From: Microbotryomycetes sp. JL201
Taxonomy: Eukaryota; Basidiomycota; Microbotryomycetes
DNA length: 64,000 nucleotides
Assembly (NCBI GenBank): GCA_033819885.1
Contig: JAQYUZ010000005.1
Span: 124,001-188,000, forward strand
Reading direction: 5' to 3'
Below, in pieces: positions 1 through 64,000 of the stretch. The translations under genes and the position numbers were made by a program. The notes beneath the pieces are model-generated. The model was not told the origin of the DNA and searched no databases. It saw only the letters and a program-made list of their open reading frames with translations. The number at the start of each line of letters is the position of its first letter. The stretch's first letter is position 1.

Positions 1-1282
1 TTTGTACCCGAGCAAACACTTTGGTTCGCTGGATTAGATCGCGCTCCTCCTTTGTTTTTTTCCGCTCATTCGCCGAGATCTGCGCTCAAAGGAGTGAGCA
101 CGCTTCGAGGAGTTTCTGGGTCCTTCAAATGCATACCTGTTTATAATTGAGCAGTCCTCGATCAAAGATGAATTCTTTGGCCGCCATACGTCGATCATAC
201 TTTTCATTAAACATGTCGAGTATGCTTAATTTGAGTTCAAGATCCGCATCGTTCTCTTCTTGTAGTTCTGGAGCCTTCTCCTCTTCCTCTTTCTCTCCTT
301 CACCTTCTTCGCCGCCTTCCTTGTCTTCTGACTTTGGCTCTGCAACCTGGGCAGGTGGCGCTGTTTTTGGCGCTGCAGGTTGAGCCTCTCCACCGAATTG
401 GTACACTCGACCAAATTCCATATCTTTGACGAGCGTCTCGGCCTCGTTTTCGTACTCTGTTTCAAATTCGAGTCGGCCGGGCATGAACCCAGCAATTTCG
501 TGGCATGTCGGCGCTGACGCGAGAGGCTTAGGGGGAGGAAGAGCTGTTCATTCGCGTTGAATTGTGAGCATTTCTGAAGGACAAGAATCAGGCACGAGGA
601 GACTGACCGAGCGGTCTCGATTGTAGCTCTTCAAGCCTCGCCTTTTTCCGCTTTTGGAATTCTTCCTGGTTGTCATCAAAGTTCGATGCGATACGCTGCG
701 ATAGAAGAAGATTCCTTCAGCACTGTTGCATTCTTGATAGCGAGCATGCTTGTGAGCTCACCGGCAGAGGATAGCTTTCTGACTCGATGTACGTATTGAA
801 GTAATGATCCTTGACATCTTCCTTTGTCCGACCACCAATGTGATCCGCAGTGTCCGCCCAATTGCCCAAGCCGTACATCTGTGCTCCTTCGATCAGCAGC
901 AGTTCTTCGTCTGCGCCCCAATCCTTGTCAAAGATCGGAAACGCATGGGACGAAATGATGCGGTAAGCGTGATTGCTGCGGTGCGGGCCGACTTGCTTGC
1001 CCGCGAGAAAGCACTGCCATGAGAAACTTTAGTGCGACTATTCACCGGCGAAAGAGACAATCGTCGGAAGCCACTCACGGGCACACACAGATCAAAGTCT
1101 GGGCACGTGAGCCGGTCTGGGTAGCCGGGTTGCGTTTCTGCACACCTCATGTGAACATTGTGGGTAATATCTGCCGAGCACGAATCGCATGACGCCTTTG
1201 TGCCGCTCTCGAGTGTCGGCGCCGTGACCGTGTCGGGTCCGCCTGTGTCACGAGGCTTCTGCTTGCGCTTTGTGACCGTCAT
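1..1282 (-). CDS. ADA2: Transcriptional adapter ADA2 (SAGA/ADA complex), 3' end beyond the window
   Basis: Ada2 is the adaptor that binds and stimulates the Gcn5 histone acetyltransferase in SAGA-type coactivators in the nucleus. Seen: the ATG at 1282 opens a short basic leader and a ZZ zinc finger ([16 protein letters not shown], then [10 protein letters not shown] across an intron). A SANT/Myb domain follows ([31 protein letters not shown]), about 950-780. The exon at 484-125 carries the Ada2 signature [16 protein letters not shown], an acidic linker and [15 protein letters not shown]. After an intron the last bases read [20 protein letters not shown], the conserved central helix. The C-terminal SWIRM domain must lie left of base 1. 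At least four introns are spliced. It is divergent from RRP40. Identification is secure; individual splice sites are inferred. Confidence 0.93.
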
Positions 1283-1722
1283 GGTCTATGGCAAACCGAT
1301 TTGCTCGATTACTGATCGACTGTGAGCGCTGTAGTATCGCGTGCTCGTTCGCGTCCGTCCCTCGCTGCAACGATGCGCCTCAACAGGCCACGTCGCGCCG
1401 AACGAGGCTACGCCAGACCAAGTCAACTGCTTCGAAAGTGTGTGTGCGATGAGGCTGGATCAGCGTGCGCCCGTGCGCCCGTGAGTGGTCAAGAGAACGG
1501 TGGGCCAACTGCGGAGGACTGTTGCCCACTACAGCCGTCGAAATGTTGCCGACTTTTGTTCGAATAGTGAAAGTTTGTTTGACTGTCTCGGCCAGAGCGT
1601 CGATTCAGTTGTTGCTGATTTGTCGTTGACTGAGTTCGAAAGTTCAAGAAGCTCGATCATTGCCCTTCTGCCTCTACGGTGCAGTCTCCCGACACTTGAC
1701 CGCCATCTCGACGCATATAACA
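1283..1722. promoter_or_regulatory. Divergent intergenic region between ADA2 and RRP40
   Basis: About 440 bases separate the two divergent start codons. Short open frames cross it, but none matches a family or has convincing splice sites. It presumably holds both promoters and 5' leaders. I saw no clear TATA box. Confidence 0.5.
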
Positions 1723-2635
1723 ATGACCAGCTTACTATTACCAGGTGACGCTCTGCCGTCACCGTCCGGCAGCAACGTTCGATTGCACATTGGCCCCGGT
1801 CTTGTGCAGCAGCAGCAACTTCCTACTGCAGCGGACAAAGGGAAGCAAAAACAGCAAGACGTGAACGATGACGATCGTCCGACTGTGACTGCGACGCGCG
1901 CTGGCCTGCTCGGGCACCATTTGGACGCAAAGAGCGACAAGTGGTGGATTGAGAACGAGATGAGACGCGTGAGCGTGCTATTCCGGTATAGGTAATGTTT
2001 CTCACGATGCGATATTGACTGTTCCGCTCTGTACGCAGTATGTGCCCCATCCGCCGGAGCCCGTCATCGGAATCGTCGTAGCCAGACACGCAGAAGGTTT
2101 CAGGGTCGACATTGGGTCGTCACAAGCTGCCAGCTTGGACGCACTAGCATTTGAAGGTGCAACAAAACGCAACAAGCCGAACCTCAAGGTGCGTTGCACC
2201 TTTGCGACTCGACATGGCGGAGAGCCTTGCCACTGACTTGCCTCCCTGCGTGCTCAAAATCAGGTCGGATCAGTAGTTTACGCACATCTACTTGCCACGC
2301 CGCCTTTCTCGGAACCAGAAATATCTTGCGTTGACTCTACGACTCAGAAAGCGTCTGGGTTTGGCGAACTGACAGGCGGGTTTGTCGTTCGAGGAGTCGA
2401 GCTCAACCGGTGTCGAGCGTGAGTCATTGCAGCTCGTCACTGAGGAATGCCGTTTAACGTTTGAGTGCTCCCGCCACACAGCTTGCTGGCACCCAAGAAC
2501 CCGATCCTGCCAAAGCTTGGCGCGAAATGTCCTTTCGAAGTGGCTGTAGGAATGAACGGGCGAGTGTGGATCAAGACGGGAGACGGAGACGAGGAGCATT
2601 TGATAGACATGGTCCGGGAGATCAAAGGTCGGTAG
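1723..2635 (+). CDS. RRP40: Exosome complex cap subunit RRP40 (EXOSC3-like)
   Basis: Rrp40 is one of the three S1/KH cap proteins of the RNA exosome and threads RNA into the ring in nucleus and cytoplasm. Seen: ATG at 1723, an N-terminal domain, an S1 region (YVPHPPEPVIGIVVARHAEG, then KVGSVVYAHLL) and a KH-type end (LLAPKNPILPKLG, FEVAVGMNGRVWIKTG). Three introns join in frame; one gives NRCR-ALLAPKNP. Total is about 230 residues, near the yeast length of 240. The 3' end is uncertain: the straightforward frame stops at 2635 after REIKGR, but family members usually carry a further C-terminal helix, so another intron and small exon before about 2800 are possible. It lies tandem with the protease downstream. 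Confidence 0.85.
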
Positions 2636-2924
2636 ATGAGCCTCGCATATGTGCAATTATTGCTTAGAGGCCTGAGCACCGCCAAGGTTGCGAGGTTCCG
2701 TGTCCGCCGCGCATCCGGTCCGGCGAGTGTACGAAGGTTTGCAATATTCGGAGGTACGGCAGCGTTTCAAAGAGCGTGGCAGTATGTCTCTCGGGAACTG
2801 CATGTTTCCCGGCTCGGTTTGTGCATCGCCTGTTGCTGCACTGCCCCACCGAGTCTCCGACTGAGTCGAAGAGCGAATTCCTTGGCGCGCGCTCTCTCTC
2901 TCTGATCCACCAGACGCGCCCGCG

Positions 2925-5366
2925 ATGGTGGGCTCGCTCGCCTCGTTGTACCTCCTTGCTGCTGTTGCGGCGAGTGTGCATGCTGCCGATCCCGCGTATC
3001 TCGATCCAGAGTGAGTTGCACGTCTGGTGCCACCGATCAGACCGATCGATTCCACCGTCATAGACGGCACGGCCCCAATCATCGCGCCTTGCAGCTCACT
3101 CAAAGTATAAAGTATGGGCGAGACTATGAACGCTGACCGAGTGTCATGAATGCACAAACAGCCGCGTAACACGCGCACTCGAACGTGCTCAATCGCGTCA
3201 CCAGTCCGCCCTCAATAACTACGCCTACAACAAAGTGAACCACCCAGAATTGTTCGACCAACATGGCACACTCGTCAAGATTGCGTCCGTGATTGAGCAG
3301 ACAGCGTTGAAGCGAAGGCAGAAGCGCAGATCCGTCGTCGACTTTGTCAAGCGTCAGTCGGGCGGTGGATCAGCTCCACAAGGAGCGGTGACCCTCAACG
3401 ACTACTTGTGAGCAGATCGCACGGGTCTTTGGCCTATGCAAGGTCTGACTGAATCCCGACCCGCAGCTCCGAACCGCTCGACATCATGTGAGGCCGCACA
3501 CAGCGTCTCAAAACAGTGTGGGGCAACACCTAATTTTCCAGCAATCTCCGATAGGATCTATGGTAACGTTTCTATTGGCACACCGGCTCAGGTCTTCCCT
3601 TTGCTGTTTGACACCGGGTCGTAAGTTCGCTCAAAGTGAGACACTCTGGCCTGGTCTGACACTCATTTCGGGTTCGACGTTCCAGCTCGGATTTGTGGGT
3701 GTACGAAGCTGGAACAGGTGCACTGAGCGTCCCAGAATGGGATGCCAGCCAGTCGTCGACCGCCGTGACCTCGCCTACGATCCCATGGTGAGCGCAATCT
3801 ACAAGATCAAGGTACGGCGAGCCGTAGGCTGACAACCGCGAGTCTTGCAGGTCCATTCAGTACGGTCGCGGCGAGCAGCAAGGTTATTTGAACCAGGATG
3901 TCGTCGAGCTCGGAGGTTACACTGCAGACACGGTCTTTGCTGCCGCCACTACGCTGAACGAGGCAAGTTCCTGTATCGCCAAGCCACCCGTCAAGGATGA
4001 ACTGACCGAGTTGATGTAGGCTTTCACACCGTACCCCATTTCTGGTCTGTTTGGACTTGGCTTTGGTGTGATAGCATCCTCGGGATACGTACCGTGGTTC
4101 GAGAGGTAGGCGGAGAATCAAGGCGTCGCATAGACTTCGGCTGACGATCCCAACGCTCGCAGACTCCTCAATAGCACCGAGCTCCAAAATCCGCTCTTTT
4201 CGATCTATCTCATTCGCGCTGCCGACGTGACGGACGAGGTCGAAGGAAGTATCCCCGGCGCACAATTGTGCGTCGGTTGCATTGACGAATCCAAATATAC
4301 AGGAGACATGTATGTTCGATGCTGCGCATAGCCTTTGAGTATCTCGCTGACTTTTCTGAACATGCAGCAATTGGGTTCCGGTCAACTCCGAAGCCTTTTG
4401 GACGGTGCCAATGGACGGCATCAATTTCAACGGCTCTGTCATTCCTGGCACGTCAATGAACGCTGCGATCGACTCTGGCACATCGTCAGTAACCTGAACC
4501 TTACGTACCAATGTTGCAAAAGGCTAATCTGAACGAGTGTACAGACTGATCCAGATCCCAGTCGCTGCCGCTCAGGCGTTCTATTCTGTCCTCGGCGGTG
4601 TACAATCCGATCGTGGAGACGGAACTTGGATCATTCCTTGTGATGCGCCGATTGGATCAATCGGCTTCCAATTTCAAGGCGTCAACTACGAGATCCCACC
4701 TCAAGACATTTTGAGGGCAAGGTCGCGCGACCGCACGAGCTGTTTGTTGGCGATCGCAGGTGTTGACAATCAAGACGCTTACGGTAACAGTGTGGCCATT
4801 GTAGGTCTTGCATCACGCTTCCTGAAGGCAATTTGCTTGATTTTGACGATTCGCCACTAGGTCGGCGACGTATTTTTGAAAAACGCGTACACGGTATACA
4901 CTTATTCGTACCAAGGCGCTCCGGCCGTCGGATTCGCTCGCTCCATCATTGCCGGAACTTGGAACGACACAACCAGCGGTACCGAATCGGGCCAGTTTTC
5001 TATTCCGACGGCGACAGGCACCGTCAGTGGTGTGCCTCCTCGACCTACAAGCCAACGACTTGATTCGTCTAGGTCGGTCGGATTGACCAGCGGCGCTTTC
5101 ACGCGAAGGTGAGCATTCTCGAGCCTGGTCCCACATACGTGTGCTTGATGACTCATCCCGTCTTTTGGATATCCAGCAGCGGCGCCGCTCCCACGGCCAA
5201 CACTCGAACATCGGCCACCGGAACGCCCAGTCAATCATCCGCGCCCAACAATGGCGGCGGAGGCGGTAACCCAACGTCCGCTGCACGACTCTCGACGCCA
5301 ATGAGTCTGTCAAGCGTAGGACTCGGATTGTTCGCAGCCGTTTTGAGCGCGTTCTTGACGCTCTGA
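2925..5366 (+). CDS. Secreted, GPI-anchored pepsin-type aspartic protease (A1 family)
   Basis: A cell-surface endopeptidase of the yapsin/pepsin type. Seen: ATG at 2925 begins a signal peptide (LASLYLLAAVAASVHA). A propeptide follows, ending in dibasic sites (KRRQKRRS, FVKRQ) that suit kexin-type processing. The mature domain has YGNVSIGTPAQVFPLLFDTG split by an intron before SDLWVYEAG (first catalytic Asp), the flap tyrosine in IQYGRGEQQGY, and the second catalytic Asp in AAIDSGTS. A Ser/Thr/Gly-rich tail ends in a hydrophobic segment (VGLGLFAAVLSAFLTL), which reads as a GPI-attachment signal. About ten short introns splice in frame. Substrate is unknown; roles in wall protein processing are typical for the family. 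This is a normal, complete cellular gene. Confidence 0.9.
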
Positions 5367-5639
5367 TCGGACTATAGTTGCTTGTCCTTGATCGAATGTC
5401 TGTCGATACTACTGTCAACTCTCTGATTTAGATGCAGAGGTATTAAACTGGCTCACATTATCTTTATTCTATTGGATATCGATTTGTAAAACACTATACC
5501 GAGGTACACTCTTCTCAGACCCGTCTCGAGCAGTGACTAGGGACGAAATGCGAACGAAATATTCTGATGCAAAAGCATGATACGTCTACAGATCGATCTA
5601 CATTTTCGCCTTCCTAGCTTAGAACCCAGTAGCTTTTTC

Positions 5640-8096
5640 TTACTCGTCTCCGTCCTCGTCCAAAAAGTCTCTGTACACTTGATTGTTTGTCTCTTCGACG
5701 AACGGGTATCCTAAATTTTCCAACCCTTGATCAAACTCTTTCGACCTAGTCGGATCAACTTGAATGCCCGCCAAAATCTTGCCCACATCTGTCACGTACA
5801 AACCATCGCACACGTATAATGTCAGCAGCCATCACGCGTCCGAAAATCCGACATCAACACTAGACTGACCTCCACCTTGATTTCGGTAATGAAACAAACT
5901 AATGTTGAACTTCATCTTTTCAACCTCTTCCAAAAACTTTCTCAAAGCTCCAGGTCGTTCTGGAAATTCAAACCGAAAGACTCTTTCGTTTTCGACAGTT
6001 TTTCGTCCACCGACAAGGTACCTGGCGTGAGATTTCGCCATTTCATTATCTGAAATGTCGAGTGGTGACATTCCTTTGTTGGACAAGGTTGTCATGATCG
6101 TCGACAGTTCTTGTTGACGAAGTTGATGCGGAGTCGGTATGGGAGTTGACGCTCCGGACGTGGTCGGACTGTTGCCGGCGGTAGATTGAGGGACGACGGG
6201 TGCGACGCGAGGAGTAGAGAGATAGAAAGACAAAAAGATGAATGCGCGTTTGGGCGACGAGTACCGGTACACGAATTCGGTCACAGCTCGAGGATGGATG
6301 ACCGAGTGGAGGGCGAGGAAACTGGGTGTGGAAGCTGTGGTGTCAGGTCCGTCCCAAGAGCCATGAAGGGTGGTCACTCACGCTCCCTGTTGCTCTGGAA
6401 TGATGACGCGCAACATGGCTTCCTTGCCTTCACCCAACTCTGCTCGATCAGAGATGAACCGCAATCTCGAAAAATTGAGGTTGGCGCCAGACACGATCGA
6501 AATGAACCGCCGACCTTTGCCGACAAGGTTATTCTGGACAATATACTTTTTCATACCTGCAACAGCAAGCGCGCCTGAAGGCTCAGGAGCTGAACGTGTG
6601 TCTGTGGCCATACAACGTTAACGATTCCGCCGAGGTGATCGAGACGAAACCGAGGCGACTTACCTTCAAAGACGTCTTTGATGGCAGCGCACAGCTCATC
6701 GTTGCTGACGAGCACAATCTCGTCCACCAATTGAGCACACAATCGCACTGTTTCTTCGCCCATCTGCCTCACCGCCGTTCCATCCGCAAACAAGCCAACT
6801 TCGGTGAGCGTGATGCGTTGGCCAGCTCGCAAAGTTTGCGCGAGACAATCGGCATCATACGTCTCGACTCCGATGACTTTGACGTGAGGCGGTGCGACCG
6901 CCTTGACGTACGCTGCCACGCCGGCCAAGAATCCGCCTCCTCCGACCGGAACAAAGACGGCGTCGAGTTTGGAGACGTCTGTCTGTCTGAGCATTTCCAC
7001 GCCGCACGTTCCTTGTCCAGCAATAACGTACGGATCGTCGAAAGGTGGGATGATGGTCAGGCCGTGCACTTTGGCCAGCCTTGCGCATTCGCGCTTTGCC
7101 TCGTCAAAGTCTGCGCCGTGCAAGACGACTTTGGCGCCGAGCCTGTCGACGTTTGTGTACTTGATGGATGGTGTATTGAGAGGCATGACGATGGTGCATG
7201 CGATGCCGAGTTCTCTGCCAGAGATGGCGACTCCTTGCGCGTGGTTACCTTTTGTCGACAAGTGGTTGCCACTTGAGATGTCAGCTGGTCGTGTCGTTCT
7301 CGCTCCTTTGGCCAACGCGAACTGACCGGCGGAGCAAGCGACGACGCCTCGCCATCTTTCTTCCTCTGTCAGTTGCGACATCATGTTGTACGCGCCTCTG
7401 ATTTTGAACGAAAAGACTGGCGTCAGATCTTCGCGCTTGAAGAGGACTTGTGCGCCAAGTCGGTTCGACAACTAATATTGACAGGGATATGTCAGTACCA
7501 TGGAATGCCAGTTTGCGCCAGTTTCCAGCGTCGTTGCGCATTGCGACGGCCCAAGATTCGAGTCAAACCGTACCGAGACGGCTGGAGTGAGTGGAGTGCC
7601 TGATGCGGGCAGGATAGAGTAGACGTTGCTGGTGAGTGACATTGTGAGGTAGTTTGGGGTGCCGTCTGCCTGCATCAGGTGCGCTGCAGGTCGCCGCGGG
7701 CGCTCGTCAGTGCGAAGCCAAGCCAAGGCGCGATCCAGTCAATCACGCACGAGGCACGCGCGTGTATTGCTGCGTGTTGGGCTCAAACACCGGTCTGTCG
7801 ATGCGGGTGCCGTCTGGCAGCAGGATTGTGCCGCGCTGTGTGCCGTCTGCGGCCTTTGTCGGAGTCGTCGACTGGCGCAATTTGGGATGCATCGCATGAG
7901 CCTGGCCATTGTTGATCGCCGGCTTGGCGTTCTCCGTCTCTGCGATCAGACCCGTGACAGAGGGCGCCATGTGCGTCATGTCGACCGGTGGCGGAGCGGA
8001 CACAACCGCGGGCGGTCGATTGGCTGCTGCGCACGACGACGCGCTCGGGCCCCTCCGCAAGACGCTCTCGCCTTGCGCTTGTGCCATTCTGACCAT
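5640..8096 (-). CDS. ILV1: Threonine deaminase (biosynthetic threonine dehydratase)
   Basis: Converts L-threonine to 2-oxobutanoate with PLP, the first step of isoleucine synthesis, normally in mitochondria. Seen: [19 protein letters not shown] contains the PLP-lysine region, followed by [14 protein letters not shown], the glycine loop [17 protein letters not shown] and [10 protein letters not shown]. The C-terminal half has tandem ACT-like regulatory segments ([17 protein letters not shown]). The last exon ends in a run of acidic residues at 5640. The N-terminus from the ATG at 8096 (alternative 8087) is Arg/Ser/Ala rich and may be a short mitochondrial presequence. About six introns. The intron at 7249-7326 is 78 bases long and stop-free in frame (see findings). 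It is head to head with NSE3, with 9 bases between start codons. Confidence 0.93.
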
Positions 8097-8105
8097 TCCC
8101 CGGCC

Positions 8106-9804
8106 ATGCCGGTACGCTGACGCTCAACGGTATACTGTCTGACACACTGACTTGCTTCACGACAGCGCGCCCGAGCATCCGCCGCAGCCGCCGCTGCCGC
8201 GTCAAGCGACGCTGAAACAGACTACAGCGACCAGAGCGGCGCACAGCGCACCCAGGCAAGCAAGCAGAAAAGGGGAAAGGGCAAGCAGAAGAAGCGCAGC
8301 CGCGCAGACGCCGGCTCTGCGGGTGACAGCGACCGTTCTGACGGCGGCGAGGACGAGGACGAGGCTCGAGGCGGACGCGGCAAGCGCAGAGCCCTGCTAG
8401 AAGAGGTGAGGCTTGCTCGGCGATGCGAGAAGCCTGTGACTAGGCACGCTGCGCGCTTTTCGCACTGGTTCTGCGCCTGCGAGCACGGAGTTTGCTAACG
8501 CGGACCGACGCGTCGCGACGCCTGTCCATCCAAAACCTCTACACAGGAACGTCAGGAGCTCGTCGCAGCGATGACGAGGCATGTCCTCTTTACAGAACAC
8601 ACCCGCAAGGTGCACACTCGCTCAAACATGATTGCAGCCGGTCAGTGCCTCGCATCGGCATCGGTTCGAGAAAGAATTGACTCCTCTCTCCTCTTGTACC
8701 AGTCCTGACCAAACCAGAGCACAAGGGCTTGTTCAACCATCTCATTCCACTCGTACAAGATCAGCTGAGGGACGTATTCGGCATGGAACTCGTGCCCCTG
8801 CGCGCGAAAGAGAATCAGAACAAGAGTCTGTCCGAACAGGCAAATGAGCCTTCGCCCAGCGGCCTGTCTGACGTTGCTTTGCCTGGACAGGCGCAGCCAA
8901 AACTTATGCTCTACGGTCTACATTGCCCGCAGAGCTCATGCGTGCAGCGGTGACACAGACGTTTGCCGACCTCAGCTCTGCCCAAGACACCGGCGCAGAC
9001 CTCCGCAAGCTCAAGATTTTCGGAACAGAGTTGGCTGACTGGCACGAGGACGGAGACTTGTTGCCAACTGACAGACCTGGCACTGCACCGGTGCGCGACG
9101 TCAAGCGCGAAGAGGGAGCCGCTTATGGCATTCTCGGCGTCGTATTGGCCTTGTGCCTCGTTAACGGCAAGAGCATATCGGATGGCGAGTCTTGGAGGAG
9201 ACCATTGCGATCAAGTGGACGGGCCCAAGCTTACCCGCTCTCGATGTGTTTCGCAGACCAGCTCGTGACATATTTGCGTCGACTGTCTTTGACGCCATCG
9301 ACTGTCATTCCATTGTCGATCAGTTCGACGCATAGGGACAATATGACTCTGGCCAAGTATATTGATCAGCTCGTTCAACAAGGCTACCTAGAAAAGTCGG
9401 CCTCGTCGACGGCGGCTCAGACGGGCAAGACGAGCGGACGAGTGCCATCAACTCAACGGACGCAGCGTGCCAGTGGCGTCGAGGCCGGTGACCCTGGCAT
9501 CGAGTACAGGTGGGGCGCAAGGAGTGAAGTCGAGTTTGGAGAATTGGGCATTGCCCATTTCATTCAGTACATTTACGAGACGGGTCAGAATGTCCAAGTC
9601 GTTCACGAAGACGAAGACCAAGAGGATGATGGCGAACAAGTGGGTGGACAGCAGCAGCAGGAGCATCATCATCAACAGGCTGCGAGCCGCGACCGCTTGA
9701 TCAAGGAGATTGCGAGAGCAGCCGGAGTCAAAAGGTTGCAGTCAGCGTACGAAGACGAAGCGCGACAACAGAGCGATGACCAAGGAGCGATGGCGGAGGA
9801 CTGA
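8106..9804 (+). CDS. NSE3: SMC5-SMC6 complex subunit NSE3 (MAGE homology domain)
   Basis: Nse3 is the MAGE-family winged-helix subunit that pairs with Nse1 and Nse4 and binds DNA in the SMC5/6 genome-stability complex. Seen: a two-codon first exon (ATG CCG) splices into a basic and acidic low-complexity N-terminus. The MAGE domain follows: MTRHVLFTEHTRKVHTRSNM, then LRDVFGMELVPLRAKENQNK. An intron (about 8833-8892) restores the frame to SAAKTYALRSTLPAELM. Later segments are GAAYGILGVVLALCLVNGKS, the winged-helix region LAKYIDQLVQQGYLEK, and YRWGARSEVEFGELGIAHFI. The C-terminus is Gln/His/acid rich. Four introns are needed. It shares a very short divergent region with ILV1. Family assignment is strong; the tiny first exon is inferred. 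Confidence 0.87.
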
Positions 9805-9914
9805 AGAGTAAACGGCTTTTGTTGTGTGTGCGCTTTCATTCCGTTGTTTCGTGTTTTTGTTTGTTGTGCGAATTGGCACCTTGTGATCTTCGGCTTTGCC
9901 CCAATTGGCCCGCA

Positions 9915-12630
9915 ATGGACGACGGAACCGGAGACGCGCCGAAACCAAAGCGGACACGGCTTGCGTGCGCGTGCGATCGGTGCAGGGCGAAAAAGATACG
10001 ATGTGACGAGCTGCTGCCATCGTGCACGCCGTGCTTGAAGGCCAAAGTCACTTGCGTCGTCACGAAACCCAGTGCCAACTCGCTCGTCGCGCCCGTCAGA
10101 CGCAAGACCGGGCCAGGCAGGTCGAGCAGCGTTACCGGACAGAGTCAACAGGGCAGCCATGCGAAACGCTCGGACGGTGGCAGCGCCAGGAACGGCACAG
10201 GCGGTCACAGCTACGGCGCCGGCGACGATGCCAGTCACGCTTCATCCTCGGCCTCACCGCAGAGTCCAGACAGGTATACGGACAGGCACGCACAGGTAAG
10301 AGAAAAGCCCACCTCATCCTTGTCCGGAGCGCAAGGCGTCTCGTACTCTTGGGATGACACACTCGGGCGACTAATCGACGGCCCCACATGGCGCTTTGCT
10401 CCATTTGCAGGCATCAAGCAGCACCTCTCGGGGGCCAGCTACGCTAGCTCACTTGCTGCAAGCGGCGGAGCAACCCAATATGGGCTCGCTTACGCCCGAA
10501 TCTCACGCAAAGACGTCTGCCAGACCGGGATCGCAGACTCAGCCAAGCCACCAGCGCAACGGAGGCGGAGGACAGGCGAGGTTCACAGAGAGTGGCATTG
10601 TGCACAACGTCGATGACCGCAGGAAATTCGTCGGAGCAAGCTCGAGTCAGGCACTCCTCAAGTGGCTCGACATGGAGTCGTCCGGAGCTCGGTTGGCGTC
10701 GCATCTGACGCATGGCATGCAGAGCACGGAACAGTATACGTTCCCCGGTCAAGACACTGAAGATGAGGATCTGCCAGACAACGAGCAGCTCAACGAATAC
10801 CTCGATACCTGGTTCTCGAATCATTACGCTTGGCCGTTCCTCGACGAGGCAAGTACGCGCCAACTGGTCAAGCAACCTCGGTCAAAACTCGACCCTGTCA
10901 ATCGAGCGTTGCTGCATGCGCTCATCGCCAACGCGGCAGATTACGAAGGTCCGACGGGATTTGTCAGTGAAGCCGGCGAGCATCACCTTAGGCTCGCTTG
11001 GCTGTCGCTGCCCTCGCTCATGGGCCGACCGTTCAGATCGTCAGTGCAAACGATCCTATTGCTCGTTCTCGCTCTCCGCAACCGATCAAAGGATGGCCTT
11101 TCCTGGACATTGTGCGCTACGGCCGTGAGGATCGGTTTCTCGTACGGCATGCACTTGAAGGGCGCTGGGCCTTTGGCGAGTCTTGACGCGAGAATATGGT
11201 ATTGCGCGTGAGTTCGAGCTGCAATTGATCCTGTCGATCGCTACTGACACTTGACGTGCCAATGCCGCAGATACAGCCTCGACAAGGTCACGTCGTTCGA
11301 AGCCGGTCGACCGTCCTCCATCGACGACAGGACGTGCGTCATCAGACCGTCCGCAATCGGTTCGAGCGCCACTTTTGTGCTTCCAGGATACGCCCATCCT
11401 GTCGACGTTCTTAGTGTATACTCAACGTTGTGCCAGCAGGCCGAAGCGATCTCGACGCAGCTTTTTACTCAGTTGTCGTCATCTCTATCGCCGGAAGAAG
11501 CTCTAAGACGGATAGGAGAGCGTGATGCCGCGCTCACGAGATGGGCCGAGAGTGTGCCTCTCGAGCTGAGGCCTGGCAACGATCCGCCGACGCCAAACGC
11601 ATTGTTGCCGTACACGACCATGATCCATCACCTTTACCATCATCTGCTCATCACGCTCCATCGGCTCTCGCTGTTTGACCACGCCAAGATTGTCCTGCCC
11701 GAGCTCTGCAAGCCGTCACTGCAACCGTATGCCGGCAGGTTGCAAAACTCGATCTCCATCTGCCTCAACTCTGCCAGGTCCACTCTGTCTTCTCTCGAGC
11801 GCGTGTCAGCTCATTTCCCAAATTGTCGAACTTGGACTTTGCACCCCGTCTTCACGGCCATCATTGTCCTTGCGATTCATACATGGCAGTTCCCTGCAAC
11901 ATGGCAAGCTCGAGCTGATTTGGCAATCCTCGAACACGCCACCGCGTTCGCAGCCGAAGTGTTTACGCGGGTCGGATTCCCACAAGAATTTGTCGAGGTC
12001 TTGCCTCGATTGTACAGAAAGACGAAAGACAAGGTTGACCGACCTTTGATGCCAAGTCGACCGCCGAGTCGTGGAAGTTCTCCAGGCTTGCAACAGACCG
12101 AAACGGGTGGCGTCACATCTTTGGCGACTTCGAGACGTGCAAGTGTTTTCCCTGGCGCCGGAATGGGCCCTCAAGTAGGTTTAAATGTCGAAGCGGCTAA
12201 TGCTCAGCTGGCAAGTGCAGCCAACGAAGGTCTTCAAACGCAAGGGTATCCAGGCTTGGGCGAAGAATTTGGCACGACAGTCGGATGGGATGGCTCGATC
12301 GTTCAAAGCGAGTTCGAGAGTTTGTGGCCGTTTTTGCTCGGTAACGGTGGCTGGCCAACGCTCGATGGCAGTGCCATTGGTTCGAACAACGACGCGAATG
12401 CGGCCGAGTCGTCCAACCTCACGCACGACATGTTCCTTCTACCTGCATCAACACACACCGACGGTCAGGCAGAGCAGCAACCGAATGCATCACCAGGGCC
12501 GAGTGGTGTCGTAACGGGAGGAACCACAGCCGCGTTGCTTTCGCTGGCCGAAGGCGTCACGGCTCACGGTCCGATACAAGGAGATCTCATGTTTGACCCC
12601 GGCTTTTTGTCTGGTTCCGGGTTCGCCTGA
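9915..12630 (+). CDS. Zn2Cys6 transcription factor with fungal-specific TF domain
   Basis: A nuclear binuclear-zinc regulator. Seen: ATG at 9915, then CACDRCRAKKIRCDELLPSC and TPCLKAKVTC, a complete C-X2-C-X6-C-X6-C-X2-C-X6-C cluster at about residues 18-45. A Ser/Gly/Gln-rich linker follows. The central domain (YLDTWFSNHYAWPFLDE, then RIWYCAYSLDKVTSFEAGRP across an intron) is the fungal-specific TF homology region. The C-terminus is Gly/Ala/Thr rich and could be an activation region. Two introns are clear: one from about 10297 to 10410, and one at about 11208-11270 that splits the codon before YSLDK. Total is about 850 residues. It is 110 bases downstream of NSE3 and convergent with the FAD monooxygenase. 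Targets cannot be told from sequence; neighbours in the accessory block are candidates. Confidence 0.88.
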
Positions 12631-12807
12631 TGGCTGTTTTTTGATTCATTAATTTTGCTTCAGAGGTTGTGTTGTGATTGCGTTGGACTGCGCCGGGCTT
12701 CTGGTGACAATGAGAAACGACATGTTGCTTTACAATCATCCTGCGAACCACTGAAAAAGTACAAAAGGCACGGAGAAAAATCATCGTAAACGCGCTAGAG
12801 TTTAATG

Positions 12808-14662
12808 TTATGCGACAGCGAGCTTTTCAACCTTTTCGGCCAAATCGTCAGACTTTGCCTTGCTTTTCTCCTCTTGTTGCTTCTTCTCCCAAGCCTCGGC
12901 ACCATCGTAGTAAGCGTTATAGTGGTGGAATTGCTGCGGGTTGAGCTTGACTTCGAGTGTCTTTGTGTCGACGGCACCTCCTTCCGGACGACCTTGTTGC
13001 CTCGAGTAGCCCTGAATGATCGAAGCCCTCTCGTAACGGACATCAAAGACGCGCTGCAAGAATTCGAAAGTGAGCAATCACTCGTTCTGTCCGCCACTTT
13101 ACAAAAAGTCACCGACCTTCAAGACTTTGCTGATTTCCTCTTGAGAAGGCGTGGATTTAAAGTCTTTGAAAAAAGTACCGAGAGCCTCGGCGTCTTCCAT
13201 TGATTGGGATGCACCTTGTCCTTGAGTGGGCAGCATTGAGTGTGCGGCGTCGCCGATCAAGATGGTTCGGCCCTTGATCCACGTCGAAAGTGGGTCCTTC
13301 GGAGGTCAAGACGATTGTAAGCGAATCATGGACATTTCGAGTAAAAAAATACACTCACTGTGTCACGAAGTTGCCAGAGACCAAGGTTAGGGCACCGTCT
13401 ACAGAACACAAAAACCAAGTCAATGAAAATTTCACGATAACCTCTTCCGGAGAACGCACGAGAAGACTGTCTTGATCCACTCGGGGAAGTGAGCGTAACT
13501 CTCGAGCAAGTGGTCGATCGAGCCCGAAGAGGTCCACGAGTCGGTCGACTCTTCGTGCATGCGGTCTGCAAGCAAGGTACGTCCCAGGTCAGTTGGATGC
13601 CTCTTTGATTTGGTCAGGTCACAAAGGGCAACAACTCACCATCGGGAACAAGAGCAACGATCGCAAGCAGCTCTCCACCGCGGCAAGGGCCCATGACGGC
13701 ACGGCAAGACTCGCCGACCATCATGCTCGTCCAGGTCTCTTGGGTGCACTGAGCGTAAGCGTGAGGGATGTCTTTGATGTCGTCGCGGTTGACCTAATTT
13801 TCTCGATCAATCAGATCTGCACGGATACTAGTGTCCTAAGGACAGCGAACGACTCACAAGCAGGCGGTAAGCGCTCAAGCCAGTGGGCTTGGGCTGAATT
13901 TTCTCTCCAAGGACGCTCTCACGGACTTTCGAGTGACTATTTGCTCCACAACTGTCAGTCAACCTCACGAGTGGTCTCGAAGATGGCCAACTTACATGCC
14001 GTCTGCGCCAACGATGAGGTCAAACTCGCCCAAAACCTCGCCAGACTCGAGCGTGATTGTTCCCTTTTCACAATCGCAGCTGGCAACTCGTGATGCCGTC
14101 TTGATAGTGGCAGCGGGACCACGCGTCTTGTCCTCCTCCGTGGCCAATTCTTTGAGCATGTCGTGCAAGTCGACGCGGTGGAAGAGCACTCGCGTGTAGC
14201 CATTGCTGTTTTCCTTGTTGAAGGGGACTGTAGACCATGTCTAACGGTCACTCGAGCAGCTCCGTTCGGGCAACGCTTAGCCACTCACTGGCCATTTGCT
14301 TGACGCCGTCTGTCCTAAAGATTTGGAAGCCAGTGTCGACCATCGCGCCATACTTGTCAAAGTACTTGGCGAATCCAGCTCGCTCGAGGACACCGGTGGC
14401 ATTCGGTTGCAGGGAAATAGCAGCTCCAACTTCTTTGTTCATTCGACTTTGCTCGAGAATCGTGATTTCTCGGTTGTCGGCGCGGAGAAACGAAGCCTAT
14501 CATCATAAAACACGGCAAAGTCAACCTGAGCCCGCAGGATTGCCAAGCGCCATAACGAGTGCTGTTCACGTATCCCAGGCCAAGATCACTCACAGCAGCC
14601 AAGCCGGCAATGCCGCCGCCGACGACACAGATCTTGAAAGGCTTGGAGACGGGAGCGGGCAT
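12808..14662 (-). CDS. Group A FAD-dependent monooxygenase (salicylate hydroxylase-like)
   Basis: A NAD(P)H- and FAD-dependent aromatic or polyketide hydroxylase. Seen: ATG at 14662 leads directly into the dinucleotide-binding motif ICVVGGGIAGLAA. After an intron comes ADNREITILEQSRMNKEVGA and LQPNATGVLERAGF. Further on is the middle DG-type motif in GEFDLIVGADGM, then the second FAD motif IGDAAHSMLPTQGQGASQSM with EDAEALG (about 13240-13160). The C-terminus ends in a lysine/glutamate-rich helix. At least five introns. No membrane anchor seen, so it is likely cytosolic. It is convergent with the Zn2Cys6 gene. The substrate is unknown; fungal members act on salicylate-like aromatics or secondary metabolites. 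Confidence 0.88.
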
Positions 14663-15124
14663 GGTCACGTGCTCTATTTGGTGTGAGGAAAAGGGTGGGC
14701 GGGTCGAGACGCGATCTGAGACGAATCAGGTTAAAGGAGGATGGCAAAAGCTCACCGCGGCTCTCTCACTGATTTACACGCTCCGAGCGCAGCAAGTCTC
14801 GACTTGCTCCGCGTTCGATCCGCTTCAGCCGAAAGGGACGGACCGAGATGCCGCATGCATATCCACAAACACATGCCACATTCCTGTCTCAAATAGTCAC
14901 AAGTGTCTTCGGATCTTCCGATGGGTGTACTCAAAGACACGTCCTCGCGCGTCTTTCATACACGAATTTCCCCGCATCGGGCCTCGCATCTTCGGAAACC
15001 GCAACGAGGTGAGAAAGTCCGACAGCGCTTTGCGAGTCAGTGACTTTGGGCGCTGTATCGAGCCAGTTGGACGCTTGTCAAGATCTCAACTGTGTCGCTA
15101 TCCGACTGGAGGACTAGACGAGAA
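14663..15124. promoter_or_regulatory. Divergent region between the FAD monooxygenase and AAA ATPase
   Basis: About 460 bases between divergent start codons. It presumably carries both promoters. Open frames here have no family resemblance and I saw no distinct motif. Confidence 0.45.
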
Positions 15125-17807
15125 ATGGCGCCCGCCGTGGTGAACGCAGACAGTCACGTGAGCAGCCACTCGGCACCGAAATCGAATGTGCTCGCCCCGC
15201 ATCACACCCCTCCGCCTTCACCGCCTCACGACATGTACGTCGAAGTTGAGCAGGCGTACACCAATACCGGCCAATGGTCTCCTGCTCGCGCCGCCACCGA
15301 CTCGTACGGCGCGAGCGGAGACGGCACCGGCTCGCTCAGGACGCCCCTCCAATTCGTCGCCTACAATCGCACGTACCCGCTCAGGTCCGAGCATGAAGAC
15401 TTTACGTGGATCGAGCCGCTGCATCCAGCACTCCTTCGCCTTGCGCGCTCGCTGTACCCGACAATGTCAACCCTGTACGACAGGGTTCCAGGCGTGAGCA
15501 TCTCAACGCTCCTTGGTCACATATCAGTATCTGACGCGATTCCGGTTACACCAGATTGATTGCCGCGACCTGTACGTGCGACGACAGGAAATCAGGAGTC
15601 AGCTTGAACTCCTGACCAATTTGGACGACAAGTCTGCCATCCAAACCCTGCTCAATTACGTCGAGAGCAAGTTCAGATGGGTGTGAGCAATCAAGCCCTC
15701 CCTTGCACACCCGACCGCATCTGACAATGGATTCGAACGCAGGGCCGCGCAAATCGCCGAGTATCCACCAGGAATGATCTCTTGGCACCTGCTATGGTCG
15801 CTTGTGACAGTCGGAGAGGACGTCGAGTCTATTCATGACATTTCTGGGGAACCCGTGAGCTGGCGTCATTGTCTTGATCGAATACAGGTCTTGACAATAC
15901 GCTGGATAGATGGCGCTTGTGATAGACGCTTGGGCCTACGTGCAAGAGTCGATGGGACGGTGAGTCGAACAAAGTACATTGCGAAACCGGAGTGTGTCTT
16001 ACAGAGCCGTTCCATAGGGCCTTTGTCATGAAGTGTCATTACATACAATGGGCAGGAACGACTTGGCACAAAGTCAAACTGACGCGCAAAATTATGGAAT
16101 ACACTGTAGGTGCCATGACAGTGTGAATTGAATAGGGCCAACATTATGCATGCAGGACCTTCGACCGATAACGTCATTGCCGACGAAGCCGATGACTCTA
16201 GAACGAAAAGAATTGCTCGCTGGTTCGTGCTCTTGATTATTGCTTTGCTCTTGCTGACCAAGATGCCAACAGAGCGAGGACAGCGCTACATTCATGTAAG
16301 AGCTCGACCATTGTTTGGCACGGCAGCTCTGACCACAGTTTTGCAGTACACTCGAACGCCACATGCTCGCTATGAAGGCTTTTTCTATACCCGGGCTTTC
16401 GCCGGAGCGTCAGTTCACCTTCAACTCGCGGAGTTGACTCGGTATTGATTGGTTCTTTCCAGTTCCAAGACCATTGGCGACGGTCAAGTTATCATGGACG
16501 TCAAGAGCTGGCGGAGAATGAATCCGTCCCTCGACAGCTGGGGGTCAGTGCTTCTCTAAGCTGTATTGTCTATGGATCGGTCGCTGACCAAGACCTCTAC
16601 AGAGACGATCTCGAGAACAGACCGACATCACTGTACACTTCTTCATCCACGACAGCGCTTTCTGCGCCCGTAGACTTTGACCAGGAACAAGCTTACTTGT
16701 TGCCGCCGATCCTGCACGGATTTAGCTTACGAGCCAAGCGATGGGGTGAATTCCTTGTCGATCAATTGTCTACCATCTCGTGGACGGACAATGCGTTCGA
16801 ACATCTCGTCATTCCATCGAGCTATCGCCGCATCATCCGGTCTCTCGTCACAGTTCATGCGGCGAGCGACCTCAAGGGGCGGCTTATGACGGACGTCGTC
16901 GAGGGCAAAGGTAACGGTCTCATCATGGCGCTCCATGGCACGCCTGGTACGGGAAAAACATTGACGGCAGAGGCCGTGGCGGAGCATTTGCAGAGGCCTT
17001 TGTATATTGTCAGCGCCGGAGAGCTAGGAATTACAGCACAGGTTCTCGAAAAACAGTTGAAAGATGTTCTCGAAGTGAGTCAATTGCATCTTTAGCATGG
17101 ATCGAGCTGAGGACTTCGCAGCTCGCCACCTTGTGGAACGCCGTGCTGCTCATTGACGAGGCCGATATCTTTCTTGAGCGCCGATCGACCCAACAACTCG
17201 AGCGTAATGCTTTGGTCGGCGTGTTTTTGAGGCGTACGTCTCGTACATCTCCACCCATCAAACAAACACGCTGACCTTTCGTCATAGTCCTCGAGTACTT
17301 TTCTGGAGGTGTGCCAGAGCGCAATGAGATCAAGACCATGTTCTCATATGATTGATCCCACAGTGTTGATACTGACAACAAATAGTCTCGAGCGGTATGT
17401 ACTCCGGTCTCGTATGGGCCGCCGCCGCTTATGACCATCGTTCGCCCCTCAGGTTCGACGAGGCTTTCTTGTCTCGTTTTGCGGTTGTGTTGCGCTTTGA
17501 TGAGCTCGATTTTGACTCGAGAAAGACATTGTGGGAACGCGTCAGTCGCAAGACAATTCCGCATAGAGCTCCGGCTTACCGAGCTTTTGCACAGTTTCTA
17601 TCCAAAGCAAGTCAAGATTTGTCTTCGTTCGACCTCGACAAGCTCGCATCCTTCAAGCTCAACGGCCGAGACATCAAGCATACGGTACAGACAGCTCAGG
17701 CGGTGGCTTTGTGTGAAAACGAAACGTTGACGATGAGCCACTTTGACGAAGTTTTGACCGTAGCGAAGTCAACGATGAGTGTCACCGGTCGCGAAGGCCC
17801 TGCTTGA
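15125..17807 (+). CDS. AAA+ ATPase with N-terminal DUF7025-type region
   Basis: Belongs to a large fungal family of AAA ATPases of unknown role. Seen: the N-terminal region has FTWIEPLHPALLRLARSLYP, then PGIDCRDLY across an intron and YPPGMISWHLLWSL, all typical of the DUF7025 segment. After a hydrophobic stretch (WFVLLIIALLLLTK, about 16220-16260) and several small exons comes the ATPase core: LIMALHGTPGTGKTLTAEAV (Walker A), LLIDEADIFLERR (Walker B), VLILTTNSLERFDEAFLSRF (sensor 1 and arginine finger). The C-terminal lid ends at 17807. About eight introns. The hydrophobic stretch lies next to an intron edge and could be intronic. Not Bcs1 proper. The substrate is not deducible. Confidence 0.84.
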
Positions 17808-18551
17808 TTTTGTGTGGTATTTCCTGCAGGTTGTATTGTTATTCTGCTGCTTTGCTGGACCCTCTCTGCATTCTGTAGATTTGACAAGTGAGAATGGGAT
17901 GACAGCGAGAACATTGAAGGATACGGGTCAGGCTGAAACCGTTAGCATGCCTGCGTTCTTTGCCTTCCACACACAATCTATTCGTCGTTACTCCCCACGC
18001 GATCTGAGCTGCCCGTGAGCTTCAACCTCGTCGGTCTCAGTCAAGACAGTAAAAAGAGGCTGCAAAGCAAAAATCTTGTAGGGGCGCAAAAGTGCGCAAG
18101 AGGCGCAAAGTCGAAAGAAGAGCGGAAAACTTGGGGGAAACACCGCGCCTTGAAATGTTCTCGCGTGCGTTCTGGCCAAAAAATTGCCCAAATGTCACGT
18201 CCACGGTATACTTTGGGTCACGGTCAAAGCGGTTAGCTGCATTTGCTTCTGAGAGACGCTGTTGCCAACGTGGTGACAAACCTCTGCGTAGTCCTTGCAG
18301 CTATTCGACACATCGTTCAACTAATCAATTAAAGCTTCGCCAGGAGAAGACACGCTGGAAGTCTGAGAATGATGGAAGAAGAGACATGATTGCAACACTT
18401 GCACTGCTGACCGAAAACACTGGATAACCACAAGATAAAACAAACCCCTTACAGCCGCTCTAAGCCGTCCACGTCTCTCCAAGAGCCCATTCTCGTCTGG
18501 CGAAACACCCGCTTGGCGTGCACCACAAGACAATGGAAGTACACGGTCTTT
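17808..18551. other. Convergent 3' region between AAA ATPase and MFS transporter
   Basis: About 740 bases between two converging stop codons, longer than the 100-250 bases usual for convergent pairs here. It holds T-rich and A-rich stretches suited to 3' ends. The open frames in it are short and basic and show no family match. I see no gene. Confidence 0.4.
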
Positions 18552-20469
18552 CTAGCCGTACCTCGGCTTCGAGCCATCCTCATTGCCGTCAGCCACGAAT
18601 TGCAGAGTCCACAAGCGCAGGCGGCGGCCCTTGAAGTAGAGGGCAACGCCACATGCGCCGAAGAATGCGAGCACTCCAGCGTACATCCAGTACGCTCCGA
18701 TGTGTCCCATTTTGTCCGTGGTGGGAGTAAGACTGTACGTGAGCCCGAAGGACACGAGGCCACGGACAGCGCAGACGAGCGTGAGGACTGTGCCAGCGCG
18801 AGTCGGGTAGGCATCCAAAAGATAGGTTTGGCCCCTTTGAACGCAAGAAGAGTCAGCATGATGACTTCGTGACACCTCTCTAGGCTTATTGCAGCGATGA
18901 ACTCACGCAACAGACGCCGCAATGAACGCAAAATAGTTGGCCGCGAGCGTGTATGGGAAGATGAACCAGTGGAATTTCTCCGGGCGATCGTACGCGTAGC
19001 CGAACAAGACAGTCGACATTGTACCAATGGCGATTGGCAGGGCGAGCGGGATCAGGCGGACTTCAGGCTCGTGAACTCCGTTGTTACGGCGGGCCATGAA
19101 CTTGATGAGCCAGTCGGAACCGAAACCGACCATGGGCAAGAGGATGAATGCGACGACGATCTGACCGGCTTGGGCGTATCCGGCCCACTTGGGGTTCCAG
19201 TTGTACGGTGGAGCTTCGAGAACGGTGGCGTAAGTTGTGCCTTGAGCAATGTTGATGCCAAGGGCCCACGAGTTGCCGAGGATGATCAAGAGAACATTGG
19301 GCAGCAGCACCATCTGGCACATGTGCTTGACAACGCCCCATGCCTCACCCCACGAAATTTCAGCGTTGAACATGGCCATGTTCGAGAGCGTAGTGCGAGG
19401 CTTGTGGTTGACCGTGTCGAGCGCGGGACGGGTGCTGGCAGTGACCTGCTTCTCTTCGACATACTCGGTCGACTCTTTGTCCTCCTGGGGGAATCCGCGT
19501 GCGGCGGGCGTCGTGGCAGTCAAGCCATTGTAGGCCTCGGCGGGACTGCCATCATGGAACCGTCAGTCGAAAGGTCTCGCAAAGGCCTGTCGAGTCGACT
19601 CACCGGCTGAACTTGGTCTCCGGAACAAAGATGATTGATGCAATCAAAATGACACCAGAGATACCGCCGTACAGCGCGTACCAGTTCCTCCACCCAACGG
19701 CGCTGGCAATGTTGGCTGAGACGAGCGTGAGCACACAGCCGACGATACCTTGAAGGGTTGATTGGAAAGAGAGGATGTTCGCGCGCTCATGCAAGAAGAA
19801 AGACTCCTTGAGCATGAGCGGGACGAGGGCCTCTGACTGTCCAGCGGCGAAACCGATGACGATGCGGCAGGCGAGGTGATATTCGTAGCTAGTGTTGAAA
19901 GTGGCGACGATGCAAGCGATGAACAAGACCAAGCACGACCCAATATAGACCGGCCTGCGACCGACGGCCAGGGCGATGGGCATAAAGAGGAAGTTGGACA
20001 CGCCCATGGACAAGGTCGGGATGGTGATCAGGCGAACGATGTCCTGGTAGCCCTTGCCGGCCTCGATATAATCTTGCAGGAAGAAAGAGATGAGGGAACC
20101 GGCGGCCGAGACGACCGTGAGACCAGTGCAAGAGTCTGCAGGCGCCACCAGATGAGCTTTCTCGGTCCCGCTTCCTCTTGGTAGTCAAGCTCACAAAGAG
20201 ACAAGATGACAGCGACGAGCCACTTGTGCCATGTTGGAAGGTTGAGAGGATCTGAAAGCTCATGTTCAGTCAGTTACGGACTACCTAATCGAAGTGCGCC
20301 CGCACTCACCGCGAGGGTCCGCGCTGGGCGCGGGAATCAGAACGACATCCTTCTTGTCATTCGCAGAGATAAGGCTGACGGTACCGAAGGCGGCCTTGGT
20401 CTGCTCTTCGGTTTGACCTTGGAGGTGAGGCGCGTTGACGGACGAGCCGTTTTCGATGTCGTGGGGCAT
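18552..20469 (-). CDS. Major facilitator superfamily transporter (DHA1-like)
   Basis: A 12-span membrane transporter. Seen: ATG at 20469, a polar N-terminus, DPLNLPTWHKWLVAVILSL at the first span, the loop-2/3 motif region (LAVGRRPVYIGSCLVLFIA), then CRIVIGFAAGQSEALVPLM with the entry to the fifth span. A cytosolic central loop rich in Thr/Glu separates the halves. The second half has APPYNWNPKWAGYAQAGQIV and AYPTRAGTVLTLVCAVRGLV, typical of the fungal DHA1 group related to Hol1 and Tpo transporters. The last exon ends at 18552. Three or four introns. It is divergent from the first PhyH dioxygenase across a 3.2-kb gene-free region, which suggests shared regulation. Substrate unknown: polyamine, drug or pathway product are all possible. 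Confidence 0.9.
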
Positions 20470-23400
20470 GGCGCTCGCGGCTGCTCACTCGTCTTAGCGG
20501 CTGTGAGTTGTACTTGACACGAGGTTGAGAATTGAAGAGAGGTGATGAAGAAAGAAGAAGGGAGCAGATCGCGGGGCTCCTTTATCTTACAGGTTGCCAG
20601 CTTGCCCGGCGGGACCGTCGCAGCGGAGCAATGCCAAGAATAGGCTCTCGCAGTCCGGAGCGGCCCACACACCCACCCCGGTCCCGGCCACGGTGCGTTT
20701 CCAGCACGGAGCATGCGATGCAGAATGTCATCAACAACCAGCCCGCGGAAGGGTCCATGTAGGACAATATCAAAGTTTTACATGATTGCAAACTTTCTTT
20801 GCCTGCTTCCGGAATTGCTCCGCGGACACGGCAGCCTCGTTGAGGCTTCAATAGCGGAAAGCCCCAGCGATGCAGGGTCACATCGTCTCGGAGCAAAAGT
20901 GTCCTCCTAGTTCTGGACCCCGCAGGCGCAGGTCAGTCTTGGCAGGCCTGGACTCCACTCTGATAGTTTTTAGCCTCGAGGCCCTATATGCCGACGTATT
21001 GTGGATCTGGGCGGGCCAGACGCGGGGGTGGGAGCTATTTCAAAACGCTCCACGGCGCGCTCCGTGTCGGTGACGTGCTGTGAGCCAAAACCCGCCATTC
21101 AGACGCCCGTACGGCCGATCTGCCGAGGTACAAGAGGCGATCTCCAAACGGACATGCTCTGTAGAAGGACGTTTTGACGCCACCTCAATCCTCCCGAGCT
21201 GTAAAAGTAGTGGCGTGCAATGAACTGGTAGCTGTCGCATCCTCGTCCCCTTGTATGGTTTGCAATCTGGCCATGCCGCTTTCGCCACTCGCTCACTTAT
21301 GAGACCCCATCAGCTGCGCCACTGCCAATGCCGCTGGGCTCCGCTCACCGTTGCCCCTCCGAGCCTAGTCAGATAAGGATGCTGTCCAGTGTCTTGTGCT
21401 CAGTCGCGAAAGCTTGCGAACAGCCCACCTGAACGGGAAGCGCAAAGCACCAGACCGTATGGCGCTTCAAGGTCCTGCTTGCTTGGCGGGACCATAGTGC
21501 AACTGTTTTTGCGATTTTTTTGACCGCGAACAACTGGTCCTATGAATTGCCTCTATGTCCGCGAGCTCGCTCTGACGAACTCTTGGGAAGCGGTGGCATG
21601 GCAGGTTTCCGTTCACCACCAGCAAAACAGCTGTGTCCACCCGTTTCTGCGATGATCTTATTCTGTTTCTTTGCAAAGTATTCTATCGTCTGATGTCATT
21701 GCGGATCGTGAAACAATGAGTATTTTCTTATTCAGATCGGAGATCGTGTTTCAGGTTTGTCGGGCAGCAAAGAAGCACAAAGCTGGGTCTTCCCTTCCCA
21801 AATATCAGCATATGACGGGAGTTCTCACGATTTTGTAGCATATCAGCGACGGCAACTGAGACATCGAGGGCGGTCCGCCCCTTGGGCCGACTTGTAAACA
21901 TGCAATTGCCATTGCCAAGACTTCGTAACAGAGCGCTTGGTTCTGCTTTCCTTAGCTAATCAGCTGTGACGATAGTTCGGCTTTGCAGTTTGCTATTTTG
22001 TCTGCCTTGTCGGAGCTGGTGTTCCCTTGTGAGCGCAAACTTGTATCCCAAGGAGGTAAGGAAAGCTGGCCGCACCCCCACTATCCATCATACAGTTTAC
22101 ACCCTTCTTTACTTGCCAAAGACACCTCCGCGGGTTTCCCGCCAGCAACACCGCTCAGTCTCAAGTTCAAAAATGTCGAATCGCGTCGACTTTGACCATC
22201 AAGACAGAAACTCATGATATCCGTGTTGGGTCTCCCGGACACTGACATCTCATCTTTATCAGGCTGATCATGAGCGGGGAATGACTCAGTCTCGCAAGAG
22301 ACCTTTGGTAGTAGGTTTAGTACGAAATAGTTCGCATCGAGCCAGGGAGTGTGAACGCTTTCTAGAAACGATCAGCCGAGCCCACGCAGGTGCAATTGTG
22401 AATTTTGCCTTGCTCAGATGTCCTCTTCTCCTTGTTCGCAGTCAACGCTGACTGCTTTACAAGCAAAAACGACTTTCGGAATACGAGAGGAATCAATCGG
22501 GAATCAAGATTCTGAAAGGCTTTGCGTCGGCTGCTTGCGAGGCTTGAGTAGTTACAGCTGTGCAAGAAGCTGATAGTGCTACCTAGGCCGCATCAATCGA
22601 AGATTTATCCTGAGGCCTCACACAAGCGGGAGCCAGTTTTTTTTTTTCTAAACAACCTATCCATTGCAATCGATCAAGGAGCCAGGATCGGGACTGTGCA
22701 TTCACGCTCAATACAAGAATATGATATGACCGGAAGATGCGTAAATTGAAGAAGAGCGCGTTGTATGAACTCTTCGGCCTAGAGGCCCAGAGCAGCACGG
22801 TAAAACGTGATAAAAGACTGGTTGGCGCACGAAAATCCGGGGATTCAGGACTCTCGCTGATCTACGGACAATGAGTATGCTTGCCAGTGAACAATGTCGT
22901 GCCAGACGATAGTCAACGCGCACGGTTGTGTGACTGGCTTTGCGCGCTTACGACCACCCCACCTAACCGGACTTGTCAGCAAGCAGAATGTATCGAGCAT
23001 ACTTGAGCACGGGTTTTTGAAGGGCTGCTTTGCTAGCAGCAGCTGCTCAAGGTATACCTCTTCAGCTGTACAGGGCTTGCATCATTCGTCTCGACATTGC
23101 AGACTCGCGATTGCTCGCATCAACGAGGCCTGGCATCCGATTGGGCATTGCCAAACGCCTAGTTATTAGAGGTTGTGCACTCAGCCGTGAATGGTTGTTA
23201 GGCATTGCTTGCATACATAAGTAGCTTCCGAGGTGGATGTGAGATTTCCGATCGTTCACGTAAGAGTATGTGTCTATCACCGTGCGAGCTGTCTGCAGCA
23301 AAGTCATGCTTGCTTTCAAGCGAATGCCATATCTTCTTTCGACCATTGCTTTTGTTTGTGACGGGAGTTGTGGCCGATCTAACCACGCTCCGTGGTTACA

Positions 23401-23675
23401 TTCTTGCCGGCACACGCGTTGCAGCTGAGCGTCAGAGTTTGATCGTTTATCCTCTTTAGTAAGGAGCAATCATGGGAGCCGTCAAGCTCTGAGGCACCCG
23501 CAGGCATTGTCGGTATGGAACACGTGACTCTCGGGCCGGGAGGTCGGCGTCGGACGGGGCGAAGATCGGAATGGGTAGATGGGCCGAAGCTCGGCCCCGC
23601 TTAGAACGACTGAGGAACCTTGGCTTACTCGTCGTCCTACTGGCTTTACTCATCTTTCACATCTTTCCACCAACA
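20470..23675. promoter_or_regulatory. 3.2-kb gene-free divergent region (MFS / PhyH1)
   Basis: The longest stretch without a recognisable gene in the window; most other spacers are under 500 bases. Open frames are short, mostly lack an ATG, and match no family. I found no terminal repeats, transposase-like frames or tRNA B-box. Near the MFS start is a candidate Zn2Cys6 site, CGG-N7-CCG (20810-20822). A CACGTG E-box lies at about 23521 upstream of the dioxygenase. It could be an extended promoter, hold a noncoding RNA, or be a decayed gene. Confidence 0.5.
20810..20822. promoter_or_regulatory. CGG-N7-CCG inverted triplet, candidate Zn2Cys6 site
   Basis: The bases read CGGAATTGCTCCG, an inverted CGG pair of the spacing class bound by binuclear-zinc regulators. 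It lies about 340 bases upstream of the MFS start. A related CGG-N8-CCG stands in the CocE/PhyH2 divergent promoter. Such sites occur by chance, so this is only a candidate. Confidence 0.3.
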
Positions 23676-24883
23676 ATGCCAGGCCCCAAGCCCAACCAGA
23701 CCTACGTTCGCGAGGTCAAGTCAGTAGACTGCCTCGACTTCACTGGCAAGACCAAGTACAACGACTTCCGCGATGACCTCGTCCGAGATGGCTACGCGGT
23801 TATCAAGGGTGCTATTCCCGAGGAGCGTGCTCACCAGCATGCCTCCAACTTCCACCAATACATCGAAGACTTCGGCTACGGCTACAAGCGCGACGACCCT
23901 TCGACTTGCACAACGGAGCATCTGCCGCACATCACCGAAAAAGGCATGATCCTGCACTACGGTGTTGCTCAGGAAGATTGGGTTTGGAAAGTTCGCACTG
24001 AGCCCGGCGTCGTCGGCGCTTTCGAGAAGTGAGCTCTGCAGGATTGTGATAGTCCGCCGAACGGATGCTGACGGATAGTGACGCGCTCTCAGGGTCTACA
24101 ACACCGAAGACCTCATTGTCTCTTTCGACGCGGTCAATATCCAGTGGCCTAAGCGGAAGGACGCCCCTGACAACCCACGCTGGGCTCATCAAGACCAAGA
24201 CCCCGAGCGCCCTGGCTTCCGCTGCTTGCAGGGCCTGGTCAACTTGAACCCCAGCGGGAGCGATGACGGTGGTCTCGTCGTCATGCCGCGTGCTCACCTT
24301 ATCAGCGAGCAATATCACGAAGCGCTCAAGGACGAAGAGCGCATCCCGCAGTGGACAGTGAGTCATACTCAGAAGGCGATCAAAAGCAAACGCTTCCTGA
24401 CACATTGCTGCGTAGAACGAGTGGTACGGATACAAGGACACCGGCATTGCCTGGCTCAACGAGCGTGGCTACCAGTTCGAGAAAGTTAACCTGGGCCCCG
24501 GCGACTTGGTCGTTTGGGACTCGCGCCTGCCTCACTACAACGTTCCTCCTAAGGGCAACCACGTTCGCATGGCTGTCTACACCTGCTACGCACCTGTCGA
24601 GACCGCCACGCAGGAGGATTTGATCAGGAAGAAGGAGGCTTTCGAATGTGAGCCGAGAAGCAGTCATAGTGGATGTGGCCGTTTCCTGACCATGTTTTCT
24701 TTTTCTTCAGCTGGCAAAGGAAGCACTCACTGGCCTCAGGCGCTCGTTGTTGGTGCACCGCCAGCGTTCCGCCCAGATGGCACCATCGACCCCGCCACGC
24801 TTTCAGGCCCAAGGACCCGTCCTGTCTTGGATGAGCGCGGCTACAAGTTGACGGGTATCCCATACATCAAGGCCTCTGCCTGA
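23676..24883 (+). CDS. Phytanoyl-CoA dioxygenase (PhyH) family protein, copy 1
   Basis: An Fe(II)/2-oxoglutarate-dependent oxygenase fold. Seen: ATG at 23676, then CLDFTGKTKYNDFRDDLVRD and GYAVIKGAIPEE. The HxD iron ligands are in RWAHQDQDPERPGFRCLQG, followed by DDGGLVVMPRAHLISEQYHE. The distal His is in VVWDSRLPHYNVPP and the 2-oxoglutarate Arg is probably the one just before MAVYTCYAP. Three introns splice cleanly (after AFEK, after IPQWT and within the codon before SGKGSTHWPQ). The protein ends GYKLTGIPYIKASA. An in-frame codon upstream is not ATG. It is paralogous to the copy at 27865, and a CocE-like hydrolase on the opposite strand lies between them. Substrate unknown. Confidence 0.88.
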
Positions 24884-25305
24884 TTTCGCATGCTTTCGCT
24901 TCGATTCGTACTTTGTCTTCTGGGCTGTAGCGGGAGTACTATGATTTTTCAGTTGTAAACTACGCAGTTCATTCCATCTATTCAGTCTGTGCATCGCATT
25001 ATTCTTCGCAGAAAGTGAACTGATTTTCGATTGATGCTTGCTCAGATCGAGGGCTCAATACAGCGCACTCTCGTACCTATTGATTTTCACGCAGTTCAGC
25101 AGTTCAGTAGTTCAGTGTCGAGATGAGCAGGCCGCAGGCGTGTGATCGGCGTGCATTGCCCGCTCGAACTCAAAGATCCAATACAATCAAAAATCTCTCG
25201 CGCAGGCTGGCTATCGAGGCCTCGCGTCCGAGTACTGGACTCCGGCAAAGTTATTGCATAATTCAACATAGGCTGCATTACAGTCAAACCCCCTCGACGC
25301 GAATC
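24884..25305. other. Convergent 3' region between PhyH1 and CocE-like gene
   Basis: About 420 bases of 3' flanking DNA with T-rich stretches and a short repeated GTTCAG run (about 25091-25113). Open frames here are not convincing. No gene seen. Confidence 0.4.
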
Positions 25306-27519
25306 TCAGAAATCAAGCGAAGGAATAACGGGCATGACGACTCGCGATGGATACTGTTCGCTGATGTGAATCTTGTGCGTGCCGACATTCTTTTGCGCGC
25401 TTTGGTTGAGCTCTTGAAGTTCTGGGTACATGGGGTTGACGCCCATGACGCTGATCTGCAAAGTCTCGCCAGCCTCATACAGGACGCCGAAATGCCAGAT
25501 GCCGATTTCCAATTCGACGACAGTACCAGGCTCGACAAAGTCATCTCGCGAATGGGGATGGAATGGGAACTGGGGGTTGAGTGTTCGTTCTCGGTCAATA
25601 GCGCGGCGGGACGCTCGGAGGATGCCGAGCGAGCCTGGGTGAACCAATGTGCCCGAATGATCCTCCTTGGGGAAGTCGAAGTAGCTCTTGACGTGTCGTC
25701 GATCCAAAGGCACCTGGACGTGCTTAAGCAATCGACCTAAACGAGCTTCTAATCAGCTCCTTGCGCTGAATGTGAGCGAAGCGCGGGACCCACCCTGGGA
25801 ATCAAGCTTGCGTAGTTGGATGTAGACGTCCAGGTCATTATGTTCGTCGCACGACATGTACAAATATGCCTTGGGCAAACCGCAAAAGATTGTTTGCTTG
25901 TCAAACTTGATGTTGAACGAGGCTGGAGCGTTGAGATCTGTCGAGTCGTACTTGACGACTCCAGAGGCGGAAGGGCGCGACAGCGACACGGAGCCATCTG
26001 GGCAAAGGAAGAAATCCGCAAAGCTAGTGTTTGGCAAGGGCCAGTTGGGTACTTCGATATTCTCGATCGGGTCCTTGTCTCCCATTTGCAGCAGTGTCAT
26101 GCGGACGCGAGGCGTTTTGACGTCCCATCCGTTGTCTTTGCCCTTCAGATACTTGTCGAAGAAACCAGCCAGGTCTTCGTTCGCATCATACTTGCGACCA
26201 TTAGTTGAATATCTATGACAAATCGGCGTCAGTGAGTGTTGTGTGCATCCTCTTTTGATGTTCGATTTCTTACAGCTCGAACCACTCTTGGAAGCAGCCC
26301 CAGCGCAACCACTTGTGTTCGCTTTGAATCTCTTGCCATGCTTGCAGTGTTCCCATAGTGTGCAGCGAAGACACATCTGAGCCGTTGATGAAGGCAGGGC
26401 ACTTGATTTTCGTGCAATCAATTCTCTTGTCCGACCAGAATGGTGTCGAGGCATGTGGGAATTTCTCAAAGCACTGTTCGAAGTCTTCAATCTTGTTGAA
26501 ACCACGAATGATGTACGATGAGATAAACTTGAAGTTTGAGATACAGAAAATACCGCCACGGCAGAACTGGTCGCGGTACAGGTCCGTCAAGCCCTCCCAA
26601 GGAGCGACTATCAAGTGCAACATAGTCAGTCCACGTTCCTGTCATGTGATGGTAAGGACGTACTGGCAGCAAGCGATGGCGGGTTGAGGGACGCGATCCA
26701 GTACTGAGAAATCGCCAAAGCCGAATTTCCGGCCATGCCGACCTTGCCGTTGCAGTAAGGCAGCTTGGCGAGATGTTCGATAACGTCGTAGCCATCTTGA
26801 GCAGTCTTGAGACCCATAAGCTCCACGTCGCCTGCCGCCGCCGCAGAAATTGAGCAACGTATATTAGGAACCGGTCACAATAGCTCACCTTCAGAATGAC
26901 CGGAGCCGCGCTCGTCGACTGCAGCAATGGCATATCCCTTTGGTGCCCAAATGGCGGGGTCAACCATCTCAAACTTTTCTACCGAGCGAGGAAAGTCAGG
27001 TTTGGCGACAATCATTGAACCATTGCGATGTCAGCTCACCGTATCCACTCAAGTCTGAAGGAACGACACCGCATGCCCATCTGGTGTGTGGCAACATGGC
27101 CAATGCGGAGTACTTCTTGCCATCTAGACCAAATGAAGAATGAACGGAGCCGTTCAGCTTGACCATTGCCAAAAACGCCTTCCGCCTCGAATGTCGCCAA
27201 TATTCGAGGTCAAGTATGAGGCACGAACGAACTCACAAGGCGACCAGCCGACGAGAATCGGCACCTTTTCGCCCTTTTCAACGTCTGCGGGCCAGTACAA
27301 ATCTGCGTAAAGTTTTGTACCATCTCGGACGGCAATTTCGACGTCGTGCTCGAGGATGATGTCGCATGGCAGCGGCCTGCTGTCCATGTTGCCCCATCCT
27401 TTGCGCGTTGTGCCGGCTGTGAGGCGGTCAACGCGCCCGGGGTGGAAGCCAATGTAACCGTTATGGCCAATCTCCGGCGGGTTTAAGGCCTTCTTGGGGA
27501 CGTCAATAGGCCTGGTCAT
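25306..27519 (-). CDS. CocE/NonD-type serine hydrolase (X-Pro dipeptidyl-peptidase S15 fold)
   Basis: An alpha/beta hydrolase of the S15/CocE group, usually acting on esters, amides or Pro-dipeptides. Seen: ATG at 27519, then VEIAVRDGTKLYADLYWPAD and LVGWSPYGKKYSALAMLP joined across an intron. PKGYAIAAVDERGSGHSEG is followed by the nucleophile elbow KVGMAGNSALAISQYWIASL and IAPWEGLTDLYRDQFCRGG. A C-terminal jelly-roll domain (FADFFLCPDGSVSLSRP, AYLYMSCDEHNDLDVYIQL) ends at 25306. Five or six introns. The position after the cap reads HKWLRWGCFQEWFEL; many relatives have a His in the middle of this motif, which I do not see here. It is divergent from PhyH2 (345 bases) and convergent with PhyH1. 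Confidence 0.87.
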
Positions 27520-27864
27520 TGTCGCGCGATGAGAGAGAGTTATACTATTCACCTGGTCGAGTTCGGAGACTCGAGCTCACTGCTGCGGAAGCCCCTCCGC
27601 CGACGCCGGCGCCTTAAAGCCGAGCCGGAAACGCGGCGGCGCGCTCCGAAGCTCCGGAAGAGAATTGAGGCTAACGGCTCAGTAGTTCGGATTAGCGAGT
27701 TTGTATATGCCCACTTCTCGGGAAGGAACGAACAGAGATCGTGCGCCTTGAGAAACAGGCCGGCGCAGTCTTCTTCTTCGTCTCGCTACAGACTACACAC
27801 CTTTCTCTTCTGCATCCCCTGCATCACCTCCATCCAAGCACGCTTCGTATCTCCAAGTGACAAT
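27520..27864. promoter_or_regulatory. Short GC-rich divergent promoter between CocE-like gene and PhyH2
   Basis: Only 345 bases separate the two start codons. At 27586-27599 it holds CGG-N8-CCG (CGGAAGCCCCTCCG), and further on the repeated core CTCCGAAGCTCCGG (about 27644-27657). This resembles the CGG-N7-CCG upstream of the MFS gene. Shared control by a Zn2Cys6 regulator is an inference. Confidence 0.4.
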
Positions 27865-29071
27865 ATGCCCCAAAGCAGCATCCCTTGCGTCGTACACAGC
27901 ACGCCCGTGCTCGACTGCTTGGACATGAGCGGCAAGACCGTCTACAACGACTTCCGTGACGATCTCGCACGTGACGGTTTCTGCGTCGTCAAGAACGTCA
28001 TTTCCGAGCAAAAGGCTGCAGACTACGTTAATGAAATCCACCAATGGCTCGAGGACTTGTACGTCGTTCAGGGGTCTTCGCGTTAAACGCACGAAAGACC
28101 TGACATGAATGCCTCTGTGCAGTGGCCTCGGCTACGACCGAAACGACCCGTCGACTATTCGCGAGGAGTGCCTGCCGATCATCCATCAGAAAGGTCTCAT
28201 TCAAGCATATGGCGCAACTCACGAGGCAAGCTCACGCGATCAAGCGATGCCTGCAGACCAACCTACTCTGACACTGTTTCTTCCAGTCTTTCACCTGGGG
28301 CGTGCGATCCGAGCCCGGTGTCATTGGCGTGTTCGAGAAGATTTTCGGTACAGAAGACTTGATCGTCAGTTTTGACGCTGTCAATGTCTCCCTCCCTCGG
28401 AAAGACTTGGCACCTAACAAACCGTGAGCTACCTCTGCGCAATTTTTCCGTGCTTCAACTAACGCCTAGAGCTCTACAGGTGGGCTCATCAAGACCAGGA
28501 TCCTGAGCGACCTGGCTTCCGCTGCGTGCAAGGCTTTGTGAACCTCGCAGAAGCCGGTGACAATGACGGCGGCCTCGTGGTTCTCAAAGGAGGCCATCAC
28601 ATCTCCGAAGAGTACCACCGAGCTTTCAAGGACGAGGAGCAGGAATTCAGGTGGACGAACGAAGTGTACACTTTCCGTGAGACGGGTCTCGCGTGGCTCA
28701 AGGAGCGCGGCTATGAATGGGTCAAGGTGAACGCCGGACCCGGCGACCTCGTTTTGTGGGAATCCCGCGTGCCCCATTACAACGTGTCTCCCCAAGCCGG
28801 CAATCCGCGCTTTGTCGTCTACACTTCGTACGCGCCTGTGTACACTGCCGAAGAGGAGGATCTGCTCCGCAAGAAGGAGTTGTTTGAAAAGCTGGACGGA
28901 CATTCTCACTGGCCTCAGGGTCTGCAACCTTTCATCAAAGAGTTTGTCTCTCCGAAAAGGAACGGCGAGCCTGACCCTGTCAACACGTGGAAGCCCCGCA
29001 AAGCACCAGTTCTGTCGGAACGAGCATACAAACTCACTGGCATTCCGTACATCAAGTCGCAAGCTGCTTAG
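27865..29071 (+). CDS. Phytanoyl-CoA dioxygenase (PhyH) family protein, copy 2
   Basis: A paralogue of the oxygenase at 23676 with the same architecture. Seen: ATG at 27865, then CLDMSGKTVYNDFRDDLARD and GFCVVKNVISEQ. The HxD iron motif is in WAHQDQDPERPGFRCVQG after an intron, followed by NDGGLVVLKGGHHISEEYH. The distal His is in VLWESRVPHYNVSP, and FVVYTSYAPVYTAEEEDLL follows. It ends GIPYIKSQAA. Its introns lie at positions partly different from copy 1 (before GLGYDRNDPST, before FTWGVRSEPG and before WAHQDQ), so the duplication is not very recent. The two copies bracket the CocE-like hydrolase, which suggests successive steps or alternative substrates in one pathway. Confidence 0.88.
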
Positions 29072-30185
29072 GAGTGCACCCGGTCTGAAAGTTGAGCCAC
29101 CTGTTCCTTGTCGGTTGTAGCAGTCATCTTTGGTGGACTTTTTATGCTTGTGAATTAGAACAATTGTTTGCGCTTCAAGCCCGTTCCCTCTTATAACCCG
29201 CAGAACGCAGAGCAAGAAAGTGCTGTCCTCTTTTCATCGGACCATTCAAGTGCACCGCACACGATGTCGCAACATCGACATACACACTCTACCTCCCGGC
29301 CCGCTACGTGTCGCGAGGCATGGGAACGAAGTTCCAAGCGGTTCAGTTACAAAGGTATCGTCCGTCTGACGAGAACCTCTTCCCAAACCGCGTGCTGAAT
29401 GCCGTGAACACTTTTCCTCTCGACTCTCTCGAAAGGCCCATCGATCAGGTACTCAGTCACTACCACGAAGGCATAGCCAGAATGGCGATCACAGTGTTGA
29501 ACGTTCGTTCCGGAGACCGCACACAAAAAAATCGAGTAACGGATGATGAATACAACACAAACATCCACGCTATTAGCGACTACCTGCACAACAACAAGGT
29601 CAGCGACGCAAAGGACCTGCCACTTATTGAAAGATCGTTCAGCCGACGGTGATCTCAGGATACCTCTCTGGATGCGGAAGGCGCTTCGCCCGTCCCGTTT
29701 GAGACCTTGGTGACGCTGCTCGGAGATATTACGGTTACGATGTAGAGAGACTCTCTGGGTATTTGCGCGAACTTTTTTTGTGGGGCAGGAGGCGAACATG
29801 AGTCTGGCACCCGCAATCAACTGTAGTGTATCAAAATCAGGCGAGACTGCAGCTATATCTTGTAGCAGAGCGTTGCTCATGCGATTTTCATGCTCGTATG
29901 CCTTTTTTTGCCATGCCTGCCTGATTGGCCGAGTAACTCCTGTCTTTGCGAACGTCTCGAAATTTCTGCCGCGCGAGCGATGCTTGCTTCCCGTGACTCG
30001 GCATCAAGGTGTGTGGACGACCATCGGGGCGTTCTGTTGAACAGCACTGACTCCAGTCCGTCTCTTGCACGTCATTCTGGTCCTATCTCTGGCATTTGCG
30101 CTTCTGCCCGCTCTTTCGCTCATCGTCGCCCTGCTTTGCACCGTCCCGCCGCCCATCTGCGGCACTTTCAACGACTTTCAGTACA
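29072..30185. promoter_or_regulatory. Region between PhyH2 and RPL27
   Basis: About 1.1 kb. The left part holds a TATA-like sequence (about 29190) and the doubtful small frame listed separately. The right part (30055-30180) is pyrimidine rich directly before the RPL27 start, as usual for ribosomal-protein leaders, and could hide a 5'UTR intron. Confidence 0.4.
29320..29652 (+). CDS. Small hypothetical protein, doubtful
   Basis: An ATG at 29320 opens a frame of about 110 residues beginning MGTKFQAVQLQRYRPSDENL and ending ERSFSRR. A second, overlapping frame from an ATG at 29263 (MSQHRHTHSTSRP) runs to about 29400. A TATA-like CTTATAACCC is about 70-130 bases upstream. The composition is not obviously random and it is intron-free, but I recognise no family or motif. 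It may be a real lineage-specific gene or chance. Confidence 0.28.
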   Translation: MGTKFQAVQLQRYRPSDENLFPNRVLNAVNTFPLDSLERPIDQVLSHYHEGIARMAITVLNVRSGDRTQKNRVTDDEYNTNIHAISDYLHNNKVSDAKDLPLIERSFSRR

Positions 30186-31034
30186 ATGGTCAAGTTCATC
30201 AAGCCTGGCAAGGTCGTTTGTACGTCGTCGCAAGGGGTCTGTTGGGCTGCAAGCGAGAAGGGGAACTAAGATTCGTCATTTGCAGTGATCACGCACGGCC
30301 GCTACGCCGGCAGGAAGGCCGTCGTCATCCGTCAATCCGACGAGGGCACCAAGGTAAATTTGATTGCACATGGAGACCCGCCTTTTGCTCCCGGCAGCAA
30401 AGCACCTGCTCGCCTGTCCTCCCTGCAGGCCCTACGATGTGGCCGGTTGACGATACAATGAACTTACACTATTCGGCTTTCTTTCCTTGCGATACAGGAC
30501 CGACCTTACCCCCACGCCATCGTCGCCGGTGTCGACCGCTACCCTCGCAAGGTCACCCGTGGCATGGGCAAGAAGCGCATCGAGAAGAGGAGCAAAGTCA
30601 AGCCTTTCATCAAGGTGAGCATTCGAATTCGACCTCATAGGAAGGCGACACGGGCGTGTACTTGCGCAGACTGGCCGATTCAGCCCCGGCCGACGACGTC
30701 TGTTGCGGCAGACCACCCCTTGATCTTCGAAAAGGTGTCAAGCTGCTGACCGATTCTTTCGCACGTCTCTAGTCCGTCAACTACTCGCACGTTCTGCCTA
30801 CGCGCTATGCTCTTGAGCTCGAGTCAATGAAGGGTGTTGTCGCACCAGAGACCTTCAAGGAGGTTTCGACACGCGAGGATGCCAAGAAGGCTATCAAGAA
30901 GTCGTTCGAGGAGCGATACTTGGCAGGCAAGAACAAGTGCGTCTCGGATGCCGCATCAGGCCAGCTTCCCTCGATTCAGGTGACTGACAGCTTCCTCCGG
31001 CCACAGGTGGTTCTTCACTCCTCTGAGGTTCTAA
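30186..31034 (+). CDS. RPL27: 60S ribosomal protein L27 (eL27)
   Basis: A structural protein of the large cytosolic ribosomal subunit. Seen: the ATG at 30186 gives [11 protein letters not shown], then across an intron [20 protein letters not shown] and GTK. The next exons read [38 protein letters not shown] and [20 protein letters not shown]. The last exon completes the invariant ending: KNK, then intron (GTGCGT...CACAG), then WFFTPLRF and stop at 31034. Four introns, total about 136 residues, the normal length. A CT-rich leader precedes the start. Identification is secure. Confidence 0.95.
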
Positions 31035-31467
31035 ACGTTGTCTTGGGAGGGTTCGTTGTCTTGTCGGGGCGTTTAACCGTTGTACTTTGCTGCCTGTTTT
31101 GAGCTGAGCGCACCTTGCAAGAGACGACCGTCGTTGATTTCGCAACTACGACTTGAGATTGCAATTGTGTACATCGCAAAGAAGCGGAAACTCCTCGGTC
31201 TCGGTACGAAGGGAGTCATTCTACGCCGTTTTCGATAGATGTGCCTGTTCGCCAATGCCGTGGCCTGAGCTTTCCGAACTGCGAACTCGCAAGGTTGTCC
31301 ATCTTCTTCAACAATAACAAGTCTGATCTATATTCTATTCGTTCAGAACATTGCATCTGCGTGAGATACACCAAAATAGCTGAAAATACACACATGCCGC
31401 ACATCTATTTCTGCGGCCTGGACGTGGTTTCCTCTCCTCAGGCTGCGTTCTGTACCATGTCCGTGCA
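31035..31467. promoter_or_regulatory. RPL27 3' flank and TRM112 promoter
   Basis: About 430 bases between tandem genes. An AT-richer stretch at about 31300-31400 is followed by the candidate TRM112 leader. Short frames here have no family match. Confidence 0.4.
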
Positions 31468-32434
31468 ATGTGCGCCAACGTCAGATGTCAGCAGACTGAA
31501 TTGAGCTTGCTGCAGGGTCCGCCTGATTACGCAGAACCTGCTGTCATGTCCTTCGAAGGAGTGCGCGTACCCGAGCAATTTCCCGCTGCGGTTCGAGAAC
31601 GTGACAAAACTGGAGATGATTGAGGCAGAATACAACGAGGCGTTCATCAAGAGCTTTTTGCGCAAGCTCGAGTATCAGGCATTGAGGCAGAGCGCGGCAG
31701 AGGTGAGCTTTTTTCGGACCGACCACTCTTGACCGAGCGACGGCAAGAGATTATCAAAGCAAATATCGACAGCTTGAAAGGCCAACACTTCGTGGGTCTG
31801 GCTGCGCATTGCCTGTCGCCCCGACTCGGGATTGCGCCCGCAGGACAATTCGAACGGCCTGCTGGCGGTACGGAGAATGCTCCGCAAGATGCAGGGCAAT
31901 CCGAATACCGACCCGTCCTTTATTGCTCGTTTTTGCCGTCCGGGCAACATGCCTTGTCCATTCACCTGCTCAATGCTGACGCTTACCTTCTCTCTGTCGC
32001 TCGCCACACACACGTTTGCAAATCAGCTCGGCAACACGGATCTGCCAGAGACGGCACCCGACTTCACAAATCCGGATGAGATTTCAGATGAATTGCTCAA
32101 GACATTGCACCATGTGCTTCTCGAGGTCAGTTTTGAAATTTCTCTTTCGCACGATAGGTTGCTGTGCTTCTAGATCTCGTTTCACTGTGCTCCATGCTCT
32201 GTCGTCTTCACCCAACTTACCTGTGTCACGTATCCGTTGCTGCATTCACCTGCCTGCAGATTGTCGTTCGAGACGGACAGATGGTCTGCCCATCGTGCAA
32301 ACACATTTTTCACATCAAAGAGACGATCCCAAACATGGTGAGCACTGCTCAGTCCATCTGACTAGGCATGCGAGGAAGCTGACTTGCAAGGTATTTACAT
32401 GCAGTTGCTCGCGGAACACGAAATTCGCAAGTAA
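31468..32434 (+). CDS. TRM112: TRM112, activator of tRNA/rRNA/eRF1 methyltransferases
   Basis: Trm112 is the small zinc-binding partner that stabilises Trm9, Trm11, Bud23 and Mtq2. Seen: the exon from 31516 reads VRLITQNLLSCPSKECAYPS, NFPLRFENVTKLEMIEAEYN and FLRKLEYQALRQSAAE. The exon at 32027 reads LGNTDLPETAPDF and ELLKTLHHVLLE. Then come VVRDGQMVCPSCKHIFHIKE, TIPNM and LLAEHEIRK with stop at 32434. Cys pairs in SCPSKEC and CPSC form the zinc site. No ATG precedes VRL in its exon, but splicing AT|GTGCGC...TGCAG|GGTC restores ATG-GTC-CGC, so the start codon appears split by an intron (AT at 31468-31469). The intron at 31703-32026 is 324 bases, long for this genome. Length is otherwise normal. 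Confidence 0.85.
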
Positions 32435-32726
32435 AATCTAGAATGATCTGGGTTTCTCTGTGGCGTTGGCGGTGCTGTAGAATGTTCGGTCTTGTTGTAT
32501 ACATTGTCGCACAGTTTACAAAATCTGGGCTCTCCTGCGTAGTCTGGAGGTTTTTCGCGCTCCGGAGTAAGTGTCGATCCCGTATACAACTTTTGACACG
32601 AAGTGCGTGGACACGATTTTGCTTTGTCCGTCAACGAGGATTTGATTCTGATTCATGTGTTGCTTCCTGCCTCGCTGGGGTTGTTGTTGACTCGGCTCTC
32701 GCTTTCGCTTCTTTCGCGGCCATTGC
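32435..32726. promoter_or_regulatory. KRS1 promoter and 5' leader
   Basis: About 290 bases between TRM112 and the upstream KRS1 start. The last 60 bases are pyrimidine rich. No gene seen. Confidence 0.35.
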
Positions 32727-35171
32727 ATGCTCTTGCGCCCGTTCGCCTTCTGTTCACCACTTTCGATCAATCAAATCGCTCACTACGCTCGCGTCGGCGC
32801 TATCACTGCAGTCTCTCGCTCCGCCTCATCCTCTCGACCGGTCGCACGAAAAATGTCATCGAGCGCACCTGCCGCCGATCAGGCCAAAGCGCCTGGCGAC
32901 CAGCCAAATTTGCAGCTTGATCCCGTCACCGGTGAAATGGTGTCCAAGAGGTGAGCCATCGTAGACCAGCAGAAGCACAAACAGCGAGGATCCGCCAGAA
33001 GACGCAGCGTTGCGCGCCTCAACCCTCACTTTCCATGGGTTTTGCTGAGCGAATCATCTTTCAAAGATCGGTCAAGTGCTGACATCCTTGCATTCTCGGC
33101 ACCAGCGAGTTCAAGAAGCGCCAGAAAGCCCGGGAGACTGCAGCTAAGAAGGCTGCCAAGGTGTGCACTTTTACCATCTTCGCAAGGCTCAAGCTGATAG
33201 ATAGGATACCTTAGGCTGCTGCCGCCCCAATGCAAGCTGCCAAGCCCGCCGCAGCAAACGCTGGCGAGGAAGAGGAAGAGCTTACGCCCAACGTGAGCTC
33301 GTCATGGTTCATAGCAACAATTCAGTCTGATTCCCCTCTCGCCGCAGCAATACTTTGAACTCCGGTCCCGCGCTATCCAAAAGCTGCGCGCGATTCCCGA
33401 CTCTGAGCGGACTCTGACAACGCCGTCACCTTATCCCCACAAGTTCCACGTGACTCAATCCGTGCCAGCTTTCGTCGAGAAATACTCGAAGGAGATTCAG
33501 AACCCTGGAGACAAGAGCGCGGACGTCGTGTCTCTCGCTGGTCGCATTCACAACATCCGACAGGCTGGAGCCAAACTCCGCTTCTACGATTTGCGAAGCG
33601 AGGGTCAGAAGGTCCAGATTATGGCCCAGGCAAAGTGAGCAAAGTCGACACTTTCTTCCATCGGTTGGCGCTAACCCTTACGTGGTCCAACAGCGAGTCT
33701 GAGTCGCCTGAAGAATTCGAGGCCCTGCATAATATTTTCCGCCGTGGCGACATTCTCGGCGTCACTGGCTCGCCCATGCGCACCAAAAAGGGCGAACTGT
33801 CGTTGTCGCCTACAATTTCGAAGCTGCTGTCGCCCAGCTTGCACCAGTTGCCCAAGGAGCACTATGGCTTCAAGGATCAGGAGATGCGACACCGCAAGCG
33901 CTACCTTGATTTGATCATGAACCAGGAGCGAAGAGAAGTTTTCATCAAGCGAGCACGCATCATCAACTACGTTCGCAAATTCTTGGACAATCTCGGTTTT
34001 CTCGAGGTCGAGACTCCGATGATGAACATGATTGCTGGTGGCGCGACGGCCAAGCCTTTCATCACGCACCACAACGCGCTCTCTCTCGACCTGTTCTTGC
34101 GCGTTGCGCCTGAACTGTACCTGAAGGAGCTTGTCGTTGGTGGTCTTGACCGCGTTTACGAGATTGGCCGCGTCTTCCGCAATGAATCGATCGATCTGAC
34201 GCACAATCCAGAGTTCTCTATTTGCGAATTTTACATGGCTTACGCCGACATGTACGACTTGATGGATTTGACCGAATCGATGCTTTCCGGCTTGGTCAAG
34301 CACGTCACCGGTGGCTATAAGATCAAATATCACCCCGACGGACCTGACGGCAAGGAGCTCGAGTTGGATTTCTCGACGCCCTGGAAGCGGTTCGACATGC
34401 TCGAAGAGCTCGAGAAGCAGACGGGCGAAAAGTTCCCGCGCGGAGAGGAGCTTGGTACGGAAGAGACCAATCAGTTCCTGAGGCGATTGTGCGAGAAGCA
34501 CAACGTTGATTGCAGCGAGCCTCGAACAAACGCGCGCTTGCTGGATAAGCTCGTTGGCGAGTTCATCGAGTCGCAATGCATCAACCCTTCCTTCATTGTC
34601 GGTCACCCTCAAGTCATGTCGCCTCTGGCCAAGTATCACAGGTCGCGTCCCGGCTTGTGCGAGCGGTTCGAGGCTTTCGTCGCGACGCGCGAGATCTGCA
34701 ACGCCTACACAGAGTTGAACGATCCTTTCGTTCAGAAGGCAAACTTTGAGGAGCAGATGAGGCAAAAGGCTGCCGGTGACGACGAGGCACAGGGCTACGA
34801 CGAAACCTTCGTGAGTAATCGCTGAGCAACGCGTACGATGTCAGAACTAATTCCCGTCCGATCCGCAGATTGACGCGTACGTTTTGATTGACTATTTCCG
34901 CCGTACGTTTGCTGACTCGTGCTCTGACCGGCAGCCTCGAGCATGGTTTGCCACCAACCGGTGGATGGGGTCTTGGTATCGATCGGTAAGCTCGATTTCC
35001 GTGACGGTTCCGAGCTCGTTCACTGACATGTCTTCATAGATTGGTCATGTTCCTTACCGAGTTCGTAGATTTGGCGCTGTACCGGCTTCGTTCAACTGAT
35101 TCACTTCTCACTGCAGCTCGAATAATATCAAGGAAGTCTTGCTCTTCCCGGCAAACAAGCCTCTGTCATAG
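32727..35171 (+). CDS. KRS1: Lysyl-tRNA synthetase, probable cytosolic and mitochondrial forms
   Basis: Class IIb synthetase charging tRNA-Lys. Seen: a Lys/Ala-rich eukaryotic N-terminal extension ([19 protein letters not shown]). The OB-fold anticodon domain has [20 protein letters not shown] and [12 protein letters not shown]. The catalytic core starts at [19 protein letters not shown], with motif 2 at [20 protein letters not shown]. Motif 3, [20 protein letters not shown], is joined across an intron to [18 protein letters not shown] and stop at 35171. About seven introns. Two in-frame ATGs matter. The one at 32853 gives the usual cytosolic start [10 protein letters not shown]. The one at 32727 adds 42 residues ([20 protein letters not shown], then ARVGAI...SRPVARK) with six Arg/Lys and no acidic residue, a mitochondrial-type presequence. 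It converges with CWC24. Confidence 0.95.
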
Positions 35172-35298
35172 ACGTATGGTGCGGCTCGTGCAGTCATTCA
35201 CAAATAAACATCGGCAAGATGCAATTGATGTCATGACAATCTTTCGCTCTCGTATATTACAACACCTTGACAAGTTTAGGAACAGACCCAGCGCAACT

Positions 35299-36713
35299 TC
35301 ATTCGTACACCTTGATAGGCCTCTTCTTTTTCCTTGGCCGTTCATCTTCCTCCTCGTCTTCGTATTGCACAGACTCGTCGTCGGACGGCTCTCTGTCATG
35401 TCCTCTTGGACCTTGCGGCTGCTGTTGCAGGCCTTCAATCTCGATGCCAGCGTCATCTGCACCTTCGTTTATGGCCTGCTCTTCTCGCTCTGCCGCCTCT
35501 GCATTCAACCGGTCTCGCTCTTTGTTCTTTTCGATAAGTTTAGTAGCCCTGCAGGCGAAGAAAAGAACATTGCTGAGCACACGAAACTCATCTCTACGTT
35601 CCACACCTCACTCACTTGTTGAAAACGCCATTCGTCGAGGCGCCACACGCAAAACATTTGGTGTTCTTGGCGAACCGTTTGACGGCACATTCTCGATCAA
35701 AATAGTGACCGCATAACGTCACGACTGGATTTTTGCCAAACGGTTTCCGACATATCAAGCAAGCAAAGGGCAACTCTTCTTGATCCGAGTCATCGCCATC
35801 ATTCGTCTCGCCACCGCCATTCCGAGCATTCTGCTTGGCCATGAATGAGCCAGCGGCGGCGCTGTTTGAGAGGAATGAGTTGTCGAGTTGCCAGCCATGA
35901 AGATAGTCGCCACGGTCGTGTAAGAATTCTGCGCAATGACGTGAGAGACAAATCAGTATTGAGCGGAGGAGTCAGCAGCCATTGTCGAAGACGCTTACTG
36001 CAACTGTCGCCAAATCCGCAGAATCCGGTTTCTGCACATGAAAAAAGAGTCAGCTCAAGGATCTCGCTGGGCTTTGACCGCATGCGCGCACCTTTATAGT
36101 CCTTACAGACGTCCGGCTGGTAGTCGACGAGCGTAATTGTCCTGACGTTGCTCGGCCCGCCCTTGATCGGACCAAAAGACTTTGGGACTTGGTGCTTCTG
36201 TGCTTTTTCACCCCTGTACAAGCCATCGTCTGCCTGCTTGTCGGCATCGGCCTTGCCTTGTGCGAGCGCGGCTGTCGTTCGGCTGTAGCCCTGTTGCTGC
36301 AGCTTGATCTGCTCCGCACTGACTTCTGCAGGTGGTGAACTTGACCGTCGCCGTCGCCTGTTGCCATCGTTGGCCGCAGAATGGTGCACGCCGACCCTCG
36401 CGCGTGCTCCGCCGCCAGCTTTGTCACCACCATCCTCGTCCTCATCATAGCCGTCACTGTCACTCAACGCCAACCCATCTCGGTTGTTGGCCTGCCTGTT
36501 GCGCTTCGAGGCGAGGGCGGCGCCGGCTGTGCCCTGTACCAAGTGCGTGCCTGCACCAAACTGTCGCCGATGTTGCTGTATGACAGCACTCGCCGCATCG
36601 TCCTCACCCGCCACCGCAGCAGGCGTAGGCTGCTGACCGTCTGCTTGCTGCTTCTGACGCAAACCAGACGGCCCTTTGCGCTTCTTGATGAACGTGACTG
36701 CGCCGTCAGACAT
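35299..36713 (-). CDS. CWC24: Pre-mRNA-splicing factor CWC24 (CCCH + RING, RNF113-like)
   Basis: A spliceosome factor of the Cef1/NTC-associated set that shields the 5' splice site before the first step. Seen: ATG at 36713 (MSDGAVTFIKKRKGPSG), a long charged N-terminus, GYSRTTAALAQGKADADKQA and KSFGPIKGGPSNVRTITLVD, then YQPDVCKDYK. Two small exons complete the CCCH finger ([25 protein letters not shown]). The RING finger reads FACLICRKPFGKNPVVTLCG, HYFDREC, then CFACG. The C-terminus is acidic and ends in a Lys/Arg cluster at 35299. Three or four introns. It converges with KRS1 (127 bases) and lies 173 bases downstream of the large unnamed gene on the same strand. Confidence 0.92.
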
Positions 36714-36886
36714 GAGTGGTCCAAACGCAAAGAGCAACAGGCGCGCGCTCGGGCCTCGCTCGCAACTTTGTCCGCGACAGACGGATGAGTCAGCACCGCA
36801 CCATCGTCAGAATTCGACTCTCAAGCTCGCTAGACTCGGCATTGCACTCGTGGTAAAAGATGACAAACCAACTCCCATCCATGCTT

Positions 36887-39800
36887 TTACACATCGCCAG
36901 CAGCAGCAGGCAAAGTCGACCACATGTCTGACAAAACTTTCTGACCATTCACAGGTCCGGACGGAACAGCAGACACCTTCGACTTTTTGGCTTTATGCTT
37001 GTCGTCGTCGATGCCAAAGTCGATACCGGCAACGAAACCTTGTGCTGTTCGACGACGGTATACAACAGCGTATGCGATCCGGTTCAGAACATTCTTGGCT
37101 CGTTGTCGCAAAGGTTCTCCCGATCGCACGTCGGCGCCTTCACAAGGCATCATGGCGTCAGTCAACGGCTCGGTCGACTAGCTCTACCGCCACTCACGAA
37201 TCCTGTCTTGGTTTCGGATCAAGGCCTGAGCAAAATCGTCGAGCAACAAGCCCTCTTTGTGGTTCCTGAATGAAGCACTCATGCAGCTCAGCGCGACCGA
37301 CAAGGTCAGCGCGTTGTAGTACAGCGTAACGGCGTCGGTTTCGGCAATGCCACCAAATGGGCCGGCACGATCTAAAAGCAATCGCGTCAAGCGCCGAATG
37401 TGATTCGAAGGGTCGCAGTCCTGTCGAGATTGCAGGTTTCAGCGTTTGCGTTAGCGTTAGCGGCGGATCCATCTTCGCCAGCAGCTCACTAGATCCGGCT
37501 CATCGGCGCTCTGGGCACCCGGCTCGAGGTATGTCAGAGCTAGCTGGCGACGCAATACATTGTCTTCCGTCGTGGTACTCGGCAAAGCGAGCAGGATCTC
37601 AAACCGAATCTTGGCGGGAGCCCCACAGTACCGTTCCACGAGGAATCGAAAAAGGGCATGGTCCTGACACCATACCAAGTCAGCTGGTCAATGACCAGCA
37701 AAACCTGACAGAACAACTCACGATGTCGCTTGGCCTATCGTTGCCTCGACAATTGAGGATTGCGTTGAGAATTTCTTCGATTGGTTTGCGTTGGCAGGCG
37801 CTATCCGGCTCGAGTGCACACGACACAAGCATGGAGCACAGAGCAGCCGCGTCTCTCGATGAGAATCCTTGCAAACTAGAAGACCTTGGCTCAGGACTTT
37901 CAAATTGGAAGAAGGTCTACGAAGTCAGACTGACCTTGTGTTTGCCACAGCCCGAACGAGGCGCAGCAAGCGAGTCAAACAGATTTCACGCTCCTTCTTT
38001 GTCCACAATGTAGAGCCTTCTTGCAGCTGTGGTGAAGGCGTTGTTTTGCCTTCAAGCCCTTCCGCCTCTGAAAACAGCAACTCTTCGCGCATGCCAAGAG
38101 CATGAAAAGCGGACTTGACATCATCGAGGGATATCAGAGGCTCGTTAACGTTGTGAGTGTACATGAGCATGCGCTCGACCATGGCCATTGCCCTGTTGGC
38201 GGCGCCGTCGGGGCTGCCGGGGTGTAGTGCTGCAAAGGCGCTAGCGTTCATGGCAGTTCTTCAAAAACGCTCTAGTCAACTCACCAAAAAGCATAAGCCT
38301 TCTTGCCGCTGCTGACGTCGCCCAACGAGTCTCTGGATTCGTGATGTATTGCCGGAACTGCGCCCACAGTGTGAGAGCTGGCGGAAACATGCGTGGGTCG
38401 GCACGGCCCGCTGACGAGTAGCAATTCAGTGAAGTTGTATGCAATGACGGTGACTAGCGCACGAACCTGAAATGACGCGCTCGAGCGCCTGCGTCCATGG
38501 TGCGAGCGCCATCTCCGCTCCGTCCTGCCATGCCGGTCTCGGCGCACGGTTCCTCCACACCTTGCGCTCGTGTCTGTGGTTACCGTCGCCGGCGCTTTGC
38601 TTGGCTAAGTCAAATTTGAGCGCGTCGGCAATGTTCGCAGCTCTTTGAGTTGCCTCGTTCTGTTGTTGGCGTTTATGCGGCGAGCCGGCGTACGCAGCGT
38701 ACTCTGCGTCTTCATCATTGATGATATCCCCTGCGACCCGGACGAGGGCCTCGAGCTTGTCAGAAGTCAGTGCAGACGGGCCGGTGCCTGACTCTGACTC
38801 TGACTCGTTCGATTCGTCCTTGAAGGATGGTACACATGACAGCGATCAGTCAAATGATTAGATACGCGATCGAGACGCACTCACATCTGATGTCGACTTC
38901 AAAAGCTGCTTAGCATAATCCCACATTCCGGAGGACAATTCACGCCGATCTCGCGCCATTCGCGCAATCGCCTGCGATCGTTGCAGCTTTGGCAAGTTTA
39001 CCTTGACTGGCTTTGTAGCCGTGCCATCCACCGTTCCCCTCTTCCGTAGCGTGAAAGAACCACGCCCGGTCCCGTTCGTTTCCCCTTGGTCTATTGCCGT
39101 CAATGCAGCAGCGGGAGCAGGCGTCGTCAATGTTTCACCTTTCGCTATCCTTCCTTTTGCACGAGCCAACAATTCCGCCACGTCGTCTTCCTCCTCTTCC
39201 TCATCCGCGACATTGCTCTCATCACTCTCATGGTCGTTCGGCGTACAAGGCGAGACTGCCGAACTTACCTGCATGCTGTCCCTCAGTCCGCGCTCTTCGT
39301 CATCTGAATCACTGAACAAGGGATCGAGCTGCATCTTCTTTGGGGATCTGCGAACGGGCTCGATCGAGGCAGTCCTTCTCCGTACAGGCACAACCAGAGA
39401 AAAGCTGTGAGGCTTTCTCTTCGATGGAGATCCACTCATATATTTGCCCGCTGAAGCTGTAGGGGACGACAGGATTGAAGACAGGGGCGAACTGTCGGCT
39501 GCTTGATGGAAAACGTCTTGAGCTTTGAAAGTTGCGCGCGCAGGCATTTGTTGGACTTCTGGCTGCTTGAGGCTCTTAACCGGCGAGGGATCAGCCTTTG
39601 GCAGTGTCGTTTCGGTCAGACCAGCTTTTTGGGGAGACTTGAACGCCTTGACAGTGCTCGTCTCTCTGTCGATAAGTCGTTCAAGTCTACGTGGCGAACT
39701 TCTGTCTGAATGATCAAGCCTACGGGGCATTTCTGTACATTGGTGTCGAGTGGTTTGCCAGTCGTGCAGAGGCTGCACGATTTGTGCTTGTGGCAAAGAC

Positions 39801-40639
39801 TCCACTTCGCCCGGACTCATGGGTAGCGACGGGGATGTCTGGGTCGCGTCGCGCGCACATTTTGTTGGCGACGATGAGAATCCGGTGAGGGACGGCGCCA
39901 ACTCTTGTGAGTCGTTGACGACGCTTGAGGTATCGCTGAGAATGCGAGGCGGCGAGTGTGGCACTGGCGATGACTCGGCACTTGCTACCTCTGCGAGCTG
40001 CTCGGATACCATGGAAGCAAGTGTCGTCACAGGCGCCGAATGTAATGTTGCCTCTGGCGTGCTCGCCGAGCCTGCCTGTTTTACTGCGCCTTGCGGAGGT
40101 GTCTGGGCGAGTTCGGCGGGTGGTTCATCACTAGTCGGACGCCGCGGCGGAGTCGTCCCTGCAGTTGTGAGCACTGCGCTGGCCGACGCTGTCGCCCTGA
40201 GCAAGGCTGATGCTTGGTTGCCCATCGTCGTAGGTGCCGATGTATTTGTGCTGAACTTGGACCCAGACACGAGCGCCGACTGGGACCGACACAGGCCAAC
40301 CTTTGCCTTTGGGTTGGTCGCTTGAGCTGCCGCTGAAGGCACGCTCGCGATGGATGGCTGCTGGCGGACCCTCGGCGCTCGGGCCCCGTCGCCGCTTCGC
40401 CGCGCTGCAGTGCTCGCTACGACAGATGACGCGCACTCGACAGGTGCGGGAACTGCCGAGAAGTATGACAAGAGCGTGTTGGCCGTCTTTGACGACGACA
40501 GGCTCGATTTGGGCAACGGTGAGGCGCCCTTCTTGGCTGACGCCGATGCGCTTCGTACGAAAGGGAACAAGGTCAAACATTGAGACTTTGACTCGTCTGT
40601 CAAGATTGAGTGACCTCAGACTGACCCAGAGCGCGGCAT
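36887..40639 (-). CDS. Large disordered nuclear-type protein with helical C-terminal domain; function unassigned
   Basis: I do not recognise this gene with confidence. The likely start is an ATG at 40639 (MPRSG), spliced over a short intron into SASAKKGASPLPKSSLSS. The first 550 or so residues are Ser/Pro/Thr rich with many SP/TP sites, an acidic run (NVADEEEEEDDVAELL) and basic patches. Near the N-terminus SSKTANTLLSYFSAV resembles a degenerate PCNA-interacting box lacking its Gln. From about 38850 leftward, eight or so small exons encode a helical domain: SGMWDYAKQLLKSTSD, ALTLWAQFRQYITNPETRWA, VNEPLISLDDVKSAFHALGM, ETDAVTLYYNALTLSVAL and KNVLNRIAYAVVYRRR. The layout recalls SMC5/6 localisation factors with a CANIN domain, but that is a guess. 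It is divergent from the aldo-keto reductase. Confidence 0.62.
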
Positions 40640-40884
40640 GTGCAGACGACCAGAATATTTGCCAACGCGTCCGCACGCGTCGCAGCGCGTGCGATTAAAT
40701 TTCAAGATGACAATGCATTTCAGGTTATCTTTCTATGGCTTCGACGAAGTGTCTAGACGAACGGAGACTCTGCCATACGACCCAGATAACGTCTTTCTGA
40801 CCAATATTGGCGATGACGTCGCCAGCGACTTGCGCTCGTCGCCAGCGAACGCCGAACGTTTTCTCCTCCTCTCATCTGCCCAAT

Positions 40885-42176
40885 ATGGCCAGCGTCAACA
40901 AGCTCGATATCCCGTATTTTACCCTCGCAGATGGCAAGCAGATTCCGTGGCTGGGTAAGTGGGCAACATCATCGTCAATAGCGTTGAGCAGTGCGCAAGC
41001 TCCTTCAACAGTCGCGCCCGCATGCAGCGCACAGCATGTCAGCATGTTCGAGTTCAGCACTGAATACCTTCTCCTTGACGGACACACAGCGTGGGGTAAT
41101 GGCACCGGCAATGCACGCCAAACTGCCATCGAATCTGGCGACGCTGCCCTTAAAGCCGGCTTGCGCCATATAGACACTGCGCAAGGCTACAATAATGAAA
41201 CGGAAACGGGAGAGTGCATAGCGAAATCAGGAGTTCCGAGGGAAGACATCTGGGTCACGACGAAACGTGAGTGGCGGTTTTAAATCAATGCATTCGTACC
41301 CCGATCTCGGGTTGGGAGGTATTAAGGCGCTGAGATGCGTGCTATCGCATCGCACAGTTTCACAAAAGGATGGCTCGCCAAATAACCCGCCCATCCCTCT
41401 TTCTGCCCTGCGAGCCAGCGTCAACGCGAGCATTCACAAGCTGGGATTTCAGCCTTCGTTGATCCTGGTTCACAACCCTTTCGTCCCAGAGGCGGGTGAG
41501 TCATCAGTGTTCTGAGCCCGGTGCCCCAGACCAGCGAATGGATGTGCAGGCGCAGCCGCCCGCTAGAAGCACCGTCGCGGTCTGATGCCAAATCTAACTG
41601 CTCCTTCAATGCTGCGCAGGCAAGCTCGTCGAATTTTGGCAAGTTTTGGAAGACATGAAGGACAAGGGCGAGCTCACGGCATCGCTCGGCGTATCCAATT
41701 TCCGACCGCAAGATCTCGAGGAGCTGCTCAAGGTTGCGAGGCACCCAATCACGGTTAACCAGCTAGAGTACCACCCCTACGTGCTTGAGCACCTTGACCC
41801 CGTCCTCAAGATTATGGAGAAACACAACATCCGGGTCGAGGCTTATGGTCCGCTGTCTCCCATCTTGCGGCATCCCAATGGTGGCCCGCTCAAGCCGTTG
41901 CTCGCCAAGATTGCTCACCGCTTGTCGTCAATCACCGGCCGCGATGTCGATCAGGCTGCCGTCCTCCTCCTTTGGTGCAAAGCCAAAGGCGTTATCGCGG
42001 TCACAGCTTCTGCCAACCCGGACAACATCAAAAAGCTCGCCGCACTGCAAGGCTTGCCTGACCTTGAACAGAGCGAAGTTGACGAGATTGAAGCTGTTGG
42101 TCGCAAGATTCACTTCCGGGCCTACGACGAGCACATGTGCATCGATTTCCCTGCACCAAACTTGCCATCACAGTGA
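40885..42176 (+). CDS. Aldo-keto reductase (YDL124W/YJR096W-like)
   Basis: An NADPH-dependent cytosolic carbonyl reductase. Seen: ATG at 40885 ([20 protein letters not shown]), an intron, then [20 protein letters not shown] with the catalytic Asp and Tyr, IWVTTK with the catalytic Lys, and [14 protein letters not shown] with the His. The core continues with [31 protein letters not shown] and AYGPLSP. The NADPH-phosphate region is [16 protein letters not shown]. Three introns. The HNPF motif and the length (about 315 residues) suggest the fungal alpha-keto amide or 2-dehydropantoate reductase subgroup. It is divergent from the unnamed gene at 40639 (245 bases). Confidence 0.9.
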
Positions 42177-43715
42177 AGAGACTCTATAGACATGTCTATA
42201 AAAAGTAATTTCAAGCCGTTCCTTTCTGTTATTCAAAATTTCGGTGAAGGTACTATTGAGCAAATTTCTTACGTGAAGCAGCAGGTTCTTTGTGTGCTCT
42301 GATCCATCACCGTCTCGTCGGAGCTGTAGGCTATCAAAGAACATCGAACGACATCACTCGAGCCTGCCCACCCCTCGTACCACGTCATCGCCAAGAATCC
42401 AGGTCATCGCTTAGAATTCAGGAGCAGTCAGAAGGCTTCCGCTGAGCACTTGAGAATGACCATGACGACACGACTAGAACAAGAGTTTTTTTTGTTTGCA
42501 GGGGCTTCTTGAGCCCAATCATGAGCTCCTCGAGCCTGATCTTCAAGATACCATTTTCGACATAGGGGTCTACAACTCGTACACGAGATTCGTTGCGTGG
42601 AGGAACGCGTGAGCCGGGAAGGCTTCGCACACGTCACCTGTTTCGGGTTCGGTACAACAGCGTGAGATTTTTGGAAACGCACCATGCGCTATCCGCGCGA
42701 TCAAATCTGGAGCCCACAACTTCGGGACCTGAGGGATGATCTTTTCACGGAAAAGAAATTTGCATCGCATTTGCATCTATCGCGGATTGAGTGAATGGCA
42801 TCAAGAATGCGCAAGCAAATACTGCAGCTCAAAAACCGGAAGTCCAGTTCGAATGGCTTTGTGACCCTCCCGCTGGGCTGGTAGTAGAGGGGTGCGGGAA
42901 GACTGAGACGTTTGACTTGTGGTCTCACCTCGGAACCGTTGGTAGACAACGGGTTCCGTCCGTACGCCGAGAGATATAGTACACCATGCGTGTCGTAGCG
43001 TACAGGGGTGCATATACCAGAAATACTCTTGACCTGAGCAGCTTTTGCACGCGGAATTGCGGAGAAGAGGCTCGATTTTCTGTATGCCATTCGGGTCCGG
43101 TCAGTCGGTTGAACGATTTGAAATCCGGATGATGCAACATGACCCGTTATTGTGGGCGCAATCTCGCAAATAGCAAACCTTCCAAGTGCAGGGTGTTCGG
43201 CCTGCCCTCGCGCTCGGGTCAACCAGCCGCACGCGGCGTCCAGGTGCGACGCATGATCGAGAGCGCTTGACCAAAACCAGCAGGAGAGTCACTTATGCCG
43301 GCGGAGACCTGATGCACAGCAACTTGACGGAAAGGCGCTGCGCAATGAGCATGCATTGCAGGCCCAGCGAGGCGCAGGCCGACTTAGGAACGTCCCGTCT
43401 TTGTCTCGTCGCGAGCAGATGATCGCGACTGCGGTCGAAGGGCGTGCCCGAAAACCCGATCGACCCTGAACAGTGTCATGCAAAAGTAGATCCGCCCACG
43501 GATCACTGCTTTCTCTCCTCTTCTCTCTATCTCTCTACTCTTCGACCTCACGTCGCCGTTGCTGCTCCCCTTTCGACGGCAGACATTTGTTCTCGCCACT
43601 TTCGACAGGCCGTCTCGAGCTCCTCAACAAGCCAGAGCTCGGAAACGAGTCCTCGCGCGAAGTTGCTGTCGACGAGCAGAAGCACACACAGATTGCCGCG
43701 CAACACACCTTAATA
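42177..43715. promoter_or_regulatory. 1.5-kb region upstream of the AA14 gene
   Basis: The second longest gene-free stretch. A 170-codon open frame on the minus strand (43222-42701) has no ATG near its beginning and no family match. A 43-base pyrimidine tract (about 43508-43550) stands 170 bases before the AA14 start and probably marks the transcription start region. Otherwise I see nothing. Confidence 0.45.
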
Positions 43716-46700
43716 ATGCTTCACACAACAGCACTTGCCGTCTTGGCGCTCGCTGGCTCGAGCGCCGCACACATGTCCATTTGGACTCGTAAGTGCTGAC
43801 CTGCGCATTCTGTCGTGTTTCACGTTGGTTCAAACCCTGACAAGCCTTGATACATTTGTAGGCTCAATGTGGGGCGTCGGATGGAAAGCTACAGGCGCAA
43901 ATGAAGATTTCGAGTTTCTGGGTGAGCCTGGCCATCAACGGAACGGAACAGGACATAGTTCGCTGACCACACTTGCAACGCAACAGGCGGTGATCCATAC
44001 GCTCCTCTCGGACCCAATTGGGCGCAGGACGACTGGTGGTTCCGTGGACCTGCCGTTAGAGCTCTGCCGCCGCTCGACGGCGAGATTACCCACTTGCCCG
44101 CTGGCGGATCGGTCACCTTTGAAATCGCCTGCCACGTCGCGTGGACGTCTTACGGGGTCAGCACCACCACTCCCGGCTCTCTGCTTGATGCTTGCCCCGG
44201 CAACCCTGGCTCGTACCATTCGGGTGACCCGAACGCCGCAGACATTGATCGCTCATTGGTGTCTGGTTGCGCGCTTGGCATTGCCGATGTCGACGACATC
44301 TCTGCAGTCACCATGGACAACCTTGCTATTTTCTCTGTACAGCAAAAGTGCGTCCAGCAAAAATTGACATCGTTCAGCGTGCCAGCTCGCATGCCTGCGT
44401 GCTCGTCGCCCAACGGCTGCATTTGCGGCTGGTTCTGGCTCGCAAACAACGGAACTGCAAACTTCTACATGACGGCCTTCAGATGCGACGTCACGGGCGC
44501 GCCAACCGACGCCACACCGATCGCGCCTCCGGTTGATCCAACCTGGTGTGATCCTTCTGCCCTGGCTGCCGGTACCTGCCAGCCTCAAGGTGGAGCCAAG
44601 CGCCCGATTTACGCTTACAACACCCCGACGAACGTTCCGTGGAAAGGCAACTACGACCGACCTGGCTACCATGACAATTGGTCGTTCCGCGATGGCGCGC
44701 AGAACGACATCTTCTTGCCTGCTAACTACACGAAGCCTTCAACGGTCCCAACTTCGACCGTTCCGACACCCACATCGTCCGCAGCACCCTTCAGCTCGAC
44801 AGCTGTCAACTTGGCTCTGTCGGCAAGCGTGGCTGCTTCTTCGGAGAATACGGCAACCGGACAGACTGCAGCGAAGGCAATCGATGGCAAACTCGGAGGA
44901 TATCCCCTCAACACCACGAACGAGGTACGCGCACAGGGCTTGTTGTTGCTTCGGGTTTGTCTGAGCTGATTTTTGCGGATTCCTGAACCGAAGTGGGCCA
45001 CGATGGGTCAACGAGAAGGTGCATGGCTCCGCCTTGCCTGGTCGGCGCCTCAGACCTTCAACCAGATTGTGTTGTACGATCGTCCAAATCTCGATGATCG
45101 CATCTTTACGAGCTCGCTCGTGTGCGACGACGGCATCTACACTAACGTCGGCGCATTGAAAAACGACGGCTCTGCAACGGTCGTCAACCTCGTAGCGACT
45201 GGTGTCACTTGCTCAACTGTCACGTTCTACATCAACTCGGTGTCAGCGAACACTACAAACACCGGTTTGTCAGAGATCCAGGTCTATATGCAGTCACCAA
45301 GCGCGCCTGTTGCTACTGCCACATCGGCTTTGACTCAGCCTGTCGCCTCCGCCACTTCTGCTCTCGTCAGCGCCGTCTCGTCGATTGTGAGCAACGTGTT
45401 GCCGCTTCCTACCGCCATTCTGCCACCTCCTGTCAACTTGGCCCTGGTTGCCAATGTCTTGGGCTCGTCTTCTGCTCCTGGATCGAGCCCCGCTCTCGCG
45501 AATGACGGCAACCCCGCCACAGAGGTCAGTTTTCCCAGGTGCTTCTACTTCCGGTGACAGTGCGCTGATACGCTGCTCGCAGTGGGTTACAAACGGCGAG
45601 AAAACAAACGCTCAATATTACCTGACGTGGCCGACCGCCCAAACTTTCAACCAGATGGTTCTGTACGACCGGGCCAGCTTGACCGATCAGATCACGCTGA
45701 TCAACTTGTTGTGCTCCGATGGCTCGGGAGTCAATGTCGGTCCTCTCAACAATGATGGCTCTGCGACTGTGATCCAGCTGCCGACCGTGTCGTGCTCGGC
45801 CGTGTTGCTTACCGTCCTGGGCGTTTCGGACACAACGACGGCAGTTGGTTTGGCAGATGTTCAGATCTACATGCAGACGAATCCTGCAGCCACGACCGCG
45901 CCTGCCCCAGCCACCACGAGTGCTCCTGCCTCGTCATCGGTCGTGTCGTCGGCAGCGATGTCGTCTGCTGCTGCTTCGTCCTTCTCGAGCGCCGTCTCGT
46001 CCTTTTCGTCGTCTATCGCTGCCTCTTCAGCTGCCGCATCTTCGTCTGCCGCTGCTTCCTCCTCTGCCGCATCCTCTTCGGCCGCGTCGTCGGTGGCGCC
46101 GTCGTCGTCGTCAGCTCTGCCGCCGTCCTCAGTCGCCTCATCGAGCGTCGCTGCCTCGTCGTCTGTTTCGACCTCAACGGTCGTTTCTGCCGCTCAGGCG
46201 AGTGCCGTGACACCCTCATCAAAGCCTTCAAGCTCGGGTCCAGTGTCGACCGCAATGTCGAGCTCGGTTCCTTCTTCGTCGTCTGCGGCGCCACCTCCTG
46301 TGTCGACGGTCAACTTGGCCCGCTCGGCCAGGCTTAGCGTTTCTTCGTACACATATGGCTATGACCCGAGTCGCGCCGTTGACGGAACTTTGACCGGCGT
46401 AAGCACGAGCCGTCCTATGACGTGTCGCTAGCAAGGTTGCTGACCTCGGGGTTTCAACTTGCAGTGGATCTCGAACAGACAAAAAGCTGGCGCATGGCTC
46501 AAGGCCGTCTGGACAACACCGCAACGATTCAACCAGATCGTCCTGTACGGTCTTGCCAACAACCGAGGCACCGTCACTGGCGCGACGTTGACGTTCGCGG
46601 ATGGATCGGTCGTCAAACTCGGCACGATCAAGAGTGGCGTTGCCAATATCGTTCAGCTGCCTCTGATAACTACAACTTCGGTGACGTTCACTGTCACGAG

Positions 46701-46950
46701 CGTTTCGTCGACGATGCAGAGCGCCGGTATCGCAGAGATCCAAGCTGTCGTCGCCGACTCTACAAAGTTTACGAACGTGCAAACGCCAGTCAAGCCTACA
46801 ACGAAGCGTGCCACGACAACAGTGGCACGAGCGAGGTCTCCCCGTCGGTTGTGGCAAGACGCTATCGAGTTGCTGAGGCGAGCGACGAGCACTCCGGCAG
46901 AACATCACCGTCACGCTCGCGATTTTGCGACGGCCGTGCCAGCCCAATGA
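43716..46950 (+). CDS. Secreted AA14-type lytic polysaccharide monooxygenase with three discoidin-like modules
   Basis: LPMOs oxidatively cleave polysaccharides with copper; characterised AA14 members act on recalcitrant xylan. Seen: the signal peptide MLHTTALAVLALAGSSAA ends directly before His19 (HMSIWTR-SMWGVGW), so the mature protein starts with the His of the copper brace. Family motifs are WAQDDWWFRGPAVRALPP, LPAGGSVTFEIACHVAW, PGNPGSYHSGD (probable second copper His), IFSVQQKCVQQKLTSFSVPA, CICGWFWLANNG with NFYMTAFRC (axial Tyr), and NWSFRDGAQNDIF. Then come three repeats of a discoidin/DUF7402-like module (about 44800-45290, 45430-45880 and 46310-46780), each with an intron before a conserved Trp and an FNQIVLYDR-like motif. 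A Ser/Ala linker (45890-46300) lies before the third. Five introns. The Arg-rich last 45 residues are odd and the 3' end may differ. Confidence 0.88.
45890..46300 (+). repeat. Serine/alanine low-complexity linker coding repeat
   Basis: Within the AA14 gene, this stretch encodes a run of Ser and Ala with some Pro, Val and Thr, written with mixed TCG/TCC/TCT/GCC codons rather than one repeated unit. This is a flexible, probably O-glycosylated linker separating the third module from the rest. Confidence 0.8.
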
Positions 46951-47197
46951 AGGTCGAATGATGAAAAGGGTCTTCCCGAAAAGAGAAATTCCGCATGTTG
47001 TCTGTGCCATCGCACCAAGCTTTCGATTAGATGTGAAAGGGGCGCTGGTATCGCCTCTTGTTCATTGTGTGTAGCTTGAAAGGTCTTTCTTGTTTGGACA
47101 CTTTTTGTCTGTGCAATTAATGTAACGACAATGATTAGCGATTCGATGACGAGGCGAGCCCAAGCCTGAGCCGGTTGTTTCTTACGAGTCGCACCCG

Positions 47198-48784
47198 ATG
47201 CTGTCGCGCTCGACACGCCATGCGTTCCACGTTGACCAAGAGAACCCGACGCAGGTGCTGACTGGTCGAACGACGGGTGTCAATGCGGGCAAGCAGGCGC
47301 TCACCACCGCCGGCGTCGCCCATACGTCTTTCAAGACGCCCGGACCCTCACGCTCGCACGTCGGGACGGCAAAACAGTTGATGAATGGCGGAGCCGCGAC
47401 GACAGGCAACCGTACTGCGCGCGTACTCGGCCGCAAGGACGGCAACCAGGGCAGAGGCGCTGGCGATGACACGCAGCAGCAGCCACCGCAGCACAACGGC
47501 AAAGGTGAGTTCATTCGACGCTCTATATGCTACTGCCAGGCCATACGGGCCTTGCATACGCTCGCTTCGTGGCTGGCGCCAATGTCAGTCGCGTCGAGAC
47601 GCGCTAGGTTGACGTGCGACTGGTGGCCAACATGGTACAGCTACGTACAGTGGACTGACCGTTACAATCCATCGTCACTGTCAAAAGCAGGCCTACTGAA
47701 ATTAGAAGCCCCGGACGCCGGTCCCGCGGCTGGACCTTCCTCGCAAGCGTTGCTTTCGCCACCTCAAACCCGTCAATTGCCGGCGGCGCAGTACCGCACG
47801 CCATCACCAGGCGTACGCAGACCGGCCATCCTCAACTTCTCACCAGAGCTAGACATCGAACCAGAACTCGAGCCTGAAGAGGACGAGATTGACTTCGACC
47901 AGGAGGTCGAGTACGCCGGAAAGAGCGCTTTGGCATATGGTACGATGATCTGCGGTTCCTGCATGGTGCAACACATTATGAACGCTAACGAGCGAGCTTT
48001 GTGGAACAGATGAACCTTTTGTCGATGAAAGCTTGCCAGACTTCAAGACTGCGGGCATTGGCGCAGCATTGCGCTCGCTGCCCTTGACACCGTGCGAAGA
48101 TTACGACGAATGGGCAAAGAAGAACGACCTAGATATTCGGGCGCACAAAGTCACTCTGGACGAAGATGTATTGCCGCTACCTGGTACGGCTTGTTCGGCC
48201 TGATTGTCTAGCAAACAGCCTGACAATGCCCTTCTTTCTGACTGGCAGTGGCGGATCACGACAATCAACCAGTCTTTCCTCTTCCGCGCAAGCCACTGCA
48301 AACCAAGTCTTCCAACGTTTCCGCCACTTCATCACGTTTCGCGCCTGCTTCGGTCGTTGGCACAGTCGGCAATCGCCTCGGCGCGAGCAGCAAGGTAAAC
48401 ACAACTTTGACGGGTGGCAGAGCTGGCGTGATGAAACCCACGACTCTCGTTCGCAAACCAATCGTTCCAGCCGCACCACGACCCATTGCCAGTCGTCCAC
48501 CGTTGTCTCAAACGACAACCCGCTCGACCAAGGTTTTAAACTGCAATCCTCAATCGAAGGAATCGTCTGCAGGGTCATCAGTCAAGAGCATTGCTTCATC
48601 GAGTGCGGTCGCACGGAAAGCGCCAACGCTGTCAGCAGTACAGAGGTCAGCGTCTCTCGTCGGCTCGCCCGAAGCGGAGAAAGAGCTTGGCATTTTTGGA
48701 ATCGAGGACCAGAGTCTCGGTTTGCTCGACGAGGACGCCGACGTATCCGATCTGAAATTGGACGAATTCAGGTTCGAGGTCTGA
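47198..48784 (+). CDS. Unnamed disordered protein, possibly securin-like
   Basis: I do not recognise a domain. The ATG at 47198 gives MLSRSTRHAFHVDQENPTQV, then HTSFKTPGPSRSHVGTAKQL and TARVLGRKDGN. After an intron comes a Pro-rich part and an acidic segment, IDFDQEVEYAGKSALAY, then DEPFVDESLPDFK across another intron. The second half is Ser/Thr rich, with RKPLQTKSSNVSATSSRF and VMKPTTLVRKPIVPAAPRP, and an acidic end (LDEDADVSDLKLDEFRFEV). Three introns. An early QENP/RxxL-rich basic half, KTP sites, a central acidic EYxxxxxL segment and a disordered basic part are the layout of fungal securins (Cut2/Pds1), which are too diverged to confirm by eye. It is convergent with the dehydratase gene. 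Confidence 0.6.
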
Positions 48785-49280
48785 AGCGTCTCGGCTGGCC
48801 ACAGACGTTGTTCAAGTTTCTTGATAAGTCAGATAGACACTCTCTCGCTTTCCTCGCCAATCGGCGCTTCTATGTCCGTCGGTCTTTACAGATTATAGCC
48901 TGTCTTTCTCTTTTTTGTTGCTATTTCTTTTTGCATTGCTATTCATTCGTATCTCTCGACAGCGTCTGCCTGGCAAAGTGATCTGATGCAACCATCACTC
49001 GGAGTGCAAGCTTGTTGAGAGCAAACTCTAGTCGACGCTTGACCACCTCTAGCGAGAGCGAGGCGTCATGGTTGCGTGAAATTAGGGGACAGTCCAGAGG
49101 CAGTGCTCGCAGGGTCATATTCACCAGTCTATGTACGCCTTCCTGTACCTCGAACTATTTCGCGTTTCTCTCGAAACGAAATCATTGCCAAGTCTCGATC
49201 CAAATTCGCCCCGTCATTCACTCAAAAGCGTGTCGAAAGCTTTGTCCGGACAAGAAGAACGTTGGGGGGGGGGCAGAACT
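48785..49280. other. Convergent 3' region with a poly-G run
   Basis: About 500 bases of T-rich 3' flank between converging genes. A run of ten G residues (about 49264-49273) lies just past the dehydratase stop. No gene seen. Confidence 0.45.
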
Positions 49281-49809
49281 TCACTCGTTCCTCGTCTTGT
49301 CAAACATGTCCTGACATTTATTGGCGAGTTTGACATCAAGTGCCGTGACCTTGTTGCCTTTGTCGTGAGTGGTCCATTTGATCGACAGTTTGTTGTACAC
49401 ATTTGTCCATTCAGGATGGTGCTGAATTCATGCACACACACAGTTCGAGTTAGCGTTTTCTTTGCCCTTTTTAAAGGTCAACGACGTGTACAGGGTTCCA
49501 ACTTTGGTGAGCCCATGATTAACTGACATTGACCCGATGACCAGCCAACGCTACGGATGACATGAACCCCCAGCATTCTTCAAAATCTCGAAATTCAAAT
49601 TGCTTTTGTAAACTTGTGGCGTCATGGGTGAGCGGTGATGACGATGACGACGTAGACGAGTCGACATTGTCGCTGCTGCTGCTGCTGTACGAGACTGTCC
49701 AATCTTGGCTCGCGAGACGTTCAAGCTCTTGACGACTGGCCAAAGTCGTTCTCATCGCTTTCGTCGTCATCGAACGGCCGACGACGAGCCTGGCAACGTT
49801 CCGGAGCAT
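49281..49809 (-). CDS. Pterin-4a-carbinolamine dehydratase
   Basis: Dehydrates 4a-hydroxytetrahydropterins in pterin recycling. Seen: the ATG at 49809 gives [20 protein letters not shown], an Arg/Ala/Thr-rich leader without acids that looks like a mitochondrial presequence. Next is [20 protein letters not shown] and a Ser/Asp insert. The core is [20 protein letters not shown] and ALAGHRVN, then an intron of about 105 bases, then [20 protein letters not shown] and ALDVKLANK. The catalytic HH-PEW motif is intact across the junction. The stop is at 49281. Length is about 145 residues, slightly longer than usual because of the leader and the Ser-rich insert. It lies 136 bases downstream of the ABCD transporter's opposite end. 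Confidence 0.9.
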
Positions 49810-49945
49810 GATCGTGTCTGACGAAAGAGGCAGCAAGCAGAAACGGGCAAGGGATCGACAAGCATGGTAGTACAACTCTCGGTGTCAATTGTTCAGAGGT
49901 ACAATCATACGATGAAGCTCCCATCTCATCCCTCTACATGCTCGA

Positions 49946-52900
49946 TCAAACTCGTTCCTTGCGTTGGTCTCGTTGAGCTTGCTCAGACTTCATCTCGTCG
50001 AGCCTGGCTTGCAACTGCGGCACCTCGAGCAGCTTTTGCTCAAGAGATTGCTTCTCCTGCATCGCAAGAACAAAGAATGAGTATCAGCGTTTCATTCAGG
50101 TCAACAAGCCATCGTTGACGCGTCGCCAGCTCACCTCTTGCAGCGCAAGTCGCTTCTCTGCATCCAAAGGACCGAACGAATAACCACCCTGGCCGTCGTA
50201 CTGCGCGAGGACCTTCAGTACTCGTGTTGCTAACGCGTCAAAACTAGAACACACCTGCAGAATATACTTGTGATATTTCCACAACGAAGGACGGTGAGAT
50301 ACGGTCAACAAGGTGATGCCGAGTTCTGCGGGAAATTGTCGTGTCAGATCAAGATTGCCTGTGCATCTTGCAAACAACGAAACTCACCTGTTGCTCTGTC
50401 GTAAAACGTCTTTTCGACAGCTAGAGTGACGGCACTCGTGCACTCGTCCAGAATCGCGTACTGCTCGATTGACTCAGCTCATGAAATGCTGGTTCCCCTT
50501 GCAATCTTAAAGCCCGCTCACCTTTGGACAATGGTAGAACAACCTGGCCATCGCGATGCGCTGCTTGTCACCTCCGCTGAGTGCGTCTCGCCACTCTCGT
50601 GCCACGTCCCAGCCTCCCTCTCGATCAACGATCTGCTCAATGTCGAGCAGAGACATAATCCGTAGCAGATCGTTATCTGTCACTCCTCCTGCGCGATTTG
50701 TGAGAATGGTCAGGCCAAGCTTGCTTAAGTGGCCGCGCGGTCGACTTGCGCTCAATCATTCGGGCGCGCGAATGAGGGTAAATGATCTGATCACGCAACG
50801 TGCCGAGCGACAAGTAAGGTCTTTGAGGAATGTACGTAAACTCGCTCGCCGGGGGCTTTGTCACAGTGCCACCTTTCGAAAGCAAAAGCTCGGTGAGTGT
50901 TTACAAAAAGCGGAGCCGAGCGCATAAGATGACTCACCATAAATAGGCCACAGACCGCCGAGAATGCGGAACAAGGACGATTTTCCGGTACCGTTGCCGC
51001 CGACGATGAGCAAGTGATTCTGCAAGACGAGGCGTTCAATGGAATGCTACCCTCACAGCACGAACGGCTGTCGGACTCACTCCAGGTTTGACGTAAAAGC
51101 TGAGTGACTTGATCAGGATATCGCCATTCGGCGTGACGATCGGCACCTTGTCAAACACAATCTCGTCGTCCGAATGCACAAATCGGCCCCGACCTTGCAA
51201 TACTGTAATGCAACAGACGTCAGACGGCATACATCGTAAGCAGGACTCGCGCGTACCTTTTGCGTTTTCCTCCGTTCCCGCTGACGACACGAGCTTCTTT
51301 TGGAATTTGCCTTGCTTCAGGTCGTCCATCGTGTCGAGCAATTCAGTTACACGTTGAGTGTAACCAGACAGTTCTGACAAATCGCTGAGATACGGTGACA
51401 AAATGAGAGCCCGCCAAAGGCACAAAGCGACAAGGAGACTGACCGATAAGTCGACATGAGCCGGCCGAGGGCATCAGAAGCAGACAACAGTAGACGTCTG
51501 TTGGTAACAAAACCTGCAACGAAAGCCTCAGTAAACACTCAAATGTCATGACGAGCGACTCGACGTACCTTCTGTTCTCGATCCAAAGTCTACTTGACCG
51601 ACCTGACCGGGCATCTTGAAAAAGACTGGGATGGCGCAAATCAATAACCCTAAAGAACCCCAAGCCCACTTGATGATTCCCTCCTCCACCAATCCGTGGA
51701 GCATCCTCATTCTGAAAATTCTGTTGACGTGCTTGATCAAGGCAAAGTACGCTCGTTCGATCAAGTTCTTTTCGACGACGGAACCTCGATAGAATGCAAT
51801 CTCTTCGGCATTTTCGAGAAGACGGGTGTGCGAAAAGCGGAATTCTCCTTCAAGTCGCTGCTCCTCGGCAGCATACCGTCCAAACGGAGGAGTGGCCATG
51901 CGTACTGTTTCGGGTAAAACGTTACCAACGCGTGTATCACGGAGCGACCCGACTTACGCAACGCGGCAGACAATTGGATAACGATTGTCATACCGATGAG
52001 GCCTTCAGCGCCCACATTTCGTGAGAGCTGATAGTTGTAGATGACGACGTCGAGCACGGGTTTTGCGATATTTGAGCTGTAATTGGGAGCAGATCAGTGA
52101 ATCCCCAGTGAAAGCGAAGTACGGACGCGTCTTACTAAATTTCGGCCAACGATGTCGAAAACTTTTGAATGTCGACTGTGATGAGCTGGTCGGCGTTCTT
52201 GATTCGGTCATCGAGGTTTCCTGGGATGACATTGTCAGATTATTTTACTTTATATAGCAGGCGCTTGTGGACCCACCAAGCGAGTAGAAAGTCGTGTCTT
52301 CCAAATACATTTCGTGGACTCGCTTGGTCAATCTCGTTCGGTAGGCAATCGCTGCAGAACAAGGTCAGCGCAATGCTCACGTTTGACAACGAACAACTGA
52401 CCCAATTTGCTTTGCATGTACGTCAACATTGAATTTGTGTACGTCGCGGGAATGGCCACTCCCTGCCGACGAGAGTGGGCTGTTAACGGCCTGACCCGAG
52501 AAATCCGGATGACAAACAGAAAACTGACCATCCACAAGCAGATGCGCCACAGAAATTCTCTTGGTTTGGCTCTGACAAGAGCGGATACGATTTGGCCGTC
52601 CAAGCTGGCAACGTACAACGACAACAGCGTCCTCAACACGAGAAACAACGAATGAACCATGAGCAGTTGTGCTTCTTTCGATCTCGCTCCTGGAATGACA
52701 ATACGCAAGATGCGTTTCAAGCGCTCGATGAAGACGGCATCGACCTGAGCACGGTCGCAGAAAGCGTCAGCCTTCGGTCGAAATAGGCTTCCAACTGGTT
52801 TGACTGCCGTACCTCGACGCGCGGACCCCGCTTCTTTCTGCGACCAGATTTACCACCCGAGGATGCGGACGCTGCTGCTGCCGAATCGTCGACTGCAACC

Positions 52901-53432
52901 GAGCTTGATGTTGCCACGGTCGAGGAAGCTCCGTTTGCGCTGACGGCTGTTGCGGGTTTCTTCTTTTTGCCACCTCCCGTCAAGCCGTTGTAAGTCTGTT
53001 ATCCAGGAGCGTGGTATGAGCGGGTCAGCTTGACCATTGTGCGGGAACGCAGACAGGTCGGGTGAGGACCAGCCTATGACCTCACATTTTGAATAACGTA
53101 GAATGTGAAGCCAGCCATCAGGAGGCGCCTTTATCAAAGGGACCATGGACGATCAAGGCAGGCACGAGGAGGCACACGAGCAAGCATAGAGGGACAGAGA
53201 CGCGAACGCGGCGGGGCAGCGGATTCACGTGCAAACGAGGGAGGCGAGCAACGGACGAGGCAAGGCAAGAGCAAGCGTCAGCTCGAGAACGACTTGTGGA
53301 GAGTCCGTAACGGGTGCGACTGAACTGGTACTTTGGCTGGTGACGGAGGTAATGCGCCGTCAAGGCGCCGATCAGCTCACGCCGATTCATGCTCGCGCCA
53401 GGCGCCTGCAGCGTAGACTGAGCAGCCGCCAT
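49946..53432 (-). CDS. Peroxisomal ABCD-family half-transporter (Pxa1/Pxa2-like)
   Basis: Imports long-chain acyl-CoA into peroxisomes as a dimer. Seen: the first exon from the ATG at 53432 ends [11 protein letters not shown] 203-base intron (53129-53331) joins it to [17 protein letters not shown], and another to [14 protein letters not shown]. The membrane domain includes [40 protein letters not shown] and [15 protein letters not shown]. The nucleotide-binding domain has the Walker A lysine in [16 protein letters not shown] (50940-51010), the signature [20 protein letters not shown] and the H-loop [17 protein letters not shown] coiled-coil tail ([20 protein letters not shown]) ends at 49946. 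A dozen or so introns. Whether it is the Pxa1 or Pxa2 counterpart is not settled. Confidence 0.9.
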
Positions 53433-53630
53433 CACGCTCTCGTCCCTCGAAAGAGTCGGCGCCGCGCTGGACAGACGGCGAGCGGCGCGCGCTTGCGTCA
53501 GACGACGACGATGAGCTCGGGCGCTCGGCGACGCTCAGGAGCCGAAGAAACAGGAGGTTCCCCAGACTTTGGACACTCAGCTCTCGGTCTACGTTGCAGA
53601 TACAAAGCTCGTACACGAATCGGAAAGCAA

Positions 53631-55931
53631 TTAGACAAAGAAGTACGAGCCAGCCGCCTTCTGCTCCGTATCGAGCTGCGAGTTGAGCTTGTTGATACGA
53701 GGTCTGCAGCAGTCAAGCACAGCGTCAGATCTCGGTCGTCGCCATGCGTCGGAGCACACGCGTGGTTGGAGACTCACCGGAAGTTGGTCGGGTCGCGCCT
53801 GAAAGTAATCTCGAGCGACTTGAGGAACTTGTTCATGCCCGTCAAGAGTGACTCGGGTCTACACGTACCAAAGCATCGTCAGTACGTCTCAAAGTAGGCC
53901 TGCTGCCCGATGCTGCATCAACACTCACGCCGTGGCGAACGATTCGACCGAGGGTTGGCCAGAGTAGACGATCACGCGGTCAGCCAAGTAAGTTGCCATG
54001 ACCATGTCGTGCTCGACGACGAAAGCCGTCTTTTTGGCGTGGAGAATGAAACGCTTGATGACCTTTGACGCAACGATACGTTGCTCAGAGTCGAGGTACG
54101 CACTCGGCTCGTCGATCAGATAAATGTCTGCCGGCTTGCCGAGGCACAAGACGATGGCGACACGTTGCAACTCTCCACCGGACAATGTCGTCACGTATTG
54201 GTCCATGAGGTGCTCGAGCTGCATCGGCTTGAGCACATCCGTGTTGAATTGCGGATGCATGTAGGCTGCACGCATCTGTTTGAGCAGCAACTCCCTAACG
54301 GTGCCAGGGAATTTGGGCGCAATTGTTTGCGGCTTGAGCGACACATTCAACGACATCTGATCCTCTTCATGGTCGGGTTGAAGCTTGCCGGCTAGCAGCT
54401 TGACGAAAGTAGACTTGCCCGTGCCATTTTCTCCAAGCATGACAATGATCTCCGAATCCGTGAAAGAGCCCGCATCCATGTTGAGCTTGAAGTTTCCGAG
54501 CGTCTTTGTCATTTTAGGGTATTGGTACCGCCGGGTCTTTTCGTTCAAAAGCTCGTCCGTAGAATCGGCAATCTTGAAAGTCAACGACTCTTCACGGAAA
54601 CGCAGGTTTTCAGTTGGAATCATGCCGTCCAAGAAGATGTTGATGCCTGACAGGATCGGAGCTTAAGTCTGACGGATCCATATCCTTGTGTTTGATAGAC
54701 TCACCTTCTCGGACCGAGAACGGCATCGTCACGACACCGTACATTGATGGCATACCGTACAAGCAACAGACAAAGTCGGACAAGTAATCGAGAACTGACA
54801 AATCGTGCTCGACGGCGATGACATAGACCTCGGGACCGAGCATGTCGCGAATGATCCTAGCTGCGTTCAAACGCTGCTTGACATCGAGGTACGACGACGG
54901 TTCGTCAAACATGTAACTGTGAATCATCTCGAGTCAGGGTGTTGTTGTCGAAATGAATGGTCAGAGACATACACGTCGGCCTTTTGCACGCAAGACATGC
55001 CAATGGCGAATCGTTGCAATTCTCCGCCGGACAGCTGTGAAATTTCGCGATCGAGGACTACGCGCAAGTCGAGTGCTTCGAGAACTGAATCAAAGTTGTC
55101 TCGCTCGAGCTTGCCTTTGAGCATCTGCTCGACCGTTTGTTTCCCTTTGATCGCTCGCGGGATGTGATCAACATATTGCGGCTTGATCAAAGGCTTCAGA
55201 TTGTCCTCAAGCACGCGCGTAAAGTAATTTTGCAGTTCAGAACCCCTGAAATGCTTCAAAATGTCGTTCCAGTCGGGTGGGGTCTGCAAACGAGGGGGAC
55301 GAGTGAGCTTCTCTTGCACAAACGGACGTTCGGTTCCCGGGAACGCACATCGAATCGGCCGAGATTGGGCTTGAGCTTTCCAGACAAAATCTTGAGAGCA
55401 GTCGACTTGCCGATACCGTTTGTGCCAACCAAACCGAGAACTTGACCTGGTCGAGGCGTCGGCAGTCGGTGAAGCTTGAACGAGTTGGCAGAATAACGAT
55501 GGGTCACTTGTGAGTCCAAATTTGTTGGCAGGTTGATGATGTTGATCGCTTCGAACGGGCACCTGTGAGTGCGCCGAGAAGCTGTCAGCGTTTTGCGCGA
55601 GTGGCGCCGGTCCAGTGCGTACTTTTTGGGGCAGATACCACAGCCGATGCACAACTCTTCAGAGATGAATGCGATTTTGGATGTCGGGTCGACTTCGATA
55701 CACAGCTTGCCTGCGACAAATGAAAGGAATGGTCAAAAGGAAGCAAGCGGCCTTGACAGGCGATACTGACCCATGCGGACGACAGGGCATGACCGCTTGC
55801 ACTCCTGGCGACATTTTTTGGGTTTGCATCGGTCCTCGTTGACCTGAGAGTTTGGTGGGATGAGCCTCGGTTTGGCTGGTACAAGAGCACGCCAAACTGA
55901 CCAATGCAATACGGGTGAGCTTGTCAGACAT
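53631..55931 (-). CDS. RLI1: Ribosome recycling ATPase RLI1 (ABCE1)
   Basis: Essential Fe-S twin-ATPase that splits ribosomes after termination and aids initiation. Seen: ATG at 55931 ([11 protein letters not shown]). Ferredoxin-like cysteines follow in [20 protein letters not shown] and [22 protein letters not shown]1 has [20 protein letters not shown], signature [20 protein letters not shown] and [23 protein letters not shown]2 has [20 protein letters not shown], signature [37 protein letters not shown] and [19 protein letters not shown]. The final exon gives [17 protein letters not shown] with stop at 53631. About ten short introns. All catalytic and cluster residues that I can read are present. 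Identification is certain; it is tandem with the ABCD gene. Confidence 0.96.
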
Positions 55932-56551
55932 GGCTGATCCAAGCTAGACTGCTGCCAAAGGAACGAGAGCGAGCGAGGTCAGCAAGAGCGGTACAAATGA
56001 CGACTGCAGGGCGAGATGCGGCCAATTACGGCGGTCGACGGGGGCGCGGCCCGCCTCGCTCGGACGCAGCATACATGCCGAATTGACATTGCTTGAGAGC
56101 AGTTTACGAGCCCGGATGCCGTGGACGCCTGTTTGGCCGCGACTGCGCGGCTATGCGTCTCTTTTTTGTTTCGTCGCAGGCGCCATCAAGCGCACACGCG
56201 GAAGCAACAAGCCGCACAGCCATTCTCTTCGTGTGTAAGGAAAGCAGACTGACCCTGTCCTGTCGTGCGCGAGCGGTGCTGAGACGGCGCGACAATTTCG
56301 CGTTTGATTGATTGGTCGGGCGCACCTCCTGTCCCGCAGCATTTCGCCTGTCTCACTTGGGCATATATGGTCAAATCAGCTTGTCCATTGCTGCAGGCTT
56401 TGTGAGAATCCACGCCAAGTGCTCAGTCCATAGACTGTCCGGGAGTAAAGAGGCCCGAGCGGCGCGGACTCGACGTGCGGGACGAGTTACAAGTGACTCT
56501 TAGCAGCCAAACACTCGCAACGCGGGCGCAGCGACAGTGATACTCGGCAAG
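55932..56551. promoter_or_regulatory. Divergent region between RLI1 and the SET gene
   Basis: 620 bases between divergent starts. Contains a TATATGG-like element at about 56362 and no convincing coding frame. Presumably both promoters. Confidence 0.45.
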
Positions 56552-59224
56552 ATGCTGCAGGCAGAGGCTGGCGGGGTCAGCCATGCGCGACAGGCCCGAG
56601 TTGATGCCAATGCTCGAGCGCGTCTCGTCGCGTCAACGAGTCGCTTCAATTCTCCGCAGGCTCTGCGGGGCAACATAGATGCAGCAATTTCAGATTTGGA
56701 AGATCGTGAAGACAGCCCTGATCTGATAGTGACGCGCATCGACGAAGCCGAATTTAGCTCAAAGGTGGCAGAGGCGCCCCTGTTGCCGACACCTTCGCCG
56801 ACACTGGAAGAAGACGATCAATCAGTCACGACAACGACGATTGATGGCTATGCTACAGCGCATTCGTCTGCGTCTGCGTCGGATGAGTTCAACGCCAGCC
56901 CGAGCTCGTCAGGAGTCACTCGCGCACGTCCCGCCAGGCAACCGATCAAACGCAGCCGCGTCAGCCTGATGCAAAAACAACTCGAGACGGACCTCGTCAA
57001 GCCAATTGATGCCGACTATCTGGCAGACGGCCTCGAGGCAGGCTTGTACTATCTGGAACCCAGCCAGGGTCCGCGGCCACCGCTTGCGCGCACTTTGGCC
57101 TCTTTCACACGTGTGCAGCCGTCGCGGAGTAGAGGTGCCGAAGCTAGACACCATCAAATCTGGCCCGAACTAAAGTACTACGGCTCAAAGCTGCTGGTCG
57201 TAGAGCGAGACTTTTTCTTGCCGCTTGGACTCGTACGCGAAGCGCACGACATTGGCATAACGGATCCGATAAAACCGAGTTCTAGAATGGTCACGTCACC
57301 AGACAGCATTGCCGTCATCTGTGAGACGGCAGCCGACATACGAAAGAAGCCACCACCTTATAGCCACTTGAAGCAAAGTTTGTTTCGGCGTCCGTTCCAA
57401 GCACTTTTGTTCCGTCTATTGACAGACTCACTTGCTCCAACAGATAGAATTGTCGGCAGGAAGCCCGAAAGAGCGGAAGACGATATGGTGTGCGCATGCA
57501 AACCACCCGAGAGTTCTGGCGAGCTCGGATGCGGAGACGATTGCATGAACAGGTAACAGCCTAATATTAGTCTGTACGACGAAATGTCGTGTTCACCATC
57601 GAGCATTTGCAGAGTCATGCTTTACATATGCGATCCAAAACGGTGTCCATGCAAGGACCGCTGTTCGAATGTGGCTTTGCACAAGCGTCCGATGATCGAG
57701 GAAAGTCAAGATGGTCTCCGGGTGTTTTGGGTGGGTCCCCGAATATGGGCATCTGTATGAGCACTTGCTCACCCTGGCTTTGACGATAGACGGGCAACAG
57801 AGGGTTTGGGCTCAAAACGATGGTGTCGATCAAAGCTGGCCAATTCATTTGCGATTATCGTGGCGAGGCACGTTCATACGCTTCTGGTGTCTTTTTCGTC
57901 ATAGGGCTGAACGGATCGCCTAGACAGGTTATTCATCGCGACGAAGCGTACCGTCGAGTTAAACGCGATTATAAGCACGTGTCGAGCTACTATTTCCTCG
58001 ATTATGACGGCTATGACGTGCTTGACGCGGTAGGTGTCTGTTCACACGCCCCGCGAGAGCAGCAGCTGACACTGGCTCGCACGCCCAGGGCAAGAAGGGC
58101 AACGCAGCCAGATTCATCAACCACTCGTAGGCCACACTAGCTTTCCGGCGCGTCCTTACGTACTGATCCCGGCTGCCTTGTAGATGCGAACCGAACGTGA
58201 GGGTCGTCAGTTGGAAAATGGCCAGCTTTGAAGAGTACGAGGCAAGTCTGACGATATGCTGTGATGACCGCCTTGCAAGGCTGACACTTTGTGACAAGAT
58301 GGCACTTTACGCTCTACGTGACATCCCAGCCGGCGAAGAGCTCACTTGTAAGCAAAGACCTAGGCGTTTGTGGTCCACATCGTCATCGACAAAGGCTGAA
58401 TTGCTGTCCCAGACGACTATGGCTGGCAAGACTTTTCCAGCCTGCGAAAAAAGAATTTGAAACAATCAATGTCAGACACTGAGTCAATTTCAGACTCGGA
58501 CACTGACTGTGATTCGGTTTCCGAGTACACCGCCGACTCGAGGTCAGAAACTCGATCGAGTCCCGTCTCTACTGCCAGGATTGATGACGATGTTGGCTCG
58601 ACCAAGAAACGCAAGTTGAAGGTTCAATTCAAATCGCCAGACAAAGAAAAGCCTAGTTCCGTTGCTCCACCACTCCGTCAGCGATGTTTCTGTGGAACGC
58701 CTTCGTGTTCAGGTTACCTCGACGGTCGGTCTGCGATCAAAGTAGCTGCCAATATCAAGAAAACTCCTTTGGCCAGAAGGCCGAAGGACCTTGAAGCGGT
58801 CGGAGCAGAATCTAAACTGGCCAAAGCTCTGGGAAAAAAGGGAAAGAAGCCCAAAGGGCGTCCACTAAAGCTTGGCGTACGGACCAAGTCGGTCAAAGGA
58901 CCGACTCGACGCAAGCGCCCGACCGGGCCTAGAAAGCTGGCTAAACATCGAAGCACAACGGCGGAAAATGTCAGTCTCGCTACGCCAGCAGTGGACGGGC
59001 AACAGCCCGAACCGGCACAATCCCGCATAGACTGGGACAGCTCGGCCGTTTTTCTCGTCGACGCCACCTCAAAGTCGCAGTTTCAACAAGCTACGGCAGT
59101 CTCGACCACGAATCCAAAAACGACTTCTGTACGCCGTACGGCGATAGTGCCCTTGGAGTCACAATTCGAACGTTGTGAATCAATCTCACCTTTTGCGAAA
59201 TATGCGATCAAACCGGATCCATAG
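56552..59224 (+). CDS. ASH1-like SET-domain histone methyltransferase
   Basis: Probable H3K36-type methyltransferase. Seen: ATG at 56552 (MLQAEAGGVSHARQARVDAN), a disordered N-terminus, and a conserved block QIWPELKYYGSKLLVVERDF. The AWS zinc segment is ERAEDDMVCACKPP, GCGDDCMNR and, after an intron, ICDPKRCPCKDRCSNVALHK. The SET domain includes FGLKTMVSIKAGQFICDYRG, VSSYYFLDYDGYDVLDA, AARFINHS-CEPNVRVVSWKM, and LRDIPAGEELT joined to YDYGWQDFSSLRKK. These supply the NHS and catalytic Tyr motifs. The post-SET cysteines (RCFCGTPSCSGYLDG) come only after a spacer of about 75 residues rich in Ser and Asp. A basic AT-hook-like C-terminus (KGKKPKGRPLKLG) follows. About seven introns. It converges with the second Zn2Cys6 gene. 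Confidence 0.88.
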
Positions 59225-59453
59225 GCACCTACGCGCTGTAGACTGTATTCTTCCTTTATCGACAGATAGTTTTTTCTGCTCGCATCCTGCAATATCGTTC
59301 GAACCAGTAGACGCGAGTCGCGAAGCAAAACATCAACTGGTGCATCGTGTTGGCTATTACAGCGCAACGGGAACAAAAAAAAAAGTCACGGACGAAGGAA
59401 GAAAGACGGCACTTATAATATGAGGAAAAAAAAAGCACGGCGAGTGCAAGCCT

Positions 59454-62400
59454 TTAGATCCTGCCTAGACCGAGACTGGCCAAACTTCCAATACCAGATC
59501 CCATTCCAACGGCAACGTCCAGCCTCCTGACGTTGTCTTCGGCATGAAGTTGTGCGAGTCTTTGTTTCGTTTCGTCAAGTGACAAGACTGGCTCGGTCGA
59601 AGCGATCGTCGAAGCCATGGCGGCCGTCGTTGAAGGAGCGATGAACGAGCTTGATTGTCCTGGCGAATGCGGGTGTACCGGCAAGGAGGCAGGAGCGTGT
59701 ACAAGGCTCGTCCCAGGGAGTTGAGAAACGGCATGAGGCGGAGTAGGTAAGTTCGAGTGCGCGTCGACGAAATTGTGTCGGTCTCGGTTCATCAAGTTGT
59801 TGTAATCTGGCAGCACATAGTCTGAACCCGTCAACAAATGCGAGCTGCTCGGCACTGGCGAGTCTAGCAAGTTGGTGCGGGCCCACGTCGGCTCTGCAAG
59901 GAAAGGCGACGACGACACTGGCCCACCTTGCCGAGGCGAAGCAGGGGCGGACGAGATACGCTGGCTCTCGTACAACTGATGTCGTCTCGCAGCTGCCAGT
60001 GATGATGGAGCGGTTGGTGGCAGAGGAAAGTTGGCAAGCGCAGACAAGCCGGGTCCTGCAGACGGCCCAAATCTTTCAGGCGACGATGCGCCTGGATCCA
60101 AGTTTACTGGCAGACAAGGCGGGCGTAAGTCGGTTGCAGAGGACACTGAGCTTGGTTTTGGAGGTGGCGGCATTGTACCCAACGAGCTCGAGACCTGCGC
60201 GTTAGCTTGAGGTGGAATCCGCCCTTGCGTGGGCAATGGCGACGGCATCGACACGGGTGTAGGTAGGCCTGTCGGTGGAGACGCTTGCGAGCTGACAGGA
60301 CTCTGTTGATATGAACCATTCGAGTTCTGTCGAGTGCGTTGCATGCCGAGCGGAAGCAAGACCGAGAAGTTCGACATCAAGCTCGACAAGACCGCTACAG
60401 CATTTTCTGCATTGCCGCCATCAGCTTGGTCCAGCGAATAGCGAATTGCACAATGCTCACCCGTGTTGGCGTTCTTGAAATAGCGCAACCGCTGCAGCAA
60501 GACTTCGACCTCTTGTTTCATCTGATTCGCGGCCTGGTCCATCTCTTTTGTCTTGTAGACGGCAACTTGCCTTATCAAAACACGCCCAGCGATGGTCCAG
60601 CACTGCTCAATCAAGTGTCAACATGAAGGTCTTCCTCGGCATCGCGGTGCTGATCGCTCGCGCGACCTACAAATGTCAGGAACGGCAACAGTTCGGCTGC
60701 CACGCCGGCATTGTTCTTGTTACCGAGGTTGCTCAGAATTCGACGCGCAGCGTCCGTGCACAAGACAAGCGAGACATCGCTCAAGGACGAGCCGCACAGA
60801 GGCTCATGTGCCAGGATCCTGGCGACGTGTGGCATCGACGCAATAAAAGGTGTGTACTTGTTCTCTGAATGATTTGCGAGAAACTTTGCCGTCGATCGCA
60901 GGTATTCGCCAATATTGCGCTCGAGCGCCAGGAATGCTGGTGTCGCGCGAGCTTGTTCAGCGGTCTTTGGGAGATCACGACCTTGATTGAAGCGAGGCAG
61001 TTCTGCAGATGCGCGAGTCAGTCTAGAATCGGGTCGAGACGAGCTACCGATCAGCTTACTCCTGCTCGTCATGGCCGCCCGGCCGAGCAAGACTGCTGCT
61101 TTAAAGAATAATTGCAAGCCGCCGACGAGATGAGGCGGATGTGACAGGAAGAATTCGGAGCTGCCCAAATGCATGTGACGCCAATCGTCTGGATCGTCCG
61201 ACCGGGCGGGTGAAGCCGACGGCAGCAATGTACCGACATCTTCGTCCTGGATCATCATTGCCCATCCCGTGTTGGCAGCTGCAAAACGTTCGCCGACATA
61301 CGTCCACCAAAATGCCATTCTGCGATCTGTGACTTCGCGATGACTCTTCGGCAACCTGACGACGTCGATCGGCACGTTCGTGTAGGCACAATACTCCCAG
61401 TCGTATGTTGGCGAGTACACTGGCACTTTGTTGAGCCGGAGAGCGACAGCCACACGTGCGCCAATACCCGTGAGGTGCCAAATGTCCTGGAAACGACAAA
61501 TGCGGTACGAATAGATCGACAGCAAGACGACGGCCTGCACAATGTCGAAGAAGCGGTCGCATGACAATGCACCATTGTCTGCGGCAGTCTGTACATAAGA
61601 AAGGAGCAAGGTCAGTTGACGTTTTCGGTCAGAAGGGCCGGATGCACCTTGGCGCGGGTAGCGTGCCACTGGGCGAGCGAAACCCCGGGAGCCATGTCGT
61701 CTGGTAGTTTGTGGTCCAACAGCACATCTTCACCATGGAGGTCCACAACCAGAGCAATCATGGCATGGAGCAAGGCCGCATGAGGATAGTCTCCGTGAGT
61801 CGGCGGATTGTCTAGGCGCGTGCGGAGTGCTGTCGGATCAAACATGGACGTGCACGGATGCTTTGAAAGCATGTACAGGTCGACAATGCGCTTGACGGTT
61901 ATCGGTGGTGGCAGGTCGGGTGAGTAGCCGGTCGCGAGCAGTGAGCCACCGAATGAAGCAAAGTCTGCCACTGGCGGCGACTTGTACTCTGACACGAGCG
62001 ACGTTGACGGTGTCGAGCTGTGCACCGAACTTGAGCCGGGAGATGCAACTGACGAGTATGCGGTGGGGCTGACGCCGGCCGACACATGATGTAGAGGAGG
62101 CATTGCCGGCCTTGGGTACGCAGACGCAGACGCAGACGGCGGCGGCGCCAAACTCGGTCGCCAATTTGCGAGTTGGGCTTCGAGCTCTGTGATCCTGCTT
62201 TCGAGTGTTTGGATTTGCTTGCGACTTACGCGCCTGACTTTTTCGCCTGGTTCGCGGTCTTCGTACACGCAGTCGAGTCCGGCCGGATCGTCGCTAGGTG
62301 AGTGTGTGCATGCGATCGCGTCAGCCTCGCTCGGCGTCGCCCTGGGGCAGTGAGCGTACGCGGTCACGTTTACAGTGTCATGTCGCCTTCGTTTGACGCA

Positions 62401-62707
62401 AGCGCTGCATGCCGGTCGCACGCCGTCGCACTTTAATTTGCGCGTCCTGCACGGCAAGCACGCTTTGCCGCGCTCGATCGACTCGCTCCATAGAGGGTGC
62501 CCTGCAGCACAAGCCAAGCGCAAGCCATGTCAGCGTGCGCGCACTTGGCGGCGCTGCGAGTACGGCGCCGTGCCAACTCGGCGCAGACCGAATCGCGGGC
62601 CCGGCGCACACGAGCCCGCTGCGGGTGCTGCAGCTGCACGACAACGAGCAGGCACGGCAGTTTGTTAGCGTACCTCGCTTCCTGGGCGGACTGTCGGCGT
62701 CGGCCAT
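59454..62707 (-). CDS. Zn2Cys6 transcription factor with fungal-specific TF domain
   Basis: Nuclear regulator of unknown targets. Seen: the ATG at 62707 gives MADADSPPRKRG, spliced to HPLWSESIERGKACLPCRTR, KLKCDGVRPACSAC and VKRR. The sixth zinc Cys lies further on, and an in-frame insert there (TVNVTAYAHCPRA) makes the last loop unusually long unless an intron is hidden. A coiled coil follows (QIQTLESRITELEAQLANWR). The central TF domain has ALLHAMIALVVDLHGEDVLL, QDIWHLTGIGARVAVALRLN and DRRMAFWWTYVGERFAAANT. The last exon, after 60614, has TMPPPPKPSSVSSATDL and other Pro/Ser-rich segments, ending LASLGLGRI at 59454. Four or so introns, about 960 residues. Confidence 0.86.
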
Positions 62708-63115
62708 GACGGCGTCGCTTAGGGCACCGCGGGCGGCCTGTGCCGCTCGATGTATGCGGGGGAGTCGACAAGAGCCCGCGATAAACCCGCGAACATGTTT
62801 GATAGGTCAAGTTGCACCATCCGCACCCGACACTCTCGAAACCCATCGAGCACCTTCCCGTGACACGTATACAGTTGCACAACAAGAGATACTGTATCCT
62901 CACTCCCGGCACCCTCGCTCGCCACAGGCCTGCATGGCTCTTGATTTCATTTTCGCTTCAAGTGAATCCCGCAGCAAGACTGTCTGTCTGATTTAGTTTC
63001 CAATTTCGCCAACTGCCGGCTCTATGCCAATGCGCATCACTTGAGATGTTTTGTCACTGGAATACAGATCAGTTCAAAACAAGAGCCGGGCTGTAAGCAG
63101 GCCCGTAACAAACAC
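62708..63115. promoter_or_regulatory. Upstream region of the second Zn2Cys6 gene
   Basis: About 410 bases between tandem minus-strand genes. Short frames have no family match. Probable promoter plus the aminopeptidase's 3' flank. Confidence 0.4.
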
Positions 63116-64000
63116 CTAGGCCAAACCAAGGTCCTGTCACCGTACAACTGTCAGTAACCTAAAGCTCCTCTCGGCAACACCTGCAACTGATCTCACTTTT
63201 TCGACCATCTGTCGTGCGATCGGATGCAAGAACGAACGTCCGTACGTTTCAAACGTCTGAACAGCCAACTCGTGATCGACCTTGTTCAGAGCCGAATACA
63301 CGGGTCGACAGTACTTCATGCCTGCAGGATATACTCGCATACGTAAGCTGTATGTTCGGGACAGAGCTGCGAACGAAAGACTTGCGTCCAGCATTCCTGA
63401 CCCAGACTGCAGCATCCTTGGCGTAAAATCCAGACTTGAGCGCAAATAGATACCACCGGAACTGCAAACGACACCGGTCAGATCATCGGAAAGCCATCGC
63501 AGGCGAGTATTGACTCGCCCTGATTTCTGGGTTCTTGGTTGCATTCACTGCGTATGCACGCTCGAGATGCTCCACCGCGTCCTTTGGGAATTTGTGGTAG
63601 GTTGTCAAGGTATCCAGCAGCATTCCAACCTGGTTCGAAGTCCAGCCATCGACATCCTTTGCGCTGAACGTTTCCCACGAATCACCATCGCGCGCGTCGT
63701 TCCACCTTTTCGCCAGCGCGTACGCCTTGTCTGCCAAACTCGTATCATACGTCATCTTGACTGGCAACTCGAGTCCTTCGCCATACAGCCAAGCATCAAA
63801 GTCTACTTTTTGCTTGATCGCGCTCGCCTGTTCAGGAAACTGGTTCCAGTATTGCCAGAAATGCGCCAGCCAATCTTCGCTTGTGATCGACAAGCCACTG
63901 AACCGTTCGATATAAGCTTTGACGTATTCTGCGATTCAAACATTGGATCAATACGCGCGGTACACTCGGCATCCTGGCGTGAGCACGTACTCAGCATTTC
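63116..64000 (-). CDS. LAP2: LTA4H-type bifunctional aminopeptidase/epoxide hydrolase, N-terminal part beyond the window
   Basis: M1-family zinc aminopeptidase of the leukotriene-A4 hydrolase group (yeast Lap2). Only the C-terminal helical domain is in the window. Seen: the last ten bases of the window are the end of an exon (GNA). After an intron come EYVKAYIERFSGLSITSEDW and LAHFWQYWNQFPEQA, then KVDFDAWLYGEGLELPVKMT, YDTSLADKAYALAKRWNDAR and VDGWTSNQVGMLLDTLTTYH. Further on are ERAYAVNATKNPEIR, then FRWYLFALKSGFYAKDAAVW and ALNKVDHELAVQTFETYGRS. The final exon is DLGLA with stop at 63116. The catalytic HEXXH part lies to the right of base 64000. Four introns are visible. Confidence 0.92.

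What the first reader, a model, noticed from the sequence alone, without database searches (positions are those of the whole stretch)
43716..46950. AA14 LPMO fused to three repeated discoidin-like modules
The first half matches AA14 copper oxygenases: mature N-terminal His, PGSYHSG, FSVPA, CICGWFW and DGAQNDIF motifs. It is followed by three copies of a module sharing an intron before a conserved Trp and an FNQ(I/M)VLY motif, split by a long Ser/Ala linker. Characterised AA14 enzymes are mostly single-domain, so three putative glycan-binding modules imply a different or multivalent substrate, possibly a cell wall rather than free xylan.
Basis: partly seen in the sequence, partly recalled or inferred. 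Interest (0 to 1): 0.75.

Follow-up and report, generated by a model that had tools for sequence, protein, structure and literature searches.

The report
Fungal AA14 oxygenase with sugar-binding-type modules
A fungus encodes a secreted-looking copper enzyme of the AA14 family joined to three sugar-binding-type modules, and the same modules elsewhere sit mostly on enzymes predicted to remove acetyl groups from amino sugars, which hints that this puzzling enzyme family may sometimes work on microbial rather than plant polysaccharides.

Summary
A six-exon gene (43716-46950, 967 aa) encodes an AA14 LPMO (Pfam E 1.7e-64; 40% identical to PcAA14B over 250 aligned pairs; copper histidines and axial tyrosine align) followed by three DUF7402 modules (E 1.5e-101), each with a phase-0 intron directly before its conserved Trp. 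A bacterial relative of the module models as a CBM32-type fold.

New here is the module's company. The 13 DUF7402 modules detected in this genome lie in four genes: two AA14s and two PIG-L-type deacetylases. Of 25 bacterial DUF7402 proteins fetched, 13 have PIG-L, 5 GH31 and none an LPMO. The conserved Trp and the DRPN Arg align with Trp1359 and Arg1393, which hold GalNAc in CpGH31 CBM32-2; module 3 has lost the Arg. GH10 and GH11 were not detected; a GH114 was.

Best reading: an AA14 aimed at a microbial, possibly amino-sugar-containing, polysaccharide rather than plant xylan. The architecture is solid; the substrate is inference. New variant of a known kind.

The parts
43716..46950 (+). Whole AA14-DUF7402x3 gene (start codon to stop, six exons, 967 aa)
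   Evidence: splice model; domains
43716..43769 (+). Signal-peptide-like N-terminus, residues 1-18
   Evidence: sequence; followed by His19; no predictor run
43770..44723 (+). AA14 LPMO domain, residues 19-290, interrupted by introns 43789-43861 and 43922-43986; copper ligands H19 (43770-43772), H122 (44217-44219), axial Y205 (44466-44468)
   Evidence: PF22810 E 1.7e-64; 5NO7 E 6.6e-36, H1/H99/Y176 aligned by counting along the alignment; 39.6% identity over 250 aligned pairs
44808..45287 (+). DUF7402 module 1, residues 319-455; intron 44925-44993 just before W358; YDRPN motif with R387
   Evidence: PF24135 E 2.9e-48 for the module alone
45288..45434 (+). Linker 1, residues 456-504
45435..45870 (+). 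DUF7402 module 2, residues 505-630; intron 45525-45582 just before W535; YDRAS with R564
   Evidence: PF24135 E 7.9e-32
45871..46308 (+). Ser/Ala-rich linker, residues 631-776, 66% Ser+Ala
46309..46749 (+). DUF7402 module 3, residues 777-901; intron 46399-46464 just before W807; DRPN motif lost (YGLAN)
   Evidence: PF24135 E 6.6e-30
46750..46950 (+). Basic C-terminal tail (residues 902-967) and stop; outside matched domains, 3' end not verified
   Evidence: third-position GC 0.58 (residues 906-967) against 0.62-0.67 in the rest of the gene

Best explanation
This is a secreted, copper-dependent AA14 lytic polysaccharide monooxygenase carrying three CBM32-type DUF7402 modules, two behind the catalytic domain and one beyond a long Ser/Ala linker. 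Shown by sequence: the AA14 domain with its His-brace residues, the three modules, the module family shared with PIG-L-type deacetylases in the same genome and in bacteria, and the CBM32 fold of a bacterial relative. Inferred: secretion; that the modules bind a polysaccharide through the conserved Trp (stacking) and, in modules 1 and 2, the DRPN Arg, and hold the oxygenase on an insoluble surface by avidity. Inferred further: because the same module serves enzymes predicted to act on N-acetyl amino sugars, the target is a microbial wall or exopolysaccharide (fungal self wall, or a GalNAc/GlcN-containing matrix) rather than plant xylan, where the AA14 would cut chains that the PIG-L enzymes deacetylate.
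For: Domains. DUF7402 is found in 16 stretches of the genome (a lower bound), which I assign to 13 modules in four genes, two AA14 and two PIG-L. Both PIG-L domains keep AHADDD and DHADH, and a frame just upstream of each reads like a signal peptide (that junction was not modelled). Five of the 13 modules share the phase-0 intron just before Trp: all three here and two in one PIG-L gene. The four AA14 modules form one group among the PIG-L modules (support 90/88). Bacterial relatives: 13 of 25 PIG-L, 5 of 25 GH31, 0 of 25 with an LPMO. Best solved relative by profile: 4UAP, E 7e-5, which is CBM32-2 bound to GalNAc (PMC5291390 passages); its Trp1359 and Arg1393 align with the conserved Trp (12 of 13 fungal, 45 of 45 bacterial modules) and the DRPN Arg (10 of 13, 45 of 45). 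Fold: model of a bacterial module, pLDDT 95.9, best PDB hits CBM32. GH10 and GH11 not detected, with bacterial controls ringing; a GH114 is present.
Against: No ligand or product was measured. The CBM32 structures nearest in fold bind galactose, GalNAc, LacNAc, fucose, mannuronate or chitosan, so fold does not fix the ligand. The two of five GH31 partners compared with the PDB are closest to an entry labelled alpha-xylosidase, not to a GalNAc enzyme. Other 4UAP ligand residues (Lys1453, Thr1457, Asn1401) are not clearly kept in the profile alignment. Module 3 lost the Arg. PIG-L substrate classes are broad (recalled). The genome searches read exon by exon: the PIG-L search found only these two genes and not the housekeeping GPI-pathway enzyme that a fungus should have (recalled), so absences are weak. 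AA9 absence had no positive control, other xylanase families were not searched, and Spherulin4/GH135 was not found, without a control. Arg conservation in bacteria is partly built in, because the fetch used a VLYDRP pattern. Module 1 is as close to a PIG-L module (54%) and to bacterial modules (51%) as to module 2 (50%), so the single-capture history is not firm.
Confidence: 0.42

Rival explanations
1. A plant-cell-wall LPMO: the AA14 domain acts on xylan-coated cellulose or xyloglucan, and the modules merely bind galactose-containing side chains of plant polysaccharides.
For: Characterised AA14s were reported on cellulose-associated xylan or on cellulose and xyloglucan (PMC10885436 passages); CBM32-type folds often bind galactose.
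Against: GH10 and GH11 xylanases not detected, nor AA9 (no control). PcAA14A's xylan activity was not reproduced by Tuveng et al., as reported in PMC10885436. The commonest partner of the module is PIG-L (13 of 25).
Confidence: 0.25
2. The modules are a wall-display device, not substrate targeting: they tether the enzyme to the fungus's own wall by binding wall glycans, with the Ser/Ala linker (probably O-glycosylated) as a spacer.
For: The same layout, modules then a long Ser/Ala linker then a divergent terminal module, occurs in both PIG-L genes. The three terminal modules lost the DRPN Arg, and the two PIG-L ones group together at 100/99.
Against: Actinobacterial PIG-L proteins carry the same modules without a fungal wall; the C-terminus here does not read like a GPI-anchor signal (by eye).
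Confidence: 0.22
3. The copper protein is not a polysaccharide oxygenase at all (copper handling or redox signalling), or the modules are rarely translated because retaining intron 3 truncates the protein.
For: AA14 activity has been disputed; intron 3 retention gives a stop at 44969.
Against: The aligned His-brace and Tyr positions, 40% identity to PcAA14B, and two more AA14-type genes in the genome.
Confidence: 0.08

Closest known systems
PcAA14B of Pycnoporus coccineus (PDB 5NO7; the name behind the entry is recalled)
   Same: AA14 catalytic domain, 39.6% identity over 250 aligned pairs, H1/H99/Y176 equivalents present
   Different: Here the domain is followed by three DUF7402 modules; the disordered tails described for AA14 follow a lone catalytic module (PMC8615602 passages)
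Actinobacterial PIG-L deacetylases with 2-3 DUF7402 modules (e.g. L027 Amnibacterium, L044 Blastococcus)
   Same: Same module family, with tandem modules behind a catalytic domain
   Different: Catalytic domain is PIG-L, not an LPMO; the window gene's relation to them is through the modules only. The fungal PIG-L paralogues are 35-42% identical to seven of the 13 bacterial PIG-L proteins over about 255 aa; the other six gave no hit at E 1e-3
CBM32-2 of CpGH31 (PDB 4UAP, GalNAc complex)
   Same: Best solved relative by profile, same fold class, Trp1359 and Arg1393 positions kept in modules 1 and 2
   Different: E only 7e-5, rmsd about 4 A to the bacterial model, other ligand residues not clearly kept; ligand of DUF7402 untested
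AA14 paralogue on contig C1 (L021)
   Same: AA14 domain plus DUF7402
   Different: One module, Thr-rich linkers and a Cys-rich segment in between; no Ser/Ala linker
Agd3 (CE18 with CBM87) and Ega3 (GH114) of galactosaminogalactan metabolism
   Same: A fungal deacetylase carrying a sugar-binding module, described in PMC8224951 passages; this genome has a GH114
   Different: Different deacetylase and module families, no LPMO; no GAG gene cluster shown here

Membership tests
AA14 LPMO | Match to the AA14 profile over the catalytic domain | tested here: met
   PF22810 218.8 bits against cut-off 27, residues 3-339
AA14 LPMO | N-terminal His of the mature protein, second His and axial Tyr | tested here: met
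   H19, H122, Y205 align with H1, H99, Y176 of 5NO7 (that these are the ligands is recalled); signal cleavage before H19 not tested with a predictor
AA14 LPMO | Oxidative cleavage of a polysaccharide | not testable with these tools
   needs purified enzyme
DUF7402 (PF24135) | Profile match over the full module | tested here: met
   three stretches, whole-protein 336.2 bits; 163.8, 110.6 and 104.4 bits one by one
CBM32 / F5_F8 type C | Beta-sandwich discoidin fold | tested here: met
   PF00754 53.2 bits for the whole protein against cut-off 28.2; module 1 alone 29.7, modules 2 and 3 alone 17.7 and 25, below it. The model of a bacterial module 40-44% identical to the window modules matches CBM32 structures. 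The window's own modules were not folded
CBM32 / F5_F8 type C | Demonstrated carbohydrate binding | not testable with these tools
   only alignment of Trp and Arg with 4UAP ligand residues
GalNAc-binding CBM32-2-like module | Ligand residues Trp1359, Arg1393, Asp1351, Asp1356, Lys1453, Thr1457, Asn1401 | tested here: inconclusive
   Trp kept in all three window modules and Arg in modules 1 and 2 only; the others not clearly kept
PIG-L deacetylase (for the two paralogues, not the window gene) | AHxDD and HxxH motifs and profile match | tested here: met
   PF02585 36.7 and 43.8 bits over cut-off 28.2; AHADDD and DHADH in both

The most novel reading that the evidence does not exclude
DUF7402-bearing AA14s are a functionally distinct branch of the family: LPMOs for an amino-sugar-containing microbial polysaccharide (a galactosaminogalactan-like or partly deacetylated GlcNAc polymer, on the fungus itself or on neighbours), working with PIG-L deacetylases that carry the same module. 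The module came to AA14 from the PIG-L side, itself shared with Actinobacteria.
Probability: 0.25. Interest if true: 0.8.

Novelty: new variant of a known kind. Interest (0 to 1): 0.55.

Why it matters
What AA14 enzymes oxidise is disputed (PMC10885436 passages). This gene ties an AA14 domain to a module with a traceable partner set, PIG-L deacetylases in the same genome and in bacteria. That turns the substrate question into a short list that can be tested with isolated modules. It also proposes a function for DUF7402, which no paper in the searched library names.

Tried and rejected
Considered and rejected: (1) that module 3 shares its origin with the terminal modules of the PIG-L proteins. 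The tree puts all four AA14 modules together (90/88) and the two PIG-L terminal modules apart (100/99). (2) That the bacterial GH31 partners are GalNAc enzymes: for the two of five compared, the best PDB relative is labelled alpha-xylosidase (7WJ9). That 7WJ9 is an alpha-1,3-glucosidase is recalled only. (3) A CAZyme cluster around the gene: 10 long frames of the window gave a tRNA synthetase, a PALP enzyme, a fungal transcription-factor domain and seven without a match. One search was given 10 of the 20 frames listed, and intron-rich short-exon genes would be missed. (4) A single-module search of the PDB gave nothing useful, nor did the PIG-L domain. (5) Spherulin4/GH135 and AA9 in the genome: nothing, but no control rang. 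(6) No fungal collection is on hand, so the spread of AA14-DUF7402 among fungi, the species and an AA14 tree could not be tested. Whether databases already list AA14-DUF7402 proteins was not checked; absence in print rests (DUF7402: 0 papers; AA14 with discoidin: 2, unrelated by title; PIG-L with galactose-binding, deacetylase, secreted and fungi: 0) and on the listings. Passages of PMC10154629 and the listings added little beyond the papers cited.

Full report
The gene. Splicing five GT-AG introns (58 to 73 bases) between 43716 and 46950 gives a single open frame of 967 residues. The frame starts with a signal-like sequence and His19 follows it. Pfam finds LPMO_AA14 (PF22810, E 1.7e-64, 218.8 bits against a cut-off of 27) and three DUF7402 stretches (PF24135, E 1.5e-101), plus F5/8 type C above its cut-off for the whole protein. 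Against solved structures the first 296 residues match only 5NO7 (E 6.6e-36; PcAA14B, name recalled) at a meaningful E-value, at 39.6% identity over 250 aligned pairs. H19, H122 and Y205 align with H1, H99 and Y176 of that enzyme by counting along the printed alignment; that these are its copper ligands is recalled.

The modules. Modules 1-3 cover residues 319-455, 505-630 and 777-901. Module 3 comes after a 146-residue linker that is 66% Ser+Ala. The introns before W358, W535 and W807 are all phase 0 and directly before the Trp codon. Modules 1 and 2 share 50% identity and module 3 shares 38-40% with them. That reads YDRPN in module 1, YDRAS in module 2 and YGLAN in module 3.

The rest of the genome. 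The window lies in a 17.15 Mb genome of 92 contigs without held relatives. Four AA14 stretches lie on three contigs: the window gene, C1 and C6. The C1 gene models as AA14, Thr-rich linkers, a Cys-rich segment and one DUF7402; the C6 gene, a weak model, as AA14 without a module. DUF7402 occurs in 16 stretches, a lower bound by the tool's own note, all of which I assign to 13 modules in four genes. These are two AA14 genes and two genes on C3 whose catalytic domain is PIG-L. One PIG-L gene has five modules and the other four. A frame just upstream of each PIG-L domain reads like a signal peptide, but that junction was not modelled. Both keep AHADDD and DHADH, and both have a long Ser/Ala linker before the last module. 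Five of the 13 modules have the phase-0 intron just before the Trp: three in the window gene and two in one PIG-L gene. The other eight do not. This shared intron suggests common descent within fungi rather than separate captures.

Relatedness of modules. A tree of the 13 modules puts the four AA14 modules in one group (90/88) among the PIG-L modules and the two terminal PIG-L modules together (100/99); only 2 of 10 inner branches are strongly supported. The simplest reading is one capture of the module by an AA14 gene, from the PIG-L side, followed by duplication. The direction depends on the root, which was set at the midpoint only. Against a firm history, module 1 is 54% identical to a PIG-L module and up to 51% to bacterial ones, no further than the 50% to module 2.

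Bacterial relatives. One scan of the bacterial and archaeal collection matched 49 stretches by pattern, of which 25 passed as relatives. All 25 proteins were scanned with Pfam at E 1e-4. PIG-L with DUF7402: 13 of 25 (L027-L031, L033-L037, L042, L044, L048). GH31: 5 of 25 (L038, L039, L041, L049, L050). The other seven are L032 (cut by its contig end), L040, L043, L046, L047 and L051 (no catalytic family over its cut-off) and L045 (glycosidase-like domains, ricin lectin, dockerin). None has an LPMO. The PIG-L domains of the two fungal proteins match seven of the 13 at 35-42% identity over about 255 aa, all from Actinobacteria by their record titles; the other six gave no hit at E 1e-3. Exchange between Actinobacteria and fungi is possible but no tree with fungal references could be built.

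Fold and ligand residues. A model of a bacterial module (L027, alignment of 45 sequences; 40-44% identical to the window modules) has mean pLDDT 95.9. Its best PDB matches are CBM32 modules bound to galactose, mannuronate, GalNAc or Tn antigen, fucose-binding lectins, galactose oxidase and chitosan-binding modules, with an APC/C subunit among them too. By profile the best solved relative of the fungal modules is 4UAP (E 7e-5), which PMC5291390 gives as CpGH31 CBM32-2 with GalNAc (passages read). The crystal construct 1323-1470 plus four vector residues (my inference) makes the listed 152 residues, so chain position equals residue number minus 1318. The conserved DUF7402 Trp then falls on Trp1359, which stacks on GalNAc, and the DRPN Arg on Arg1393, which contacts O3, O4 and the acetamido group. 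The Trp is kept in 12 of 13 fungal and 45 of 45 complete bacterial modules, the Arg in 10 of 13 and 45 of 45. Three of 48 bacterial modules that did not span the profile were left out of that count. The fetch used a VLYDRP pattern, so the bacterial Arg count is biased upward. The three fungal modules without Arg are exactly the terminal ones behind the Ser/Ala linkers. The other GalNAc contacts of 4UAP are not clearly kept.

Plant or microbial target. GH10 and GH11 xylanases were not detected, with bacterial controls ringing in 4 and 1 of 14 genomes. AA9 was not detected, without a control. GH18 chitinase-family stretches number six and one secreted-looking GH114 gene is present (E 1.3e-62). 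GH114 Ega3 targets the GalN region of galactosaminogalactan according to PMC8224951 (passages read), which also cites GalNAc/GalN exopolysaccharide in the basidiomycete Trichosporon asahii. Spherulin4 was not detected, without a control. These searches read genes exon by exon. The PIG-L search found only the two module-bearing genes and not the housekeeping GPI-pathway enzyme a fungus should have (recalled), so absence is weak for intron-rich genes.

Literature. PMC8615602 (passages) states that in AA14s with a disordered tail, the tail follows a lone catalytic module in 100% of cases, and that 72% of AA14s have a C-terminal region of unknown type; the present architecture may hide among those. 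PMC10885436 (passages) says no AA14 carries a CBM1 and reports that Tuveng et al. could not detect the proposed PcAA14A activity on cellulose-associated xylan; the Tuveng paper itself was not held. No held paper names DUF7402.

Verdict. The architecture is a new variant of a known enzyme family. The substrate reading, a microbial and possibly amino-sugar polymer, rests on association and two aligned residues and is the main thing to test.

Noticed in passing
L022 (C3:119001-129000, about 2384-7631) and L023 (C3:170001-180000, minus strand, about 3900-8840): Two PIG-L-type deacetylase genes with five and four DUF7402 modules and very long Ser/Ala linkers, about 50 kb apart on one contig, 35-42% identical to actinobacterial proteins in the PIG-L domain.
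   Followed up: partly
L021 about 2673-4902 (C1): Second AA14 gene with one DUF7402 and a Cys-rich segment between Thr-rich linkers that has no Pfam match over a cut-off.
   Followed up: partly
L024 about 3004-4579 (C6): Third, more diverged AA14 without DUF7402 and with a Ser/Thr/Pro tail; the exon model is weak.
   Followed up: partly
L058 1336-2227 (around C9:152397-152960): Secreted-looking GH114 (endo-alpha-1,4-galactosaminidase family) gene, E 1.3e-62.
   Followed up: partly
window 46309-46749; terminal modules in L022 and L023: The three modules behind Ser/Ala linkers all lost the DRPN Arg, while the other ten fungal modules keep it.
   Followed up: partly
L038, L039, L041, L049, L050: Bacterial GH31 proteins ending in one DUF7402; nearest PDB entry of the two that were searched (L038, L049) is 7WJ9, labelled alpha-xylosidase.
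   Followed up: partly
window 60614-61729, minus strand: Fungal_trans transcription-factor domain, with a frame at 61615-62529 that reads like its Zn-Cys region.
   Followed up: no
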